Positions 1-64,000 of a stretch of DNA of 64,000 bases are shown here, one piece after another (within the stretch, counting starts at the first letter, position 1; each line of letters begins with the position of its first letter). Position numbers and translations under genes: made by a program. Origin of the DNA: Natronomonas gomsonensis (GTDB taxonomy: Archaea > Halobacteriota > Halobacteria > Halobacteriales > Haloarculaceae); contig NZ_CP101323.1 of NCBI RefSeq assembly GCF_024300825.1, positions 558,001-622,000 of the forward strand, written 5' to 3'. The notes below the pieces were generated by a model that saw only the letters and a program-made list of their open reading frames with translations, had not been told where the DNA came from and searched no databases.

Positions 1-557
1 TCTCCGATGAACTCCGGAAGGTGCGCAACGACATCCGCTGGAACGGCGACATCGAGCGCGCACTCTTGGAGTTCGCCAACCGCCTGAAGGTTCCGCAGGT
101 CACCCGGACGATGAAGCTCATCGCGAAGGGCAACCACTCCTCCAGTGACCTCTCGACGATTATCTCCATCGCCGCAGAGGACACCCGCAACCGCTATCAA
201 ATCGAACGGAAGCGCCGCAGCGAGATGGGCGCCTACACGGCTATCGTCATCATCGGCTTCCTCGTGTACCTCGCGGTCATCGTCATGCTCGATACGAGCT
301 ATCTGACACCGATTAGCCAACTGGCCGACACTGCGCCGCCGGCGAGCGCAAACACCGGTGGTGCGGCCAGCACGCCGCTGTCGGTCGGCGACGTGCCGGT
401 CGACATCTATCGGACGGTGTTCTTCCACTCGGCGCTGATTCAGGGCATCGGCAGCGGGCTACTCGCCGGAAAACTCGCGGAGAACAACGTCCTCGCCGGG
501 CTGAAGTTCAGCATCATTCTGGCGGTGCTCACCCTCGGCGTGTTCATCCTCATCTGA
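1..557 (+). CDS. Type II secretion/pilus assembly F-domain (PilC/TadC-like) membrane protein, 3' part
   Basis: The reading frame is open from the first bases of the window, so only the C-terminal part (about 184 residues) is seen. A cytoplasmic stretch rich in Arg and Lys is followed by hydrophobic segments around IVIIGFLVYLAVIVML, around the SALIQGIGSGLLAG stretch, and a last one ending IILAVLTLGVFILI at the very C-terminus. This is the usual end of the polytopic platform protein of archaeal type IV pilus or adhesion-filament machines. That protein sits in the membrane and works with a secretion ATPase, which would lie upstream outside the window. The pilin-like surface gene starts 5 bases after its stop, so the two are probably one operon. 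Confidence 0.8.
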   Translation, partial: SDELRKVRNDIRWNGDIERALLEFANRLKVPQVTRTMKLIAKGNHSSSDLSTIISIAAEDTRNRYQIERKRRSEMGAYTAIVIIGFLVYLAVIVMLDTSYLTPISQLADTAPPASANTGGAASTPLSVGDVPVDIYRTVFFHSALIQGIGSGLLAGKLAENNVLAGLKFSIILAVLTLGVFILI

Positions 558-561
558 ACCC

Positions 562-2109
562 ATGAATTTCATCACAGACAACAGAGGCGTATCGGAGGTC
601 GTCGGCGCGATACTGGTGTTCGGCGTCTTAATCGCACTACTCGCGATTCTACAAACGCAGGCAATTCCGGCAGCAAACCAACAAGTAGAATTCGACCACA
701 ATCAGGAGGTACAGGGGGACTTGATTAAGTTCCATCAAACCGTCGATGAGGTCGCGACGACCGGCGAAAAGCAGTCGGTAGGAATCAAGACCGGGACTGG
801 GTACCCCTCGCGGCTGTTGTTCTACAGTCCACCGTCAGCGACGGGTCAGTTGTCGACGACCGAGAACAGAACCGTAACGATAACCAACGCGAGTGCAACC
901 GAACCGGAGGTCAACGACTACATGAACGGGAGCAATACGCTCTTGCTCCCGAGTCGGAACCTTCGATACTCGGTCAATTACAATTACCTCGACGACGCAC
1001 CGACGACCCGATACGAGTACGGAATCCTGTACAACAATTTCAGTGATGCGACGATAATCGAGAACCCCGGCTCAGTCATTGACGATACGGATATCAACCT
1101 CAATTTCATGGCCGGCAATTACTCGGATTCCGGTGGGTTGACCCAGTCGGTAGACGTGAGAGCGGTCAGCTCACCGGCCCGACCGGTGACTATCGAAGGG
1201 GAGAACGATGACAACATCACGCTCGAACTTCCAACCCAGTTGTCGCTCTCGAAGTGGGAGCAAATAGTTGGCAGCCAGAGTACCGTTCTGAACGTCAGCA
1301 AGCCGACGAACGACACCGTTCGAATCGACCTCGATGGAAGCGAGCGCTACACGCTTCGGATGTCTCGGCTGGGTCTAGAGCCGGGTGTGGAGAAGCCGGA
1401 GCCACACTACATCGTGCCGGCGGAGGACGGCGTCACTACCGTTGGTGCCGGACAGAACGCGACCGTGAAATACGAAGTTCGAGACAAGTACAACAATCCA
1501 GTTAGCGGCGTTGACGTGACTATCGAACCACCCACTGGGTCAAGTGTGACGAAAACAACTGATGGCAGGGGTCGCGTTTCACTTGGTGTTACTCCGGATA
1601 GTCGAGTTTCGGTGACTGCAGAAGTCGATTCAAGCGTATGTTCTGCTGGTCCTCGTTGTCAGGCAAATTACCTTGTGCAGGTCTCGAGTTTGAATCCAAA
1701 TCCATCAGCTGGAGTCAGATTGACGGATGCGACCAATTCGGAGTTTGACGCACCCCTCCTTGATTTCACTCTTGCAGGTGATCAGTTAGCCTTCACTCTT
1801 GAGAGTGATGAAAATACCAGCATTCAACGGTTCCGTATCAACCACTATCACAAAGATCCAAACGCCCATAGTCCGGTCGACCTGTCAGACGGAGATGGCG
1901 GTAATGCGGAAGTCACGGGTATCGTCATCGGTGGCGATTACGTTGGCAGCGGTGATGGGGTTGATAATCTAAATAAAATCGTCAAAGATGAACAGAACTC
2001 CTTCGTACTAACATTTGATGAAGCTGTCACATCAGACCACTATGCCGTTCTAACAATTGTGTACGAGAATAATGAACGATCACTCTACTTCGTTTCGGCA
2101 TCCTCATAG
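562..2109 (+). CDS. Pilin-like surface protein with Ig-like domain (DUF7289-type)
   Basis: A 515-residue protein. The N-terminus reads NRG/VSEVVGAILVFGVL, which fits a prepilin-peptidase (PibD) site followed by the hydrophobic helix of haloarchaeal pilin-like proteins. The rest is extracellular, rich in Asn, Thr and Ser with several N-x-S/T sequons. Around residues 295-355 it carries an invasin/Big-1-like Ig repeat (YNNPVSGVDVTIEPP). Two cysteines near residue 357 (VCSAGPRC) could form a disulfide. It follows the pilus platform gene by 4 bases, which supports export or assembly by that machine. From about base 1500 onward the composition is clearly more AT-rich than the neighbours, suggesting a variable or exchanged distal half. 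The exact role (minor pilin or adhesin tip) is inferred. Confidence 0.72.
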   Translation: MNFITDNRGVSEVVGAILVFGVLIALLAILQTQAIPAANQQVEFDHNQEVQGDLIKFHQTVDEVATTGEKQSVGIKTGTGYPSRLLFYSPPSATGQLSTTENRTVTITNASATEPEVNDYMNGSNTLLLPSRNLRYSVNYNYLDDAPTTRYEYGILYNNFSDATIIENPGSVIDDTDINLNFMAGNYSDSGGLTQSVDVRAVSSPARPVTIEGENDDNITLELPTQLSLSKWEQIVGSQSTVLNVSKPTNDTVRIDLDGSERYTLRMSRLGLEPGVEKPEPHYIVPAEDGVTTVGAGQNATVKYEVRDKYNNPVSGVDVTIEPPTGSSVTKTTDGRGRVSLGVTPDSRVSVTAEVDSSVCSAGPRCQANYLVQVSSLNPNPSAGVRLTDATNSEFDAPLLDFTLAGDQLAFTLESDENTSIQRFRINHYHKDPNAHSPVDLSDGDGGNAEVTGIVIGGDYVGSGDGVDNLNKIVKDEQNSFVLTFDEAVTSDHYAVLTIVYENNERSLYFVSASS

Positions 2110-2179
2110 CCGCGATAATACTCTTTGAGCAGACAGACGCCAAACTATACGTGCCCCCCACCAAAAGACGAGATATCTA

Positions 2180-2782
2180 ATGACCGAGGGAGATGGAAAG
2201 CCGACGGTCCTCGTGGTCGAGGACGAACGGGCGCTCATCGAACTGTACGTTCGGTGGCTGGAGGACGACTACGAGGTTCTGACGGCGGAGGGCGGTGAGG
2301 CGGCGCTCGAACAACTCGACGATTCGGTCGACGTGGTGCTTTTGGACCGGTTGATGCCGGGGATGAGCGGCGACGAAGTGCTTGCCGAACTGCGGGAGCG
2401 GACCACCGACTGTAAGGTGGCGATGGTGACGGCCGTCGAACCCGACTTCGACGTGATTACGATGGGCTTCGACGACTATCTCACGAAGCCCGTCGAGCGC
2501 GAGGAACTGTTGGAGACCGTCCAGCGGCTGCTTTCGCGCTCGGAGTTCGCGGACCTCGAACAGGAACTGTACGCGCTGTCGGCCAAGCAGGCGGCGCTTC
2601 GGTCGTCGAAACCCGACGAGGAACTCGCCGAGAGCGAGGAGTTCGCGGACCTCGAAAATCGGTTGATGGAGTTGCGTTCGGAAATCGATTCGGCGCTGCC
2701 GGGTATGGAGAGCGACGAGTTCGTGGCGATGGTTCGGGACATCGAGGGCGAGTCAGACGACGGAGGGGGTGACGACAGGTGA
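2180..2782 (+). CDS. Response regulator with HalX domain
   Basis: A 200-residue protein. Residues 8-120 form a CheY-like receiver: acidic pair E14-D15, phospho-acceptor D56 in the LLDRLMPG motif, T84, and K103 in the LTKP motif. The C-terminal part (about 130-190), rich in Glu and Leu, matches the haloarchaeal HalX output domain, probably a coiled coil. There is no DNA-binding domain, so it is likely a phospho-signalling adaptor fed by an unlinked histidine kinase. Its stop overlaps the start of the next gene by 4 bases (GTGA), so both are translated as a pair. Confidence 0.88.
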   Translation: MTEGDGKPTVLVVEDERALIELYVRWLEDDYEVLTAEGGEAALEQLDDSVDVVLLDRLMPGMSGDEVLAELRERTTDCKVAMVTAVEPDFDVITMGFDDYLTKPVEREELLETVQRLLSRSEFADLEQELYALSAKQAALRSSKPDEELAESEEFADLENRLMELRSEIDSALPGMESDEFVAMVRDIEGESDDGGGDDR

Positions 2783-3363
2783 GCTATCGCGTCGACGGGT
2801 TCGGCGAACCCGCGACGTTCGACGACGGGACGAGCGTGCTGGTGTCCGGGCCGTCACCGGAGACCAACGAGCGGCTATTCGATGCCGTCACGCCCGCTTC
2901 CGGCGAACGTGCAATCGTCATCACGACGAACACGGACGCCGAAACCGTCGTCGAGGAGTTGCTCGACCGCGGCGCATCCCGCGAACAACTCGGCGTCATC
3001 GAGTGTACCAACCACGACAGCGCCGTCGAGGGCGTGCCGGTCAAGCAACTGAACTCCCCCGGCGACTTGACGGGAATCAGCCTCGAGTTCGCGAAACTGC
3101 TTGACGATGACGACACGAAGCCGGTTCGTGTCGGTTTCGCGACGGTGTCGACGGCACTGATGTATGCGGAACTGCGAACGATGTTCCGGTTCCTGCACGT
3201 GTTCACCGCACGCATTCGCTCCGGCGACATGTTGGGCGTGTTCTCGATGGACCCCACGATGCACGACGACAAGGCGCACAACACGATTCGTGCAGTCTTC
3301 GACTGTGAAGTGTCGGTCGACAACGAGGAACCTGCGCTACGCGGGAGCGGATTCACGCAGTAG
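2779..3363 (+). CDS. DUF7504-like haloarchaeal signalling partner protein
   Basis: A 194-residue protein starting at a GTG inside the stop of the HalX regulator. It resembles haloarchaeal proteins of the DUF7504 type: a RecA/KaiC-like fold without a convincing Walker A motif (VLVSGPSPETNERLF takes the P-loop position but lacks GKT). The segment FRFLHVFTARIRSGDMLGVFSMDP is typical of this group. Translational coupling to the HalX regulator suggests a shared signalling role. The biochemical activity is unknown, and the loss of a standard P-loop suggests it may bind but not hydrolyse nucleotide. Confidence 0.68.
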   Translation: MSYRVDGFGEPATFDDGTSVLVSGPSPETNERLFDAVTPASGERAIVITTNTDAETVVEELLDRGASREQLGVIECTNHDSAVEGVPVKQLNSPGDLTGISLEFAKLLDDDDTKPVRVGFATVSTALMYAELRTMFRFLHVFTARIRSGDMLGVFSMDPTMHDDKAHNTIRAVFDCEVSVDNEEPALRGSGFTQ

Positions 3364-3372
3364 CGTCGCCCG

Positions 3373-4629
3373 TCAGGCGGTCGCCGGCCGCGAGAAACTG
3401 AGGCCGATGAACGTCGCAGTCGAGAGGAGGATACAGCCGGCCGCGACGCCGAAGGCGGCGAATACGCCGAAGGCGTCCCAGACGACACCCATCGTCAGTG
3501 GACCGACGACCTGCCCGATTTTCCACGACACCGACCGGAGCGACATGCTTCCCGCCGTCGCATCGACGGCCTCGCCTTCCTCGATAAACAGCGACATGCT
3601 CGCCGGGAGTCGGATGCTGTCGGCGACGCCACAGAGTGCGAACGCTCCGAAGAGGACGGCGAACGCCGGCGGGAAGGTAAGCGAGCGGCCGACCAAACTG
3701 ACTGCGAGCGAGGGAACGAGGCCGTCGGCGAACTCCGCGAGTGGAATCGCGAGCGTACCGGCCGTGTACAGCAGCGCCCCCGTGACGATGAAACGGCTCT
3801 TGCCGCCGACACGGTCAGTCAACTCACCGACGTATCCCTGTGTGAGCGCTTTGGTGAGTTTGCCGCCCGCGAGGACGATACCGACGACGAGTGCGTTCAT
3901 CCCGAACCCCGTTCGGGCGTAGATAGGGAGGAACAACAGTACGCCCATCTTTCCGAATCCGGTTCCGAGCCGAAACGCCGTCAGCGCCTGAAGCGTTCGT
4001 CGGCCGAGGAGGTCCCGGAACGTCTCCCGGCCGCTGCGGTCGTCGGTTGAGCGGCCGCCGGGGTTGGTTCGCAGGACGACGGCGACGGCGAGGAACGCCC
4101 CGAGCGTGATTGCGGAGAGAACGGCGTACGTTTCGGTGAAACCGTAGACGGCGAGCAATGCGCCGCCGACGATGTCGCCGGCGAGACTGGAGAACGCACC
4201 GACCTGATTGTACGTGCCGAACCAGAGACCGCGCTCGCCGTTGGGAGCGATGTCGCCGACGACCGTCGAGCCGGTAATCCACAGCAGACTCGCTCCGACC
4301 CCCTGTATCATCCGAACGAGGATGACGTGTGAGACGGTTTCGACGAGCGCGAATCCGACGAAAACGGCGAGATTGACGAGGAATCCGACGAGCAACACTC
4401 GTTTTGCGTTGTGCGTGTCGATGTATCGGCCGAGCGGGAGGACGATAAGCAGTTGCGTGAGCGCGAAGACGGTGCCGAACAGCCCCTCGACGGTACTCGT
4501 CGTCCCGAACTGGTCGGCGTACAGCGCCAACGCGATAGCGATAGTCGAGTACGCCTGTGCGCGGGCGAACGCCGTCCCCGAAAGCGAGAGGAACTCCGGG
4601 TCACGGAAGGCACGGAGGGTACTCGACAC
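3373..4629 (-). CDS. MFS transporter
   Basis: A polytopic protein of about 418 residues with the alternating hydrophobic helices of a 12-TM major facilitator. The loop GRYIDTHNAKRVLL has the character of MFS motif A between TM2 and TM3, and a related copy GELTDRVGGKSR lies in the second half. The substrate cannot be named. The frame can be extended to a TTG at 4656, but that TTG lies within a promoter-like CTTTTGGGC box that sits 30 bases before a GTG at 4629, so the GTG (protein start MSSTLRAFRDPEF) is preferred. Its 3' end converges on the DUF7504-like gene with 9 bases between them. Confidence 0.82.
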   Translation of the reverse strand: MSSTLRAFRDPEFLSLSGTAFARAQAYSTIAIALALYADQFGTTSTVEGLFGTVFALTQLLIVLPLGRYIDTHNAKRVLLVGFLVNLAVFVGFALVETVSHVILVRMIQGVGASLLWITGSTVVGDIAPNGERGLWFGTYNQVGAFSSLAGDIVGGALLAVYGFTETYAVLSAITLGAFLAVAVVLRTNPGGRSTDDRSGRETFRDLLGRRTLQALTAFRLGTGFGKMGVLLFLPIYARTGFGMNALVVGIVLAGGKLTKALTQGYVGELTDRVGGKSRFIVTGALLYTAGTLAIPLAEFADGLVPSLAVSLVGRSLTFPPAFAVLFGAFALCGVADSIRLPASMSLFIEEGEAVDATAGSMSLRSVSWKIGQVVGPLTMGVVWDAFGVFAAFGVAAGCILLSTATFIGLSFSRPATA

Positions 4630-4650
4630 GTCTCGGGGTAGCAAATCGGA

Positions 4651-4659
4651 GCCCAAAAG
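4651..4659 (-). promoter_or_regulatory. Promoter-like CTTTTGGGC box of the MFS gene
   Basis: The minus strand reads CTTTTGGGC with its first base 30 nt upstream of the GTG start at 4629. The same nonamer lies 29 nt before guaB and before the dehalogenase-like gene. The position fits an archaeal TATA/BRE element of a leaderless or nearly leaderless transcript. Confidence 0.5.
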
Positions 4660-4707
4660 CGAGGTGATTCTCGACGACGGAGGTCGGTCTCCGACGCCAA
4701 CCGACCG

Positions 4708-5535
4708 CTACAGTTCGATTCGTTCGACGAGTTCGCCGTCGTCGCTGTGAGTGTTGAGCGCGACGATGCGAACGTACTCCTCGATTCGGGAGTCGTGGAG
4801 TTTGTGCTTCAGGAGTTCGTCGACCTGGTACACCCCGGCAGCATCGGTCATCTCGATTTCGACCATGACGGGCATGTCATCACCGGGCTGCAGCGACACT
4901 TTCCGAATCGCCCGACTGGAGATTGTGTTGATGCCTCGTCCGCCCTTCTCGTAGGGAATGCGGGAGCGCCCTCGCTCCATGTCAAGGGCGTCGGCGACGC
5001 GGACGACGCCGGCTTCGGTCGTCAGCGGCGTCTCCTCGGTGTGGTGACAGAGGATGGCGTGCAGCACTTCGCCTTTCATCCGGACGCGCTCGGCGGCGTC
5101 GTAGAAATCGAACTCCGCCAGGAGTCGGTCAAGGATGTCCGCGGCCAGTGGAATCGAGTAGTAGGGGTGGTCGTCGCGGTGGACGACGTGGCCAATGTCG
5201 TGTAGCGTCGCGGCCAGTGCGATGATGACCGCCTCGTCGGCCTCTTCGAGACCTTGCTGTTCGGCGCCGTTGAACCCGACATCGCCGGATTTCAGGAGTT
5301 CGTACAGACACAGCGCCCGATTGCGGACTATTTCGATGTGTTTGGTGCCGTGGTCGTTGTACCCCTTGCGGTCGACGGGGTTGACGTTCTGGGCTTCGAG
5401 GTACGTGATGACTTCTGTGTCGCTCTGGACGGCTTCGAGCACCGTGTTGAGGCGCTCGTCGGGGAAGTCGTGGTCCGCATCGGGGTCGTACACGCGACCG
5501 GTTTCCCCTCTGTCGGCCGTGTCGGAGTCGCTCAT
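4708..5535 (-). CDS. HD-domain metal-dependent phosphohydrolase
   Basis: A 275-residue protein starting at MSDSDTADRGE. An in-frame extension to 5646 exists but is Arg-rich and unlike a haloarchaeal protein. It carries the HD superfamily metal-binding set: H in GTKHIEIVRNRA, the HD pair in LHDIGHVVHRDDH, and H residues in HAILCHHTEE. This predicts phosphohydrolase activity on a nucleotide or phospho-ester. The C-terminal part (VMVEIEMTDAAGVYQVDELL) may be a small regulatory domain. The stop lies about 50 bases from the MFS promoter box, on the same strand. The substrate is unknown. Confidence 0.83.
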   Translation of the reverse strand: MSDSDTADRGETGRVYDPDADHDFPDERLNTVLEAVQSDTEVITYLEAQNVNPVDRKGYNDHGTKHIEIVRNRALCLYELLKSGDVGFNGAEQQGLEEADEAVIIALAATLHDIGHVVHRDDHPYYSIPLAADILDRLLAEFDFYDAAERVRMKGEVLHAILCHHTEETPLTTEAGVVRVADALDMERGRSRIPYEKGGRGINTISSRAIRKVSLQPGDDMPVMVEIEMTDAAGVYQVDELLKHKLHDSRIEEYVRIVALNTHSDDGELVERIEL

Positions 5536-5576
5536 ACCGCGACAACGGTCGGTGCCGAGAAAAAACGTCCGGCGTG

Positions 5577-6056
5577 TCAGGCGTCGGCCGCAGCGGACTC
5601 GACGGCGTCGTAATCCGGTTCGACGCCGGGGTCGTCGGAGACCCACGCGTAGGTGACGGTGCCGTCTTCGTCGACGACGAACACCGCACGCTTTGCGACG
5701 CCTTCGACGCCGAGGGCATCGAAGTCCATCGACACGTCGTAGGCGTCGATGACTTCCTTGGCGATGTCGCTGACCAACGGGAAGTTCAGGTTGTTCTGTG
5801 TGCCGAACTCCTCGAGTGCGAACGGTGAGTCGACGCTGACCCCGTACAGCGCCGCGTCGGCGTCGGTGAGGCCGTCGAAGCGGTCGCGGAACGTCGCCAT
5901 CTCGCTGGCACAGACGCTGGTGAACGCACCGGGGAAGAACGCCAACACGACGGGACCGTCCTCGGTGGCGTCGGCCAGCGAGAACTCCTCGATGTCGCCG
6001 CTCGGTGTCGTCATCGGTGCGCTGAACGTGGGGGCGTCGTCGCCTACGTCTACCAT
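5577..6056 (-). CDS. Peroxiredoxin (AhpC/TSA family), single-cysteine
   Basis: A 159-residue thioredoxin-fold peroxidase starting at MVDVGDDAPTF. The peroxidatic motif PGAFTSVC gives C49, with T46 and P42 in the conserved P-x3-T-x2-C arrangement. No other cysteine exists in the protein, so there is no internal resolving cysteine and regeneration must use an external thiol. It reduces hydroperoxides in the cytoplasm. It is divergent from the tatA gene that starts 99 bases away. Confidence 0.9.
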   Translation of the reverse strand: MVDVGDDAPTFSAPMTTPSGDIEEFSLADATEDGPVVLAFFPGAFTSVCASEMATFRDRFDGLTDADAALYGVSVDSPFALEEFGTQNNLNFPLVSDIAKEVIDAYDVSMDFDALGVEGVAKRAVFVVDEDGTVTYAWVSDDPGVEPDYDAVESAAADA

Positions 6057-6154
6057 GTGTGGCCCCTTGTGACCCTCCCGTTTGAATCTCCGGCTTCCGG
6101 CGACCGGGCGACGAGTGGCGAAAAGCCTACAAGTGGGCACGCGAAGCAACAGGT

Positions 6155-6406
6155 ATGACGACGCCATTGTTCATCGGTGGGTTGGGTCCGCCCGAACTGC
6201 TGTTAATCGCCGGCATCCTGATTCTCCTGTTCGGAGCGAGCAAACTTCCGGAACTCGCACGGTCGATGGGGTCGGCGACGGGCGAGTTCAAGAAGGGCCG
6301 CCAAGAGGTCGAAGAAGAACTCGAAGAGATACAGGACGACGACGAGGAAGTCTCCGCGGAGTCCGACGCCGAAACGTCCGGTGACGCCGAGCGCTCGAAC
6401 GCCTGA
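6155..6406 (+). CDS. tatA: Twin-arginine translocase subunit TatA/E (copy 1)
   Basis: An 83-residue protein with one N-terminal membrane helix (PPELLLIAGILILLFGASKLPEL), the FG hinge, and an amphipathic helix (ARSMGSATGEFKKG) followed by an acidic tail. These features define TatA-type pore-forming subunits, which export folded proteins with RR signal peptides. Several such cargos are encoded in this window (halocyanin, PQQ lipoprotein, metal-binding lipoprotein). A second TatA gene follows 77 bases downstream. Confidence 0.92.
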   Translation: MTTPLFIGGLGPPELLLIAGILILLFGASKLPELARSMGSATGEFKKGRQEVEEELEEIQDDDEEVSAESDAETSGDAERSNA

Positions 6407-6483
6407 ACGCGGCTTTTCGCCGACTCGATTCCGATTTTTGAGGAAAAAGCCTATAATCAACACTGGGCTAGCCTCAGGTAGCA

Positions 6484-6834
6484 ATGATGGACCTACTTCC
6501 AATGCAGTTCGGGCTTCCCGGTGGGCCCGAGGTGCTGATAATCCTGCTCATCGCCGTGTTACTGTTCGGCGCGAACAAAATCCCCAAACTCGCCCGCTCA
6601 ACCGGTGAAGCGATGGGCGAGTTCCAGAAAGGCCGCCAAGAGGTCGAAGAGGAACTGAAAGACATGCGCGACGGCGCGACGGGGCAGTCGACGAGCAGTT
6701 CGTCGACGGAACCGGCGACGGAACCGACGACAGAGACCGAAAGCGACGAGACGACCGACGCCGCGGAAGATGAAGACGACGAGGACTTCGAAATCGCGGA
6801 GGCGGAATCGGACGACGGGACCGAGACGAACTGA
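6484..6834 (+). CDS. tatA: Twin-arginine translocase subunit TatA/E (copy 2)
   Basis: A 116-residue paralogue of the preceding gene: helix GGPEVLIILLIAVLLFGANKIPKL, amphipathic stretch ARSTGEAMGEFQKG, then the shared RQEVEEEL segment and a longer Thr/Glu/Asp-rich tail. The near-identical cytoplasmic part indicates tandem duplication followed by divergence of the tail and the extracytoplasmic N-terminus. Both may mix in one Tat pore or serve different TatC partners, which are not in the window. Confidence 0.92.
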   Translation: MMDLLPMQFGLPGGPEVLIILLIAVLLFGANKIPKLARSTGEAMGEFQKGRQEVEEELKDMRDGATGQSTSSSSTEPATEPTTETESDETTDAAEDEDDEDFEIAEAESDDGTETN

Positions 6835-6885
6835 CGAACCGCTCGGACAGCAATCGTTTTCAGCCTCCCGTACCCATTTTCGGCA

Positions 6886-6959
6886 GGGCGTGTGGCCAAG
6901 CGGACTACGGCGAGAGGTTCCTAACTTCTAGAGCGCGGGTTCGAATCCCGTCACGCCCG
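6886..6959 (+). tRNA. tRNA-Arg (CCT anticodon)
   Basis: Cloverleaf folded by eye: acceptor GGGCGTG/CACGCCC with discriminator G, D-stem GCC/GGC, anticodon stem AGAGG/CTTCT with loop TTCCTAA (anticodon CCT, codon AGG), and T-arm GCGGG-TTCGAAT-CCCGT. No intron and no encoded CCA. Its 3' end is copied twice, in decaying form, within the next 190 bases. Confidence 0.93.
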
Positions 6960-6984
6960 TTCTGCGAGGAGCGGACGCGACGAG

Positions 6985-7150
6985 CGAACGGGCACGGAGT
7001 TCGAACCCTGAAAGACGCAGCGCCGAGCGTAGCGAGGCGACCGTCTTTCTCCGGTTCGAATCCCGTCACGCCCGTCTCGCTCACTTTGTTCGCTCGACGC
7101 GCGTGACGTAGTTCGAAAACGCTTCGCGTTTTCTCACTCCCGTCACGCCC
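6985..7150 (+). repeat. tRNA-tail element: decayed copies of the tRNA-Arg 3' end
   Basis: A 23-base exact copy of the tRNA-Arg T-arm plus acceptor 3' strand (6938-6960) recurs at 7053-7075. A shorter 12-base copy (CCCGTCACGCCC) lies at 7139-7150. The 23-base copy is preceded by a hairpin AAAGACG (7011-7017)/CGTCTTT (7042-7048). The shorter one is preceded by the smaller hairpin GAAAACG-CTTCG-CGTTTTC. A homologous element follows tRNA-Lys near 41.0 kb. No protein-coding gene is credible in 6960-7240. Confidence 0.7.
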
Positions 7151-7240
7151 TCCATTGAATTCGGCAGGCCACTCGAAACAGCGTTGGCCCAAATCGGCGC
7201 TACCGAGACGTTTACTCTCGCCGCTGTGCTACGGGGATAT

Positions 7241-7507
7241 ATGAGCAGACCGACGCTCGACGATATCGCGGCACTCTCCGGTTCGCGTGTCGAACTCACG
7301 GTCCCGAAGCCCCGCGAGGACCAACGGCTCGTCGGAATTGTCGTGGCCGAGGATGGGGAACTGCGACTGCGCCTCGACGACCGAGAAAGCGAGAACCACG
7401 CGACGATTCGACTGAAAAAACGGGAACGCGACGGCGTCGTGCGGGCGTTCCGCGGACCGGACGGCGACCTGCTGGTCGGTCGAGTAAAACGCGTCGTCGA
7501 ACTGTAA
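7241..7507 (+). CDS. Small conserved hypothetical protein
   Basis: An 88-residue protein starting at MSRPTLDDIAALSG. It alternates short hydrophobic strands with charged turns (VELTVPKPREDQRLVGIVVAEDGELRLRL and so on), suggesting an all-beta barrel-like fold. No catalytic motif or membrane segment is visible. It stands alone, convergent with the winged-helix gene that ends 11 bases downstream. Strong third-position GC and Asp/Glu content support a real gene. No function is assigned. Confidence 0.65.
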   Translation: MSRPTLDDIAALSGSRVELTVPKPREDQRLVGIVVAEDGELRLRLDDRESENHATIRLKKRERDGVVRAFRGPDGDLLVGRVKRVVEL

Positions 7508-7517
7508 GAAGCGGGAC

Positions 7518-7778
7518 TTACGCGGCCGGCGTCGCGGTGTCGGGTTCCTCGCCCGTCCGGACGGCGTATGTCGATTTCCGTGCGTCCATGAGGTACACCG
7601 ACTCGTCGACGATGTCGGCGTCCTCCAGTTTCCGGAGGGCGTGTCGGACCGTCCGCTGTGGCAGCAGCGACTCCTCGGCGAGTTGCGATTGGGTCATCGG
7701 ACCTTCGTATTCGAGCGTCTTGTAGACGAGTTTCGCGCTCGGCGGGAGGTCCTTGACAACGGATTCGGCATCAGACAT
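7518..7778 (-). CDS. Winged-helix (MarR/TrmB-like) transcriptional regulator
   Basis: An 86-residue protein starting at MSDAESVVKDLPPSAK. Residues 15-75 form a winged helix: LVYKTLEYEGPMTQSQLAEESLLPQRTVRHALRKLEDADIV contains the turn and recognition helix, and YLMDARKSTYAV the wing. It is a small one-domain DNA-binding protein of a type common in haloarchaea. The target is unknown. It lies between the small hypothetical gene and the MBL hydrolase, in the same direction as the latter. Confidence 0.83.
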   Translation of the reverse strand: MSDAESVVKDLPPSAKLVYKTLEYEGPMTQSQLAEESLLPQRTVRHALRKLEDADIVDESVYLMDARKSTYAVRTGEEPDTATPAA

Positions 7779-7842
7779 ACTGCTATCGACGGGTGGATAC
7801 CGCTTAATCCCGGGTCGGTTTGGTAGCCGCCGCGCACACCCG

Positions 7843-8886
7843 TTAGTGTCCGGGATGGCGACCGACAGCAAGTGCGGCAGGTACGTCGGGGAACAGCGAA
7901 TCGAGGTTCGGTTCGGATTCCAGCAGTTCGAACGCACGGCCGGTCCGTGCGACGACGCCCGCATCGAGGAGATGTTCGAGGTGGGCGAAGGCTTCTCCCG
8001 GTCCGTGGAGGATGTGGATGAACGACAGCGACCCGAACAGTTCGGCGCTGACCTCCCACGGCGTCGCGGGCCCGTCGTCCAATACGCCCACGACGCGCTC
8101 GGTTCGGTCGCGGTGGTGGGAGATGATGTCGGCGGCTCGTCCCGGCGGGTCGATTATTGGGCCGCGGTGGCCCGGCCACGCCCGGGTGTACTGGCGTGAA
8201 ATAATGTCGACGAGCGCGTCGAGGTACTGTTCGAGGGCACCGTCGACGCGAATGTCGGCGCCACCGACGTTTGGGGTGTAGTACGGCAACAGCGCGTCGC
8301 CGCTGAACAACTCCTCGCCATCGCGGCCCTCGAAGGCAAAGCCCGCCAGTCCGGCGGCGTGCCCCGGCATATGAACCGCCTCGAGTTCGACGCTCCCGAG
8401 GTCGAAGGTGTCGCCGTCCTCGAAGGTGGTCACCTCGGGAGCCTCGCCGTCCATGCCCGCACTGCCGTCGAGGAACGCCAGCAGTTCCTCCTGTTTCTCC
8501 TCGGGCATTCCCCACTCGTCGATGGCGTTCCGGAGTCGGTCCTCCTGTGCGGCCATCGCCTCGGGGTCTTGGGCGACGAGCGGCGCGTCGGCCTCGTGGA
8601 CGTTGACCGGACAGCCGCTTTCGGCCTGTATCTCGCCGGCCAATCCGGTGTGGTCGGCGTGGTGATGCGTGAGTAGGATTCGCTCGATGTCGGCGAACGC
8701 GAGGTCGTATTCGGCCAACCCCTCTTGGAGTTGCCTCCGCGTGTCGTCGGATGCGACGCCGGTGTCGACGAGCGTCGTCGTCGCGCCGTCTTCGAGCCCG
8801 AGAACGTAGCAGTTGTTGTTCCCCTCGAAGGCGTGGTTGCCGAGCGCGACGAGTCCGAGTTCGAAATCGAGGGCGGGGTCCGTCAT
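7843..8886 (-). CDS. MBL-fold metallo-hydrolase
   Basis: A 347-residue protein. Residues 1-240 form a metallo-beta-lactamase fold with H74-x-H76-x-D78-H79 in LLTHHHADHTG, a distal H in HMPGHAAG, D in LFSGDALLP and H in AWPGHRGP, enough to bind two zinc ions. The C-terminal 100 residues resemble the winged-helix tail of the glyoxalase-II-like/LACTB2 group. The enzyme should hydrolyse a thioester, lactone or phosphodiester; the substrate is unknown. Its ATG overlaps the stop of the MoaD-like gene by 4 bases, so the two are translationally coupled. Confidence 0.88.
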   Translation of the reverse strand: MTDPALDFELGLVALGNHAFEGNNNCYVLGLEDGATTTLVDTGVASDDTRRQLQEGLAEYDLAFADIERILLTHHHADHTGLAGEIQAESGCPVNVHEADAPLVAQDPEAMAAQEDRLRNAIDEWGMPEEKQEELLAFLDGSAGMDGEAPEVTTFEDGDTFDLGSVELEAVHMPGHAAGLAGFAFEGRDGEELFSGDALLPYYTPNVGGADIRVDGALEQYLDALVDIISRQYTRAWPGHRGPIIDPPGRAADIISHHRDRTERVVGVLDDGPATPWEVSAELFGSLSFIHILHGPGEAFAHLEHLLDAGVVARTGRAFELLESEPNLDSLFPDVPAALAVGRHPGH

Positions 8887-9194
8887 TGTGCGACCTCCGC
8901 GAGTCGAGTCGTCGCCGCTCCACCCGAGACGCCCGGCGACAACACGAGCGTGTCGCCGTCGGAGAGTACCACGTCGTCGCGGTCTTCGAGAAGTGGCTGG
9001 TCGTTTCGCGCGACCGTGATGTGAGTGCGCAACGCGCCGTTCTCGCGGAACAGCAGTGACTGTAGGCCGTCGTAGTCGTCGGCGACGGCTCGAAGGGCTT
9101 CGACGACGGTGGTCCCGTCGGGAACGGTTCGAATCACCGACTTCTCTCCGACGGCGTCGCGAAGCGTCGCGTAGAACTCGAACTCGAGTTGCAT
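8883..9194 (-). CDS. MoaD/ThiS/SAMP-like ubiquitin-fold protein with C-terminal tail
   Basis: A 103-residue beta-grasp protein starting at MQLEFEFYATLRDAVG. The start is supported by a GCTTTTGCC box 30 nt upstream. The typical end of a sulfur carrier or archaeal SAMP modifier, LVLSPGVSGG, is present, but Gly91-Gly92 is not terminal: 11 residues (AATTRLAEVAQ) follow. Family members need an exposed C-terminal Gly-Gly for adenylation by the E1-like enzyme, so this protein would need trimming, for example by a JAMM protease, or may not be conjugated at all. It is coupled to the MBL hydrolase gene. Confidence 0.82.
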   Translation of the reverse strand: MQLEFEFYATLRDAVGEKSVIRTVPDGTTVVEALRAVADDYDGLQSLLFRENGALRTHITVARNDQPLLEDRDDVVLSDGDTLVLSPGVSGGAATTRLAEVAQ

Positions 9195-9270
9195 GCCAGA
9201 CCGTGGTCGCCTGTCCGGCAAAAGCTTTCCCTCGGCAGCAATGTCGGTCAGGTACTTCGACCCCCGTCGA

Positions 9271-9879
9271 TTACACGCCCGTCCCGGTCGGCGCGTCGCC
9301 TTCGAACCGCGGTTCGGAATCGAGCCCCAGTTCTTCTAAGGCCGCCTGCATGTGCTCGTCGTCGACGAACCCCGACCCGTCCTCGACGCGCTTCTCGTGG
9401 GCGAGTGCGAGCACCTCGCCACGGCGCTCGGGCGGAAAGTCGTACTTTTCGACGACCAACTCGATGACGAGACCTGTCGGGTCCTGGGTGTACAGCGAGT
9501 GGAAGGCCCCGCGGTCGAACTCGTTGAAGCCGTAGTCGGCCGCACGGAGGGCATTTTTGGTATCGTCGAACTCCTCGGGCGCGATGGAAAAAGCGAGGTG
9601 GTGGACGTTGCCGGCACCGCGGTACGGTCGCGGCGAGCGGTTCTCGCCGACGAAGAAGGTGAGAATCCGTCCGTCACCGGTGTCGAAAAACAGATGCGTC
9701 AACTCCGGGGCGTCGAGATTTGGCTGTTCGAGCACCAGCGGCATCCCCAGCAGGTCCCGATAGAAGGCGAGCGTGCTCGCGGCGTCGCCGCCCATCACGG
9801 TCATGTGGTCGGTGCCGATGGTGTGGACCGGGCTGTCGGGCTTTTCTGCGGTAACGTCGTGTTCGGGGGTATGCTCCAT
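9271..9879 (-). CDS. VOC-family (glyoxalase/extradiol dioxygenase-like) protein
   Basis: A 202-residue protein with one pair of beta-alpha-beta-beta-beta modules: IGTDHMTVMGGDAASTLAFYRDLLGMPLV, then VHHLAFSIAPEEFDDTKNALRAADYGFNEF and LYTQDPTGLVIELVVEKY. H25 in DHMTV, H in NVHHLAF and E in VIELV are candidate metal ligands. The tail about residues 160-202 is charged and may be disordered. It may act on a ring-cleavage or halogenated-compound intermediate, but this rests only on the divergent dehalogenase-like neighbour that shares its upstream region. Confidence 0.82.
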   Translation of the reverse strand: MEHTPEHDVTAEKPDSPVHTIGTDHMTVMGGDAASTLAFYRDLLGMPLVLEQPNLDAPELTHLFFDTGDGRILTFFVGENRSPRPYRGAGNVHHLAFSIAPEEFDDTKNALRAADYGFNEFDRGAFHSLYTQDPTGLVIELVVEKYDFPPERRGEVLALAHEKRVEDGSGFVDDEHMQAALEELGLDSEPRFEGDAPTGTGV

Positions 9880-9931
9880 ATCTTCGATAGGCGGTCGAGC
9901 CTCAAATAGACCCCTCTACCCTCGATGATAC

Positions 9932-9953
9932 CGGGTGACGCAAACGTCACCCG
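9932..9953. promoter_or_regulatory. Perfect inverted repeat between VOC and dehalogenase-like genes
   Basis: CGGGTGACG-CAAA-CGTCACCCG has 9-bp perfect arms and ends 4 bases before the CTTTTGGGC promoter box of the dehalogenase-like gene. The position fits a repressor or activator operator acting on that gene, and possibly on the divergent VOC gene. Confidence 0.6.
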
Positions 9954-9957
9954 AATC

Positions 9958-9966
9958 CTTTTGGGC
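9958..9966 (+). promoter_or_regulatory. Promoter-like CTTTTGGGC box
   Basis: The first base lies 29 nt upstream of the GTG at 9987, exactly the spacing seen before guaB. This favours 9987 over the GTG at 9972 as the start of the dehalogenase-like gene. Confidence 0.5.
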
Positions 9967-9986
9967 GCGCCGTGGGAGTTGCTTCC

Positions 9987-10883
9987 GTGACTCTCACCAC
10001 CACTCCCGAGGAGCGATTCGAAGACGTTCCGGACTACGACTATCCCCACGAGAAGGTCCCCGTCACCGACGATGGCGCCGAGATGGCCTACGTCGATGTC
10101 GAGGGCGATGGAGACGAGACGTTCCTGCTCATGCACGGCGAACCGACGTGGGGTTTCCTCTACCGGAAGATGATTTCCACGCTCTCCGAGCACGGTCGCG
10201 TCATCGTCCCCGACATGCTCGGTCTCGGCCGCTCGGACAAGTACACCGACCCCGACGCCTACAGTTTCGACCTCCACTACGACGCCTTCGAGACGCTGCT
10301 GTTCGAGGAGTTGGACCTCTCCGAAATTACCCTCGTCTGTCAGGACTGGGGCGGCATTCTGGGGCTCGCGCTCGCGGGCCACAATCCCGAACGGTTCGCC
10401 CGCCTCGTAGCGATGAACACCGGCGTCCCCGACGGCACACAGGAGATGTCCGACGCGTGGCACCAGTTCGCCGACTTCGTCGAGAACGTCGAGGAACTCC
10501 CCATCGGGATGTTAATCCAAAACGCCACGGCCGAGGAATTGTCCGAAGAGGTCATCGCCGCCTACGAGGCGCCGTTTCCGACCGAGGAGTCGAAAGCCTG
10601 TGCCCGCGTACTGCCCTTCCTTATCCCGCACTCACCGGACGATGAGGGCGCCGACACGATGCAGGCCGCCAAACAGCGGTTGAGCGAGTGGGAGAAGCCG
10701 GCGTTCGTCCTCTTTTCGGACTCCGACCCCATCACGCGCAACGCTCGTGACCCGCTTCGGGAGTTGATTCCCACCGCGAGCGAACAGCCGGATACGTGGA
10801 TAGAGGGTGCGATGCACTTCCTCCAAGAGGACAAAGGCGAGGAAATCGCCGACGAGATAGCCGCCTTCGTCGAGCGAAGTTAA
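9987..10883 (+). CDS. Haloalkane dehalogenase-like alpha/beta hydrolase
   Basis: About 298 residues from the GTG at 9987. It has the oxyanion motif HGEPTW, followed by FLYRKM as in DhlA-type enzymes. The nucleophile elbow is VCQDWGGILG, with Asp (D120) as nucleophile and the adjacent Trp as a halide-stabilising residue. The acid is an Asp in FSDSDPIT and the base is the His in EGAMHFLQED near the end. An Asp rather than Ser nucleophile, with Trp next to it, is the mark of subfamily I haloalkane dehalogenases. The predicted reaction is hydrolysis of a carbon-halogen bond to an alcohol, although epoxide-hydrolase relatives share the Asp. A perfect inverted repeat lies just upstream of its promoter box. 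Confidence 0.82.
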   Translation: MTLTTTPEERFEDVPDYDYPHEKVPVTDDGAEMAYVDVEGDGDETFLLMHGEPTWGFLYRKMISTLSEHGRVIVPDMLGLGRSDKYTDPDAYSFDLHYDAFETLLFEELDLSEITLVCQDWGGILGLALAGHNPERFARLVAMNTGVPDGTQEMSDAWHQFADFVENVEELPIGMLIQNATAEELSEEVIAAYEAPFPTEESKACARVLPFLIPHSPDDEGADTMQAAKQRLSEWEKPAFVLFSDSDPITRNARDPLRELIPTASEQPDTWIEGAMHFLQEDKGEEIADEIAAFVERS

Positions 10884-11467
10884 CCGACGGTCGTCGCGAC
10901 GCCTTTCGTCTGTCGGTAATCGCTGTCCAGCAGCGCCTCGAGTCGGTCGACGAGCGCTTCTCTGTCCCCCGACTCCCACTCGGTGGGTTCGCGGACGGGG
11001 ACGACGAGAAAGCCGCGGCCCCGCACGTCGCTCGCGTGGAGTCGAGCGGCGTCGTGTGGGAGCTTTCGCGCCTGCGTCGTGAACTCCGTCAGGACGTACG
11101 ACAGCGCCTCGTCGCCGACAGGGAGGAGAATATGCGCGTTCACTGCACGGATTTCGGCGTCGGCGTATCGTTCGAGGTCCGCGGGGTCGCCGGGGGAGAG
11201 CCACAGGTACGAGAGATAGCAGTTCGACAGTTCGGGGGCGTCGCTGTACGGTTCCGCGGCGAAGCCGACGGCGTGGAGAACGCCCTGTAACCGCCGGCCG
11301 GCGAGCGTTCCAGTAAACGGAACGCCCGTCTCCGTGCCGCCGTGAGTCTCGCCGTCGAGGCCCACGACGTGAAAGTCGGCGTTGGCGTCGCCGTAGCCGT
11401 ACACGGCGGGTTCACCCGGAGCAGTCATCCCGAAGGGGTTCGACACCCGGTCAGTCACGCGCTTCAC
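10880..11467 (-). CDS. Uracil-DNA glycosylase superfamily protein
   Basis: A 195-residue protein from a GTG at 11467, with a TTTTATT promoter-like box about 25 nt upstream. Near the N-terminus GDANADFHVVGLDGETHG and GVPFTG correspond to the family IV/V UDG motifs (GEAPG-like and GRPFVG-like). The segment HILLPVGDEALSYV resembles the later strand-helix. The four cysteines of Fe-S UDGs are absent (a single Cys, in NCYLSYL), so it belongs to the non-iron-sulfur part of the superfamily. It may remove uracil or a related base, or have lost activity. Its 3' end overlaps the dehalogenase-like gene by 4 bases, convergently. Confidence 0.72.
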   Translation of the reverse strand: MKRVTDRVSNPFGMTAPGEPAVYGYGDANADFHVVGLDGETHGGTETGVPFTGTLAGRRLQGVLHAVGFAAEPYSDAPELSNCYLSYLWLSPGDPADLERYADAEIRAVNAHILLPVGDEALSYVLTEFTTQARKLPHDAARLHASDVRGRGFLVVPVREPTEWESGDREALVDRLEALLDSDYRQTKGVATTVG

Positions 11468-11511
11468 ACCGTGGGCTAGGCGAGCGGTGAATAAAAGAAC
11501 GCGGTCGCGGC

Positions 11512-12033
11512 TTACTCTTCGACGACTTCGATGGCGCCCTTCATGCCCTGCGTCTCGTGGGGCTGACAGACGTAGAGTTGGATGCCGGTGTTGTCGAATG
11601 ACTGATTGAAGGTGTGGCCCTCCTCACCGACGATTTCGCTCTGGAAGTCGGATTCGGAGTCCTCGACGGAGGCGACGTTGTGAGAGCCGCCCTCGCCGGT
11701 CCACTCCCAGACGACCGTCGTACTTGAACTAATGCGAACCGCGGCGGGGTCGAACGCCAATCCACCGTCGCCGGCGCCGACCATGATGGTCACTTCGTCC
11801 TCGCCGGTCATGTCGACGATAGAGCCATCGTATAGGTTGGCTCCCGAGAGGAAGTCGTCGATTTCTTGTGGGACCTCGGCACCGTCGCCGTCGCCATTGC
11901 CGTTCCCGTTGCCGTTTCCGTTGCCGTTGCCGTTTCCATTTCCGCCGCCGTTGCCAGTACAGCCCGCCAGTGTACCGGCCGCGACTGCGGCGCCGGTAGC
12001 CTGCACGAATCGTCGTCGGCTCACATCTCTCAT
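11512..12033 (-). CDS. Halocyanin-type blue copper lipoprotein
   Basis: A 173-residue protein. Tat signal RRRFVQATG, hydrophobic stretch and lipobox TLAGC give a lipid-anchored, cell-surface protein. Residues 27-47 form a Gly-Asn dipeptide-repeat linker, encoded by a short tandem DNA repeat, then comes a plastocyanin-like domain with copper ligands H in GGSHNVASV and C/H/M in YVCQPHETQGMKG. It should carry single electrons at the outer membrane face. The linker length is likely to vary between strains because of the repeat. Confidence 0.93.
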   Translation of the reverse strand: MRDVSRRRFVQATGAAVAAGTLAGCTGNGGGNGNGNGNGNGNGNGNGDGDGAEVPQEIDDFLSGANLYDGSIVDMTGEDEVTIMVGAGDGGLAFDPAAVRISSSTTVVWEWTGEGGSHNVASVEDSESDFQSEIVGEEGHTFNQSFDNTGIQLYVCQPHETQGMKGAIEVVEE

Positions 12034-12264
12034 AACGAATTACAGTTAGGTCCGTGGCAAGATAAAAGGCACACGAGGCGTGTCAACACCTATTGTGTAA
12101 TCAGTTCACAAGATACTGATGAATGGAACGGCGACGGAAATCGACAGGTCCTCCGACGTCTCCCGAGTGGAGACGCGCTCGGGTGACCCTTGAGAGCGCC
12201 GAGCGCACGGGCCTTCCTCGCGCGGCGAACGCTTTTGACCCGCGCCGACGAACCCCCGACTGAA

Positions 12265-13542
12265 ATGAGTCTTGACGACGCGGCCGAGGAGCTCGCCTCC
12301 ACCCTCGGCGTAGACAAAGCGGAGGTCAAAGAGGACTTGGAGAAACTCGTCTCGTATTCGGTGCCGATGGACGAGGCCAAACAGAGCCTCCGTCGGAAGT
12401 ACGGCGATTCCGGCGGCGGTGGCGGCGGTGGCGGCGAACCACCAGCGACCGACATCGCTGACATCGAACCCGACATGGGCAACGTCAGCGTTACCGCGCG
12501 CGTGCTGACGGTCGGCAAGCGCTCCATCCGGTATCAAGGCGACGACCAGGTCATCTTCGAGGGCGAGTTGGCCGACGAGACGGGGAAAATCTCCTACACC
12601 GCGTGGACGGATTTCTCGCTGTCGCCCGGCGACACCATCACCGCCGGCAACGCGGGCGTCCGCGAGTGGGAAGGCGACCCCGAACTCAACCTCGGGGAGT
12701 CGACGACGGTGACACTCGAAGAGGACTCCCTCGAGGTCCCCTACGAGGTCGGCGGCGAGCGCGACCTCATCGACCTCCAACCCGGAGACCGTGGCCGGAC
12801 GGTCGAGGTGCAGGTCCTCGAAGTCGAAGAGAAGACCATCGACGGCCGCGACGGGGAAACCGACATCCTCAGCGGCGTCGTGGGTGACGAAACCGCCAGA
12901 CTGCCGTTCACCGACTGGGACCCACACGCCGACATCGAAGCCGGGGCGTCGGTCCGCATCGAGGACGCATACATCCGCGAGTTCCGCGGTGTCCCCTCGG
13001 TCAACGTCACGGAGTTCTCGACGGTCGACCCGACCGCAGACGTCGATGTCAGCGACTCAGCGACGGAGATGGGCGTTCGGGAGGCCGTCGAGGCCGGCGG
13101 CGTCTTCGACGTGGAGTTGGTCGGCAACGTCATCGAGGTCCGGGATGGCTCTGGTCTCATTCAGCGCTGTCCCGAGTGTGGCCGGGTCGTCCAGAACGGC
13201 CAATGTCGCAGCCATGGCGAGGTCGACGCGGAAGACGACATGCGGGTGAAAGCCATCCTCGACGACGGAACCGACACGGTGACGGTCGTCCTCGGTCGGG
13301 AGTTGACCGAGGAGGTGTACGGCGGCACGCTTGAGGAAGCGTTGAACCATGCTCGCGACGCGATGGACCGCGAGGTCGTCGCGGAGGAGATAGCCGCGGG
13401 CGTCGTCGGACGGGAGTACCGCGTCCGCGGGGCGCTGTCGGTCGACGAGTACGGCGCGAACCTCGATGCGACCGAGTTCGAGGAAAGCGGTGACGACCCT
13501 GCCGCACGTGCCGAGGCCCTGCTCGCGGAGGTGGGCCGATGA
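12265..13542 (+). CDS. rpa1: Replication protein A (RPA1-type single-stranded DNA-binding protein)
   Basis: A 425-residue protein starting at MSLDDAAEELASTLG, with a CTTTTGACC box 33 nt upstream. An N-terminal helical segment and a poly-Gly linker (about 56-63) are followed by two OB folds (VSVTARVLTVGKRSI and the next repeat). A third OB fold contains a zinc finger C302-x2-C305-x8-C314-x2-H317. It coats ssDNA in replication and repair. It forms the operon rpa1-rpap1-rpe as in Haloferax, with ATGA overlaps to the next gene. Confidence 0.92.
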   Translation: MSLDDAAEELASTLGVDKAEVKEDLEKLVSYSVPMDEAKQSLRRKYGDSGGGGGGGGEPPATDIADIEPDMGNVSVTARVLTVGKRSIRYQGDDQVIFEGELADETGKISYTAWTDFSLSPGDTITAGNAGVREWEGDPELNLGESTTVTLEEDSLEVPYEVGGERDLIDLQPGDRGRTVEVQVLEVEEKTIDGRDGETDILSGVVGDETARLPFTDWDPHADIEAGASVRIEDAYIREFRGVPSVNVTEFSTVDPTADVDVSDSATEMGVREAVEAGGVFDVELVGNVIEVRDGSGLIQRCPECGRVVQNGQCRSHGEVDAEDDMRVKAILDDGTDTVTVVLGRELTEEVYGGTLEEALNHARDAMDREVVAEEIAAGVVGREYRVRGALSVDEYGANLDATEFEESGDDPAARAEALLAEVGR

Positions 13543-15104
13543 GTTCCAGCGACGACGGTCCCGGTCGCCGGGAAGTCGCCTACCGACTGTTCGCGGCGGA
13601 GTTCGACGACTCGGAGTTCGATTACAGTGAATCCGACGAGGAACGGGCACCGAACTACGTCGTCACGCCGACCGGCGCCCGGGTCAATCGGCTCTTTGCA
13701 GTCGGCGTCCTCACCGAAGTCGAGGACGTCAACCCCGAGATGGTCCGCGGCCGGGTCGTCGGCCCGACCGGCGCCTTCGTCACCTACGCCGGTCAGTATC
13801 AACCCGACGCGCTCACGTTCCTCGAACGCGCCGACCCGCCGACGTTCCTCGCGCTTTCGGGAAAGGCTCGCACGTTCGAACCGGACGACGGTGACCGTAT
13901 ATACACCTCGGTCCGCCCGGAGTCGGTCAGCGAAGTCGACGCCGAGACCCGCGACCGCTGGGTCGTCACGACCGCCGAGCGGACGCTCGAACGCATCGGC
14001 ATCATGGCCTCGGCCATCGAGGCCGGCCTCGCCGGCGAGCAGTTGCGCGCCGCACTGTTGAAAGCGGGCGTCGACGAACGCCTCGCCGACGGCGTCGCAC
14101 TCGCCTTGGATTACTACGGCACCACACCGGCGTACCTCGACGCTCTCCGTGAGACGGCTCTCGATGCGCTTCGCGTCGTCGCCGGCGAGAAAGACGAAGT
14201 GGGCCGACTCGACGTGGCTCCCGACGAGGGGATGGGCGATGCCAGTGCGCTCGCGACGCTCGACCTCTCGGGGGCACCGTCGCCGGAGACGGCCGCCGCC
14301 GCGGCCGGCGTCGGTGAGTCTGACCCGACATCCGAGGCCGACGACGCCGACGATGCTGAAGCCACGGGCCAGTCAGCCGAGACGGCAGAGGCCGAATCAG
14401 AGAGTACTGACACGGAGTCGACGCCCGAGGCCGAACCGACGCTCTCTGACACCGACACGAGAACCGAATCGGAGTCGGACTCGGAGGCGGTCGCCGCTCC
14501 CGACGAATCTGACGGCGCAGAAGCGCGTGACGAAGCAGAGGAACTCCAACCGGATGCCGAACCGGCCGAGACGACTGCCGACTCGGAACCGGCCGATGAA
14601 ATCGCCGCCGAGACGGAACCCACGGAGTCGACCACCGAACCGGCCGACGACGACGTTCGTGAGGAGGTCGAAGAGGAGTTGGACGACTTCGACCCGGGCG
14701 AGTTCGAACTCGACGAGGAGGAGCGCCGCGAGGTCGAAGAGGAGTACGGAACCGAGTTCTCGACGGCCGGGGAGGTCGAGGAAGCGGGCATCGAGACGCC
14801 GGGTCCCGACGAGTCGTCCGAGGTAGCCGAGAGCGACGGCGCCGAACCGGAGCCGGAACCGGAACCGGAAGCGACTGAAGACGAAGAAGATGCGGCGGGA
14901 GCCGACGACGTCGACCTCGAAGACGCCGTCATGGAGACGATGGAAGCGCTGGACGACGGCGACGGCGCCGACCGCGAGGAACTCGTCGCGACGCTCGTCG
15001 AAGAGCACGGCGTCGCCGCCGACGCAGTCGAGGAGGCCATCCAAGACGCGCTGATGAGCGGTCGGTGTTACGAGCCCTCCGACGGCGTCCTGAAGTCCAT
15101 CTGA
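13539..15104 (+). CDS. rpap1: RPA-associated protein Rpap1
   Basis: A 521-residue protein overlapping rpa1 by 4 bases. The N-terminal 190 residues form an OB-like domain (RREVAYRLFAAEFDDSEF, NYVVTPTGARVNRLFAVGVLTEVE) conserved in COG3390 RPA-associated proteins. Residues about 245-465 are a very long, low-complexity Glu/Asp/Ala/Thr linker. The last 60 residues (EDAVMETMEALDD to YEPSDGVLKSI) form a small winged-helix-like domain. In Haloferax the orthologue is needed for RPA1 function in DNA repair. The unusual linker length is the main feature that could vary between species. Confidence 0.88.
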   Translation: MSSSDDGPGRREVAYRLFAAEFDDSEFDYSESDEERAPNYVVTPTGARVNRLFAVGVLTEVEDVNPEMVRGRVVGPTGAFVTYAGQYQPDALTFLERADPPTFLALSGKARTFEPDDGDRIYTSVRPESVSEVDAETRDRWVVTTAERTLERIGIMASAIEAGLAGEQLRAALLKAGVDERLADGVALALDYYGTTPAYLDALRETALDALRVVAGEKDEVGRLDVAPDEGMGDASALATLDLSGAPSPETAAAAAGVGESDPTSEADDADDAEATGQSAETAEAESESTDTESTPEAEPTLSDTDTRTESESDSEAVAAPDESDGAEARDEAEELQPDAEPAETTADSEPADEIAAETEPTESTTEPADDDVREEVEEELDDFDPGEFELDEEERREVEEEYGTEFSTAGEVEEAGIETPGPDESSEVAESDGAEPEPEPEPEATEDEEDAAGADDVDLEDAVMETMEALDDGDGADREELVATLVEEHGVAADAVEEAIQDALMSGRCYEPSDGVLKSI

Positions 15105-15839
15105 ATGCTCGAACCGGTGTCGGGCCGGCCGGCGGCGGTCGCCGACTGTGGCGTCGAACGAGCCCTCGTCGTCGCGGATTACCACGCCGGTCTGGAGGTC
15201 GGACTCAGACGAGACGGTGTCGAGATTCGAAGCCACGCGGCCGAGCGCCGCGAGTCGTTACTCCGACTGCTGGCCGAGTCCGACGTGGACCGACTGGTGT
15301 TGTTGGGCGACGCCGGCGACGCCATCGGCGAACCGAGCGGCGCCGAACGGGAGGAGTTGTCGGCGCTGTTCGAGGCTGTCACCGAGCGGGTACCGGTAAC
15401 GCTGACGAAGGGGAACCACGACGGGGCCATCGAGTCGGTCGTGGAGGGAATCGACGGCGTCGATGTCGTCGACGGTCCCGGGGTCAGAATCGGTGACGTC
15501 GGATTCTGCCACGGCCACACCTGGCCCGACGAGGAGGTGGTCGCGGCGCCGACGCTGTGCACCGCCCACGAACACCCGATGGTCCGACTGGAAGACGACG
15601 TGGGCGGGTCGCGTCGAGAGCGAGTGTGGCTCCGTGGCCGCCTCGATGAGGCGGGCTTTCCCGACTACGACCGCGTCGGCGAGCGCATCGTCGTCTGTCC
15701 GGCGTTCAACGACCTCTCCGGCGGGACGCTGGTCAACGAGAGCGACGACTTTCTCTCGCCGTTTCTGCCCGAGGGGCTGGCCGAAGGTGAGGCGTACCTG
15801 CTCGACGGAACGCGACTCGGCGACTATCGGTCGGTGTAA
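15105..15839 (+). CDS. rpe: RPA operon metallophosphoesterase Rpe
   Basis: A 244-residue calcineurin-like phosphoesterase beginning directly after the rpap1 stop. Motifs in order: D-x-H in VADYHAG, GD in LLGDAGD, GNHD in TKGNHDG, H in FCHGHTW, and AHEHP in CTAHEHPMV. This is a complete two-metal site. It is the third gene of the conserved haloarchaeal RPA operon. It probably hydrolyses a phosphodiester or nucleotide linked to DNA repair; the actual substrate is unknown. Confidence 0.88.
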   Translation: MLEPVSGRPAAVADCGVERALVVADYHAGLEVGLRRDGVEIRSHAAERRESLLRLLAESDVDRLVLLGDAGDAIGEPSGAEREELSALFEAVTERVPVTLTKGNHDGAIESVVEGIDGVDVVDGPGVRIGDVGFCHGHTWPDEEVVAAPTLCTAHEHPMVRLEDDVGGSRRERVWLRGRLDEAGFPDYDRVGERIVVCPAFNDLSGGTLVNESDDFLSPFLPEGLAEGEAYLLDGTRLGDYRSV

Positions 15840-15856
15840 CCGGAGACAGGAGACAT

Positions 15857-15889
15857 CGGAGAACGGGACTCGGGGACTCCCGTTCTCCG
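15857..15889 (+). terminator. Strong hairpin after the RPA operon
   Basis: A 12-bp perfect stem, CGGAGAACGGGA/TCCCGTTCTCCG, with a 9-base loop, begins 18 bases after the rpe stop. No T-run follows directly, so it may be a terminator, a 3'-end stability structure, or a short palindromic repeat. Confidence 0.45.
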
Positions 15890-16004
15890 TAATCGTTCGT
15901 GGTCGATACAGCGAGAAAGCACCATCGCGGGGCATACCCGGTCGTTTATGTCTTCGGCATCCGCGAGCGCGGCGCTTAATCCGCTCGCGCTCCAACGACC
16001 AGCA

Positions 16005-18845
16005 ATGAGTGAGGGCCGTGTCGCCGGGATGGACGCGTTCTCGCGGCTTCACACCGACGTGCGTGAGGCGCTGTCGGAGCGTGGGTTCTCGACGCCGACG
16101 GCGCCACAGCGGAAGGCGATTCCGCCGCTGGCGGCGGGGGAGCATGCCCTGGTCGTCGCGCCGACGGGGTCGGGGAAGACGGAGACGGCGATGCTGCCCG
16201 TGCTGTCGGCCATCCAGGACCGCGACCATCGCCACGGGATACAGGCGCTCTACGTCACGCCGCTGCGGGCGCTGAACCGCGACATGCGCCAGCGCCTCGA
16301 GTGGTGGGGCGAGACCCTCGACATCACAATCGACGTGCGTCACGGCGACACGACGGACTACCAGCGCAGCAAGCAAGCGGAGAACCCACCGGACGTGCTC
16401 GTGACGACGCCGGAGACGCTGCAGGCGATGTTCACCGGCGAGAAACTGCGACGGGCGCTGGAGGACGTCGAACACGTTATCATCGATGAAGTACACGAGC
16501 TCGCCGCCTCGAAACGGGGCGCACAACTGACCATCGGCCTCGAACACCTCCGGGAGCACGCGGGGCCGTTCCAGCGCATCGGTCTCTCGGCGACCGTCGG
16601 CGACCCCGAGGAGGTCGGTCGGTTCCTGACCGGCGACCGTGGCTGTCGAGTCGTCGAGGTCGAAGCCGGGTCCAACATCGACGTACAGGTACGGGAGCCG
16701 GAGGTCAAACCCGAAGACGAAAGCGCCGCTGGCGAGTTGCTGACCGACGCGACGGTCGCCAGCCACGTCCGGGCCATCGACGAACTCGTCGCCGAAAACG
16801 ACTCGACGCTGATTTTCGTCAACACGCGACAGACCGCGGAGGGACTCGGGTCGCGACTGAAGGCCTACGGCACCGACGTGGGCATCCACCACGGGTCGCT
16901 GTCGAAAGAGGCACGAATCGATGTCGAAGACCGGTTCAAAGCCGGCGAAATCGACGCGCTGTTGTGTACCTCCTCGATGGAGTTGGGCATCGACGTGGGG
17001 CGAATCGACCACGTCGTTCAGTATTCGAGTCCCAGGGAAGTGCGGCGACTGCTCCAACGGGTCGGACGGGCGGGGCATCGCCGCGAGGCGACTTCCTCGG
17101 GGACGGTACTGACGACGCACCCCGACGATACCTTCGAGGCGCTGGCCATCGTCGACCGCGCGGAACGCGGCGAGGTGGAGGCGGCGGGTATCCACCACGC
17201 CAGCCTCGATACCGTCGCCAACCAGATTCCTGGTCTATTGATGGGATTCGGCGAGATGTCGGCGGCGCGGGCCTACGACATCGTCACCCGGGCGTACCCG
17301 TTCCGGAATCTCACGGAAGCGGATTTCAAAGCGGTCGTTCGGGAACTGTCGGAGAACCGGGTGTTGTGGCTCGAGGAGAGCGAGGACCGACTGGAGAAAT
17401 CGGGAGGAACCTGGCAGTACTTCTATGCGAACCTCTCGATGATTCCCGACGAGGCCAACTACACGGTGAAAGACATGGCTTCGGGCCGCACGGTCGGGAC
17501 GCTCGCCGAGCGGTTCGTCGTCACCTTCGCCCAACCGGGTGAGACGTTCATCCAGCGCGGGGAGATGTGGCGAATTACGGAAATCGACGACGAAGAAGAG
17601 GAGGTGCTGGTCACACCAATCGAGGACCCGACCGGCGAGGTGCCGTCGTGGGTCGGCCAGGAGATTCCGGTCCCGTACGACGTGGCCCAACACGTCGGTC
17701 GGACGCGGGCCGAAGCAAGGGAGCGGTTCGACGACGGCGCCAGTCGGGAACTCGTCGCTCGCGGCCTCACCGACCGTTTCCCGACGGACGAGTACACCGC
17801 CAGTCGGGCGCTCGACCCGGTCGAACGACACGATGTAGCGTTTCCTTGCGATAACCGCATCGTCGTCGAGGCGTACGGCCGGGAAGTCGTCGTCAACGCG
17901 GCGTTCGGCCACACGATAAACGAGACGCTCGGCCGCCTGCTGTCGGCGCTCATCGGCCAGCGAACCGGGTCCTCGGTTGCGATGGAGGCCGACCCCTATC
18001 GCATCGAGTTGGAGGTGCCGGGCGGGACGACGATGGGCGACGTCGTCGAGATACTGGAGACGACCGACCCCGACCACGTCGGGACGCTCGTGGAGTTGAG
18101 CCTGAAGAACAGCGACGCGCTGAAGTTCACGCTCGCACAGGTCGCCGCGAAGTTCGGGTCGCTGAAGCGCTGGAAGGGCAAGGGCTCCAGTCAGAACCGC
18201 TTCGGCAAGGACCGCCTGCTGAAGGCCCTGGAGGACACGCCGATTTACGACGAGGCGGTCCGGGTCGTCCTCCACGAGCAGTTGAACGCCGACGGGGCCG
18301 CCGACGCGTTGCGGCGGCTCCAGACCGGTGAATTCACCCTCGAAACGGTCGGCGAACGGACGCCAATCGGTCGCGGTGGCCGCTCCTCTGGCCGGGAGTT
18401 GCTGTCCCCGGAGAACGCCGACGCCTCCGTCATCGAGACGGTCAAGGAACGCATCCAGAGCGACCGGGTGCTGTTGGCGTGTCTGCACTGCAAGGAGTGG
18501 GACCGCCGTCAACAGGTGCGCCGCGTCGACGAGCAACCGGAGTGTCCGAACTGTGGGTCGACCCGGGTCGCGGCGTTGAACCCGTGGGCCGACGAGGTGC
18601 TGGAGGCAGTCCGAAGCCAAGAGAAGGACGACGAACAGCAGAAACAGACCGAACGCGCCTACAAGGCCGCCAGTTTGGTCCAGAGCCACGGCAAGAAGGC
18701 CGTGATTGCGCTGGCCGCACGCGGCGTCGGCCCGCGAAACGCCGCCTACATCATCAACAACCACCGCGAGGACGAGACGGATTTCTACCGGGACATCCTC
18801 GAACGGGAGCGACAGTACGCGAAGACGAAGTCCTTCTGGGACTGA
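16005..18845 (+). CDS. Lhr-type large DEAD/DEAH-family helicase
   Basis: A 946-residue protein starting at MSEGRVAGMDAF. Helicase core: Walker A APTGSGKTET (about residue 52), DEVH box in VIIDEVHEL, motif III LSATVGD, motif IV IFVNTRQTAE, and motif VI LLQRVGRAGHRR. The long C-terminal region (winged helix, Lhr-specific beta domain) ends with a CxxC...CxxC zinc-binding segment (CLHCKEW, CPNCGST, about 826-855). Lhr-family proteins are ATP-driven 3'-5' helicases acting on DNA or DNA-RNA hybrids in repair. It follows the RPA operon on the same strand but after a hairpin, so it is probably its own transcript. Confidence 0.88.
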   Translation: MSEGRVAGMDAFSRLHTDVREALSERGFSTPTAPQRKAIPPLAAGEHALVVAPTGSGKTETAMLPVLSAIQDRDHRHGIQALYVTPLRALNRDMRQRLEWWGETLDITIDVRHGDTTDYQRSKQAENPPDVLVTTPETLQAMFTGEKLRRALEDVEHVIIDEVHELAASKRGAQLTIGLEHLREHAGPFQRIGLSATVGDPEEVGRFLTGDRGCRVVEVEAGSNIDVQVREPEVKPEDESAAGELLTDATVASHVRAIDELVAENDSTLIFVNTRQTAEGLGSRLKAYGTDVGIHHGSLSKEARIDVEDRFKAGEIDALLCTSSMELGIDVGRIDHVVQYSSPREVRRLLQRVGRAGHRREATSSGTVLTTHPDDTFEALAIVDRAERGEVEAAGIHHASLDTVANQIPGLLMGFGEMSAARAYDIVTRAYPFRNLTEADFKAVVRELSENRVLWLEESEDRLEKSGGTWQYFYANLSMIPDEANYTVKDMASGRTVGTLAERFVVTFAQPGETFIQRGEMWRITEIDDEEEEVLVTPIEDPTGEVPSWVGQEIPVPYDVAQHVGRTRAEARERFDDGASRELVARGLTDRFPTDEYTASRALDPVERHDVAFPCDNRIVVEAYGREVVVNAAFGHTINETLGRLLSALIGQRTGSSVAMEADPYRIELEVPGGTTMGDVVEILETTDPDHVGTLVELSLKNSDALKFTLAQVAAKFGSLKRWKGKGSSQNRFGKDRLLKALEDTPIYDEAVRVVLHEQLNADGAADALRRLQTGEFTLETVGERTPIGRGGRSSGRELLSPENADASVIETVKERIQSDRVLLACLHCKEWDRRQQVRRVDEQPECPNCGSTRVAALNPWADEVLEAVRSQEKDDEQQKQTERAYKAASLVQSHGKKAVIALAARGVGPRNAAYIINNHREDETDFYRDILERERQYAKTKSFWD

Positions 18846-18869
18846 GCGGCGTCGGTCGGGACGGCAGTC

Positions 18870-21002
18870 TCAGCCACCGCGTTCGGCACGGCGAATCGAC
18901 CCCAAGGCCGCCTCGACGTGGTCGCTTCGAATCTCGATTTCCTCGGCCCGTTCGGTCGCTTCCTCGGGTCCGAGGTCGGTCGCCAATTCCCGAATCGCTC
19001 GCATCGAGGCCTCACGGAGCAGTGCCTCCAGTTGCGCGCCGGAGAATCCTTCCGTGTCGGCGGCGAGGTCGTCGAGGTCGACATCGTCGACGAGCGGCTT
19101 CCCGCGGGCGTGGACGGCCAGAATCTCGCGACGGGCGGCCTCGTCGGGGTCCGGAACTTCGACGTGGGTCTCGAGTCGCCCGGGCCGCAACAGCGCGGGG
19201 TCGAGTGATTCTCGGCGGTTCGTCGCCGCGATGACGACGACGTTGGGGTTGTCGGTGAGACCGTCCAACTCCGTCAGCAGTTGGGAGACGACCCGCTCGG
19301 CGGCCTCGCTGGAATCGCCCCGGACCCCGGCGACGGCGTCGATTTCGTCGAAGAAGATTATCGACGGAGCGGCCTGTCGGGCGCGGTCGAACACCTCCCG
19401 GACGGCCTTCTCGCTTTCGCCGACGTACTTGTCGATGAGTTCGGGCCCGGCGACGCTGACGAAGTTCACGTCGCTCTCGCCGGCGAGCGCGCGGGCGAGA
19501 AGCGTCTTGCCGGTGCCAGGCGGGCCGTAGAGAAGGACGCCCGAAGGAGGGTCGGTGTTGGTCGCCTCGAACAGCGCGCCGTAGGACAGCGGCCATTCGA
19601 CAGCCTCGGTGAGTATCTGTTTGGCATCCGTGAGGCCGCCCACGTCCTCGAAGGTGGCGTGTGGCGTCTCGGCGACGTACTCCCGCATCGCGGAGGGGTC
19701 GACGGCGGCCAGCGCTGCCTCGAAGTCCGAGGCGGTGACGCAGAGTTCCTCGCGCTCCTCGCGGTCCCGGAGTGCACGCATCGCGGCCTCGGTGACGAGC
19801 GAGTGGATGTCGGCACCGACGAAGCCGTGAGTGCGGGAGGCCAGATAATCGAGGTCGACGTCGTCGGCGAGCGGCATCCCCCGGGCGTGGACGTCGAGTA
19901 TCTCCCGGCGGCCGGTCTCGTCGGGGGCTCCGATTTGGATTTCGCGGTCGAAGCGGCCGCCCCGGCGCAACGCGGGGTCGATTACGTCGACGCGGTTGGT
20001 CGCACCGATGACGATGACCTGCCCGCGGGAATCGAGGCCGTCCATCAGCGTCAGCAGTTGGGCGACGACGCGGTTTTCCATGTCGGCGTCCTCGTCGCGG
20101 GTCCCGGCGATGGAGTCGATTTCGTCGATGAAGACGACTGCGGGGGCGTTCTCGACGGCGCGTTCGAACGTCTCCCGGAGTTTTTCCTCGCTTTCGCCCT
20201 TGTACTTCGAGACGATTTCGGGGCCGTCGATGACCTCGAAGTGGGCGTCGACCTCGTTTGCGACGGCCTTGGCGATGAGGGTCTTGCCGGTGCCGGGCGG
20301 ACCGTACAACAGCACACCCGACGGCGGGTCGATTCCGAGTTTTCGGAACAACCCCGGCTCCGAGAGGGGGAGTTCTATCATCTCCCGAACCTGCTCTAAC
20401 TCGCTGTCGAGACCGCCGATGTCCTCGTAGGTGGCCTCGGAGGTCGGTTCGGGCGTCGGCGCGAGTTCGCCGTCGGTTCCACCGGCGTCGTCGGAAGTGG
20501 GCGTTCGGTCCACGTCGGCGCCTCTATCGGGGACCTCCCGAACGCGGACGTTTGTCCGGTCGGTGACGCGAACGGTGCCGTCGGGTGTCGTCTCGACGAC
20601 GGTCGCGCGGACGCCGGGTCGTTCGAGACGGACCTGCTCGCCGGCCTGAACGGGACGGTCGCGGAGGTCCGTGGCGACGGCATCGAGCAGTTCATCGTCG
20701 ACAGACACGGGAAGTTCGACGACGACTCGATTGGCTTCGGCGACGGAAACCGGCCGGACGGTCACCGTCTCGCCGATGTTCACGCCGGCGTTCGCTCGGG
20801 TGTCGGCGTCGATGCGAACGACCCCGTCGCCGCCGCTCGCGGGCCACACTTTCGAGACGGTCGGGCGGTCGCCGTCGATGACGACGGTGTCGCCGCTGAG
20901 GACGCCGAGCGCCCGCCGGGCCGATTCGGGAAGTCGGGCGACGCCCCGCCCCGCGTCTCGCTTCTCGGCCCCCTTCACAGTCAGCGACACCCGCCGGTCC
21001 AT
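18870..21002 (-). CDS. cdc48: CDC48/VCP-type AAA ATPase
   Basis: A 710-residue protein with an N-terminal double-psi barrel plus second N-subdomain (residues 1-160) and two AAA modules. D1: [48 protein letters not shown]2: [46 protein letters not shown]. Both Walker sites and arginine fingers look intact. A hexameric unfoldase that extracts or feeds proteins to the proteasome. The linker between N and D1 (about 165-200) is acidic and unusually loose. It converges with the helicase gene. Confidence 0.93.
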
Positions 21003-21091
21003 ACCCGACCGTGAGGCCGCCGGCGGCTTTACCGTTCCGCCGGCACCCGCTCGGAGAAACGACTATACGTTACCACGGCACAATATCGAGT

Positions 21092-21226
21092 ATGGTCGCG
21101 ACCACACAACGGGACGGGTCGACGTGGTACGAGTGTGAGAAGTGCGGTTTGCTGTTCGACGACCAATCCGACGCGAAGCAACACGAGGCCAACTGCGACG
21201 CCGAGGAACCCTCCTACATTCAGTAG
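21092..21226 (+). CDS. Small zinc-finger protein (DUF7128-like)
   Basis: A 44-residue protein starting at MVATTQRDGSTWYEC. C-x2-C in YECEKCGLLF and H-x4-C in KQHEANCD form one C2HC zinc finger. Such stand-alone zinc-finger microproteins are conserved in haloarchaea; DNA, RNA or protein binding is possible. It is divergent from cdc48 and convergent with the antiporter gene, which ends immediately after it. Confidence 0.75.
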   Translation: MVATTQRDGSTWYECEKCGLLFDDQSDAKQHEANCDAEEPSYIQ

Positions 21227-22612
21227 TTAGTCGTCGGCGCCTTTGGGCTGCGTTTCGGTGCCGGAGATGGCATCGCTCACCGTGCCGGCCGTCCGTCGAA
21301 GGAGATACTGGAACTCCTCTCTTCGATAGACGAACAGGCCAACCCCGAGGACGATGTACACGGCGCTAAACCCGAGGAGGAGTTCGTAGTCGGTCACCGG
21401 AACTTCGACGTAGCCGCGTATCAGTGAGAACTCCAAGAGCACCTGCGAACTGAACAGGAACAGAAGCGCAAGCGCCTCCCGAACCGAGAGTTCGAAGTTG
21501 ATGAGCAAGGCGATAGCGAAGAACGACTGGGCGGCCGTCAGCCAGATTTCGCCGGCCTGCTTCTGGTCGAACATCAGGGGGCCGTACTGCCCGAGGCCGA
21601 GGGAGTAGACGACGACGAGCGTCCCGATGAGCAGCGTCCACTGATTGAGTTTCGATGAGATGAGCGCGTTAAACCCCGCCGTCGAACGAGCCTTGTTCAC
21701 GAGGTAGGCGACGACGATGAGTTCCGGAGATTCGGAGGCCAGCGGCGCAATCCACTGAATCATGAAAAACGAGGGGACGCCGATTTCGGTGCCGAGTTCT
21801 TCGAGGCCGTGGGCGAACGGCTCGACGGCCGTGAATATCATCAACCCCGAGTAGGCGAACAGCGCGACGACGGTCGCGACGCGTTTCGGTTTCGGATACG
21901 ACTGGAGGTACTGGGGGACGCCGACGTGTTCCTCCTCGGGGTCGACGTCTCCTCGGAGAATGACGGCAATGTAGGTGACGTACAGTCCGACGAGGACGGC
22001 CATATCGAGGATGTCGATGCCGCCGTTAACCGGGACGAGAAACGCCCACACCGTGGCAGCGAGCAGGAACACCACGTCGAGGCTGAGGTCGCGGTCGAGT
22101 TGGACGGTGTCGGCCAGAAACCCCGGCCGCGACTCGATTGCGGGGTCCGCCGTCGACCCGCTCCGGTAGACGCTGAACAGGACGATGCCGGCCCACCCGA
22201 TACCGATGAGGATGCGGTTCGCGCCGGTCATGTTCGCGACGGCGAGGTTGCCGGCTTCGATGCCGCGTGGCGTGCCCGCGAACTGCCCGGCGTTCCAGGC
22301 GTACAGCGCGTCGACGGCGTACTCCGGGGCCACGGCGAGAACTGCCAACACGGCGATGGCGAAGGCCCGCGGAACGTCCTTCTCGGCGGTTTCGGCGCCC
22401 CACGCCAACAGGAAGGCTGCACCGAGTACCGACAGCCCACTGATGCCGACTATCGCGAGCGTCGGGAGGTTCAGCAGGACGGTCGGAGGGCTGTACTGAA
22501 CGCCCACCAACGAGGCGACTTTCGGCAGGACCGTCGTGAGTATCCAGATGACGAGCCACGGGACGGTCAGGGAGACGGCCGCCGCAATCGCACCGAGAGA
22601 TTGTCGTTTCAT
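21227..22612 (-). CDS. Cation (calcium/sodium) exchanger of the CaCA family
   Basis: A 461-residue membrane protein starting at MKRQSLGAIAAAVSL. Two homologous halves each contain an alpha repeat: GAETAEKDVPRAFAIAVLAVLAVAPEYAVDALYAW in the first half and QWIAPLASESPELIVVAYLVNKAR in the second. The acidic residues in APEY and ESPEL are the usual ion ligands. About 11-12 membrane helices are visible. It probably extrudes calcium using the sodium or proton gradient. The central hydrophilic loop is short, and the C-terminus is cytoplasmic. Confidence 0.86.
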   Translation of the reverse strand: MKRQSLGAIAAAVSLTVPWLVIWILTTVLPKVASLVGVQYSPPTVLLNLPTLAIVGISGLSVLGAAFLLAWGAETAEKDVPRAFAIAVLAVLAVAPEYAVDALYAWNAGQFAGTPRGIEAGNLAVANMTGANRILIGIGWAGIVLFSVYRSGSTADPAIESRPGFLADTVQLDRDLSLDVVFLLAATVWAFLVPVNGGIDILDMAVLVGLYVTYIAVILRGDVDPEEEHVGVPQYLQSYPKPKRVATVVALFAYSGLMIFTAVEPFAHGLEELGTEIGVPSFFMIQWIAPLASESPELIVVAYLVNKARSTAGFNALISSKLNQWTLLIGTLVVVYSLGLGQYGPLMFDQKQAGEIWLTAAQSFFAIALLINFELSVREALALLFLFSSQVLLEFSLIRGYVEVPVTDYELLLGFSAVYIVLGVGLFVYRREEFQYLLRRTAGTVSDAISGTETQPKGADD

Positions 22613-22751
22613 GGTTTGTGAGTGATGCCGACCCACTCACGGCCGGGCGAGGATTGGACGCCTGCAGCGAGAGCCGAGTCGGTCCGGAGTCGTTCATCCC
22701 CACGCGAGGCTGACTTATAATGCACAAGATTTCATCCGACACGCCGTTCCG

Positions 22752-23858
22752 TCAGGTTCGGAACTCGTCGAGGACGGTCTGTCCATCCGGCAGGCCGTCG
22801 TCCTGTGGCTCTGCGCCGAGGAGTCGCGGGAGCGCGATGTCGCCGAACGTCAGCCCCAACACGAGCAGTATCGGCGCGAAGAACAGGCCGTAGAAGCCAA
22901 AGACGACCGGTCCGAGGATGTACGCGAGCATCAGCAGGCCGACGTGGGTTTTTTCGCCGCTCAAAAACGGCCGGAGAACGAGGTCGGGGATGGTGTCGAC
23001 GACGACGAGGGCGACGACGAGGAAGGCGACAGTGTAGATGAGCAACGAGGTGTCGCCTCCGAGCACGGCCGGCAGCGCCGTCGCCGCGGCCAGTGGGATG
23101 TAGATGATTTTCATGCCGACGACGGGGATGAGACTCGCGATGCCAGTCAGAGCACCGGCGAGGGCGGGGTAGGGAACCTCGACGGCGGCCGGAACGACGG
23201 CGTTGTACGCGAGATAGGAGGCGATGGCGATAATCGAGATGGCGATGACGTTGAGCAGGTTCCCGAAGAGGACGGCTTCCAACTCCGCGTCCGCGTCCTC
23301 AAGGAACTCACGGACGATTGCGTCGTCGTCGAAGCGCAACAACCACGCGTGAATCTTCGAGCCGTCGATGAGCAGGTAGTAGGTGACGATGACGACGATG
23401 AGGAGGTTGAGGAAGAACCCGGAGATGGCGCTGGTCAGGAAGGAGGCGTTGTCGGAGAGAAAGCCGATGATGGCGTCGAATCGGCCGTTCTGGTACGCTT
23501 CGTACAGCCCGCTCGGTGAGAGTTCCGGTGGGTCCTCCAACCCCTGCAGCCACGAGACGTTACTCGCCGTCGTCTCGATGAGTGGAGACTGGTCCATGAA
23601 TGTCTGGAGTTCGGTCACGAGCAACACGACGGTGTAACTGGTGAGCAGTATGAGCGGCAACGCTAGCACCGAGATTGCGGTGACGGCACGGACCCGCTTC
23701 GGGAGTCGAAGCCGAGCGAGTCGCTTGTAGAAGCCGCGCGTCGAGTAGTACAGGAAGACGGCTATGGTCAGTGCGGCGATGAACCGGTAGGCGACGTAGG
23801 CGATGACTGCGGCCACGGCAACACCGAAGAGGGCGACCACTGCGCGCTTCTCGTCCAT
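22752..23858 (-). CDS. AI-2E family membrane transporter
   Basis: A 368-residue protein with an N-terminal helix pair, a periplasmic-type region (ETASNVSWLQGLEDPPELSPSGL) and a conserved C-terminal bundle (YPALAGALTGIASLIPVVGMKIIYIPLA, then the FLSGEKTHVGLLMLAYILGPVVFGFYGLFFAPI signature). This family includes Na+(Li+)/H+ antiporters and possible signal exporters; in archaea the substrate is unknown, with ion exchange the more likely role. It has its own promoter region of about 60 bases that starts at the neighbouring hypothetical gene. Confidence 0.85.
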   Translation of the reverse strand: MDEKRAVVALFGVAVAAVIAYVAYRFIAALTIAVFLYYSTRGFYKRLARLRLPKRVRAVTAISVLALPLILLTSYTVVLLVTELQTFMDQSPLIETTASNVSWLQGLEDPPELSPSGLYEAYQNGRFDAIIGFLSDNASFLTSAISGFFLNLLIVVIVTYYLLIDGSKIHAWLLRFDDDAIVREFLEDADAELEAVLFGNLLNVIAISIIAIASYLAYNAVVPAAVEVPYPALAGALTGIASLIPVVGMKIIYIPLAAATALPAVLGGDTSLLIYTVAFLVVALVVVDTIPDLVLRPFLSGEKTHVGLLMLAYILGPVVFGFYGLFFAPILLVLGLTFGDIALPRLLGAEPQDDGLPDGQTVLDEFRT

Positions 23859-23927
23859 AATTCGGCAGTTTCCCCCAACTAATATAAATTCGGCGACGGT
23901 GTAGCGTTTCGATTCAGGGCCGCAGCG

Positions 23928-24725
23928 TTAGCTGACATGTTCGAGAAACGCCGCGACGGTTCTCACGTACATCTCCGCCGGGCGGCCGGCGGCCATCTCG
24001 AGAGGAAATCGCTGGACACAGCGGTCGAACTCCCCGTCGGCGAAGGTGAGGTTCGTTTCCCCGATGGCGACGACTTTCGCGGCTTCGAGGCTGCCCGCTT
24101 CAGGGTTCCAGTCGACGAAAAACGACCCAGTCGTTCGCTCCTCGCCGAAGTGAGTCCGAACGGGTTCGAACGACTTGCGGTAGCGCTCCGGCACCGTCCC
24201 CTCGACGGTCGGGAGTGGGTCCAGAACCTCGTAACCGTTCGCTCGGAGCGTCTCGGTGTAGGTGTCCCGCAACGGCGGCGCCCCCGGTACGTCGACGTAC
24301 ACCGGAGTCCCCGCCCGAAACACCAGCAATTCCTCGTGGAACTCCTCGAAGGCCGTTCGCGTGGGGGTGGCGTCGACGCGGCCGTCGGCACCGGTCCACC
24401 GAAGCGGGTCCGCCGGCGCGTCGGCATCCCTGAAGATGAGCACGAGGTCGTCGCCGACCATCGGAATCACGCCCGCCCCCAACAGCAGTCGCCCCTCGTA
24501 TATCTCGCGGTCACCCGCGGTGTGACGCTCGATGGGTTCGTCGACGAGCGCGTCGACGGTCGGCAACGCCGTCCCGAACCGCTCGTTCACCCCGTCGCTC
24601 AGGGCGACGAGACAGTTCTCGGGGTCGACGTGTACGTCCCACTCGCCGGCCGCCGTGTCGTGGACGATTCGCTCCGCGTAGTAGAAGACACGGTCGTCGT
24701 ACGCCGGCGGGATGTGGTCATTCAT
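23928..24725 (-). CDS. Hypothetical protein with weak Nudix-like segment
   Basis: A 265-residue soluble protein (start MNDHIPPAYDDRV; an alternative ATG lies two codons upstream). It overlaps the end of the large membrane protein gene by 8 bases, so the pair is almost certainly one operon. The segment ATPTRTAFEEFHEELLVF recalls the REUxEE core of a Nudix box, but the Arg is Glu, the Gly is Leu and spacing is off, so hydrolase activity is doubtful. The N-terminal region binds no recognisable cofactor. It may be the soluble partner of the upstream membrane protein. No function is assigned. Confidence 0.68.
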   Translation of the reverse strand: MNDHIPPAYDDRVFYYAERIVHDTAAGEWDVHVDPENCLVALSDGVNERFGTALPTVDALVDEPIERHTAGDREIYEGRLLLGAGVIPMVGDDLVLIFRDADAPADPLRWTGADGRVDATPTRTAFEEFHEELLVFRAGTPVYVDVPGAPPLRDTYTETLRANGYEVLDPLPTVEGTVPERYRKSFEPVRTHFGEERTTGSFFVDWNPEAGSLEAAKVVAIGETNLTFADGEFDRCVQRFPLEMAAGRPAEMYVRTVAAFLEHVS

Positions 24726-26736
24726 CGCCATCTTCGAAGCGGACCTCCACGTCTATCTGTCGGCAGTCGAGCGTCGATTCTCCGCCCTCGACGACGGGCG
24801 TTTCGGTGTCGGTCTGCCAGTCGAACGTGACCGACTTTGTGGGGTCGTTCAGCCACGAGGGGTCGGCGTACAGACGCCCCACGTCGTCGACGTTGTCCCG
24901 ATACCGGACCCGATACAGCACGTCGTCGTCGTAGGGGGCCTCCGGGAAGGAGTCCAGCCAGAACAGAAACGCCATCTTGCTCTCGAGGGCGCCCATTCCG
25001 TAGACGACGTGGACGATTCGGTCGTCGTCGATGTGGTGCCGCAACACGAGGAACACCTTGCCGTCCTCGTCGCGGGAGCCGCGAAAATCGTCGTCGCCGC
25101 GCAGTACCGAGGAGACGAAGTACTCCGAGACGAACTGGAGGTCGTCCTCGTCGGTGAAGGCGTTCTCGATGAGGTCGACGTTCTCGAAGCCGGCCCCGTC
25201 GGGCGAACGGAGGTACTGGATGAACTTCACGAGCGCCTCTTGGTGTTCTGCGCCACCCAAAAGCAGGTAGTGCGTCTCGTCTTCGTCCCAGGTCCGGTCG
25301 AAGTAAAACGGGAACTCGTCGTTCGTTTCGAGGTTGTAATCGGCGAAGAACGGGTGTGGAACGCTGACGAATCGCTTCACCGGAAGTCTGACGCCGCGTT
25401 TCGCGCCGGCGTGGTCCAACCCTCGGTCGTTGCCCTCGCCGACCGAGCGACCGTAGCGCTTGCCGACGCCCGGGACACGTTCGAGCAGTCGCCGTCGGTG
25501 GACGTCCTGCCGAAGGTAATCGACGCCCTGTAGGCGCATCTCGATGGGTTCGTCGTTGCCGTCGTCTTCCGTCTCGGCGGTGGTCGGCGTCGGTATCGCA
25601 CGTTCCAGCAGTTCCGTCCCCGCCTCGGCGGCGATTTCTCGGTTGTCCTCGTCGGCTTCGACGGCGTTCTCGACGCGATAGGAACGGTCGCGGCCGACGA
25701 CGCTCCAGAGGAACTCGCTGACGTAGAACAGTCCGTAGCCGGCCAGCGAGTTGCCGAGTCGGTCGACCGTCTTCGCCTCGTCGTCGAACAGCGTCGACTT
25801 CTCCGTGCTCTGGAGGAGGCCGTACTCCGAAAAGCCGGCGGAGTTGCCGAAGAACCGTCGCCGGAACCCGACGTAGTCGGTGAATGCCGTCACGACGATG
25901 TAACCGGAGAGCCCATAGAGGGCGCCCAACTCCAGGGTCGACCACGGCACCGAAGGGAGGGCCGGAACGACGCCGATGGTCGCCGGGAATCGAGTGACGA
26001 CGAGCAGCAGAACGGCCGCCCCGAGGACGTACCGCCGCGGGTAGGCGAGTCGCCAGTCGAACCATTCCAACTCCAGTCGCGTCGTCCGGTCCGGCAGCGA
26101 ATCGAAGGTGACGTACACGCTGTCGACGAACACGTTCCGGTAGTACGGTACGTCGGTGAAGACGCCGCTGACGGTCGCATCGAGGTCGGCGTTCGCCAAC
26201 ATCACGAGCGGGTCGCGGTCCGACAAATGGGAGGTAAACGGGTGCCAGTAGTTGTGATTCGACCACGTGTCGATATCCAACAGGACGCCGAGGTGTCGGA
26301 CCTGATAGAGGCCGGCCAACGCCTTCTCGCGTATGTTCGCGACCTCCTTACGCACCAAGGCGACGACGCGGGGCGCAATCCAGGCGGTCACCGCGAGCAC
26401 GGAGACGACTTCGAGGCTTCGAGACCGGGCGAACGCGTTTATTTCCGGAAGCCGAAACGACGCGAGGTCACCGAGTAATCCAAGAACCAAATCGAGGTAA
26501 CCGCCAGCGGAGAAAGCGACGTACCAGACCGTTCCGGCGATGAAGACCACCAACACGACGCTCCACAGAATCGGGCCGAGCAACGAGAGTTTCTGTAAAT
26601 CCCAGTCCGTGCTGATGTGTTTTCGCGTCTCGAAGCGGTCACGCTTGTCGAGTCCACGGCCGGTTCCGACGACGATCCGTCGAGAGACCCCGCCGTCCTC
26701 GTCGGGTTCGTCGGATTCCTCGGAGTCTCCCCCCAT
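24718..26736 (-). CDS. Large membrane-anchored hypothetical protein
   Basis: A 672-residue protein starting at MGGDSEESDEPDEDGG. The N-terminal 55 residues are acidic and soluble. Two membrane helices follow (ILWSVVLVVFIAGTVWYVAF; LEVVSVLAVTAWIAPRVVALV), then an outer or cytoplasmic domain of about 120 residues with DRDPLVMLANADLDATVSGVF, two more helices (YVLGAAVLLLVVTRFPATIG; LGALYGLSGYIVVTAF), and a C-terminal domain of about 330 residues without a recognised motif. The gene overlaps the next one. It looks like a haloarchaeal membrane protein of unknown role; the long C-terminal domain could be a sensor or scaffold. Confidence 0.7.
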   Translation of the reverse strand: MGGDSEESDEPDEDGGVSRRIVVGTGRGLDKRDRFETRKHISTDWDLQKLSLLGPILWSVVLVVFIAGTVWYVAFSAGGYLDLVLGLLGDLASFRLPEINAFARSRSLEVVSVLAVTAWIAPRVVALVRKEVANIREKALAGLYQVRHLGVLLDIDTWSNHNYWHPFTSHLSDRDPLVMLANADLDATVSGVFTDVPYYRNVFVDSVYVTFDSLPDRTTRLELEWFDWRLAYPRRYVLGAAVLLLVVTRFPATIGVVPALPSVPWSTLELGALYGLSGYIVVTAFTDYVGFRRRFFGNSAGFSEYGLLQSTEKSTLFDDEAKTVDRLGNSLAGYGLFYVSEFLWSVVGRDRSYRVENAVEADEDNREIAAEAGTELLERAIPTPTTAETEDDGNDEPIEMRLQGVDYLRQDVHRRRLLERVPGVGKRYGRSVGEGNDRGLDHAGAKRGVRLPVKRFVSVPHPFFADYNLETNDEFPFYFDRTWDEDETHYLLLGGAEHQEALVKFIQYLRSPDGAGFENVDLIENAFTDEDDLQFVSEYFVSSVLRGDDDFRGSRDEDGKVFLVLRHHIDDDRIVHVVYGMGALESKMAFLFWLDSFPEAPYDDDVLYRVRYRDNVDDVGRLYADPSWLNDPTKSVTFDWQTDTETPVVEGGESTLDCRQIDVEVRFEDGDE

Positions 26737-26752
26737 ACGACAACTGAGTCCC

Positions 26753-26816
26753 GGCGGGGGCGAAAAAACGTTTCGTCCCCCCGCCACCCCGGTCGCCTCG
26801 CGGCCACGGCCGCGAG
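26753..26816 (-). repeat. Two adjacent palindromes upstream of the large membrane protein gene
   Basis: At 26753-26785 a G-rich/C-rich stem (GGCGGGGGCGAAA paired with TTTCGTCCCCCCGCC, one bulge) and at 26797-26816 CTCGCGGCC-AC-GGCCGCGAG with 9-bp perfect arms. Both lie in the 260-base gap before the small zinc protein gene and could be leader structures, operators or decayed palindromic repeats. Confidence 0.5.
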
Positions 26817-26996
26817 CGCCACGATACGGCCGCAGAGATAAAACATGGGCAATGTCCGGCGACAGTGCTATTTTCGTTTGCTAGCGGATATTTCGTAGGC
26901 GAGGGCAGGAAATCCGATATGGCAGGTCCCTGTCTTCGCCACCGTTTCGAACCCGTAGAGCGGTCGTGGTATGTCCGAACGGAGTGGACGGTACGG

Positions 26997-27149
26997 TCAG
27001 GCCTCCGTATCGCCAGGGCGGATGTTCGTGATTGTAACGGTCCAGACAGCCTCGCAGTCGGGACACTCAGTAGAGGTACTCTTCGAGGTCCCACCCCGCG
27101 TAAACTCGGAGACTCGGCAGCCACAGACGCACTCAAAGTCGACTTCCAT
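26997..27149 (-). CDS. Zinc-binding microprotein, CxCxC...CPxC type
   Basis: A 50-residue protein read directly from the minus strand, starting at MEVDFECVCGC. Cysteines 7, 9 and 11 in ECVCGCRV and 29 and 32 in ECPDCEAVW give a zinc ribbon-like arrangement, followed by the short strand VTITNI. It resembles the CPxCG-type zinc-finger microproteins of haloarchaea. It lies between the large membrane protein gene and the universal stress protein gene in the same direction, with its own AT-rich upstream region (TAAAATAATTTTATC around 27173-27187). Confidence 0.7.
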   Translation of the reverse strand: MEVDFECVCGCRVSEFTRGGTSKSTSTECPDCEAVWTVTITNIRPGDTEA

Positions 27150-27212
27150 GCTGACAAACTCTTCTGAACTGTAAAATAATTTTATCTCTGGCTAATATCT
27201 CCGACGAATCCG

Positions 27213-27632
27213 TCAGGCGATGAACGTGGGCCGAACGCCGCTTCGAACCACGCGCTCGGTCACGCTTCCGATGGTGTCCGTTTGGGTGTGTGATTGCCCT
27301 TGGTAGCCGAGCACTATCATGTCGGCGTCGATGTCGTCGGCGTAGCTGATGATTTCCTCGTGTGGCCTCCCGTGACAGGACCGCCGGACGAACTCGATGT
27401 CGAGGTCACGGGCCTGCTGTTCGAGCGCTTCGAGGGCCTCCCGGCCCACGTCCTCGATTTCGTCGGTCACCAACTCGTCGCTGCTCAGCGCCGGCTCGTC
27501 GTAGCGAGTCGTGTCAACGACGAAGATACCGTGGAGCGTGGCGTCGTGTCGCTCCGCCTGCTTGAGTGCGTGGACTATCGCGCAGTTCGCTGATTCACTT
27601 CCGTCGGTTCCGACGAGGATTCTCTCGTACAT
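27213..27632 (-). CDS. Universal stress protein (UspA family)
   Basis: A 139-residue protein starting at MYERILVGTDGSESA. The fold is a single Usp domain: the first strand with VGTDGS, central D in IDADMIVLGYQGQ, and an ATP-loop related to G-x2-G-x9-G-(S/T) in GYQGQSHTQTDTIGS. This probably binds ATP and forms dimers; the role is stress signalling or survival. A stand-alone gene. Confidence 0.9.
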   Translation of the reverse strand: MYERILVGTDGSESANCAIVHALKQAERHDATLHGIFVVDTTRYDEPALSSDELVTDEIEDVGREALEALEQQARDLDIEFVRRSCHGRPHEEIISYADDIDADMIVLGYQGQSHTQTDTIGSVTERVVRSGVRPTFIA

Positions 27633-27719
27633 ACTATCGCTTCGGTCTGGGTGGGCAAGTCCACCTCCCCGATTCTCAGCGGATAAGAATCAGCCCGGCG
27701 TAGTGAGTCGGACGTTCGT

Positions 27720-27941
27720 TTACTGTTGGACGAAGACGACTTCGTTATCCTCGACGGTGACCGTGTATCCGCTGTACTCGAACGTGACGCTTGTGGCGGC
27801 GTCTCCGGTGAAGAGGGCGTCCAATGCGTCGGTGTCGATAGCGCCGTACAACGGCGGTAGGTCCGTCACATCCGAATCCTCGATGTCGGAAACTGCGTTT
27901 ACGACCGCTTCACTGGGGAGTCGGTCTTCGAGTGAAATCAC
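27720..27941 (-). CDS. HalOD1 output-domain protein
   Basis: A 73-residue protein from a GTG at 27941; an in-frame stop 16 codons upstream limits the start. The sequence follows the HalOD1 pattern: AVVNAVSDIEDSDVTDLPPLYGAIDTDALDALF, then VTFEYSGYTVTV. HalOD1 is a small haloarchaeal domain found alone or as the output of signalling proteins. No partner is linked here. No catalytic residues are evident. Confidence 0.82.
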   Translation of the reverse strand: MISLEDRLPSEAVVNAVSDIEDSDVTDLPPLYGAIDTDALDALFTGDAATSVTFEYSGYTVTVEDNEVVFVQQ

Positions 27942-28118
27942 GTTCCCCTCGGTAAAACCGTTCGTACAGTCCGTTGTAGGGTTTCATGATTGGAGGGAGT
28001 AGAAGCCTCGCGACTTCGAATAACTGTCGGGCAGTCGCTCCGAGAGTCGCTGGACGCGTACATCGAGGTGAATAACTCTTTTGTGAGGAGTTCCTGAGGT
28101 CTGGGACCGAACCACCGC

Positions 28119-28523
28119 TCAACGAGGGACCATCGTGACGACTTCCTCGGTGTTCTCGCGGTGTATCATCCGCAGTGAAATCCCGCCGTGGGTGTCGAGG
28201 GAGACGAGAACGTCCTCGACCGCTCGATAGAATTCACTCGCGTGTTTTCCGGACCGCCGGATTCGAGTCCGTTCTTCGAGCAGTCCGGAGTCGGTGAGCA
28301 GATCGAGTTTCCGATAGGTCGTCGACAGCGGGAGGTCACAGGTCTCGGAGACCTCGTTTGCGGACAGCACCTCGTCGCTCGTCGCATCGAGAATCGTACG
28401 ACAGCCGCGGTCGTCGAGCGCATCGAGCAGCCGCTGTTTCGCCGGTTCGGCGTCGACTGCACGAATCCACTGGGACGACCGGTCGGTGCCGTCGCTCGGA
28501 AACGATTTCGATGACTGGCTCAT
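28119..28523 (-). CDS. ArsR-type winged-helix transcriptional regulator
   Basis: A 134-residue protein starting at MSQSSKSFPSDGTDRS. Residues 30-100: RLLDALDDRGCRTILDATSDEVLSANEVSETCDLPLSTTYRKLDLLTDSGLLEE is a clear winged helix with a basic recognition helix (TTYRKLDLL). The C-terminal part (VEDVLVSLDTHGGISLRMI) may be a small effector or dimer region. A single Cys in each of two helices could sense redox state. The target is unknown; it lies beside the broken HTH-10 gene. Confidence 0.83.
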   Translation of the reverse strand: MSQSSKSFPSDGTDRSSQWIRAVDAEPAKQRLLDALDDRGCRTILDATSDEVLSANEVSETCDLPLSTTYRKLDLLTDSGLLEERTRIRRSGKHASEFYRAVEDVLVSLDTHGGISLRMIHRENTEEVVTMVPR

Positions 28524-28612
28524 ACGTCATTCTGTCACCGGCCGGCGGCAGGAACCCACACCCACAGTATCCGGGCACGTTTATTACCCCCCGCGCCGGT
28601 CGCGTTCGACCG

Positions 28613-29037
28613 TCACAGTACGTCGACGAGGATTTTCGACTCCGCTGCGGTGAGGTGTTCTCTGAACGTCGAGGGATTGATACCGAGGTCGGCCGCGATT
28701 TCGGTGGCGTTAGCCCGACACGGGCGCTCGAAGTAGCCCCGTTCGTAAGCCGTCTCCACCACTTCGAGTTGGCGCGCCGTGAGTTTGCTGCGGTTTACGG
28801 AGACGGTGTCCCGTGGCTGGTCGTCGGTCGGGGACCGAACGAACCGTTTGATGTCCACCTCGGGGAATCGCTCGCGGAGTTCGCCGATCGCCGCCTGCAG
28901 TTGGTCGTAGTCTGCTGCGTGGAACACCACCGTAAGCGTCCCCCTCGTCGGGACTCATCGTGTTCGGTGTAGAACGTGACCGGATAAAGCACGCTCCGCA
29001 TTTCCAGCGTAGTGAGAACCCCATCTCGAGCTACCAT
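28613..29037 (-). pseudogene. Bacterio-opsin-activator-type (HTH-10) regulator, frameshifted and truncated
   Basis: The C-terminal half is intact: a ferredoxin-like strand-helix (FHAADYDQLQAAIGELRERFPEVDIKRF) and an HTH-10 domain (LTARQLEVVETAYERGYF, ATEIAADLGINPSTFREHL). The preceding part, MVARDGVLTTLEMRSVLYPVTFYTEHDE, lies in another frame; the switch falls at a run of five G (minus strand, about 28939-28943), where one more G would restore the frame. The N-terminal half expected for full-length family members is also missing. It is either a decayed gene or a homopolymer error, although the missing N-terminus favours decay. It sits just downstream of the 18-bp palindrome at 29064. Confidence 0.68.
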
Positions 29038-29063
29038 CCTCACAATTCTATACCAATGTTTCC

Positions 29064-29081
29064 CGCTTATGTCCATAAGCG
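29064..29081. promoter_or_regulatory. 18-bp palindrome upstream of rdfA (site 1)
   Basis: CGCTTATGTCCATAAGCG has perfect 8-bp arms and a 2-base centre. It lies in the divergent region between the broken HTH-10 gene and rdfA. A near-identical site is found at 32006 after the SMC-related gene. Probably an operator. Confidence 0.6.
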
Positions 29082-29193
29082 AGATTTATTGTGTGGCGGA
29101 GGAAGTATCGTCGTTCAGCCGCGTATCGGTCCGATACAGGTGTTCTGTTCACGAGACGAAAGGTACAACCAGCCCACTCCCGTTGAGGTGGAT

Positions 29194-29820
29194 ATGGACC
29201 AGTCCGACGACACATCGGGGTCCGGGCGTGGCCGGCGGAGCAAGGTCGCCCGGCTCATCGAGGAGTACGACCTCCAGGGTCTCGGCGCGGAACTCGAACA
29301 GCGCTGGACCGCCGACGAGGACCGGAGCAGCCTCCGGGAGTTGGCCGCACAGTTCAATCAGGAACTCCTCCGAGAGGCCCTCGAAGCGGCGAACGTCCAA
29401 CACCTCGATGGGGAACTGGAAAACACCTACCGGCTGTTGACGGACGACGACGTGAGCAGTGCGGAATCAACGCGAATTCAACGGCGGCTCGAACGCGACG
29501 GCGTCGACGTCGACGCCCTACAACAGGACTTCGTCACGTATCAGGCGATTCGGACGTATCTCAAGGAGTACCGGGGCGCCGAGTACACGCCCGCCGAGAC
29601 CGACCCACTGGAGCGGGAGGCGACGAACGTCCAGAAACTGCGCGGACGGATGGTTTCGGTCACCGAGGGAAAACTCGAACAGCTCCGTGACGGTGGCCAC
29701 CTCACGCTCGGTGAGTTCCGGACGCTGGCGGAGATTCAGGTCATCTGTGAGGACTGCAACACCCAGTTCGACGTTCTCGAACTGTTCGACCGCGGTGGCT
29801 GTAACTGCGCTTCGGAGTGA
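29194..29820 (+). CDS. rdfA: Rod-determining factor RdfA
   Basis: A 208-residue soluble protein starting at MDQSDDTSGSGRGRRSK. The pattern SKVARLIEEYDLQGLGAELEQRW, then LRELAAQFNQELLREAL and a C-terminal pair of CxxC-like cysteines (CEDCN, CNC), matches the haloarchaeal RdfA family. In Haloferax volcanii, RdfA is required for rod-shaped cells. It is followed 71 bases downstream by the archaea-specific SMC-related protein, its usual genomic partner. An 18-bp palindrome lies about 115 bases upstream of the start. Confidence 0.85.
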   Translation: MDQSDDTSGSGRGRRSKVARLIEEYDLQGLGAELEQRWTADEDRSSLRELAAQFNQELLREALEAANVQHLDGELENTYRLLTDDDVSSAESTRIQRRLERDGVDVDALQQDFVTYQAIRTYLKEYRGAEYTPAETDPLEREATNVQKLRGRMVSVTEGKLEQLRDGGHLTLGEFRTLAEIQVICEDCNTQFDVLELFDRGGCNCASE

Positions 29821-29891
29821 CTGTCGTCGTCCCGTTCGATTTCTGACGGGTCCCAAACCTTGATATGTGATTCAATCGATTGCACGGGTAT

Positions 29892-31835
29892 ATGAGTACG
29901 AAGCAGACCGAAACGGGTAGCCGAATTTCGGTCCGTAACATCGGAGGAATCGACGAGGCCGAAGTCGACTTCGAGCCGGGGGTGACGGTGCTGGCGGGCC
30001 GCAACGCCACCAACAGGACATCGTTGCTGCAGGCCATCATGGCCGCACTCGGAAGCGACAACGTCTCGATGAAAGGCGACGCCGAGGAGGCCCACGTGGA
30101 GTTGACCATCGGTGAGGAAACGTACACGCGGACGCTTCAGCGCCGGAACGAAGCGGTACAGACCAGCGGCGACCCCTACCTCGATGACCCCACGGTCGCA
30201 GACCTCTTTGCGTTTCTCTTGGAGTCCAACGAAGCCCGCCGGGCCGTCGTGACCGATGCGGACCTCCGTGACCTCATCATGCGACCCGTCGACACCGACG
30301 AGATTCAGGCCGAAATCGATCGACTCGTCGAGGAGCGGCGGAACCTCTCCGAGGAAATCGACGAACTGGACTCGCTCAAGGACCGACTGCCGTCGCTGGA
30401 AGAAAAGCGCACCCGTCTCCGAAACCAAATCGAGGAGACGACGTCGGAACTCGAAGCGCTCGAAGAGCAAATCGAATCCAAGGACGCCGACGTCGAACAG
30501 AGCCGCGAGGAACAGGCCGAACTCGAGGCGAAACTGGAGGAACTGCGCGAGACGCGTTCGGACCTCGAAGATGTCCGGTACGAACTGGAGACCGAAGAGG
30601 ATAGCCTCCAGTCGCTTCGGGCCGAAAAACAGGACGTCGAGTCGGAGTACGAGGAACTCCCGGAGACGCCGGCGGGTGACTTAGAGGAAATCGAGAGCCG
30701 AATCGACACGCTTCGGACCCGGAAACAGAGTCTGGAGTCCGAATTGAACGAACTCCAGAGCGTCATCGGGTTCAATCAGGAGATGCTCGAGGAGTCCGGC
30801 GACGAGGTATCGGATGCCCTCCGTGACGGCGACCGCGATGGCGAGGGCGTAACCGACGAACTCCTCCCCGACGACAGCGTGACGTGTTGGACCTGCGGGA
30901 GCGAAGTCGACGCCGCTCAAATCGAGTCGACCATCGAAAAACTGCGAAGTCTAAGTCAGGAGACGGTCAGCGAAATCAACGACATCGACGACGAGCTCGA
31001 GGAGTTGAAGGGGAAGCGCCGGGACCGAAAGGACCAACAGCGCCGGCGTGAACGCCTCGACCGCCGCAAACGGGAACTCGAAGACGAAATCGAGGAGACG
31101 GAGGTCCGCATCGAACGGCTCTCCGAGCGCCGGGAAGACCTCCGCGAGGAAATCGAGACCGTCGAAGGGGAAATCGAAGAACTCGAAGACGACTCCTACG
31201 AGGAGGTCCTCGACCTCCACAAGGAGGCCAATCAGCTCGAATACGACCTCGGAACCCTCGAAACCGACCTCGAACGCGTCGAGGACAACATCGAGACCAT
31301 CGAAGAGCGGCTTGAGGGGGAGGCCGAACTCGAAGCCCGAAAAGACGAGGTTTCGGAGGAGATTCAGGAGTTGCGAACGAAAATCGAACGCATCGAACAG
31401 CAGGCAATCGAGGCGTTCAACGAACACATGGAGACAGTTCTGGACCGTCTCGAGTACGACAACCTCGCCCGTATCTGGCTGGAGCGAACGGAGAAGCGAG
31501 TGCGGGAGGGGCGTCGGAAGGTCACCAAGAGCGTCTTCGATTTACACATCATTCGACAGACCGAGTCCGGGACGACCTACGAGGACACCGTCGACCACCT
31601 CTCGGAGAGCGAACGCGAAGTGACGGGACTCATCTTCGCACTCGCCGGCTATCTGGCCCACGAAGTGTACGAGACCGTTCCGTTCATGGTTCTCGACTCC
31701 TTGGAGGCCATCGACGCGAACCGAATCGCGACGCTCGTCGAGTACGTCGCGGGGTACAGCGAGTATCTCGTCGTCGCGTTGCTGCCCGAAGACGCAGCGA
31801 ACGTCGAGGCGGACCGTCGCATCGAGTCGTTCTGA
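29892..31835 (+). CDS. Archaea-specific SMC-related protein (ASRP)
   Basis: A 647-residue SMC/Rad50-like protein starting at MSTKQTETGSRIS. The N-terminal lobe holds a degenerate Walker A, GRNATNRTSLL, where Arg replaces the usual Lys; residues about 140-540 are long coiled coil with a single mid-point CxxC (CWTCGSE, zinc-hook-like). The C-terminal lobe has an LSESEREVTGLIFALAGYLAHE signature and the Walker B-like VPFMVLDSLEAID. The Arg form is a known trait of this family. It probably dimerises through the hook and works with RdfA on cell shape or chromosome arrangement. Confidence 0.87.
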   Translation: MSTKQTETGSRISVRNIGGIDEAEVDFEPGVTVLAGRNATNRTSLLQAIMAALGSDNVSMKGDAEEAHVELTIGEETYTRTLQRRNEAVQTSGDPYLDDPTVADLFAFLLESNEARRAVVTDADLRDLIMRPVDTDEIQAEIDRLVEERRNLSEEIDELDSLKDRLPSLEEKRTRLRNQIEETTSELEALEEQIESKDADVEQSREEQAELEAKLEELRETRSDLEDVRYELETEEDSLQSLRAEKQDVESEYEELPETPAGDLEEIESRIDTLRTRKQSLESELNELQSVIGFNQEMLEESGDEVSDALRDGDRDGEGVTDELLPDDSVTCWTCGSEVDAAQIESTIEKLRSLSQETVSEINDIDDELEELKGKRRDRKDQQRRRERLDRRKRELEDEIEETEVRIERLSERREDLREEIETVEGEIEELEDDSYEEVLDLHKEANQLEYDLGTLETDLERVEDNIETIEERLEGEAELEARKDEVSEEIQELRTKIERIEQQAIEAFNEHMETVLDRLEYDNLARIWLERTEKRVREGRRKVTKSVFDLHIIRQTESGTTYEDTVDHLSESEREVTGLIFALAGYLAHEVYETVPFMVLDSLEAIDANRIATLVEYVAGYSEYLVVALLPEDAANVEADRRIESF

Positions 31836-32184
31836 GGAACCGCCGCTCCCTCCTCCGGTATTCGGCCGTTCTGACTCCGTCAAGGGCGACTCGAAATAAC
31901 ATAGTTAAATTTGTTATTGGATAGTTCGGGACATGCGATTGTTAGGCTAAACCCCTTATTCGGTATTGACTCACTCACGGAGAGACTACTTTTACAAATT
32001 CTATCGCTTATGTACACAAGCGTTTTAGTTAGTGAGGTACTTGAGAAGTTAACTTTTGAATAGAATGTATCTCTTGATTCAGCCCATCAGTCGTTCGAAA
32101 TCTACGACATTGTTTTCAGCCCGGTGGATTCAAGATATCTCCAAGCGAAAACGCTTAATCACATACGCTCGAACCGTTGGGACG
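31836..32184. other. AT-rich 349-base intergenic region
   Basis: No credible gene. It holds an AT-rich stretch (about 31895-32060), the second 18-bp palindrome at 32006, and a possible promoter for the next gene (AAAACGCTTAATC about 32148-32160, 25-35 nt before the ATG at 32185). Confidence 0.55.
32006..32023. promoter_or_regulatory. 18-bp palindrome downstream of ASRP (site 2)
   Basis: CGCTTATGTACACAAGCG matches site 1 at 16 of 18 positions, with one broken arm pair. Both sites are also preceded by an AATTCTAT sequence. Together they flank the rdfA-ASRP pair, about 2.9 kb apart. Confidence 0.58.
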
Positions 32185-32532
32185 ATGAGATACAGGACGC
32201 TGCTGGAGCAGAAAGTCGACGAGTGGGAAGACGGCTACGGCGTCGTCCAAATCGTCACTCCGGAGTCCAGCGACGAGAACCAACTCCGGTTCTGTTACTA
32301 CAAGGACGGGGAGTTCGTGAACAGGCCCCTGACGGTAGCGCCGTCGTCGGACGTCGCAGACCGGACGGCCGAGGTCGTCGAGACGATGGCGAGTCTCGCA
32401 CGAACGTTCACTCCCGACGAGATAGAGGCGCTGGTCGAGGAGTTGGGCGAAGAGAAAATCCTCGAACTCTCCGTCCTCATCGAGGAGTTGGGCAAAAGCC
32501 GCCTGAAGGAAATCCTCGACGAAGCGAACTGA
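32185..32532 (+). CDS. Hypothetical protein
   Basis: A 115-residue protein starting at MRYRTLLEQKVDEWEDG. The first half is predicted beta (GVVQIVTPESSDENQLRFCYYKDGEFVNRPLTV), the second helical (TAEVVETMASLARTFTPDEIEALVEELGEEKILELSVLIEEL). No known domain. Acidic, soluble. It follows the second palindrome and could share regulation with rdfA, but that is only positional. Confidence 0.68.
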   Translation: MRYRTLLEQKVDEWEDGYGVVQIVTPESSDENQLRFCYYKDGEFVNRPLTVAPSSDVADRTAEVVETMASLARTFTPDEIEALVEELGEEKILELSVLIEELGKSRLKEILDEAN

Positions 32533-32584
32533 TTTCAGACCCACGGAACGTGCGAGTTTACTACGCCCGGTTCGAGGAATCGCC

Positions 32585-33739
32585 ATGCACGAACCGACCG
32601 ACCGGGTCCGGCGAGCAGAGCGTTCACAGATTCGCGTCATGTACGACCTCGCGGCCCGGACGGAGGGCGACATCGTCCGCCTGGAGGTCGGCGAACCGGA
32701 CTTCGACACGCCGGCACACGTCGTCGAGGCGGCCGCGACCGCGGCCCGCGAGGGAGCCACTCACTACACCTCCAACGCCGGTCTCCCGGAGTGCCGACGG
32801 GCGATATGCGACGCGATGGCGACAGACTACGGCGTCGAACACGACCCCGAGGAGGTCGTCGTCACCGTCGGCGGAATGGAGGCCCTCCACCTGGCGACGC
32901 TGGCCACCGTCGGGCCGGACGAGGAGTTACTGTACCCGGGGCCGGCGTGGCCCAACTACGTGACGCAGGCGTTTCTCGCCGACGGCGAACCGGTGGAGGT
33001 GTCGATGGCGCCCGAAACCGGCTTCGACCTCGACGCCGACCGACTCATCGACCGAATGGGACCGACGACGGCGGCAGTCGTTCTCACGACACCCTCGAAC
33101 CCGACGGGACGGGTCTACGACCCGGAGGCGATTCGGGCGGTCGTCGAGGCGGCCGCCGACCACGGCGTCTACGTCATCGCTGACGAGGTGTACACCGGGT
33201 TGACCTACGACCGCGAACCGCGCGGCGTCGCAGCGCTCTGCGGCCATCCCGACCACGTCCTCACGGTCGGGTCCTGTTCGAAGACCTACGCGATGACCGG
33301 CTGGCGTCTCGGATGGCTCGCGGGCAATAGGGACGTCGTCGACGAGATACTGAAGATACGGGAGTCGACGACGGCCTGTGCGTCGAGCGTCTCACAGCAC
33401 GCGGCCATCGCGGCGCTCACCGGCCCACAGGACCCCTTCGAGGAGATGTACAACGCGTTCCGTCGTCGCCGCGACTACGTCGTCGACCGCATCGAGGCTA
33501 TCGACGGCCTGTCGGCACCCAGACCGGAAGGAGCCTTCTACGCGTTTCTCGACCCCGAAGTCGAGGGCGACTCCCTCACGTTCGCGAAGTATCTTCTCGA
33601 GGAACACGGCGTCGTTCTGGCGCCCGGAAGCGGCTTCGGAACGGCCGGCGAGGGGCGACTTCGACTCTCCTTTGCCAACTCGATGGACCGTCTCGAAGCC
33701 GGACTGGACCGAATCGAAGCCGGCACCGCGTCGTACTGA
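32585..33739 (+). CDS. PLP-dependent class I aminotransferase
   Basis: A 384-residue fold-type I aminotransferase. Substrate/PLP motifs: EVGEPDFDTP, the N in TPSNPTG, D/Y in IADEVYTGL, the PLP lysine in VGSCSKTYAMTGWRLGW, and the carboxylate Arg in GRLRLSFANS. It belongs to the AspC/AlaT group; aspartate, alanine or aromatic amino acids are all possible. A stand-alone gene, 57 bases before the PQQ lipoprotein. Confidence 0.88.
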   Translation: MHEPTDRVRRAERSQIRVMYDLAARTEGDIVRLEVGEPDFDTPAHVVEAAATAAREGATHYTSNAGLPECRRAICDAMATDYGVEHDPEEVVVTVGGMEALHLATLATVGPDEELLYPGPAWPNYVTQAFLADGEPVEVSMAPETGFDLDADRLIDRMGPTTAAVVLTTPSNPTGRVYDPEAIRAVVEAAADHGVYVIADEVYTGLTYDREPRGVAALCGHPDHVLTVGSCSKTYAMTGWRLGWLAGNRDVVDEILKIRESTTACASSVSQHAAIAALTGPQDPFEEMYNAFRRRRDYVVDRIEAIDGLSAPRPEGAFYAFLDPEVEGDSLTFAKYLLEEHGVVLAPGSGFGTAGEGRLRLSFANSMDRLEAGLDRIEAGTASY

Positions 33740-33797
33740 GTGCGCCTCGATGGGGCAACCGAGGCATCTATGTCGAGTCGGGTCGAACCGCCGGCAG

Positions 33798-35153
33798 ATG
33801 TCCGAATCCGGAGGCCGCCAGAATGGGCGTGGTCGAGTCGGAAGGCGTCGGTTTCTCGGAGGCGCCGGTGCCGCCGCGGTCGCCGCCCTCGCCGGTTGTA
33901 CGAGCCTACCGGGACTCGGCTACGACCGTGAGCAGTCGTCGTTCGAACCCGAGATTCTCCCCTACGACCAGACGTACCCACCCAGAGACGACGTGACGAT
34001 GTTCCGCCGCGGAACCCGACGGTTGGGGTATTACCCCGACGCGGTCGTCCCCCAGTCGGTCGACGTCGAGTGGTCGATACCGATGAACGAAATCGGCCAC
34101 ACGGCCGCGAAATCAAGTCCCCGACCGACGCCGGTCGGCGATCGCCTCATCATCCCCGACGACACCGGCAAACTGCACGGCGTGACACCCGACGGCGAAC
34201 GCCAGTGGACCACCGAGACGGGGGCTTCGACCAGCCTCGGCTTCCACGGTACGCCGACCATCGTCGGGGACACTGGCTACATCGGCGGCTACGATGGGTC
34301 GATGTACGCCTTCGATGTCCGGAGCGGCGAGATAGTGTGGAAAACCTCAAACTGGCGGCTTCACGGTGCCATCGCCATCGGCTCCAGCCCCGCCTACTGG
34401 GACGGCGTCCTCTACGTCGTCGCCGAGTACAACTACCCCTGGCAGGAGCCCTCGGGTACGATGTGGGCGCTCGACGCCGAGTCGGGGCGACCGTTGTGGC
34501 ACGACGACAGGCTCTGGGGGATGCCACACCCCTCGACCGCTATCGACCCCGCCACCGAGCGAATGCTCACCGGCTCTAACGACGGCGTCTGCTACTGCTG
34601 GGAGTTCCCCTCCCTCGAACCAGTCTGGGAGTTCGAAACCGACGCCGAAATCAAGGGCACCATCCCGACCTACGAGGGCGGCGCATTCGTCGGGTCCTGG
34701 GACGGCTACTTCTATCGGCTTGACCTCGAAGACGGCAGCGAAGAGTGGTCCTTCGAGACGGGTGCCGTCACCATGTCGAACCCAGGCATCGACCCCGATT
34801 CGGGCGTCGTCTATGTCGGTAGCGACGACCGACACGTCCACGCGCTGGACACCGAGACGGGCGAGGAGCTGTGGTCGACGTACGTCGGTGGACACGTCAT
34901 CGGGTCGCTCACCGTCACCGCCGACGCCGTCCTCGTCGGTTCCTACGACACCAATCTGTACGCCCTCGAAAAGGACACCGGCGACGTTCGCTGGCGCGTC
35001 GGGAACATCGGCCACGTGACCAGCGAAGCGGTGCCACACGATGGCCGTATCTACTACGCCGAACGGGCGGACATCTCCGGCTACTGGAACGACGACGCCG
35101 AAGCCGTCGTCGAAACGCCGGGACACGCCTACTGTCTCCAGCCCACATCTTGA
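33798..35153 (+). CDS. PQQ-like beta-propeller lipoprotein (Tat-exported)
   Basis: A 451-residue protein starting at MSESGGRQNGRGRVGRRRF. Tat motif GRRRFLGG, hydrophobic core and lipobox ALAGC mark a surface lipoprotein. The rest is a beta-propeller of PQQ/quinoprotein-type blades (GYIGGYDGSMYAFDVRSGEIVW, VYVGSDDRHVHALDTETGEELW, LVGSYDTNLYALEKDTGDVRW). No PQQ-binding residues are certain, so it may be structural or sugar-binding rather than a dehydrogenase. It is one of several Tat cargos in the window. Confidence 0.88.
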   Translation: MSESGGRQNGRGRVGRRRFLGGAGAAAVAALAGCTSLPGLGYDREQSSFEPEILPYDQTYPPRDDVTMFRRGTRRLGYYPDAVVPQSVDVEWSIPMNEIGHTAAKSSPRPTPVGDRLIIPDDTGKLHGVTPDGERQWTTETGASTSLGFHGTPTIVGDTGYIGGYDGSMYAFDVRSGEIVWKTSNWRLHGAIAIGSSPAYWDGVLYVVAEYNYPWQEPSGTMWALDAESGRPLWHDDRLWGMPHPSTAIDPATERMLTGSNDGVCYCWEFPSLEPVWEFETDAEIKGTIPTYEGGAFVGSWDGYFYRLDLEDGSEEWSFETGAVTMSNPGIDPDSGVVYVGSDDRHVHALDTETGEELWSTYVGGHVIGSLTVTADAVLVGSYDTNLYALEKDTGDVRWRVGNIGHVTSEAVPHDGRIYYAERADISGYWNDDAEAVVETPGHAYCLQPTS

Positions 35154-35335
35154 CCCTCTACCTTAGCACATCCCTTCCCTCTCTTTAGAAATAATATTCA
35201 GTTGAGACCGGAACGGGGAACAACGCCTCTACAAGTGGCCGATAGCCTGATTTCTTTCTTAAAACGTGGGAAAATGAAGTGAGTCGGCGAGAAAACTCTG
35301 CCTCCTGTCCGTAGAGTTGGTGACGTTACAAACGG

Positions 35336-35872
35336 TTAGTCCTCTTCTTCAGTTTCGTCATCTTCCTCGGATTCATCGTCATCCTCATCGTCCTCTTCTT
35401 CCTCGGACTCGTCGGTTTCGTCGTCCTCGCTCTCATCGTCATCCGCCTCGTCCTCTCCTCCATCGACATCGTACTCGTATTTCTCTTCGACGAGGGTTAG
35501 CGAGTCATCCGCAACGACGTACTCCAGTTCGCCCTCCGCGTGGTCGGACTCGTACTCGACTTCGAGCTCCTCGAGAGACTCGTCGTCTTCACTGAGCGCT
35601 GACTGATTGACTGTCGCGGTCCCCTCCGCGTCGGTTGTGACAGTTACCTCTTCTTCTCCTTCGACGGTGACCGAGGCGTCCTCTACGGGCGTGCCGTCGT
35701 CAGTCACAGTCACCGTGACGGTTTCGTTATCGAGCGTTGCATCCATCTCCAAGTCGGATACGGACGCCGCCGACGCGCCGCTATCCGTTTGGGCCAGACC
35801 CGTTACTGCGGCACCGCTTCCAGCAACGAGCAATACTGCCAGCACCGCCACCATCGTTTTTGAGACTGACAT
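35336..35872 (-). CDS. Secreted acidic Ig-like protein
   Basis: A 178-residue protein starting at MSVSKTMVAVLAVLLVAGSGAAV. A Sec signal peptide (cleavage about residue 27) precedes one beta-sandwich-like domain (NETVTVTVTDDGTPVEDASVTVEGEEEVTV) related to surface Ig/Big repeats, then a tail of about 45 residues nearly all Asp, Glu and Ser. No anchor is visible at the C-terminus. A cell-wall or extracellular role is likely. The acidic tail is a low-complexity DNA repeat (GAT/GAA). Confidence 0.75.
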   Translation of the reverse strand: MSVSKTMVAVLAVLLVAGSGAAVTGLAQTDSGASAASVSDLEMDATLDNETVTVTVTDDGTPVEDASVTVEGEEEVTVTTDAEGTATVNQSALSEDDESLEELEVEYESDHAEGELEYVVADDSLTLVEEKYEYDVDGGEDEADDDESEDDETDESEEEEDDEDDDESEEDDETEEED

Positions 35873-36116
35873 TGCATTCGACGCGACGGCTGTGAGAGGT
35901 ATAAGTCAGGGAAACCGTTGGACGGCGTTCTACCGATTTTATCACCGTTCAAACGGTTTAATCGGCCCGGAGAACGCCTCCTCAAGCATCTATTCCGGCT
36001 TGCAGTCGTTCTGACGGTTTCCTTATCGACCCACGATTTTCGCAGATAGGTTCGATTTGATAGTCTCACTGCAGCATACACATATCAGTACGCGGTCAGT
36101 TTCTTTAAGGTGAGTA

Positions 36117-36297
36117 TGGGGACGGAGGGATTTGAACCCCCGATCTACTGATATCTCCGGTGTAGCGCCTCGGTCCTCCAGAGGGTCGTCAACGCGGAGC
36201 GATGATCAGTCGTCCGCTCGGTATATCAGTCTGGAGTCTCGTCACCGGGCGCGTGGCCTCTGGAGTCAGCCGCCATGCCTGGCTTGGCCACGTCCCC
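36117..36297 (-). tRNA. tRNA-Trp (CCA) with long intron
   Basis: Minus strand. Acceptor GGGGACG/CGTCCCC with discriminator A, T-arm GGGGG-TTCAAAT-CCCTC, anticodon stem GCTGA/TCAGT, anticodon CCA in loop CTCCAG/A. A 107-base intron (about 36153-36259) lies after position 37. As in other haloarchaeal tRNA-Trp introns, it has C/D-guide character: box-C-like GTGACGA, and CCTCTGGAG (36176-36184 on the plus strand as CTCCAGAGG) complementary to the anticodon-loop/5' intron. Splicing is by the tRNA endonuclease. Confidence 0.9.
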
Positions 36298-36378
36298 TCG
36301 ATTCCCCGTACTTCCCTTCTTCCTAAAGGGGTTTCGATTCGGCGCATCGACTTTGGCTGTGCCGTCCGAAGTGAGTGT

Positions 36379-36705
36379 ATGACCGAGCACGTTCCAGTGA
36401 CCGTCATCGACGGGGAGTACGAGACGACCATCGAGGTGCCGCGGGGGACGGTGCTTCGAGACGCCCTTTCCAAGCGGGGCTTTGAGGTGTATGGCTCGGT
36501 GTCACGGATTGCGAACTGCGGCGGCCGGGGACTGTGTGGCACCTGCGGTGTCCGAATCGAGGCCGCCCCCGAGCCATCGCAGTGGCACGACGCGGCCGCC
36601 GAGCGCTGGGGGTATCCGCGACTGTCCTGTCAGATTCGGGTAGAAGAACCCCTCCGAGTCGAACTACTCGAAAAAGTCCTCTGGGGACAGGTACTCCCGG
36701 ATTAG
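36379..36705 (+). CDS. 2Fe-2S ferredoxin
   Basis: A 108-residue protein starting at MTEHVPVTVIDGEYE. A beta-grasp fold with C47-x5-C53-x2-C56 in ANCGGRGLCGTCGV and C84 in LSCQIRV. These four cysteines hold a [2Fe-2S] cluster of the adrenodoxin/plant type. It probably carries electrons to an unlinked oxidoreductase. Its stop overlaps the DUF5795 gene, which is on the other strand, by 4 bases. Confidence 0.9.
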   Translation: MTEHVPVTVIDGEYETTIEVPRGTVLRDALSKRGFEVYGSVSRIANCGGRGLCGTCGVRIEAAPEPSQWHDAAAERWGYPRLSCQIRVEEPLRVELLEKVLWGQVLPD

Positions 36706-36926
36706 CGGTCGGTTTCGCTCCAACCACAATCCTGACATTTATATCCGGTGACGAACTCGGTGACGCTCGGCATGTAGCCCACCGAGATGACATCGCCACC
36801 GCAGTCGGGACAGTCTCGGTCGGTGTCCTCGATGCCTTCGGCGTCCATCACACGCTCGCCTTCGATGAGTTCGGCGAGTTTTCCGGGAGTTACCATTCGA
36901 CCCTCGACGACGCGGTTGTCGGCCAT
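36702..36926 (-). CDS. DUF5795 zinc-ribbon protein
   Basis: A 74-residue protein starting at MADNRVVEGRMVTPGKLA. The N-terminal half is a short helical segment; the rest is a zinc ribbon, C-x2-C in RDCPDCGGDV and C-x2-C in YKCQDCGWSE. The sequence is characteristic of a conserved haloarchaeal family of unknown function, usually near the DUF5794 gene, as here. Confidence 0.8.
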   Translation of the reverse strand: MADNRVVEGRMVTPGKLAELIEGERVMDAEGIEDTDRDCPDCGGDVISVGYMPSVTEFVTGYKCQDCGWSETDR

Positions 36927-36958
36927 ACAGGAGGAGTGTCGCCGAGGCCCCTAAGGCT

Positions 36959-37858
36959 TTACAGCCACGGGGCGCGGTCGCCCTCGGGACTTCCGGGAGC
37001 GGTGGATTCCTCGTCGTCGACGCGTTCGACGGCGTCCTCGACGTCTTCCTCGAAGGGGTCGTCGGGTTCACCGCCATCGGTTGCGGCCGCGGCATCCGCG
37101 TCATCGGCCGGTGCATCCATCGCGCCTTCAGGGTTGAAGGCGAAGAGGCCGGTGACCGCGAGGACGATGAGCGCCAGCGGTTCTTCGCCCGTGATGGGGC
37201 CGACTTCGAGGATGGTCAGCGGGAGGACACCCAACGCGACCGCGCTCCCGAAGCGGAAGCGGTCGATGTCCACGTTCCCGCGGAGCCATGGCCCGAGGCC
37301 GGCGACGGCCAGCGCGAAGGCGACGCCGACGACGGCGGCACCGGTGCCGTAGACGACGAACATCGGGTCGGCGACGAAGCCGAACTCGAAGGCGGTCGGT
37401 CGGAAACTCGCCACGAGACCGAGGCCGATGATGACGCTGGGTCGGGGGAGATATTCACCGACGGTGGCGCTTGCGGTCTTCGCCGCGATGGCGAGGATGA
37501 CGAGTGCGGCGAAACGCTCGAAGATGACCATATCGAGCACGGATGCGATGGTCGGGGCGATAGTCGCCTGCACCGCTGCGAGCGGGACGACGATTGCGCC
37601 GACGAGCAGGACGTTCTTCACGCGGTCGCGTCGGGAGCCCTCCATCTCGGCGAGGACGACGGCGAGCGTCGCGCTACCGCCGAAGATGAGCAGCCCGACC
37701 TCGACCATACCGAGGAGGTCCGAAACCGCGCCGGCGACGATGAGCGCCGTGAAGATGCCGTCGATGAGCGGCAGCGCCATGACCGTCGCAAGCAGGCGCG
37801 TGCCTTCACCGACCTGTCGCTCAAGGCGTAACGCAATCGGGTGGCGTGATGCGCTCAT
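36959..37858 (-). CDS. DUF5794-type membrane protein
   Basis: A 299-residue protein with about 7 membrane helices between residues 20 and 245 (LLATVMALPLIDGIFTALIVAG, LLGMVEVGLLIFGGSATLAVVLA, NVLLVGAIVVPLAAVQ, FAALVILAIAAKT and so on). The C-terminal 55 residues are acidic and cytoplasmic. It is conserved in haloarchaea next to DUF5795. Transport or membrane-organisation roles are possible, but nothing specific is visible. Confidence 0.72.
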   Translation of the reverse strand: MSASRHPIALRLERQVGEGTRLLATVMALPLIDGIFTALIVAGAVSDLLGMVEVGLLIFGGSATLAVVLAEMEGSRRDRVKNVLLVGAIVVPLAAVQATIAPTIASVLDMVIFERFAALVILAIAAKTASATVGEYLPRPSVIIGLGLVASFRPTAFEFGFVADPMFVVYGTGAAVVGVAFALAVAGLGPWLRGNVDIDRFRFGSAVALGVLPLTILEVGPITGEEPLALIVLAVTGLFAFNPEGAMDAPADDADAAAATDGGEPDDPFEEDVEDAVERVDDEESTAPGSPEGDRAPWL

Positions 37859-38320
37859 TCGTCAGGCGGGGCGACCCTCACCATGGGACGAACGGCGGTG
37901 GATGTCGCGATACCCTCTGACGTGTCCGGAGCGGCTGCCGTTCCGGATGGGTGCGACTTTCTCCGCTTTATTTGTCCACATCGCAAATGTAAAGAAAATG
38001 CCGGTGGCGAGGCTGGATTGCCCGGCGATGCGCTGTGCGATGGGACTGGCGGAGTCCATACATCATGCAAGAGTTGACTGAATCATAAGTGTTGTGTGAG
38101 TCATGTCCGCATACACCTGAAGAGTAGGTACCGACCGGTTTGATTCTGGGACGAATCGCCCGACATTCACACACGATTCGGACGAACATCCACCGGCGAC
38201 CGTCGATGCACACATTCGGACATCGGTGTCGACAAAGCCACCGGGTGGTCCGTCCGTGTGTGTCGGTGCCGGGCGGTACGCTCTCGCAACGCTTTTGGGC
38301 GGGGGATTCCGACGGTTTAC
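37859..38320. other. 462-base intergenic region before guaB
   Basis: The largest gene-free gap in the window. Short frames on both strands have poor codon statistics. One (37883-38077, +) has a Cys-rich segment (CPHRKC) but low third-position GC and is not accepted. A promoter box for guaB lies at its right end. No RNA structure was recognised. Confidence 0.5.
38292..38300 (+). promoter_or_regulatory. Promoter-like CTTTTGGGC box of guaB
   Basis: Starts exactly 29 nt upstream of the guaB ATG, the same nonamer and spacing as before the dehalogenase-like gene. It supports ATG 38321 as the start. Confidence 0.5.
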
Positions 38321-39799
38321 ATGGCGAGCGACGAACCCTTCTCGGAGAAACTCCGCGTACCTGAGGCATTGACGTTCGACGACGTGCTGCTCCGGCCCAA
38401 GGAGAGCCGTGTCGAACCGGATGACGCCGATATGGCGACCCGCGTGTCGACGAACGTTACGCTGAACATTCCCGTCCTCTCGGCGGCGATGGACACCGTC
38501 ACCGAAGCCGAACTGGCAATCGAGATGGCCCGCGAGGGCGGCCTTGGCGTCCTTCACCGGAACATGACCGTCGAGGAGACCGCAGAACACGTCGAGACAG
38601 TCAAACGAGCAGACGAACTCATCATCCGTGAAGTGGTCACGGCCTCGCCCGAACAGACCGTCCGGGAGGTCGACCGCATGATGGGGGACGAGGGCGTCTC
38701 CGGCGCGCCGGTCGTCGACGACGACGGCGTCGTCCTCGGTATCATTTCGGGGACGGACATCCGGCCGTACCTCGAAGTCGGTGACCGCGACGAAGTCCGT
38801 GAGGCGATGACCGACGAGGTCATCACCGCCGGCGAGGACGTCACCGCTCGCGAAGCACTCGAACTCATGTACGAACACAAAATCGAGCGCGTCCCCATCG
38901 TCGACGAGGAAGAGCGTCTGACGGGACTCGTGACGATGCAGGGCATCCTCGCACGCCGGGAGTACGACAACGCCGCCCGGGCCTCCGACGGGTCGCTCGT
39001 CGTCGGCGTCGCCGTCGGCCCCTTCGAGACTGACCGCGCGTTGGCGGCCGACGAGGCCGGTGCCGACATCGTATTCATCGACTGTGCACACGCGCACAAC
39101 CTCGACGTCATCGACTCCGCCCGCGAAATCAAAGCCGAGGTCGACGCCGACGTGGTGGTCGGCAACGTCGGCACGCGCGAGGCCGCCGAGGCAATCGTCG
39201 ACTTCGCCGACGGCGTCAAGGTCGGCATCGGTCCCGGCTCCATCTGTACGACCCGCGTCGTCTCCGGTTCCGGCATGCCCCAGATTACGGCCGTCGCCGA
39301 AGTCGCTGACGTTGCAACCCAACACGACGTGCCCGTCATCGCCGATGGCGGGATTCGGTACTCCGGTGACGCCATCAAGGCCATCGCCGCCGGTGCCGAT
39401 GCCGTGATGCTCGGGTCGTACTTCGCCGGGACCGACGAGGCACCCGGTCGCGTCATCACGATGAACGGCAAGCGCTACAAGCAGTACCGTGGCATGGGGT
39501 CGGTCGGCGCGATGAAATCCGGCGGCGGGGACCGCTATCTCAAAGACGACCCCGAAGACGAGGAGTACGTCCCGGAGGGCGTCGAAGCCGCGACTCCGTA
39601 CAAGGGCTCGCTCGAATCAGAACTCCACCAACTCGTCGGCGGGATGCAGTCCGGGATGGGCTACGTCGGCGCGGAGACGATTCCGGAGTTCAAAGAGCGT
39701 AGCGAGTTCGTCCGCGTCTCCTCGGCCGGCCAGACCGAGAGCCACGCCCACGACGTGGTTATCACCGACGAAGCACCGAACTACAGTCCCGATAACTGA
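38321..39799 (+). CDS. guaB: IMP dehydrogenase
   Basis: A 492-residue enzyme converting IMP to XMP with NAD+, the first committed step to GTP. TIM barrel with [12 protein letters not shown], an inserted CBS pair (about residues 105-225; VTASPEQTVREVDRMM and VITAGEDVTAREALELM), the catalytic Cys in GPGSICTTRVVSG, then IADGGIRYSGD and the flap region KQYRGMGSVGAM. Full length. A second, shorter family member lies at the right end of the window. Confidence 0.95.
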   Translation: MASDEPFSEKLRVPEALTFDDVLLRPKESRVEPDDADMATRVSTNVTLNIPVLSAAMDTVTEAELAIEMAREGGLGVLHRNMTVEETAEHVETVKRADELIIREVVTASPEQTVREVDRMMGDEGVSGAPVVDDDGVVLGIISGTDIRPYLEVGDRDEVREAMTDEVITAGEDVTAREALELMYEHKIERVPIVDEEERLTGLVTMQGILARREYDNAARASDGSLVVGVAVGPFETDRALAADEAGADIVFIDCAHAHNLDVIDSAREIKAEVDADVVVGNVGTREAAEAIVDFADGVKVGIGPGSICTTRVVSGSGMPQITAVAEVADVATQHDVPVIADGGIRYSGDAIKAIAAGADAVMLGSYFAGTDEAPGRVITMNGKRYKQYRGMGSVGAMKSGGGDRYLKDDPEDEEYVPEGVEAATPYKGSLESELHQLVGGMQSGMGYVGAETIPEFKERSEFVRVSSAGQTESHAHDVVITDEAPNYSPDN

Positions 39800-39935
39800 T
39801 ACTGTCGGACGAACCCGTTCGAACAGTCCATCGACCGTGTCCAATTCTTTCGGCTGCTACAGACCGAGTTACACGAAACAGTGTGGAACCGCCTCTAACA
39901 GTGTGACCCGCCCACTGCCCGACGCACCGTCTGCC

Positions 39936-40055
39936 CTACTGCCGTACTGCGTTCATACACCGCCGGCTACAGTACCCCAGCCGTGCGGTTTCGGCCGAAT
40001 CGTGTGCATCGAACTGCTCTCCGCATCGACTACAAACGTAGGTGTTCATGCTCAT
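39936..40055 (-). CDS. Zinc-binding microprotein, CxxC...CxxxC type
   Basis: A 39-residue protein read directly from the minus strand, starting at MSMNTYVCSRCGEQF (a second ATG two codons in). C8-x2-C11 and C29-x3-C33 (YCSRRC) form a TRASH/treble-clef-like zinc site. The gap between guaB and the methyltransferase is otherwise empty. It is one of three zinc microproteins in this window. Confidence 0.62.
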   Translation of the reverse strand: MSMNTYVCSRCGEQFDAHDSAETARLGYCSRRCMNAVRQ

Positions 40056-40247
40056 GGTGTGCCCCGAGTCACATCCTTGGTAGTGTGACCAATGTTACCA
40101 AGGGAAGATTGGGATAAAAAACGAGATCCTGATATATCAGGCAACACCTTAATACACAGTCATATCCGGTTCAGCGTCTGACGCTTGAATGACGCTTCTG
40201 AATGGCAGTCCATCACACACATTTAGTAGGCCGCCGAAACCGGGCGC

Positions 40248-40964
40248 ATGAAAGAACACATACGGGAGAACTTCGACGTCAGTACGGTCTCCTACGCCGA
40301 ATACGAGGCCCGAACGGGTCGGTTCGGGGAGTTAGCATTGCGGCTGTACGACCGGATGGCCGACCACGGGTCGGGGCGTATCGACTCCATCCTCGACGCC
40401 GGCGCCGGGTCGGGTATCAGCGCCCGTGCCTTCGAACAGCGAGGGGCGACCCCCGTCGCCTTGGATTTGAGTCGACAGATGCTTCGGGAGTGTTCGGTTT
40501 CCGACCGCGTACAGGGTGATTTCGACAATCTGCCGTTCCGTTCGGATACCTTCGACGCCGTCGCGTTCACCGCATCGCTGTTTTTGGCGCCGAACCCCGA
40601 ACGGGCCGTCGCCGAAACGCGGCGCGTGCTCCGAGCGGGCGGCACCGTCGGTGCGGTCGCCCCGCTGGGTTGGCGGACGACCGCGGGCGAGGACGTCTTC
40701 GCGGAACTCGACCGCGACTCCCGCTCGCCGGCCGATGCCGGCGAGGTCGAGGCCGCACTCGCCAGCGAATTCGACCTCGAAACGGGAACGTGGACCTTCG
40801 AAGCGACCGGTGAGACGCTTCGGCTCTTCCACGCCATCCCCGCAATCGCTGCCCGACTGTATCCTCGACTCGACGCCGAAGCCCGAGTCGAACGCGCCCA
40901 GCAGTTACTCGCGGATGTCGAGGGACCGCTCGAAGAACGGTGGCGCTGGTTCGTCGGGCGCTGA
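40248..40964 (+). CDS. Class I SAM-dependent methyltransferase
   Basis: A 238-residue protein starting at MKEHIRENFDVSTVSY. The SAM-binding motif I is ILDAGAGSGISARAF, motif II VALDLSRQML, motif III DNLPFRSDTFDAVAFTASLF, and motif post-I VLRAGGTVGAVAPLGW. It resembles the UbiE/type-11 group; the substrate is unknown. It stands alone before tRNA-Lys. Confidence 0.87.
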   Translation: MKEHIRENFDVSTVSYAEYEARTGRFGELALRLYDRMADHGSGRIDSILDAGAGSGISARAFEQRGATPVALDLSRQMLRECSVSDRVQGDFDNLPFRSDTFDAVAFTASLFLAPNPERAVAETRRVLRAGGTVGAVAPLGWRTTAGEDVFAELDRDSRSPADAGEVEAALASEFDLETGTWTFEATGETLRLFHAIPAIAARLYPRLDAEARVERAQQLLADVEGPLEERWRWFVGR

Positions 40965-41000
40965 CGGATGGCGTTGCTCCGTGGATTGCTCCGCGTAGAA

Positions 41001-41094
41001 GCGGGCCGAGGGGGATTTGAACCGGAGCAAGACGTGCTCGCTCCCTTCGGTCGCTGTGCGCGACTTGCAGGGTTCGAATCGCTGACCCCGTTCG
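41001..41094 (-). repeat. tRNA-tail element downstream of tRNA-Lys
   Basis: A 27-base exact copy (40997-41023) of the tRNA-Lys 3' end and trailer (41159-41185). In transcription order it is preceded by ...CGAACGGGG...TTCGAACCCTG, a hairpin CAAGTCG/CGTCTTG, then CTCCGGTTC and the tRNA 3' sequence. The same order of blocks occurs after tRNA-Arg at 6985-7075, so the two elements are homologous although attached to different tRNAs. Confidence 0.68.
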
Positions 41095-41163
41095 TTCCTC
41101 ACGAGGAGACGAGCAGGCCTCGCTGTCGCTCGGCACTGTTCGGCGTATTGTTCGAAACAGAAG

Positions 41164-41237
41164 CGGGCCGAGGGGGATTTGAACCCCCGACCGTCTGGTT
41201 AAGAGCCAGACGCTCTCCCTGGCTGAGCTATCGGCCC
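41164..41237 (-). tRNA. tRNA-Lys (CTT anticodon)
   Basis: Minus strand. Acceptor GGGCCGA/TCGGCCC with discriminator G, D-stem GCTC/GAGC, anticodon stem TCTGG/CCAGA with loop CTCTTAA (anticodon CTT, codon AAG), and T-arm GGGGG-TTCAAAT-CCCCC. No intron, no encoded CCA. Confidence 0.94.
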
Positions 41238-41360
41238 TGCGACTCCACGTAACCGCGGTTGATTCAAATAGGTTGCGTTCCCACGCCTCAGCGGGACGCC
41301 GTCACACGGTTCGGACGGTACGGACAAATTAAGTACGTCCCGGCCTTCGGAGCGGCTATC

Positions 41361-42821
41361 ATGAGCAGCGCCATCTCGATGGCTTCGATGTCGACGTATG
41401 CGATTCTCGGCTGCGGAAGCGTCGGCCACGCCGTCGCGGAGGAACTCGTCGCGGAGGGAAAGGACGTACTGATTCTCGACCGCGACGAGGGGCGCGTGGA
41501 GGCGCTCAGAGACCAAGACCTCGACGCCCGCACCGCCGACATCGCCGAGGAGGCGGCGGCTCAAGCCGTCTCCGACCGCGACGTCATCCTCATTCTCTCG
41601 CCCGACGTCGAGGCCAACAAGGTGGCAGTCGAAACCATCCGCGAGCGCGCCGAGGACAAGTTCATCATCGTCCGCGCCTCCGACCCCGTCACCGCCGACG
41701 AACTCACCGAGGCCGGCGCAGACGTGGTCATCAACCCCTCGGCGGTCATCGCGGATTCGGCGCTTCGCGCACTCGAACAGGGCGAGTTGGAGTTCAAGGC
41801 CACGCAACTGGCCGATGTCATCGACTCCGGTGAGTCGCTGGCCATCCTCGCCCACCGCTCGCCCGGTCCGGACTCCATCGCCTCGGCCGTCGCGCTGCAG
41901 GCTATCGCGAACGCCCGCGACGTATCCGCCGACATCCTCTATGAGGGCGAAATCGGCCACCAGGAGAACCGCGCGTTCGTCAACCTCCTGGGTATCGAGT
42001 TGACGCCGCTGTCGGACGCCGACCTCGACAGTTACGACAACCTCGCGCTCGTCGACTGTGCGAAGGCCGCCGACCCCGTCGTCGACGGCACCGTCGACAT
42101 CTTCATCGACCACTTCGAACCCGAAGTCGAATACGACGCGGAGTTCACCGACATCCGGCCGAACGTCTCCTCGACATCGACGATTCTGACGAAGTACATC
42201 CAGGAGTTCGACATCACGCCGCCGGAGGAGGTGGCCACCGCACTGCTGTACGGTATTCGGGCAGAGACCCTCGATTTCAAACGGGATACGACGCCGGCGG
42301 ACCTCACCGCGGCGGCGTACCTCTATCCGTTCGCCAACCACGACACCCTCGAACAGGTCGAGTCACCGTCGATGAGTCCGGAGACGTTGGACGTACTCGC
42401 CGAGGCGATTCGGAACCGCGAGGTCAAGGGGAGTCATCTCGTCTCCAACGCCGGATTCATCCGGGACCGCGATGCGCTGTCCCAAGCCGCCCAACACCTG
42501 CTCAACCTTGAGGGTATCACGACTTCGGCGGTGTTCGCCATCGCCGACGACACGATTTACCTCGCCGCTCGGTCGAAGGACATCCGGATGAACATCGGCA
42601 ACGTGTTGCAGGACGCCTTCGGGGAAATCGGCGAGGTGGTCGGCCACTCGACGGACGCCTCCGCGGAAATCCCGCTCGGTATCTTCACCGGACTGGAGAT
42701 AACCGGCGACAACCGCGAGACACTGCTGTCGCTCACCGAGGAAGCGGTTCGGACGAAACTGTTCGAAGCGATGGGCGTCGAAGGCGGAAGTAGCGGGGGA
42801 GAAGGGGCGAACGGGAGTTAA
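41361..42821 (+). CDS. RCK-N/DHH-family protein with altered DHH motif
   Basis: A 486-residue protein starting at MSSAISMASMSTYAILGCG. Residues 12-125: a Rossmann RCK-N domain (ILGCGSVGHAVAEEL) as in K+ channel regulators, likely binding NAD or a nucleotide. The rest is a DHH/DHHA1 phosphoesterase: AHRSPGPDSIASAVALQ, LVDCAK, and FIDHFEPE, where the signature third residue is Phe instead of His. The RCK-DHH combination is typical of archaeal proteins thought to cleave small phosphodiesters such as cyclic dinucleotides or nanoRNA. The DHF change may lower or alter metal binding. Confidence 0.82.
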   Translation: MSSAISMASMSTYAILGCGSVGHAVAEELVAEGKDVLILDRDEGRVEALRDQDLDARTADIAEEAAAQAVSDRDVILILSPDVEANKVAVETIRERAEDKFIIVRASDPVTADELTEAGADVVINPSAVIADSALRALEQGELEFKATQLADVIDSGESLAILAHRSPGPDSIASAVALQAIANARDVSADILYEGEIGHQENRAFVNLLGIELTPLSDADLDSYDNLALVDCAKAADPVVDGTVDIFIDHFEPEVEYDAEFTDIRPNVSSTSTILTKYIQEFDITPPEEVATALLYGIRAETLDFKRDTTPADLTAAAYLYPFANHDTLEQVESPSMSPETLDVLAEAIRNREVKGSHLVSNAGFIRDRDALSQAAQHLLNLEGITTSAVFAIADDTIYLAARSKDIRMNIGNVLQDAFGEIGEVVGHSTDASAEIPLGIFTGLEITGDNRETLLSLTEEAVRTKLFEAMGVEGGSSGGEGANGS

Positions 42822-43111
42822 GCCGGCGCCTCTTCCTCTTCGGGTTCTCGGAGCCGTTCGACGACATCGTTGACGAGTACGATATCACCGACCGCTCGGA
42901 CCCACCGATACGGGATGATGACCCCCTTCGAGCCACTGACACGCGTATCGAAGAGGTCGCGGTTGACCTCACCGAGGGCCAGTCCGGTGACGACTTCGCT
43001 GTCGAGGTCGAGGCGGATGTCCTCGACCTCGCCGACGAAGACGCCCTTGTTCGAGTAGACTTCTCGGCCGACGAGCGACGTGATTTCTTGGGGGACGGAC
43101 TCCATCTCCAT
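42818..43111 (-). CDS. PRC-barrel domain protein
   Basis: A 97-residue protein starting at MEMESVPQEITSLVGREVY. A PRC-barrel (VYSNKGVFVGEVEDIRLDLDSEVVTGLALG, VIIPYRWVRAVGDIVLV) fills residues 12-85; the tail is acidic. In archaea, stand-alone PRC-barrel proteins include the CdpB cell-division factors that link SepF and other division proteins. This protein could be one of them, but the RNA-processing members of the fold are not excluded. It converges with the DHH gene with a 4-base overlap. Confidence 0.82.
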   Translation of the reverse strand: MEMESVPQEITSLVGREVYSNKGVFVGEVEDIRLDLDSEVVTGLALGEVNRDLFDTRVSGSKGVIIPYRWVRAVGDIVLVNDVVERLREPEEEEAPA

Positions 43112-43160
43112 AGCGGCCGGTCGTGACGACACCTATTAACTGCTTTGCAGACGACCACCA

Positions 43161-43853
43161 TCGTGTTTAGTTAAGTGAATTCCACCAGACGGCGAAGGCT
43201 TGCAGCCATGTTTCTGCCGTCGTCGGCTGCACGTGGCTAAAGCTATTACTAAACGAAGAAGTTCGTCGTTTTATCTCTCTAAAGATACGTTCGACAGCAT
43301 TCCGATTTCCATGCCGGATCGTCTGAAATCGGAGCCCTGCTCGGCGGAGTGCTGCCGCTAAATGTTTGGCGTAATCGACGAGAAACACGGCGTCAGAGAC
43401 GTCGTGTTTCTCACGAAGTTCCTGCAGAAATCGCTGTGTCAATGCAGTTGTAGTGGTCGTAAACAGCCGTACGTGCAGGAATTTGTTTGTCTCTGGATCG
43501 ACAGCGGCGTACAGCCAAAACTGCTGACCGTTGATTTGGATCACCGTTTCGTCAAGCGCAACGTGATCCGGACTGGTATCGTCGGCTGGCTGTAGATCGG
43601 CTTTCTGCACCCAATCGTGAACGGCTTTTCGTGACCGTTCGACACCGAACTTCTCAAGTTCTCGAATGGTATTCGAAAGTGATAGACCAGCCAGATGGAG
43701 TCGAATACCGAGCTTCATCAGCTCGCTCGGTGTCCGCTCTCGCTCCACAAAATCTAACTCGATCCAGTCGCTACAACCGCTGAGGCGTGTGATTTCTGCC
43801 ATAGACACTCAGAAAATCACCACGCCTCACTCTTCATCCTTAACTAAACACGA
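43161..43853 (-). mobile_element. IS6-family insertion sequence
   Basis: A compact 693-base element bounded by perfect 14-base inverted repeats TCGTGTTTAGTTAA (43161-43174) and TTAACTAAACACGA (43840-43853), with one transposase gene filling it. The flanks carry a shared ACGACCACC, 1 base outside the left end and 2 bases outside the right end, but no exact 8-bp target duplication. It lies between the PRC-barrel and thioredoxin genes and breaks neither. Confidence 0.88.
43167..43802 (-). CDS. IS6-family DDE transposase
   Basis: A 211-residue transposase starting at MAEITRLSGCSDWIEL. The N-terminal helix-turn-helix (GLSLSNTIRELEKFGVERSRKAVHDW) precedes the DDE core: D in VALDETVI, D in FLVDYAKHL and E in NAVERIFREIKRR. 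The length and motifs are complete for the haloarchaeal IS6 group, so the element may still be active. It differs from neighbours in being less GC-rich and less acidic, as expected for a mobile gene. Confidence 0.92.
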   Translation of the reverse strand: MAEITRLSGCSDWIELDFVERERTPSELMKLGIRLHLAGLSLSNTIRELEKFGVERSRKAVHDWVQKADLQPADDTSPDHVALDETVIQINGQQFWLYAAVDPETNKFLHVRLFTTTTTALTQRFLQELREKHDVSDAVFLVDYAKHLAAALRRAGLRFQTIRHGNRNAVERIFREIKRRTSSFSNSFSHVQPTTAETWLQAFAVWWNSLN

Positions 43854-43854
43854 C

Positions 43855-43871
43855 CACGACCACCGGTCGTG
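43855..43871. promoter_or_regulatory. Palindrome next to the IS, upstream of thioredoxin
   Basis: CACGACC-ACC-GGTCGTG (7-bp perfect arms) lies 1 base outside the right inverted repeat of the insertion sequence and 53 bases before the thioredoxin ATG. It may be an operator, or an insertion target. Confidence 0.4.
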
Positions 43872-43924
43872 TGCATCGGACACACCCCCGAAGAGGTTAA
43901 AACCACGATTCCACTACTACGCCT

Positions 43925-44314
43925 ATGAGCGATTCCGAAGACATCGAAGACATTCGAGCGAAGAAACGCGAGGAACTGACGGCCAAAGCCGGCTCGCCCA
44001 GCGAACCGGTCCACGTAAACGGCGCCGGCCACCTCGAGGAACTCCTCGAAGAGAACCACGTCGCGTTGGTCGATTTCTACGCCGATTGGTGTGGTCCCTG
44101 CAAGATGCTCGAACCGACCGTCGAGGAACTCGCCGCCGAGACGAACGCGGCTGTCCTGAAAGTCGACGTCGACGCCCACCAGAACATCGCCCAGCAGTAT
44201 CAGGTCCAGGGCGTTCCCACGCTGTATCTGTTCGTCGACGGCGAACCCGCAGACCGAATGGTCGGCGTCCAAGAGAAGGCATCGCTGGCGAACAAAATCG
44301 AACAGCACGCCTGA
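43925..44314 (+). CDS. Thioredoxin
   Basis: A 129-residue protein starting at MSDSEDIEDIRAKKREEL. The thioredoxin fold has active site WCGPCK at ALVDFYADWCGPCKML and cis-Pro at GVPTLYLFVDG. A charged N-terminal extension of about 25 residues is unlike bacterial thioredoxins but common in haloarchaea. It reduces disulfides and could supply electrons to the single-Cys peroxiredoxin at 5.6 kb. Promoter-like GGTTAAAACC lies about 30 nt upstream. Confidence 0.92.
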   Translation: MSDSEDIEDIRAKKREELTAKAGSPSEPVHVNGAGHLEELLEENHVALVDFYADWCGPCKMLEPTVEELAAETNAAVLKVDVDAHQNIAQQYQVQGVPTLYLFVDGEPADRMVGVQEKASLANKIEQHA

Positions 44315-44455
44315 ACGGACGCGACGCGTTCCACGATCACCTCGTCAACACTGTTACTTCGATAGGTTTACGAAACACCCCTCCGTGGTGCGTTCACACG
44401 CCGACCGCGCTTCTCGCCCAGCGGCTGCTCTCGAAAACTTACAACACCCAGTAGA

Positions 44456-44464
44456 TTTATTATA
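44456..44464 (+). promoter_or_regulatory. TATA-like box of the biotin operon
   Basis: TTTATTATA, centred about 26 nt upstream of the bioB GTG at 44486, as expected for a leaderless archaeal transcript. No clear operator repeat was recognised beside it. Confidence 0.55.
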
Positions 44465-44485
44465 CTGTCAACCGCTGTCGCTAGC

Positions 44486-45598
44486 GTGGTTTACGAAACA
44501 GGTAACCAAACGGTCGACGACGCGGTCCGGCGAGTTCTCGATGGTGAGACCTTAGACCGGACCGACGGGCTGGCGCTTATCGCCCAACCGGCCGAGGCGT
44601 TGGCCGCCGGCGCCGACCTCGTCCGTCGGGAGTTCTCCGATGGGACGGTCGACGCCTGCAGCATCGTCAACGCGAAGGCGGGCGACTGCGCCGAAGACTG
44701 CGGCTTCTGTGCCCAATCAGCCCACTTCGACACCGGCATCGACACCTACGGCTTTCTCGGGCCGGAGAAGGTGCTCGAAGCCGCGAAACGCGCCGAGGCC
44801 GACGGTGCCCAGCGCTTCGGCATCGTCGTCGCCGAGAAGGGCGTCTCGAAGGAACACCGCCCGGATGAGTGGAACGAAATCATCGAAGCGATTCGGTTGG
44901 TTCGCGACGAAACCGACGTGGAGGTCGACGCCTCACTCGGATTACTCACCGAAGATGAAGCCGAAATCCTCTCCGAGGAAGGCCTCAATCACTACAATCA
45001 CAACATCGAGACCTCTCGACGGTACTTCCCGGAGGTCGTCGGTACCCACGACTTCGAGGACCGACTGAAGACGCTCCGGCGGGCGAAAGCCGCCGGGATG
45101 GAATTGTGTGCCGGTGTCATCCTCGGGATGGGCGAATCCCCCACGGACCGCGTGGACGCCGCCATCGAACTGCAGGATATCGGCGTCTCCTCGCTGCCAG
45201 TGAACATCCTCAACCCCGTCGCCGGCACGCCAATGGGCGATGCCGACCACGCCGCCATCTCGAAGTCGGAGGTCATCAAGACCATCGCGGTGTACCGACT
45301 GCTCCATCCCCACTCCCGGGTCCGACTGACGGGTGGTCGTGAAGTCAACCTCGCACCCGACGAACAGCACTTGCCATTCGAGGCCGGCGCCGACGGAATG
45401 CTGACCGGCGATTACCTCACGACCGAGGGACAGGACCCCGGCGACGACATCGAAATCGTCGAGCGGGCAGGTCTGGAGCCGAATCGCGCGGTCAACGACT
45501 TCGACCCCGAGGAAGTGAAAGCCAAGCACCGAGACCCCGCCACCGACACGGCCGTCGGGACGGCGACGAGCAACGCAACGAGCGAACTGGACGACTAA
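44486..45598 (+). CDS. bioB: Biotin synthase
   Basis: A 370-residue radical-SAM enzyme from a GTG start, inserting sulfur into dethiobiotin. The CxxxCxxC cluster motif is in GDCAEDCGFCAQSAHF; further conserved parts are YNHNIETSRRYFPEVV, CAGVILGMGE, and LTGGREVN (the Arg ligand region of the second Fe-S cluster). The C-terminal 30 residues are an acidic extension. First gene of the operon bioB-bioU-bioF-bioD, with 15 bases to the next gene. Confidence 0.95.
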   Translation: MVYETGNQTVDDAVRRVLDGETLDRTDGLALIAQPAEALAAGADLVRREFSDGTVDACSIVNAKAGDCAEDCGFCAQSAHFDTGIDTYGFLGPEKVLEAAKRAEADGAQRFGIVVAEKGVSKEHRPDEWNEIIEAIRLVRDETDVEVDASLGLLTEDEAEILSEEGLNHYNHNIETSRRYFPEVVGTHDFEDRLKTLRRAKAAGMELCAGVILGMGESPTDRVDAAIELQDIGVSSLPVNILNPVAGTPMGDADHAAISKSEVIKTIAVYRLLHPHSRVRLTGGREVNLAPDEQHLPFEAGADGMLTGDYLTTEGQDPGDDIEIVERAGLEPNRAVNDFDPEEVKAKHRDPATDTAVGTATSNATSELDD

Positions 45599-45613
45599 TA
45601 CGACACTACGACA

Positions 45614-46693
45614 ATGGAAGATATCAACTTCGCAGTACTGGGAACCGGTGGCATCGGCCGACGAGCACTCGAATACTCGACGCGGAAAGACGGACTCACG
45701 CCCGTCGCGGCGTGTGACCGCCACGGCGTCGCCGTCGACCACGACGGCCTCGACGTGGAGGAACTGCTGGCGGCGACGGAGGGGAATATTGCGAGCGAGG
45801 CGCGACGCGCCTCGACCGAGAGCGGTGAGCAAGGCGAACCGCGAACTGACGGCGGAGCGGTTGCAGTCAAACAGTCCGGCGAACGGAAAGGCGTCGCCGC
45901 CTCCGTGCAGGCTGACTCCACGGAAACGCCAATCGACGACATCATTGCCGAGTCGGAGGCCATCGATGCGGTTCTCATCGCGCTGCCGAACCTCGAACAC
46001 GATTTCATCCCCCGCGTCGCCGACCGTTTCGCCGAGGCCGACTACGAGGGCGTCCTCGTCGACGTGCTGAAACGCTCCCGCGTCATCGACATGCTCGACG
46101 AACGAACCGAGGCCTTCGAAGAATCCGGCATCACCTTCGTCTGCGGTGCGGGTGCGACGCCCGGATTCCTCACGGGCGCTGCGGCCCTCGCCGCCCAGTC
46201 GTTCGTCGAAGTCGAGGACGTCGAAATCTGGTGGGGCGTCGGTCTCAAATCGGGCTACGAGGACAACCGCGGCACCGTTCGCGAAGACATCGCCCACCTC
46301 GATGGCTACGACATCGAGACCGCACGCGACCTCTCCGACGCGGAAATCGAGGCCATCATCGAGGACCACGACGGCCGAATCGAGTTCGAGGACATGGAAC
46401 ACGCCGACGACGTGCTGCTCGAACGGGCCGGCATCTGTGACGCCGAAGACGTGACCGTCGGCGGCATCCTGGACGTCCGCTCCGACGAGAAGCCGACGAC
46501 GACAACCGTCAGCGTCACCGGCAGGACCTTCGACGGCGAGGTCGGCACCAACACCTTCCAACTCGACGACGCCACGAGCATGGAGGCCAACGTCAACGGC
46601 CCGGCGCTCGGCTACCTGAAGGCGGGCGTCCGACGGAACCGCGCCGGCGAGTACGGCGTCTTCGGTCCCGCCGACCTGATGCCGGGCTTTTGA
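45614..46693 (+). CDS. bioU: BioU-type oxidoreductase (saccharopine-dehydrogenase-like), in biotin operon
   Basis: A 359-residue protein. N-terminal Rossmann motif VLGTGGIGRRALEY; the central LIALPNLEHDFIP and DVLKRSRVIDML, and CGAGATPGFLTGAAALAAQSF, match the saccharopine-dehydrogenase-like family to which BioU belongs. BioU, known from cyanobacteria, makes DAPA from KAPA in place of the aminotransferase BioA. The position between bioB and bioF and the lack of bioA here fit that role. Residues about 56-105 are a low-complexity insert containing a DNA palindrome. The cyanobacterial enzyme donates nitrogen from its own Lys; K153 in VLKRSR is a candidate, not proven. Confidence 0.68.
   Translation: MEDINFAVLGTGGIGRRALEYSTRKDGLTPVAACDRHGVAVDHDGLDVEELLAATEGNIASEARRASTESGEQGEPRTDGGAVAVKQSGERKGVAASVQADSTETPIDDIIAESEAIDAVLIALPNLEHDFIPRVADRFAEADYEGVLVDVLKRSRVIDMLDERTEAFEESGITFVCGAGATPGFLTGAAALAAQSFVEVEDVEIWWGVGLKSGYEDNRGTVREDIAHLDGYDIETARDLSDAEIEAIIEDHDGRIEFEDMEHADDVLLERAGICDAEDVTVGGILDVRSDEKPTTTTVSVTGRTFDGEVGTNTFQLDDATSMEANVNGPALGYLKAGVRRNRAGEYGVFGPADLMPGF
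45796..45814. repeat. Perfect palindrome inside bioU
   Basis: CGAGGCGCG-A-CGCGCCTCG, 9-bp arms around one base. It lies in the stretch encoding the low-complexity residues ASEARRASTESGEQGE, an in-frame insert between conserved parts of bioU. It suggests a short palindromic element taken into the gene. Confidence 0.6.
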
Positions 46694-46703
46694 ATCGAAT
46701 CGC

Positions 46704-47900
46704 ATGAGTCTCCAGCACTCCCACGGCTTCGACCTCCAAGCGCGACTCCGGGACCGTGAGCAGTCGGGCCTCCGGCGTGACCTCACGCCCGTCGAGTCGG
46801 TCGCCGCCCGAACCCCCGTCGCCGAAGACCCCGGTGGCGACCCGCCGGTCTTCGGCGAACAGCGACTCGTCTTCGCCGCCAACAACTACCTCGGACTCGC
46901 GGGCGACGAACGGGTCGCTGCGGCCGCCGCCGAGGCGGCCCGCGAAGTCGGCACCGGCGCCGGGGCCTCCCGACTCGTCGTCGGTGACACCCCGACCCAC
47001 CGCTCGCTGGAGCGCCGACTCGCAGACGAGAAGGGAACCGAGCGGGCGCTGGCGTTCTCCTCGGGGTACGCCGCCAACGTCGGGACGCTCACCGCCTTAG
47101 ACCCCGACGTCATTTTCTCGGACGAACTCAACCACGCCAGCATCGTCGACGGCGCACGCCTCTCGAAGGCCGACGTGGTGGTGTACGACCACTGCGACGC
47201 CGAGGCGCTGGCCGAGGCCATGGACGCCCGAGCGGAGGCCGGGCCAACGGAGTCGTGGCTCGTCGTCACCGACTCGGTGTTTTCGATGGACGGCGACGTG
47301 GCACCGTTGGAAGCGATCTGTGACGCCGCCGACGCCTACGGCGCGTGGGTGATGGTCGACGAGGCCCACGCCACGGGCGTCTACGACGGTGGCATCGTCG
47401 GCGAGGGAGGCCTCGGAGACCGCATCGACGTGCAGTTGGGGACGCTCTCGAAGGCGCTGGGCGCACAGGGTGGGTTCGTCGCCGGCGACGAACCGCTCGT
47501 CGAACACCTCCTCAACGCCGCACGGTCCTTTGTATTCTCGACGGGGCTGGCCCCGCCCGCGGCGGCGGCCGCCGAACGGGCGCTGGAACTCGCCCCCAAG
47601 CGTCGCAACGCACTGTGGGAGAACGTCGAACGGCTCCGTTCGGGATTGGTGGAACTCGGCTACGACGTGTGGGGCGACACCCACGTCCTGCCGGTGGTCG
47701 TCGGCGACCGTGACACCGCCGTCGCGCTCGATGAACGTCTGCAGGAAGCGGGCATCGTCGCGCCGGCGATTCGCCCCCCGACGGTTCCTGCCGGAGAGAG
47801 TCGGATTCGACTCGCACCGCAGTCGACCCACACGGACGCCGATATCGACCGCTGTCTCGCTGCCTTCGAGGCTGCAGGTGAGGAGGTCGGTTTCCTGTGA
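46704..47900 (+). CDS. bioF: 8-amino-7-oxononanoate synthase
   Basis: A 398-residue PLP enzyme of the alpha-oxoamine synthase family starting at MSLQHSHGFDLQARL. Key parts: NNYLGLAGDERV, GAGASRLVVGDTPTHRSLE, the DEAHATG motif, the PLP lysine in TLSKALGAQGGF, and the C-terminal IRLAPQSTHT. It condenses a pimeloyl thioester with alanine. It starts 10 bases after bioU and its stop overlaps the bioD start by 4 bases (GTGA). Confidence 0.92.
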   Translation: MSLQHSHGFDLQARLRDREQSGLRRDLTPVESVAARTPVAEDPGGDPPVFGEQRLVFAANNYLGLAGDERVAAAAAEAAREVGTGAGASRLVVGDTPTHRSLERRLADEKGTERALAFSSGYAANVGTLTALDPDVIFSDELNHASIVDGARLSKADVVVYDHCDAEALAEAMDARAEAGPTESWLVVTDSVFSMDGDVAPLEAICDAADAYGAWVMVDEAHATGVYDGGIVGEGGLGDRIDVQLGTLSKALGAQGGFVAGDEPLVEHLLNAARSFVFSTGLAPPAAAAAERALELAPKRRNALWENVERLRSGLVELGYDVWGDTHVLPVVVGDRDTAVALDERLQEAGIVAPAIRPPTVPAGESRIRLAPQSTHTDADIDRCLAAFEAAGEEVGFL

Positions 47901-48562
47901 GCCTCGCCGTCGTCGGGACGGACACGGGCGTCGGCAAGACGGTGGTGACCGCAACACTCGTCGCGGCGCTTCGGAACGCCGACACTGACGCCCGTGCTAT
48001 CAAACCCGCCCAGACCGGATTTCCCGAGGACGACGACGCCGCGTTCGTCCAGCACGTCTGTGGGACTGACGACGCCGCGGTGCGACTCCGAACCTACGGT
48101 GAACCGCTGGCACCTGCCGTCGCCGCACGCCGGGCGGACGACCCCATCGCCTACGATGCCCTCGTGGCCGATACCCGCGAGGCGCTCGCCGACAGCAACG
48201 CGGCCGTCGTCGAGGGGGCGGGCGGACTCCGGGTGCCGCTGTCGAACGACCCACCGCGAGAGATTCTCGACCTCGTCGCCGACCTCGACGTGCCGGCGTT
48301 GGTCGTCGCTCGCTCGGTCCTTGGGACGCTCAACCACACGGCGCTGACCGTCGAGGCGCTTCGACGCCGGGACGTGTCCGTCGCCGGCATCGCACTCAAC
48401 CGATACGAGGGTGCCACCGTCGCAGAACGGACGAACCCGACGGAACTCGAACGGATGTGTGACTGTCCGGTCTGGACGCTCCCGGAACTGGAGGACACGA
48501 CACCGAAGCAAATCAGCGGCCTCACGGACCACCTGCCCGCACACAGACTGATGGGGGAGTGA
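47897..48562 (+). CDS. bioD: Dethiobiotin synthase
   Basis: A 221-residue P-loop enzyme from a GTG overlapping bioF. Walker A GTDTGVGKTVV, K in AIKPAQTG, and EGAGGLRVPL as in other BioD proteins. It closes the ureido ring of DAPA with CO2 and ATP. It is the last gene of the biotin operon; a hairpin follows 12 bases later. Confidence 0.93.
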   Translation: MSLAVVGTDTGVGKTVVTATLVAALRNADTDARAIKPAQTGFPEDDDAAFVQHVCGTDDAAVRLRTYGEPLAPAVAARRADDPIAYDALVADTREALADSNAAVVEGAGGLRVPLSNDPPREILDLVADLDVPALVVARSVLGTLNHTALTVEALRRRDVSVAGIALNRYEGATVAERTNPTELERMCDCPVWTLPELEDTTPKQISGLTDHLPAHRLMGE

Positions 48563-48573
48563 CCCCCCGTGTG

Positions 48574-48601
48574 ACACTACGGAGCCGTTCGGCTCCAGTG
48601 T
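48574..48601 (+). terminator. Hairpin between convergent bioD and methyltransferase genes
   Basis: ACACT-AC-GGAGCC-GTTC-GGCTCC-AGTGT can fold into an 11-bp stem with a small interruption. Its position between convergent genes fits a bidirectional terminator. Confidence 0.5.
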
Positions 48602-48652
48602 GCCATACCGTAGCAACCGGCTTAACTCTGTGGTCGGCCGTCGTGTGCGCCC

Positions 48653-49369
48653 TCAGCGGTCACAGACGACGAAGTATCGTGCGCCGTCGCCTTCGATGAT
48701 GTCGGTGACCGACCACGCCGTCACATCGATAGCATCTCCGGCGGCCGCGGGCGTGAGACAGAGCAAATCCAGCCACGGCCCCACGAGGTCGCGGTACTCG
48801 GTTCGCATCCGTCGGCGCGCGACGCCGGCTTCGCGGTCGAAGTCGAGCAGTTCCTCCCGTCCGGCGACGTGGTCGTCGGCGACAGCGAAGGGGTCTTTGA
48901 AATCACCGACGACGCGACCACCTTCGGTTGTGGCGTCTTCGAGCGCCGAAAGCGTCTCCTGTAACGCCGTGACGGTTCCGCCGACGCCGAACTGCGTCCC
49001 GGCGAGAAAGACGCAGTCGGCGACGACCGGCAGCGACCGGAGGTCAGCGCGGGCGACTCGTTCGACGCCCCGGTCACGGGCAACCCGGAGTGCGCCCCCA
49101 CTCACGTCCGTTGCCACCACGTTGGTCCCCTTCCGCTGGAGGGCAAGCGCGTGTGAACCGGCGCCACAGCCGGCGTCGACGACGGTACCGCCGGTCTCGC
49201 GAACTCGCTTTAGAGCCGCTTCGCTTTCCGGCGGAAAGGAGTCGCCAAAGTACCACTCGGGATGGCCCTCGCGGGTCGCGCCGGTGTGGCTCCGGTAGCG
49301 GCCGCTGCCGTCGTAGTCGTCGCGGTGGAAGTCAAGAACCATCCGACCGAAGGCATCCGTCTCGTCCAT
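48653..49369 (-). CDS. Class I SAM-dependent methyltransferase
   Basis: A 238-residue protein starting at MDETDAFGRMVLDFHR. Motif I is VVDAGCGAGSHALAL, motif II VATDVSGGALRVAR, and the region EGGRVVGDFKDPFAV is the post-motif strand. The insert GHPEWYFGDSFPPESEAAL before motif I is a conserved haloarchaeal variant. The substrate is unknown. Convergent with the biotin operon; a BioC-like role (methylation of malonyl thioester) cannot be judged from sequence and is considered unlikely. Confidence 0.85.
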   Translation of the reverse strand: MDETDAFGRMVLDFHRDDYDGSGRYRSHTGATREGHPEWYFGDSFPPESEAALKRVRETGGTVVDAGCGAGSHALALQRKGTNVVATDVSGGALRVARDRGVERVARADLRSLPVVADCVFLAGTQFGVGGTVTALQETLSALEDATTEGGRVVGDFKDPFAVADDHVAGREELLDFDREAGVARRRMRTEYRDLVGPWLDLLCLTPAAAGDAIDVTAWSVTDIIEGDGARYFVVCDR

Positions 49370-49431
49370 ACGGTGATGCACCGACTCGGGCGTATTGTGC
49401 GTTATTGTGACATGGTGACGGGCGACACGTC

Positions 49432-50490
49432 CTAGGCTCCGAGCATCGCGTCGATGTCCGCGTAGTCGCGTAGGAGCTCACCCATCCGCTCGACGGTGTG
49501 TGTGTCGCGGGTTCGTCCCGAGCGAATGATGTTCTCGGCGCGGTCGAGTGTCGTCTTGGTGTCGGCACCCACGAGTAGGACCGGCACGTCGGCGGCTTCG
49601 GCACGGCCGAGGACGGCCTCGGGCGGCCGGAACCCACCGGTCAACAGCAGACACTCGACGCCCGATGCCTCCAGTGCGGCAGTTACCACGTCGGTCCGGT
49701 CGCCGCCGGTGATGAGCGCGGCGTCGCGGACTCGGCGGAGTTGCCCGAGCGCCTCGCCGGCGGTCATCGCACCGACGACGAATCGTTCGAGGAGGCCGTC
49801 GGTCGGCGCCTCGCTGGTCAGCACGTCGGCACCGAGTTCCGTGGCCAGTTCCGCGACCGTGACGCCCGCGAGGTCGCGGTCACGCGGGACGGTGCCGAAC
49901 ACCCGAACCCCCCGCCCTTCGAGGAATGGAACAACGTCGCTTGCGAGGCTGTCGAACGCCGCGTCGGGAACCGCGTTGAACAGAACGCCGCCGAGGCGGT
50001 CGCCGAGGAACTCGGCGGCGGCCAACACCTCGTCGATGTCGCTCGGTTGGGCGTAGGGAACGACGAGGACGACCGTCGCATCGAGCAATTCGGCGATGTC
50101 GCGGTCGGTTAATCCGACGATACCCCCAGTCGTCAGCGACCCGCCCCCTTCGAGTATCATCCGGTCGGTGTCTTCGGCCATCCCCTCGAACTCCTCGGTA
50201 ATTCGTTCACGGAGGGCCTCGGGGTCCTCGCGACCGCGAATCGCCTCTTGGATGAACGTCGAGGAGTAGACGACCGGCTCCATCTCGTGGGTCTGGCTGT
50301 CGAGGTCCAACACCTCGCGGGCCAAAAGCGGGTCCTCGTCGAGCGTCTTGCCGACCGACGATTGCAGTCGCGTCCCTTTGGGTTTCATGTAGCCGACGCG
50401 CTCGCCGCGCTCTCGGGCGGCTCTGGCCAACGACAGTGCGACGGCGGTCTTGCCTGTGCTCTCTTTGGTCGAGGTGACGAGTAGGGTCAT
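49432..50490 (-). CDS. BioD-like P-loop/DRTGG-domain protein (phosphotransacetylase-family N-terminal type)
   Basis: A 352-residue protein starting at MTLLVTSTKESTGKTAVALS. Residues 1-200: a dethiobiotin-synthetase-like P-loop domain (STKESTGKTAVA, LEGGGSLTTGGIVGL). Residues 210-350: a DRTGG domain (VVGAMTAGEALGQLRRVRDAALITGGDRTDVVTAALEASGVECLLLTGG), which in many phosphotransacetylases precedes the catalytic part. The catalytic acyltransferase domain is absent, so it may be regulatory. Its start overlaps the acetate-CoA ligase stop by 4 bases, pointing to acetyl-CoA metabolism. Confidence 0.85.
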   Translation of the reverse strand: MTLLVTSTKESTGKTAVALSLARAARERGERVGYMKPKGTRLQSSVGKTLDEDPLLAREVLDLDSQTHEMEPVVYSSTFIQEAIRGREDPEALRERITEEFEGMAEDTDRMILEGGGSLTTGGIVGLTDRDIAELLDATVVLVVPYAQPSDIDEVLAAAEFLGDRLGGVLFNAVPDAAFDSLASDVVPFLEGRGVRVFGTVPRDRDLAGVTVAELATELGADVLTSEAPTDGLLERFVVGAMTAGEALGQLRRVRDAALITGGDRTDVVTAALEASGVECLLLTGGFRPPEAVLGRAEAADVPVLLVGADTKTTLDRAENIIRSGRTRDTHTVERMGELLRDYADIDAMLGA

Positions 50491-52580
50491 AATCTTTCTG
50501 GGTCGACGGTGAGTCTGATGTCGATGGCGACGACGCCGTCGGGCGTCGCCACCAGCGGGTTGATGTCCAGTTCGACGATGGCGGGGAAGTCGGTGACGAG
50601 TTGAGAGAGTCGCTGGATGGTCTCGACGACGGCGTCTTCGTCGACCGGCGTCCGGCCGCGTGCGCCCCGCAACAGCGGTGCCGCGTCGATGTCGTCTATC
50701 ATGCTCGCGGCCTCGGATTTCGAAACCGGCGCGACGCGGAGCGTGGTGTCCTCGAACACCTCGACGAAGACGCCGCCGAGGCCGAACAGCACGAGCGGTC
50801 CGAACTGCGGGTCACGGTTCAGTCCGAGGATGGTCTCGACGCCGTCGTCGAAGTCGACCATCTCCTGTATCTGTACGCCGAGGATTCGGGCGTCGGGTTG
50901 GTAGTTCCGAGCGCGCGTGATTAGCGTCTCGTAGATGTCCGCTACGTCTGCGTCCGTGACGCCGACTTCGACGCCGCCCACGTCGGTCTTGTGAAGGATG
51001 TCCGGCGAGACGATTTTCATCACCACGTCGCCGCCGATTGATTCGGCCACTCGTTGGGCCTCAACCGGCGAGTCGACGATGTCGCTTTCGGGGGTCGGAA
51101 TCCCGTAGGCGTCGAGCAGTCCCATCGCCTCGATGCCGAGTCGGTTGTCGCGTGCACCCTCGACGCGTTCCAGAATCTCGCGAGCGCGGTCGCGGTCGAC
51201 GTCGAACGTCGTCGGCTCTTCGTACTCGCGCCGTCGAACCGCCCGGTAGTCGTACAACGCTTCGAGGCTTCGGACGCCCCGAGCGGGGTCGAAGTACGTC
51301 GGCATGCCGGCCGCCGCGAGCGTCTCCGCCGCTTCCTCGGCCGAGGAGCCACCCATCAGACAGACTGCGACCGGTTGCTCTCGCGTCTCGCCGAGTGCGG
51401 TCAGCCGCTCGGCCAACGACTCGAAGGAAAGCGTCGCGGTCGGACAGGCGATGACGACCGCCGCGCCGATGGCAGGGTCATCGAGGACGACCTCCAGGGC
51501 CCGCTCGAATCGTTCGACCGGTGCGTCGCCGATGATGTCGACCGGATTGTGCGCACTCGCCGACTGTGGAAGGACGTCGGCCAGCGCCGCACGAGTCTCC
51601 CCGCCGAGTGAGGCGAGGTTGAGGTCGGCATCGCCAATCGCGTCGGTCGCCATCACGCCCGGCCCGCCGGCGTTGGTCACGACGGCGACGCCGTCCGCAT
51701 TCGGGAGGGGTTGGCCGGCCAACATCGCACCGAAGTCGAACAACTCCTCGGCGGACTCGACGCGGAGGACGCCCGCCCCGTCCAGTCCGGCCTCGTAGGC
51801 GGCTTCGCTGCCGGCGATGGCGCCGGTGTGGGAGGCCGCGGCGTGGGCGCCGGCCTCAGTTCGGCCCGACTTCACGACGACGACGGGCGTCTCGGCGGTC
51901 ACGTCGCGTGCGGTTCGGACGAACGCTTCGCCGTCCTCGATGCTTTCGAGATACCCCAACACCACGTCGGTCCCGGGGTCCGCCCCCCACGCCTCGACGA
52001 AGTCCGTCTCGTCGAGGACGGCCTTGTTGCCGAGGGAGACGATGTCGTTGAACCCGATGTCGCGGTCGGCGGCCCAATCGAGGACGGCCGTGACGAACGC
52101 GCCGGATTGGCTCATAAACGAGATGGAGCCCGACTCGGCGTTTCGTGGGCCGAACGTGGCGTTCAGCCCCGACGGCGTCGAGATGATGCCCAGCGAATTC
52201 GGGCCGACGAGGTTCAACCCATAGCGGTTCGCGAGGTCGACGAGCGCCTCCTCGCGTGCGGTGCCTTCCCCGCCGGATTCGCCGAACCCGGCGGTAATCA
52301 CGACGACGTTTTCGATGCCTGCCTCGCCTGCCGACTCGATGACATCGAGGGCCGCGGCGGCCGGCACCACGACGACCGCGAGGTCGGCGCCGGTTTCGGC
52401 CACGTCGTCGTAACAGGGTCGGTCGAACAGCCGGTCGTCTGTCGGGTTGACCGGAACGACCGACCCTTCGAAATCCGCCACGAGGTTCTCCATCACGGCT
52501 CGCCCGACCGACCCCTTACGGTCGGTCGCTCCGACGACGGCGACCCGCTCCGGGGCGAACAGTCCCGAAAGTTCGCTCAT
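50487..52580 (-). CDS. Acetate-CoA ligase (ADP-forming), fused alpha-beta
   Basis: A 697-residue protein starting at MSELSGLFAPERVAVVGA. CoA-binding Rossmann domain (VAVVGATDRKGSVGRAVMENL), succinyl-CoA-synthetase-like ligase domains with the phospho-His candidate in AAASHTGAIAGSEAAYEAG, and a C-terminal ATP-grasp domain (GLGGVFVEVFEDTTLRVAPVS). It interconverts acetyl-CoA and ADP plus Pi with acetate, CoA and ATP, the usual route of archaeal acetate production. The C-terminal order alpha-beta is as in haloarchaeal Acd. Operon with the DRTGG protein. Confidence 0.92.
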   Translation of the reverse strand: MSELSGLFAPERVAVVGATDRKGSVGRAVMENLVADFEGSVVPVNPTDDRLFDRPCYDDVAETGADLAVVVVPAAAALDVIESAGEAGIENVVVITAGFGESGGEGTAREEALVDLANRYGLNLVGPNSLGIISTPSGLNATFGPRNAESGSISFMSQSGAFVTAVLDWAADRDIGFNDIVSLGNKAVLDETDFVEAWGADPGTDVVLGYLESIEDGEAFVRTARDVTAETPVVVVKSGRTEAGAHAAASHTGAIAGSEAAYEAGLDGAGVLRVESAEELFDFGAMLAGQPLPNADGVAVVTNAGGPGVMATDAIGDADLNLASLGGETRAALADVLPQSASAHNPVDIIGDAPVERFERALEVVLDDPAIGAAVVIACPTATLSFESLAERLTALGETREQPVAVCLMGGSSAEEAAETLAAAGMPTYFDPARGVRSLEALYDYRAVRRREYEEPTTFDVDRDRAREILERVEGARDNRLGIEAMGLLDAYGIPTPESDIVDSPVEAQRVAESIGGDVVMKIVSPDILHKTDVGGVEVGVTDADVADIYETLITRARNYQPDARILGVQIQEMVDFDDGVETILGLNRDPQFGPLVLFGLGGVFVEVFEDTTLRVAPVSKSEAASMIDDIDAAPLLRGARGRTPVDEDAVVETIQRLSQLVTDFPAIVELDINPLVATPDGVVAIDIRLTVDPERL

Positions 52581-52639
52581 CGGCAGTCGATTCTCGACGA
52601 CGGCGTAAATAGCTGTACTTCGTGGTGAGATGTTTGCTG

Positions 52640-53677
52640 TCAGTGCGTCGACAGCGCCCGGAAATCGCCGGTTGCGGCGGCGACCGACAGCGCGTAGATT
52701 CCGATGGCGACGACGACGATGGTGCCGCCCGGCGGGGCGTTCAACGGGAAGGCCACCGAGAGGCCGAGCAAAACCGAGAGTTCGCCGAACAGCACGCCGA
52801 GGTACATCGATTCACGGAAGTCGGCGGCGATTTGGGTGGCCGCCGCGACCGGGATGACCAGAAGCGCCGCGACGAGGATGATGCCGAGTACCTGCATCGC
52901 CCCGACGACGACGAACGACGTGAGGACGACTAACAGCGTGTTGTGGAGGCCAACGTCGAGTTGGGCGACGCGGGCGGCCTGCTCGTCGAAGGTGATGAAC
53001 AGCAGTTGCTTGTGTCGGGCCGCGATGACGGCGACGACGACTGCCGACAGCGCGCCCATCAGCCACGCACCGCTCGGCGTGACGAAGCCGACGTTGCCGA
53101 ACAGGAAGCTCTCGATGTTGAGTCCCGAGAACCCGCCACCGATGGAGATGACGATAGTGCCGACGGCGAACGACCCCGTGAGCATGATGGCGATGGGCAC
53201 GTCGCCGTAGGTGTCGGTGTGTTCGGTGAGCCACTGGACGGCGAAGGCACCGAGAATGCCCGCGATGAGCGCCGGAAGCAGGATCGGGGTCGACCAGCCG
53301 GTCGAGGCGGCGAAGAACAGACCGAAGGCGACGCCGGCGAAGGCGGTGTGGGCCAGCGTCTCGCCGATGAGCGCCATCTCGCGGTGAACGAGGTAGGTGC
53401 CGACCAGCGGCGCGACGATGCCGATGAGGACGCCGGTCGCAAGCGAGTTCCAGACGAACCGGAACCGAAGCAGGTCGGTCCCGACGAGGAGGCCGAGGAG
53501 GTGGCCGGTGTCGACGAGCGTCGTCGCCAGCGTCGCACCGAGGCCGCCGATAGTTCCGGGCCCGTAGGCTTCGGCGAACGTCGCCAGCAGGTAGAGTCCG
53601 GAGACGACGGCCAACAGCGCCGTCACACCCACGCCGACTCGGACGAGTCCCCGCCGGGCAGTGCGTCGAACCGCCAT
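52640..53677 (-). CDS. Metal ABC transporter permease (ZnuB-type)
   Basis: A 345-residue membrane protein with about 9 helices, including the ABC-3 family signatures (GIVAPLVGTYLVHREMALIGETLAHTAFAGVAFG, GFSGLNIESFLFGNVGFVTPSGAWL). A zinc- or manganese-type importer permease. Its start overlaps the ATP-binding gene stop by 1 base (genes abut at 53677). The first 20 residues (MAVRRTARRGLVRV) are basic, on the cytoplasmic side. Confidence 0.9.
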   Translation of the reverse strand: MAVRRTARRGLVRVGVGVTALLAVVSGLYLLATFAEAYGPGTIGGLGATLATTLVDTGHLLGLLVGTDLLRFRFVWNSLATGVLIGIVAPLVGTYLVHREMALIGETLAHTAFAGVAFGLFFAASTGWSTPILLPALIAGILGAFAVQWLTEHTDTYGDVPIAIMLTGSFAVGTIVISIGGGFSGLNIESFLFGNVGFVTPSGAWLMGALSAVVVAVIAARHKQLLFITFDEQAARVAQLDVGLHNTLLVVLTSFVVVGAMQVLGIILVAALLVIPVAAATQIAADFRESMYLGVLFGELSVLLGLSVAFPLNAPPGGTIVVVAIGIYALSVAAATGDFRALSTH

Positions 53678-54417
53678 CAGTGGTGGTGGCCGACGACCTG
53701 TCCGGTCGAACCGTAGGCGCGCTCTAAGGCGTCGCTCTCGTGGAAGGACTCGGGGTCGCCGTGGTGGTACAGTTCCGTGTTGAGACAGGCGATGCGACTC
53801 GCGCGGTCGGTGACGACGCCGATGTCGTGTTCGATGAGGACGATGGTGATGCCCTCACTGTTGAGTTCGTCGAGCAGGCCGTAGAATCGGTCCCGTGACT
53901 CGGCGTCGACGCCGACGGTGGGTTCGTCGAGTGCGAGCAGGTCGGCGTCGCTGGCGAGCGCGCGGGCGATGAACGCCCGCTGGCGTTGGCCGCCGGAGAG
54001 GGTGTTGAGCTTTCGGTCGGCGAGGTCGGTGATGTCCACCCGAGCCATAGCGGCCTCGACGGCCTGGTGGTCTTCCTCCCGAAGGCGGCCGGAGCCGACG
54101 TGGGGGTAGCGACCCATCTCGACGACTTCCTCGACGGTGACGGGCATCGCGGTTCCCTTTTCGGTCGATTTCTGGGAGACGTAGCCGATTCGGTGGCCGT
54201 CCTCGAAGGACTCGATGGGCTCGCCGAACAACTCGACGGAGCCTTCGTCGGGTTCGACGAGTCCCAACATGACGCTCAAAAGCGTCGTCTTTCCCGAGCC
54301 GTTCGGGCCGATGAGTCCAAGGAACTCGCCTTCTGCGATGGTCAGAGACACGTCTCGTAGGGCCGGGGCTTCCCCGTAGCTGAACGAGACGTTCTCGATG
54401 CGGACGGCGTCGGTCAT
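53677..54417 (-). CDS. Metal ABC transporter ATP-binding protein (ZnuC-type)
   Basis: A 246-residue ABC ATPase starting at MTDAVRIENVSFSYGE. Walker A GPNGSGKTT, ABC signature LSGGQRQRAF, Walker B LLALDEPT, H-loop IEHDIGV. The C-terminal GHHH and nearby histidines may bind metal. Part of the operon substrate protein - ATPase - permease for Zn2+ or Mn2+ uptake; the start overlaps the lipoprotein stop by 4 bases. Confidence 0.92.
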   Translation of the reverse strand: MTDAVRIENVSFSYGEAPALRDVSLTIAEGEFLGLIGPNGSGKTTLLSVMLGLVEPDEGSVELFGEPIESFEDGHRIGYVSQKSTEKGTAMPVTVEEVVEMGRYPHVGSGRLREEDHQAVEAAMARVDITDLADRKLNTLSGGQRQRAFIARALASDADLLALDEPTVGVDAESRDRFYGLLDELNSEGITIVLIEHDIGVVTDRASRIACLNTELYHHGDPESFHESDALERAYGSTGQVVGHHH

Positions 54418-55397
54418 TCGGCTTTCAGTGCGGCTTTGAATGCCGGCAGGTTTAGCTCTTTCATCTGTTCGACGTACCCCCAGCCGTCGTCGAGCCATTC
54501 CCCTTTCGTTCCCTCCGCCGAGGAGATGGCGACCGCTTCCTCGGCGTTCGATTCGCGGACGATGGTCTCGGCGAGACGCGGGGAGGAGAAGGTGTCGTAG
54601 AGGACCACGTCGATGCCGTTGTCGTCGACCACTTCGATGGTGTCGCTGATTTCCGCCGACCCGGGTTCGGCGTTCGGGGAGACGCCGACTGGCGAGCGAA
54701 CCTCGAAGTCGTAGCGTGCGGCGAGATACTGATAGGAGTCGTGGCCCGCGACGACGACGGTGTCGATAGCGCGCTCTGAGAGTTCCGACTCGAACGTCTC
54801 GTCGAGCGCTTCGAGTTCATCGACGTAGGCGTCGGTGTTCGAGCGGTACGTCTCGGCGTTGTCCGGGTCGGCTTCAGCCAGCGCCTCACCGATGGTCTGG
54901 ACGCTCGTGGCCGACCGGAGTGGGTCGGTCCAGTAGTGGGGGTCGAAGTCGCCGCCGTCGTGGTTGTCCTCCGAGTGACCGCCACCGTCCTCGTGGTCGC
55001 CTCCGCCGTCGACCTCTCGAAGCTCTACGTTGGCGAGCGCGTCGACGACGGTGACGGCTTCGTGGTTCGCCTCGAGGTTTTCGGCGCTGTCGAGCGCCCA
55101 GTTCTGAAACCCCGGGATGTCGAGGTAGACGAACGCGGCCGACCGGGCGGCGTCGACCTGTGCCTGGGAGCCGACCTCGTACTGGTGGCCCATCTCGCCG
55201 GGCGGGATGGGGTTCTGCACCTCGGTCACGTCGCCGACGACGTGACGGGTGAAGTCGGCCAACGTGTAAAACGAGGTAAACACGCCCTCCCCCCCGCTAT
55301 CGCCGCCAGCGGTGCCGGGGTCACCGAGACAGCCGGCGAGGCTCCCGCCGACAACTGCCGCCGCTCCGCCGAGTACCTGTCGTCGCGTCGGGTTCAT
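54414..55397 (-). CDS. Metal-binding ABC lipoprotein (ZnuA-type)
   Basis: A 327-residue Tat-exported lipoprotein: TRRQVLGG and lipobox SLAGC. The ZnuA/cluster A-I fold has ligands H in EMGHQYEV, an acidic-His loop (GGDHEDGGGHSEDNHDGGD, typical zinc-loading loop) then DPHYWTDP, H in VVAGHDSYQYL and D in VVLYDTFSS. The His/Asp loop favours zinc. Upstream (55411-55470) is AT-rich with TTATTA...TAATAA arms, a possible metalloregulator site. Confidence 0.88.
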   Translation of the reverse strand: MNPTRRQVLGGAAAVVGGSLAGCLGDPGTAGGDSGGEGVFTSFYTLADFTRHVVGDVTEVQNPIPPGEMGHQYEVGSQAQVDAARSAAFVYLDIPGFQNWALDSAENLEANHEAVTVVDALANVELREVDGGGDHEDGGGHSEDNHDGGDFDPHYWTDPLRSATSVQTIGEALAEADPDNAETYRSNTDAYVDELEALDETFESELSERAIDTVVVAGHDSYQYLAARYDFEVRSPVGVSPNAEPGSAEISDTIEVVDDNGIDVVLYDTFSSPRLAETIVRESNAEEAVAISSAEGTKGEWLDDGWGYVEQMKELNLPAFKAALKAE

Positions 55398-55493
55398 ACC
55401 CACCAGTTACCCATCTCCAGTTAAAAATGTTATTATCTATAGGCCCTTAGTTAATAATATTGGGGCCAATACAGCGCTGTCTTGTTAACCGAC

Positions 55494-55970
55494 TCACGCC
55501 GCGATGTCGGCGACCGTCGCCTCGGCGAGGTCCCGGAGCGTCTCCGGGTCGATGGGGAACACCGCCTGTGGTGTTCCAGCGGCGGCCCACACCTCCTCGA
55601 ACCCTAGAAGCGTCTCGTCCATGAAAACGGGGACGTCCTCGTCGTGACAGAACGCCGGGACGCCGCCGATGGACCACCCCAGCGTCGACTTGATGTCGTC
55701 GGCGTCGCCCATCGACACGCTCTCGGCGTCGACGCCGACGAGGTCGGCGACCTTCACCTCGCTCACGCGGTTTGCGCCGCTCGTGACGACCACGACGAGG
55801 TCGCCGTCGGCCGAGAGAACGATTCCGCTGGCGATTTGGGCGACATCGCAGCCGATGGCTTCGGCGGCGTCGGCCGCCGTCTTCGTTCCCTCGGGGAACT
55901 CGTGTACGTCGACCTCGAAGCCGTGACGGTCCGCAGCACGGGTCCGGAACTCCTCTGCACTCGGGTGCAT
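55494..55970 (-). CDS. YbaK/EbsC-type aminoacyl-tRNA deacylase
   Basis: A 158-residue protein starting at MHPSAEEFRTRAADRHG. The YbaK fold has the conserved parts AADAAEAIGCDVAQIASGIVLS, VVVTSGANRV, SIGGVPAFCHDEDVPVFMD. Such proteins remove wrongly attached amino acids (for example Cys-tRNA-Pro) in trans. The usual Lys of YbaK is not clearly seen, so the specific substrate is left open. A stand-alone gene. Confidence 0.85.
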   Translation of the reverse strand: MHPSAEEFRTRAADRHGFEVDVHEFPEGTKTAADAAEAIGCDVAQIASGIVLSADGDLVVVVTSGANRVSEVKVADLVGVDAESVSMGDADDIKSTLGWSIGGVPAFCHDEDVPVFMDETLLGFEEVWAAAGTPQAVFPIDPETLRDLAEATVADIAA

Positions 55971-56072
55971 AGCGAGGGGGTGTCGGCCGGTGTGCAAGAA
56001 TCCCCCGATGAGAGTCAAACGGTCGTTTGAACCTTCGGCACGGTTTTTATAATCTCCCCGGTAGCCGCTACC

Positions 56073-56624
56073 GTGAAACGACGTTCCCTCCTCACGGCCG
56101 CGGCGGCCGCGACCACGACCGGTATCGCTGGCTGTCTCGGTGGCGGCCCTGCCACGGCCCCCGAAGACGACGAAAGCGACGACCCGACTGATACGCCGAC
56201 CGGCCCCCGACTCGTCGACCGGTCTTTCGAGGTCGAACGCGTCGAATGCGGCGACGACTACGGCAGCCACGACGTGACCACCGAGGACGGCGTGGTCACC
56301 GTCGAGGGCGTTCTCGACGGCCGAGACCCCTCGTACACGGCAGAACTCGTCACAACCGAGTACGACCGCGACGCCGACGAACTGTACGTGGAAATCGAGA
56401 GCATCGAGGGTGACGGCGATGACGTGTCGGCACAGTGTATCGTCGAAATCGAGTACGTGGCGACGTTCACTTTCGAGAACGGGGAACCGTCGTCGGTGCG
56501 GGTCGACCAATCCGGGGTCAGAAGCGGGTCGTCGAGCGCCAGTAAGTCGGTAAGTGCCGGCACCGAGACCGAGACGCCAGAACTGACTGGCACGCCAACC
56601 CGGACACCGTCTGACGACGACTAA
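56073..56624 (+). CDS. Tat lipoprotein of unknown function
   Basis: A 183-residue protein from a GTG. Tat motif KRRSLLTAAAAAT and lipobox IAGC, an acidic linker, then a beta-rich domain of about 110 residues (SFEVERVECGDDYGSHDVTTEDGVVTVEGVL, YVEIESIEGDGDDVSAQCIVEIEYVATFTFENG). Two cysteines may form a disulfide. A Ser/Thr-rich tail (ETPELTGTPTRTPSDDD). A halobacterial surface lipoprotein family without known role. Confidence 0.72.
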   Translation: MKRRSLLTAAAAATTTGIAGCLGGGPATAPEDDESDDPTDTPTGPRLVDRSFEVERVECGDDYGSHDVTTEDGVVTVEGVLDGRDPSYTAELVTTEYDRDADELYVEIESIEGDGDDVSAQCIVEIEYVATFTFENGEPSSVRVDQSGVRSGSSSASKSVSAGTETETPELTGTPTRTPSDDD

Positions 56625-56625
56625 C

Positions 56626-58005
56626 CTACAGCGTGACGGCTTTCAGTCCGTAGCGTGGCACGCCCTCTTCGACGTAGACACGTCGGGGGACGGCCCGGAT
56701 ACGGTCACCGACGGACGCACCGCCGGCGACCTGCATCGGCAGCGACACCTCGCCGTCTTCGTCGTCGATACCGAAGCGAACGATGGCAACGCCGAAGGCA
56801 CCCTGTCGGGCCTGCTGTTCGGCGAACTCCGGCGGCGCGCCACCCTGTCCGATGGTCGTCGCGGCGTCGACGACGCCCTCCAGTTGCGGTTCGACCGTCT
56901 CGAACTCGACGAGCGACAGACAGTCGGGGCAGGCACCCTCCGGCGGGAAGGCGACCGCGGCACACTCCGGACAGAGTCCCGCCTCGTGGCGGTGTCGCTG
57001 TGGGAGGCTCCGACGCCACGTCGGAACCGGGACGTGTGCCGCGCCGCCGTCGGGTTTCTCGCCGACGATGTCGCCGCGTCGACGGAGGTACGCCGGGTAG
57101 TCGAGTTCCTGGTCGCCGTCCAGCGACGCCTCGACCGGCGCAGTTCCCTCGACGACGAACGCCGTCACGCCGGCGCCTGACCCCCACGCGACGGCGAGCG
57201 TTCGGTCGTGGCCTGCTCGGAAGGATTCTGCCAGCGATAGCGGGACGCTCGCGGCGGCGGTGTCGCCCAGCGAGGAAACCGTCTCGACCGCGGCGATGGC
57301 CTCGGTATCGAGACTCGTCCGGTAGGGGAGTTTCCCGTTCGGTGCCTGCAGCGCGATAGCTTCGGCGTCGGCGTCTTCGAGGGAACCGACGGCGGCCTCG
57401 ATTGGCTCGGTGAAGGCGGCGCGGTCGTAGGTGCCGATATCGAGTCCCTCGACGTTCTCGCTGCCATGCTGTCGGAACCTCGTTCCCGGACGCACGTCGG
57501 CGTGAGCCGCCCGGTCGGTGACGACTGCCGGGGCGTCATCGCCGACGAGGAACGCTGCCGCACCTGCGCCGGCGGCGTGTTCGCGGCTGTCGTCCGGTTC
57601 GCCTTCCGGGCAGTCAGCGACGACGACGAGCACCGTGCCGTCGCCATCGATGGCTTCCAGTAATGCGTCGGCACCCGCACGTGTACTGCCAGCGTAGATA
57701 CGGCGAACAGCGTCGGCCGGGACGTTCAGGTACGACCCCACGCGTGCGGTGAGGTCCTCCTCTTCCAGCGGTGGGGTCGTCGTCGCGACGGCGAGTCGGT
57801 CGACGGCCCCGCCGTCGGCGTCACCGGCCGACAGCGCCCGCCGTGCGGCCTGGACGCCCATCGTCAGGGCGTCCTCGTCGGCGTCGGGGACGGCCTTCGT
57901 CTCGACGCCCGGCGCATCGAAGCGCCCCCACGCCTCCTCGAAGGCCTCGGCTGTCACTCGGTTTTCGGGCGTGTACGCGCCGATAGCGAGGATACCGCGG
58001 CTCAT
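56626..58005 (-). CDS. HMG-CoA synthase-like protein fused to DUF35 domain, no catalytic Cys
   Basis: A 459-residue protein starting at MSRGILAIGAYTPENRV. Residues 1-310 have the thiolase-like fold of archaeal HMG-CoA synthase. At the place of the catalytic Cys (FACKAGTAG in true enzymes) it reads IYAGSTRAG, without Cys. Residues 330-459 are a DUF35 domain: zinc ribbon (LCPECAAVAF, ACPDCLS) plus an acyl-CoA-binding OB fold. Its start overlaps the thiolase gene stop by 4 bases. In archaea, thiolase, HMG-CoA synthase and DUF35 form one complex, so this looks like a divergent version that is probably not an HMG-CoA synthase. Confidence 0.85.
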   Translation of the reverse strand: MSRGILAIGAYTPENRVTAEAFEEAWGRFDAPGVETKAVPDADEDALTMGVQAARRALSAGDADGGAVDRLAVATTTPPLEEEDLTARVGSYLNVPADAVRRIYAGSTRAGADALLEAIDGDGTVLVVVADCPEGEPDDSREHAAGAGAAAFLVGDDAPAVVTDRAAHADVRPGTRFRQHGSENVEGLDIGTYDRAAFTEPIEAAVGSLEDADAEAIALQAPNGKLPYRTSLDTEAIAAVETVSSLGDTAAASVPLSLAESFRAGHDRTLAVAWGSGAGVTAFVVEGTAPVEASLDGDQELDYPAYLRRRGDIVGEKPDGGAAHVPVPTWRRSLPQRHRHEAGLCPECAAVAFPPEGACPDCLSLVEFETVEPQLEGVVDAATTIGQGGAPPEFAEQQARQGAFGVAIVRFGIDDEDGEVSLPMQVAGGASVGDRIRAVPRRVYVEEGVPRYGLKAVTL

Positions 58006-59192
58006 GCGTCCACCTCCTCGGACGCTCGGTCTTCACGCTCGAAGACGTGGACTACCGCCGCGCCGCCGGAGCCGCCGACGTTGTGGGCTAACCCAACGGC
58101 CGGCTCGTCGAGTTGTCGCTCGCCGGCTCGTCCGGTCAACTGGTCGAACACCTCGACGACCTGTCCGGCACCCGTCGCGCCGATGGGGTGGCCCTTCGAT
58201 TTCAGACCACCGGAGGTGTTGACGGGGAGTTCGCCGTCGATTCGGGTTGCCCCCGACTCGACGTAAGGGCCGGCCTCGCCACGCTCGCAGAAGCCCAAAT
58301 CCTCGTAGGCCATGAGTTCCGCGATGGCGAAGCAGTCGTGAACCTCGGCGAAATCGAGGTCATCGGGACCGATGTCGGCCTCCTCGTAGGCGGATTCGGC
58401 GGCCTTCTCCGAGGCCGGCACCGAGTTGTAGGTGTCCCGCTGGAAGAGGCCGACGCGGTCGGAGGCGGCGCCGACGCCCGCCACGCGGACGGGTTCGTCG
58501 GTGTACTCGTCGACGACGTCCTCACTGACGATGAGTGCCGTCGCCGCGCCGTCGGTCGTCGGACAGCAGTGATACAGGTTCAGCGGTTCGGCGACATCCG
58601 GGGCGTTCACCGCGTCTTCGAGCGTGCAACTGAACCCGAGGTGGGCCTTCGGGTTCTTCGAGCCGTTTGCGTGGTTCTTCACCGCGACGTGGGAGAGTTG
58701 TTCTTTCGTCGTTCCGTGTTCGCGCATGTGAGCCGAGGCCATCTGGGCGTAGACGCCGGCGAACGTCGTCCCCGACATCCGCTCCCACTCAGTCTCTCCT
58801 GAGACGCCGAGCCAGTAGCGAACGGCGTCGCCCGAGAGGTCGGTCATCACCTCGACGCCCCCCGCGAGCGCCACGTCGGCCATTCCCGACCGAACCGCCA
58901 TCACGGCCTGTCGGACGGCATACCCGGAGGCCGCACAGGCGTTTTCGACGCGGGTGACAGGCACGCCGTGGAGTCCGACGTGTTCGGTGACCGCCGGACC
59001 GGGCAACCCGAGTTGGCGGCCGCCGACACCGAGGGTTCCGACGTAAGCCTCGTCTATTTCGGCGGTGTCGATTCCGTGGTCGACTGAGTCTACCGTGTTC
59101 TCGACGGCGGTCTGGAACAGCGACCGATAACTCTCGTCGGGAAAGGAGCCGTACTTCGACTGGCCCGCCCCGACGACGTAGGCATCGCGCAT
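58002..59192 (-). CDS. Thiolase (SCP2/acetyl-CoA acetyltransferase type)
   Basis: A 396-residue thiolase-fold protein starting at MRDAYVVGAGQSKYGSF. The catalytic C86 is in VENACAASGYAV; HDC in EVHDCFAIAELM and GHPIGATGAG carry the His residues. The sequence type is close to archaeal acetoacetyl-CoA thiolases. It is coupled to the HMGS-like/DUF35 gene, so condensation of acyl-CoA units with channelled transfer is likely; the physiological product is unknown. Confidence 0.9.
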   Translation of the reverse strand: MRDAYVVGAGQSKYGSFPDESYRSLFQTAVENTVDSVDHGIDTAEIDEAYVGTLGVGGRQLGLPGPAVTEHVGLHGVPVTRVENACAASGYAVRQAVMAVRSGMADVALAGGVEVMTDLSGDAVRYWLGVSGETEWERMSGTTFAGVYAQMASAHMREHGTTKEQLSHVAVKNHANGSKNPKAHLGFSCTLEDAVNAPDVAEPLNLYHCCPTTDGAATALIVSEDVVDEYTDEPVRVAGVGAASDRVGLFQRDTYNSVPASEKAAESAYEEADIGPDDLDFAEVHDCFAIAELMAYEDLGFCERGEAGPYVESGATRIDGELPVNTSGGLKSKGHPIGATGAGQVVEVFDQLTGRAGERQLDEPAVGLAHNVGGSGGAAVVHVFEREDRASEEVDA

Positions 59193-59300
59193 ACCCGTGG
59201 CTGGGATGGACTGGTCATAAACCCGACGACAACTGAACAGGGGTTGTCCGGGAGCCTTTGTTGGGTAACGTTCAGGGGTTGGCCGCCCCACGCTGTCGGT

Positions 59301-61301
59301 ATGGAGACACGCCTTGGTGTCGACATCGGCGGCACCTTCACCGACCTCGTGACGATTGCCGACGGGTCGGTTCGCGTCGAGAAGGTGGCCTCGACGCCCG
59401 ACGCCCCCGAGCGGGCGGTCGCGAACGGTCTCGAAACCATCGCGGACGCGGCCCCGCCGGCCGACATCGGCTTTTTCGCCCACGGAACGACCGTCGCGAC
59501 CAACGCCGTCCTCGAAGGTGAGTTCGCCGAGACGGCGCTCGTCACGAACGAAGGGTTCCGCGACGCTCTCGAAATCGGCCGCCAGAACCGCCCCGACATC
59601 TACGACCTCCACGGGACGAAGCCCGACTCGGTGGTCCCCCGGCACCGACGCTACGGGATTCCGGGCCGCCTCGACGCCCGCGGCGAGGAACTCGAAGCGC
59701 TCGACGAGGACGCGGTCCGGGAACTCGCTGCCGACATCGACGCCGATAGCGTGGCCGTCTCGCTGCTGTTCGCCTTCGAGAACTCCACACACGAAGAGCG
59801 CGTCGCCGACATCCTGCGGGAGGCGGGCGTCGAGAGCGTCTCGCTGTCCTCGACCGTGTTGCCCGAAATCAGGGAGTACGAGCGCACCCTCGCCACGTCG
59901 CTTAACGCCGCGCTCCGGCCGGTGATGGACCGCTATCTCGGCCGTCTCGAAAGCGAACTCGACGATTTGGGCGTGACTGCACCCCTGCGCGTGATGGGTT
60001 CCAGCGGCGGCATCGTCGACGGCGAGACGGCCCGGACCCGACCGGTCGAGACGCTTCTGTCGGGGCCGGCCGCCGGCGTTCGTGGGGCCGCCCACGTCGC
60101 CGGGCGACTCGGCCACGAGAACCTCCTGACGATGGATATGGGCGGCACCTCCTGTGACGTGTCGCTTGTCGAGGGCGGCGACCCGGTCGTGACCCGGGAC
60201 GTAGAGGTCGGACCGTATCCGGTCGCGGTGCCGATGGTCGACGTCCACACCGTCGGGTCCGGCGGGGGGTCACTCGCGTGGCTCGACGAGGGCGGCGCAC
60301 TGCGCGTCGGTCCGAACTCCGCCGGCGCCGACCCCGGACCGGTTTGTTACGGACGCGGCGGCACCGACCCGACGGTCACCGATGCCCACTGCGTGTTGGG
60401 GCGCATCGACCCCGGTGCGTTCCTCGGCGATGTCGGCGGTGCCGTCGCGGCGGCCGATTCGGCCTTCGAACGACTCGGTGACCGCCTCGGTGTCGGCCGA
60501 CGGGAGGCGGCGGCCGGCGTCATCGAGGTCGCCAACGCAAACTTGGCGCGTGCCCTCCGAGTGGTCAGCGTCGAGCGCGGCTACGACCCACGGGAGTTCG
60601 CCCTCGTGGCTTTCGGCGGTGCGGGACCGCTACACGCCACAGCGGTTGCCGCCGACGTGGGCGTCCCAGAGGTGCTCGTCCCGCGGGCCGCGGGCGTTCT
60701 CTCCGCGCTCGGACTGCTCGTCTCGGATTTGACCTACGACGATTCCGCGACCCGAATCCGCCCGTGGGACGACCTCGACGCCGAGACGCTGGAATCGACG
60801 CTCCGGGAGTTCGAACGCGTGGGAACGGAGCGGGTTCCCGACGGCCTCCCCGTGGAACACGAGCGCTACCTCGACGTGCGCTACGTCGGACAGTCTTTCG
60901 ACCTGCGCGTTCCGGCCCCCGACGACATCGACGCTGCCGCACTCGATACGGTCGCAGCGCGGTTCCACGAGCGCCACGAAGCCCGCTACGGCCACGCGGC
61001 ACGCGGTGAACCGCTGGAACTCGTGACCGTCCGCGTACGAACTCGTGGCGTCGTCGACCCGCCGGATATCGACCCGCCGACCGACGCAGGCACCGCAGAC
61101 GACGCGGTTCGAGAGACTCGGACGGTACGCTTCGACGGCGACCGAGAGACGCCGGTGTACGACCGGGGGGAACTGCCGACCGAAACCGAACTGGAGGGGC
61201 CTGCCATCGTCGAGGGCGCCGAGAGTACGGTCGCCGTTCGCCCGGCGGATTCCCTGACGGTCGAGAGAGACGGCACGCTCCGGCTGGAGGTGGGCCGATG
61301 A
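59301..61301 (+). CDS. hyuA: Hydantoinase/oxoprolinase subunit A
   Basis: A 666-residue protein starting at METRLGVDIGGTFTDLV. N-terminal ASKHA ATPase fold with phosphate loop DIGGTFTD, later FAHGTTVATNAVLEG, DMGGTSCDVS and GSGGGSLAWLDEG. It acts with HyuB in ATP-driven ring opening of hydantoins, 5-oxoproline or related cyclic amides. Overlaps hyuB by 4 bases (ATGA). Divergent from the thiolase gene across about 108 bases. Confidence 0.9.
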   Translation: METRLGVDIGGTFTDLVTIADGSVRVEKVASTPDAPERAVANGLETIADAAPPADIGFFAHGTTVATNAVLEGEFAETALVTNEGFRDALEIGRQNRPDIYDLHGTKPDSVVPRHRRYGIPGRLDARGEELEALDEDAVRELAADIDADSVAVSLLFAFENSTHEERVADILREAGVESVSLSSTVLPEIREYERTLATSLNAALRPVMDRYLGRLESELDDLGVTAPLRVMGSSGGIVDGETARTRPVETLLSGPAAGVRGAAHVAGRLGHENLLTMDMGGTSCDVSLVEGGDPVVTRDVEVGPYPVAVPMVDVHTVGSGGGSLAWLDEGGALRVGPNSAGADPGPVCYGRGGTDPTVTDAHCVLGRIDPGAFLGDVGGAVAAADSAFERLGDRLGVGRREAAAGVIEVANANLARALRVVSVERGYDPREFALVAFGGAGPLHATAVAADVGVPEVLVPRAAGVLSALGLLVSDLTYDDSATRIRPWDDLDAETLESTLREFERVGTERVPDGLPVEHERYLDVRYVGQSFDLRVPAPDDIDAAALDTVAARFHERHEARYGHAARGEPLELVTVRVRTRGVVDPPDIDPPTDAGTADDAVRETRTVRFDGDRETPVYDRGELPTETELEGPAIVEGAESTVAVRPADSLTVERDGTLRLEVGR

Positions 61302-62986
61302 CAGACGAGGAGACGCCATCGGGGGAGACCGGAGTGGACCCGGTGACACTGGAGGTCGTCCGCAACGCCTGTGCCGCGGTCTGTGAGGAGATGAACGCCA
61401 CGCTCGTCCGGACGAGTTACTCACCGAACATCAAAGAGCGAAAGGACTGCTCGTGTGCGCTGTTCGGCGCCGACGGAACGCTCGTCGCCCAAGCCGAGAA
61501 CATGCCCGTCCACCTCGGGGCGATGCCCTTTTCCGTCGAAGCGGCGCTAGATGCGTTCCCCCCGGAGACGCTCGAACCGGGCGACGCCGTGCTGTTGAAC
61601 GACCCCTACGACGGCGGCGCCCACCTGCCGGATTTGACGCTCGTGACGCCCGTGTATCACGACGGCGACCTCGCGGCGTTCACCGCCAACCGTGCCCACC
61701 ACGCCGACATCGGCGGTGCGACGGCCGGCAGCGTCGGGTCGGATTCGACGGAAATCTATCAGGAGGGACTCCGCATCCCGCCGGTGAAACTCCGGGTCGG
61801 CGGCGAGGCCAACGACGCCGTTTACGACCTCATCGAGCGGAACGTCCGCACGCCGGAGGAGCGCCGCGGAGACCTCCGGGCACAGGTCGCGGCCAACGAG
61901 ACGGGCGCAGAACGGTTCCGGGAACTCCTCGACCGCTACGGCCCGACAACGCTTGCGGACGCCCTCGCGGAGATAACTGATTACTCCGAGCGACGAATGC
62001 GCGGCGAACTCGCCGAGATCCCGGACGGAACGTATCGCTTCGAGGACCGACTCGACGGCGACGGCCGGGGCAACGAGGACCTCCCGGTCGTCGCGTCGGT
62101 GACCGTCGACGGCGAGTCGGTGACCGTCGACTTCGCGAGCACGGCCGACCAGACGCCCGGCCCGATAAACGCCGTGTTCGCGGTCACGGCGTCGGCGACG
62201 TACTACGCCGTCCGCGCCGTCACCGACCCGGATATCCCGCCCAACGAGGGCTGTTACCGCCCCATCGACATCCAGACGCCCGATGGCTCTATCGTCGACC
62301 CGGACCCGCCGGCGGCGGTGGTCGGCGGCAACCTCGAAACGTCCCAGCGGGTCACTGACGTGGTTTTGGGCGCCTTCGCCGAGGCGGTCCCCGAACGCGC
62401 CGCTGCGGCCGGACAGGGGACGATGAACAACGTCACCTTCGGCGGTACCGACCCTGACGGCGACTCGTTTGCGTTCTACGAAACCCAGGCCGGTGGCTTC
62501 GGCGCACACGCCGACGGCGACGGAATGGACGCCGTCCACGTCCACATGAGCAACACGCTCAACACGCCCGCGGAGGTGTTGGAGACGGCGTATCCGCTCC
62601 GCGTCCGTCGGTACGCCCTCCGACCGGACACCGGCGGCGCCGGCGAGTACCGCGGCGGTCTCGGCCTCCGACGCGACATCGAGGTCCTGACCGACGCGAC
62701 CTGTAGCCTGCTGGCCGACCGCCAGCGGCACCCGCCATACGGACTCGTCGGTGGCGAGGGGGGTGCCTGCGGAGAGACGTACCTGCTGGCGGACGGCGAG
62801 CGGCGCCGCCTCCCGGAGAAATCGACACACGACCTCGCTGCTGGCGACACGGTTAGCCTTCGGACGCCCGGCGGCGGTGGCTACGGCGACCCGACGGACC
62901 GCCGGCGATCGGCGCTCGAACGGGATATCGAACTCGGGAAGGTGAGCCTCGACGCCGCCCGCGAAACCTACGGATACGACCCCTGA
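61298..62986 (+). CDS. hyuB: Hydantoinase/oxoprolinase subunit B
   Basis: A 562-residue protein starting at [16 protein letters not shown]. Conserved HyuB parts: [72 protein letters not shown], and [14 protein letters not shown]. It forms the second half of the acetone carboxylase/hydantoinase-type complex with HyuA. The real substrate is unclear from sequence. Confidence 0.9.
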
Positions 62987-63011
62987 AAAACGAGCGTCGG
63001 TGCCGGCGGTG

Positions 63012-64000
63012 TCACTTCTTGCGTGCGAACCCGTGGGCGCCGTTTCGCCCCTTCGTCGTCCCGTTGACTTCCATGAACTCGGCGTTCTTCTGGGCGGTCG
63101 AGAGGTCGTGAGCGCCGGCGTACGAGAAGCCCGAGCGGATGCCGGCGACGAACTCCTCGAGATGCGGCGCGACCGGGCCGACGTACTCGGTGACGGCCTC
63201 GACGCCCTCGTCGGCATCGACATCGCCCTCCTTGTCGTCGCGGTCCTCGGCGGCCGCCGCCGTCGACATGCCACGGGAACGCTTGTACTGCTCGCCGTCG
63301 ATTTCGACGGTTTCGCCCGGTGCTTCCGCACACCCGGCGAAGAACCCGCCCATCATCACGGCGTCGGCGCCCGCCAACAGCGCCTTGACGGCGTCGCCGG
63401 AGGTTCGGATACCCCCGTCGGCGATGGTCGTGACGCCGGCCTCGTCGGCCGCAGCAGCACACTGCTCGACGGCCGTGAACTGCGGCATCCCGAACCCAGT
63501 CACTTCGCGGGTGGTGCAGTGTGAGCCGGGGCCGACACCGACCTTCACGCAGTCGGCACCCGCCGCCGCGAGGTCGGCAACCGCCTCGCGGGTGACGACG
63601 TTGCCGGCACACAGCGGCGTCTCGGGGAACGTCTCGGCGAGGTCAGCCGTCGCCTCCAGCGCTCGGTCCATGTGGCCGTGAGCGACGTCGACGACGAGCA
63701 TCGAGACGCCCGCCTCGACCAGCGCCCGTGCTCGCTCGAGGTGGGCCTCGGCGATGCCGACCGCGGCGGCGACTGGGTGGTCGTCGTCGGCCACCGACCG
63801 AACCATCGCGGCCTGTTCGTCGATTGGAAGGAACCGATGGACGACGCCCAGTCCGCCGGACTCGGCGACGGCGCGGGCCATTTCCGCCTCGGTGACGGTG
63901 TCCATCGCCGCCGTCGTTATCGGTAACTGCAGTTCGATGCCATCGGCCAACTCCGTCGATAGGTCGACCTCCGAGCGGCTGTCGACCGGCGACCGCTGTG
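63012..64000 (-). CDS. IMP dehydrogenase/GMP reductase family protein without CBS domains (5' end outside window)
   Basis: The frame is open to the window end, so the first codons are missing (visible start ...[25 protein letters not shown]). [12 protein letters not shown], catalytic Cys in [29 protein letters not shown] and the GKYKRSRGM-like EQYKRSRGM flap are present. The barrel is uninterrupted: no CBS pair, unlike guaB at 38.3 kb. The TGFGMPQ segment is closer to GMP reductase (TGVGYPQ). It could return GMP to IMP in purine salvage. Confidence 0.85.

Follow-up and report, generated by a model that had tools for sequence, protein, structure and literature searches.

Hairpin units followed by a copy of the local tRNA tail behind tRNA genes of the Halobacteria

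A repeat family located behind tRNA genes was found in about 96% of the sampled Halobacteria, and it obeys strict rules, since each unit combines a covarying hairpin core with a copy of the tail of its own tRNA that runs from T54 to N73. These units are explained here, with roughly even chances of the explanation being right, as lineage-specific, non-autonomous and non-coding hairpin elements of the Halobacteria that enter the tRNA T-loop and duplicate the target tail. The analysis started from a window of 64,000 nucleotides of Natronomonas gomsonensis (NZ_CP101323.1, positions 558,001 to 622,000 of the forward strand), for which a preliminary description had proposed a small mobile or structured element carrying the tail of the local tRNA and no simple integration scar, a central claim that is supported by the results below.

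Two blocks in the Natronomonas gomsonensis window

The blocks behind tRNA-Arg and tRNA-Lys are present where they had been described, as judged from the coordinates and from the tRNA calls of ARAGORN and Rfam. The tRNA-Arg(CCT) gene lies on the plus strand at 6886-6959 (ARAGORN, Rfam RF00005), with its tail (T54-N73) at 6940-6959, and is followed on the same strand by a first unit composed of the M1 segment (6960-6995), a hairpin reaching from the tRNA to the inverted arm, the inverted arm GGAGTTCGAACC itself (6996-7007), which pairs with GGTTCGAATCC in the tail copy, a type A core hairpin (7008-7052; loop CTG, stem AAAGACG..CGTCTTT, loop CTCC) and the tail copy TTCGAATCCCGTCACGCCCG (7055-7074), which matches the tail of tRNA-Arg exactly and is preceded by GG at 7053-7054. 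Directly 3′ of it, a second plus-strand unit of a different type (type B, 7075-7150) comprises an inverted acceptor part (7099-7115), a hairpin AAAACGC/GCGTTTT (7116-7132) and a partial tail (7133-7150), and type B units were also present behind tRNA-Gly(TCC) and tRNA-Gly(CCC) of the same genome. Types B and C, seen at 7075-7150 and behind tRNA-Ala(GGC) and tRNA-Ala(CGC), constitute a second architecture, in which the acceptor part serves as the inverted arm and the copy does not start at T54 but with the 3′ T-stem strand (TCCCG...).

The Lys block as a whole spans 41002-41163 on the minus strand. Behind the tRNA-Lys(CTT) gene (41164-41237, minus strand; ARAGORN, Rfam), whose tail (T54-N73) occupies 41164-41183, the M1 segment (41082-41163), the inverted arm CGATTCGAACC (41071-41081) and a type A core hairpin (41024-41070; CTG / CAAGTCG..CGTCTTG / CTCC) are followed by GG (41022-41023) and the tail copy TTCAAATCCCCCTCGGCCCG (41002-41021), again an exact match to the tail of its tRNA. 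In both blocks the tail was copied over 20 bases together with the shared GG, the Lys copy being five bases longer (CTTCT). The tail copies and the block layout of the preliminary description were essentially right, while the exact borders of the copies (T54 to N73, 20 bases plus GG), the inverted arm and the second Arg unit had been missed.

The two type A cores were recovered from the N. gomsonensis genome by a covariance model of the core (model R1, seeded with 17 sequences) with E-values of 2.8e-17 for Arg and 6.5e-17 for Lys, and covariation also supports both. When the tRNA copies were masked, the Arg and Lys blocks aligned with a local score of 49, which is beyond chance, as 2000 dinucleotide shuffles gave a mean of 17.4 and a maximum of 35. 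The stretch TTCGAACC(CTG) is the inverted arm, which pairs with GGTTCGAA in the tail copy and makes each block one long imperfect hairpin, as seen in the fold of the Arg block, whose RNA fold had a z-score of -4.3. The weak fold z-score of the Lys block is uninformative, as the input was a fragment lacking the 3′ arm. The window also harbours an intron-containing tRNA-Trp(CCA) gene (36117-36297, minus strand), found by Rfam and missed by default ARAGORN, behind which no tail copy was seen.

Searching the whole N. gomsonensis genome (3.65 Mb) with the Lys block, the best partners appeared directly behind tRNA-Gly(GCC), tRNA-Arg(CCT), tRNA-Leu(TAA) and tRNA-Gly(CCC), with a weaker one behind tRNA-Ser(CGA). 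Other hairpins with tail copies were present behind Gly(TCC), Phe, Ala(GGC), Ala(CGC) and Leu among about 49 tRNA genes read. In the unselected tRNA set of this genome, tail matches with a score of at least 24 occurred ten times downstream and once upstream. At C1:3503175-3507010, about seven unusual tRNA genes (Gly, Glu, Met, Glu, Asp, Gln) lie within 4 kb, a cluster that is probably part of a provirus or another mobile element.

Anatomy and covariation of the units

Counted from the tRNA, a unit consists of M1, which is usually a hairpin, an inverted T-arm complementing GG-TTC-RANT-CC, the core hairpin (CTG-NCAG-T-CG...CG-T-CTGN-CTCC), GG and the tRNA tail copy. The 5′ side of the core contains a 3-base loop, a 4-bp stem of free sequence, T.T (or A-T) and CG, after which comes a variable top, and the 3′ side contains CG, T, the returning stem strand and a 4-base loop ahead of GG and the tail copy, the structure being a 3x4 internal loop and then a freely covarying 4-bp stem, T.T and CG. 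Few types of loop pairs were found, namely CTG/CTCC, CGG/ACTC, AGG or AGA with CCGT or GCGT, and ACG/ATCG. The units are arranged in tandem arrays with an inter-tail length of about 70-150 bases that contains no gene, and their left ends are not conserved.

Among 96 distinct sequences, 92.5% of the pair cells were paired and double changes were observed in 20 of the 23 pairs, in an alignment that was fitted to the model and is so biased towards it, the same covariation being shown by the unfitted seed alignment. A total of 290 double-change cells were counted compared to 94.5 in shuffled data, and slid registers collapsed. The compensating outer pair noticed at first between the Arg and Lys hairpins is real and grows into strong covariation across many sequences, which demonstrates the structured nature proposed for the element. 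A core subtype, CAGCCCGCGC...GAGCAGGANCG (e.g. in L077, G025 and G050), presented a recurrent C.A mismatch in an otherwise covarying stem, which is G.T if read on the opposite strand.

Borders and ownership of the tail copy

The mean identity between copy and tRNA over 90 non-redundant units was 0.9-1.0 exactly from T54 to N73 and fell to background outside, although the flanks alone are unbiased, as the units were selected by a match of 15/20 inside these same 20 bases. Since the GG before T54 is common to all tRNAs, the left border (G53|T54) is known within two bases. The tail of the own tRNA was copied at 135 of the 205 collected loci versus six with a foreign tail; these loci were partly selected by the model, and copies are present in the unselected set of N. 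gomsonensis too.

The idea that the inverted arm repeats the whole of the own tail in reverse orientation was rejected because the T-loop and the first stem bases fit and the acceptor part does not; in a comparison over longer stretches, the own tail was the best or tied in just 33 of 151 arms. In the Lys unit of N. gomsonensis the tail is a perfect Lys tail, and the inverted arm and flank fit the tRNA-Glu(CTC) tail better than the Lys tail, as expected if the target gives the tail and the donor gives the arm. A duplication including the downstream flank was also rejected, being found at few loci (Lys, Ser) and weak overall (4.49 vs. 3.71 matches per 12 bases).

Spread through the Halobacteria

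Many further tRNA genes of haloarchaea are followed by similar blocks, so that the preliminary description withstands both refutations it had named, the other being a masked alignment no better than chance. With a strict pattern, 17 matches were obtained in 14 of 60 relatives, and none with its reversed control. Fourteen of the matches were placed behind tRNA genes of many kinds and one within a gapped tRNA-Gly locus, the remaining ones being displaced from its tRNA (L077) and apparently a chance match (L086). Across 84,980 species a strict pattern appeared in haloarchaea only (Halobellus, Haloarcula, Salinigranum, Halorussus, Halorubrum, Halobium, Natrialba and others), a tRNA gene lying no more than 400 bases ahead of 23 of the 25 matches, while the remaining two are located at contig edges. 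Model R1 matched 378 of 392 Halobacteria genomes. Furthermore, the 26 genomes matched by R1 in a phylum-wide sample all belonged to the Halobacteria, with no match in the sampled genomes of the phylum outside this class. Nearly all the inspected R1 matches were behind tRNA genes, of about 20 kinds. The unit-free genomes may hold other core types, as G043 has type D.

An attachment site carried by viruses or plasmids was rejected, since nothing relevant to the core was found in phages, plasmids and viral contigs (three patterns against IMG/VR, plus phage and plasmid searches), two weak matches in bacterial plasmids being due to chance. Four orphan units lacked a near tRNA (L077, L213, L219 and L221), and no version bearing cargo was found among them. 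The only one traced, L077, is an array that an ordinary integrase island has separated from its tRNA, leading back to tail arrays and to no larger parent. L213 (G061 C1:1221362) and L219 (G060 C1:381553) had no tRNA within 600 bases and tyrosine integrase genes close by.

Turnover and proposed mode of insertion

The occupancy of orthologous sites was variable. Among 11 members of the genus, the tRNA-Lys(CTT) site was empty in seven, type A was present in two, type D in one and type E in one, and the tRNA-Arg(CCT) site varied likewise. The flank that follows the tail copy in N. gomsonensis has its counterpart immediately 3′ of the tRNA in an empty relative (G001), and the arrays of two sister genomes (G046 and G061) differed by whole units. 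Moreover, cores scoring 0.9-1.0 per base were found behind different tRNAs, whereas M1, arms and tail were local; this similarity could partly be due to shared constraint and not to movement. In 38 of 148 cases the nearest core of another isotype belonged to the same genus, compared to 14.2+-4.2 expected. The occupied and empty orthologous sites, the differing core types per site and the near-identical cores behind different tRNAs suggest the mobility claimed in the preliminary description, and neither a transposition event nor an enzyme was seen.

In the explanation preferred here, a recombinase supplied in trans would read the folded core and the universal T-loop (G53|TTC), and the unit would be inserted at the T-loop, the target's own 20-base tail then flanking it on both sides. 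With its own tail on either side the tRNA would stay intact, and the tails would constitute a direct repeat, between whose 20-base copies recombination would lose or multiply units. The inverted arm would retain its complementarity to the local T-loop either through selection acting on the fold or through correction inside the palindrome. We infer both the enzyme and the direction of copying. Tyrosine recombinases were encoded in 18 of 18 genomes tested, none of them tied to the units. The elements were not found to encode an enzyme, to carry cargo or to occur in a free form, and phages, plasmids and viral contigs yielded none of them. A gene missing from the unit-free genomes was considered and rejected, as integrase counts did not separate these genomes from the unit-rich ones. 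A step that duplicates the tail must be assumed because a conservative integrase crossover imports the donor tail and breaks a tRNA of another kind.

This last point bears on a rather unlikely alternative, the conservative site-specific recombination of tiny cassettes, in which a tyrosine recombinase would exchange in the T-loop, a circle would bring a functional tail and the old tail would be pushed outwards. Each distal tail would then have been functional once, and cassettes, each restricted to a single kind of tRNA, would travel from cell to cell and not from one tRNA gene to another. The two borders of the copy would be explained without duplication (crossover at G53|T54, functional constraint ending at N73), integrases that target tRNAs are known to use attachment sites in the T-loop (PMC8371274, a review), and a tyrosine recombinase was available in every one of the 18 genomes. 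The nearest cores from a different genus were also slightly more often of the same tRNA kind (18 vs. 11.2+-3.4 expected), a weak signal on which isotype-locked cassettes were rejected. However, cores of the same genus cross tRNA kinds (38 vs. 14.2), which is disallowed without breakage of the tRNA, no circle, integrase or cargo was found, and integrases occur in unit-free and unit-rich genomes alike.

Strand bias and other explanations

M1 folded better on the tRNA-sense strand in 63 of 86 cases (P = 9e-8), while control segments behind tRNAs showed no strand folding bias. In the arms, G.T/T.G mismatches (57/503) exceeded A.C/C.A mismatches (21/397; P = 0.001), and the strand bias of the core was not significant (P = 0.10). 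The bias of M1 together with its lack in the core suggests a probable function of M1 in RNA and a possible one of the core in DNA, and the folding of M1 counts against the preferred explanation by pointing to an RNA role too. These biases, together with copies that end exactly at the mature tRNA end, would also be expected of a cis-acting RNA element of pre-tRNA trailers, acting in the control of 3′ processing or as a decoy and inherited mainly vertically. From the sequences at hand such an element appears improbable as the explanation, given the patchy presence of the units, the different core types that members of one genus carry at a given tRNA, the core without significant bias and the C.A mismatch that pairs as G.T on the other strand.

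It is very improbable that template switching during replication or gene conversion between T-arms formed the units with no dedicated enzyme. The motif GGTTCRAATCC is common to nearly all tRNAs and nearly palindromic, the core ends GAACC...GGTTC could both act as primers at a T-loop, outward synthesis then producing the local tail in inverted and in direct orientation at once, and some units do show direct-inverted-direct layouts running into the flank. Nevertheless, the inverted arms match the local tRNA only at the T-loop and first stem bases and not at the acceptor part, and the strict borders and the conserved unpaired core bases would be left unexplained.

A true island was observed at the tRNA-Thr(GGT) of genome G024 (L247 13100-19240; contig 23, about 99106-105240), being 6.1 kb long and carrying an N-6 methylase-like gene besides a tyrosine integrase. 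Tail copies are typical of islands, including this one, but it is least probable of all that the units are scars of ordinary integrative elements with their bodies lost, since one covarying core recurs behind many different tRNAs and occurs in none of the viruses and plasmids searched, the island copy has 34 bases and begins before the T-loop (the units having their border at T54), and the island has an older unit on its far side from the tRNA. A simple integration scar was rejected because the core is conserved and covaries and because the borders differ from those of the true island.

The units exemplify an element multiplying within the most essential of genes without harm to them, and their tandem, fast-changing arrays make the rules of gain, loss and copying directly testable. 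They also confound island searches relying on tRNA tail copies and, if the core were a recombinase site, would offer a ready-made tool for tRNA-directed integration in haloarchaea.

Comparison with known systems

Above the gathering score, only tRNAs were identified by Rfam in the window and five unit loci. No earlier description of the hairpin family was found in full texts, a coverage that mostly excludes subscription journals, where a prior mention is possible. Classical transposons have conserved ends, unlike the left ends of these units. The part of the work on Haloquadratum walsbyi drawn on here (PMC3119063) reports small mobile repeats, PATEs and MITEs, which resemble the units in being short, palindromic, non-coding and haloarchaeal; that part describes no link to tRNAs and no tail copy, whereas the units are confined to the 3′ ends of tRNAs. 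A presence that is polymorphic between orthologous sites, a trait of MITEs, was observed at tRNA-Lys(CTT), and no autonomous parent transposon with the same ends was found in phages, plasmids and viral contigs.

The elements that target tRNAs by tyrosine integrases also leave an intact tRNA in front and a copy of its 3′ part behind, and the T-loop is among their attachment regions (PMC8371274). The units share the intact tRNA and the displaced 3′-part copy and neither the integrase nor the island, being structured, about 70-150 bases long and present in many copies per genome behind many tRNA kinds. The casposase of A. boonei, an archaeal integrase, reads TCAAATC in the T-loop, targets the tRNA 3′ end and duplicates the target (PMC6614799), so that casposons and Cas1-type systems resemble the units in these three respects. 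Nonetheless, that duplication is 14-15 bp long and begins only 8 bp past the T-loop motif on its downstream side, whereas the segment copied in the units has 20 bases, includes the T-loop and ends at N73, and the units have different starts, no genes and no terminal inverted repeats at both ends.

Integrons proper were rejected, no IntI having been found in 60 relatives: none of the 60 exceeded the curated cut-off for the integron integrase (TIGR02249), with weak matches only, as to any tyrosine recombinase. Archaeal integrons have been reported in metagenome-assembled genomes, in a study whose main text does not mention haloarchaea (PMC9668308). The units differ from attC sites in the box, GTTCRAA(T) instead of GTTRRRY / RYYYAAC, with the junction G|TTC at the same triplet and C as the fourth base, in their insertion into the tRNA T-arm instead of attI and in the lack of gene cassettes. 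On the other hand, they are short, end in an imperfect hairpin and are lined up in arrays, as in integrons and CALINs (attC clusters without integrase), and like attC they have a conserved outer box with a G|TT junction, an unpaired spacer, an inner stem of variable sequence and a variable top, plausibly being recognized by their shape. The attC-like succession of box, spacer, box, variable top and sequence-free inner stem is indeed present in the units. We tentatively consider, as a possibility that is still doubtful, a class-wide recombination system, with integron-like arrays of a new type anchored at tRNAs, in which the tRNA T-arm would act as attI, the hairpin would be recognized by shape as in integrons, the cassettes would leave the tRNA its own tail and the recombinase would come from the host.
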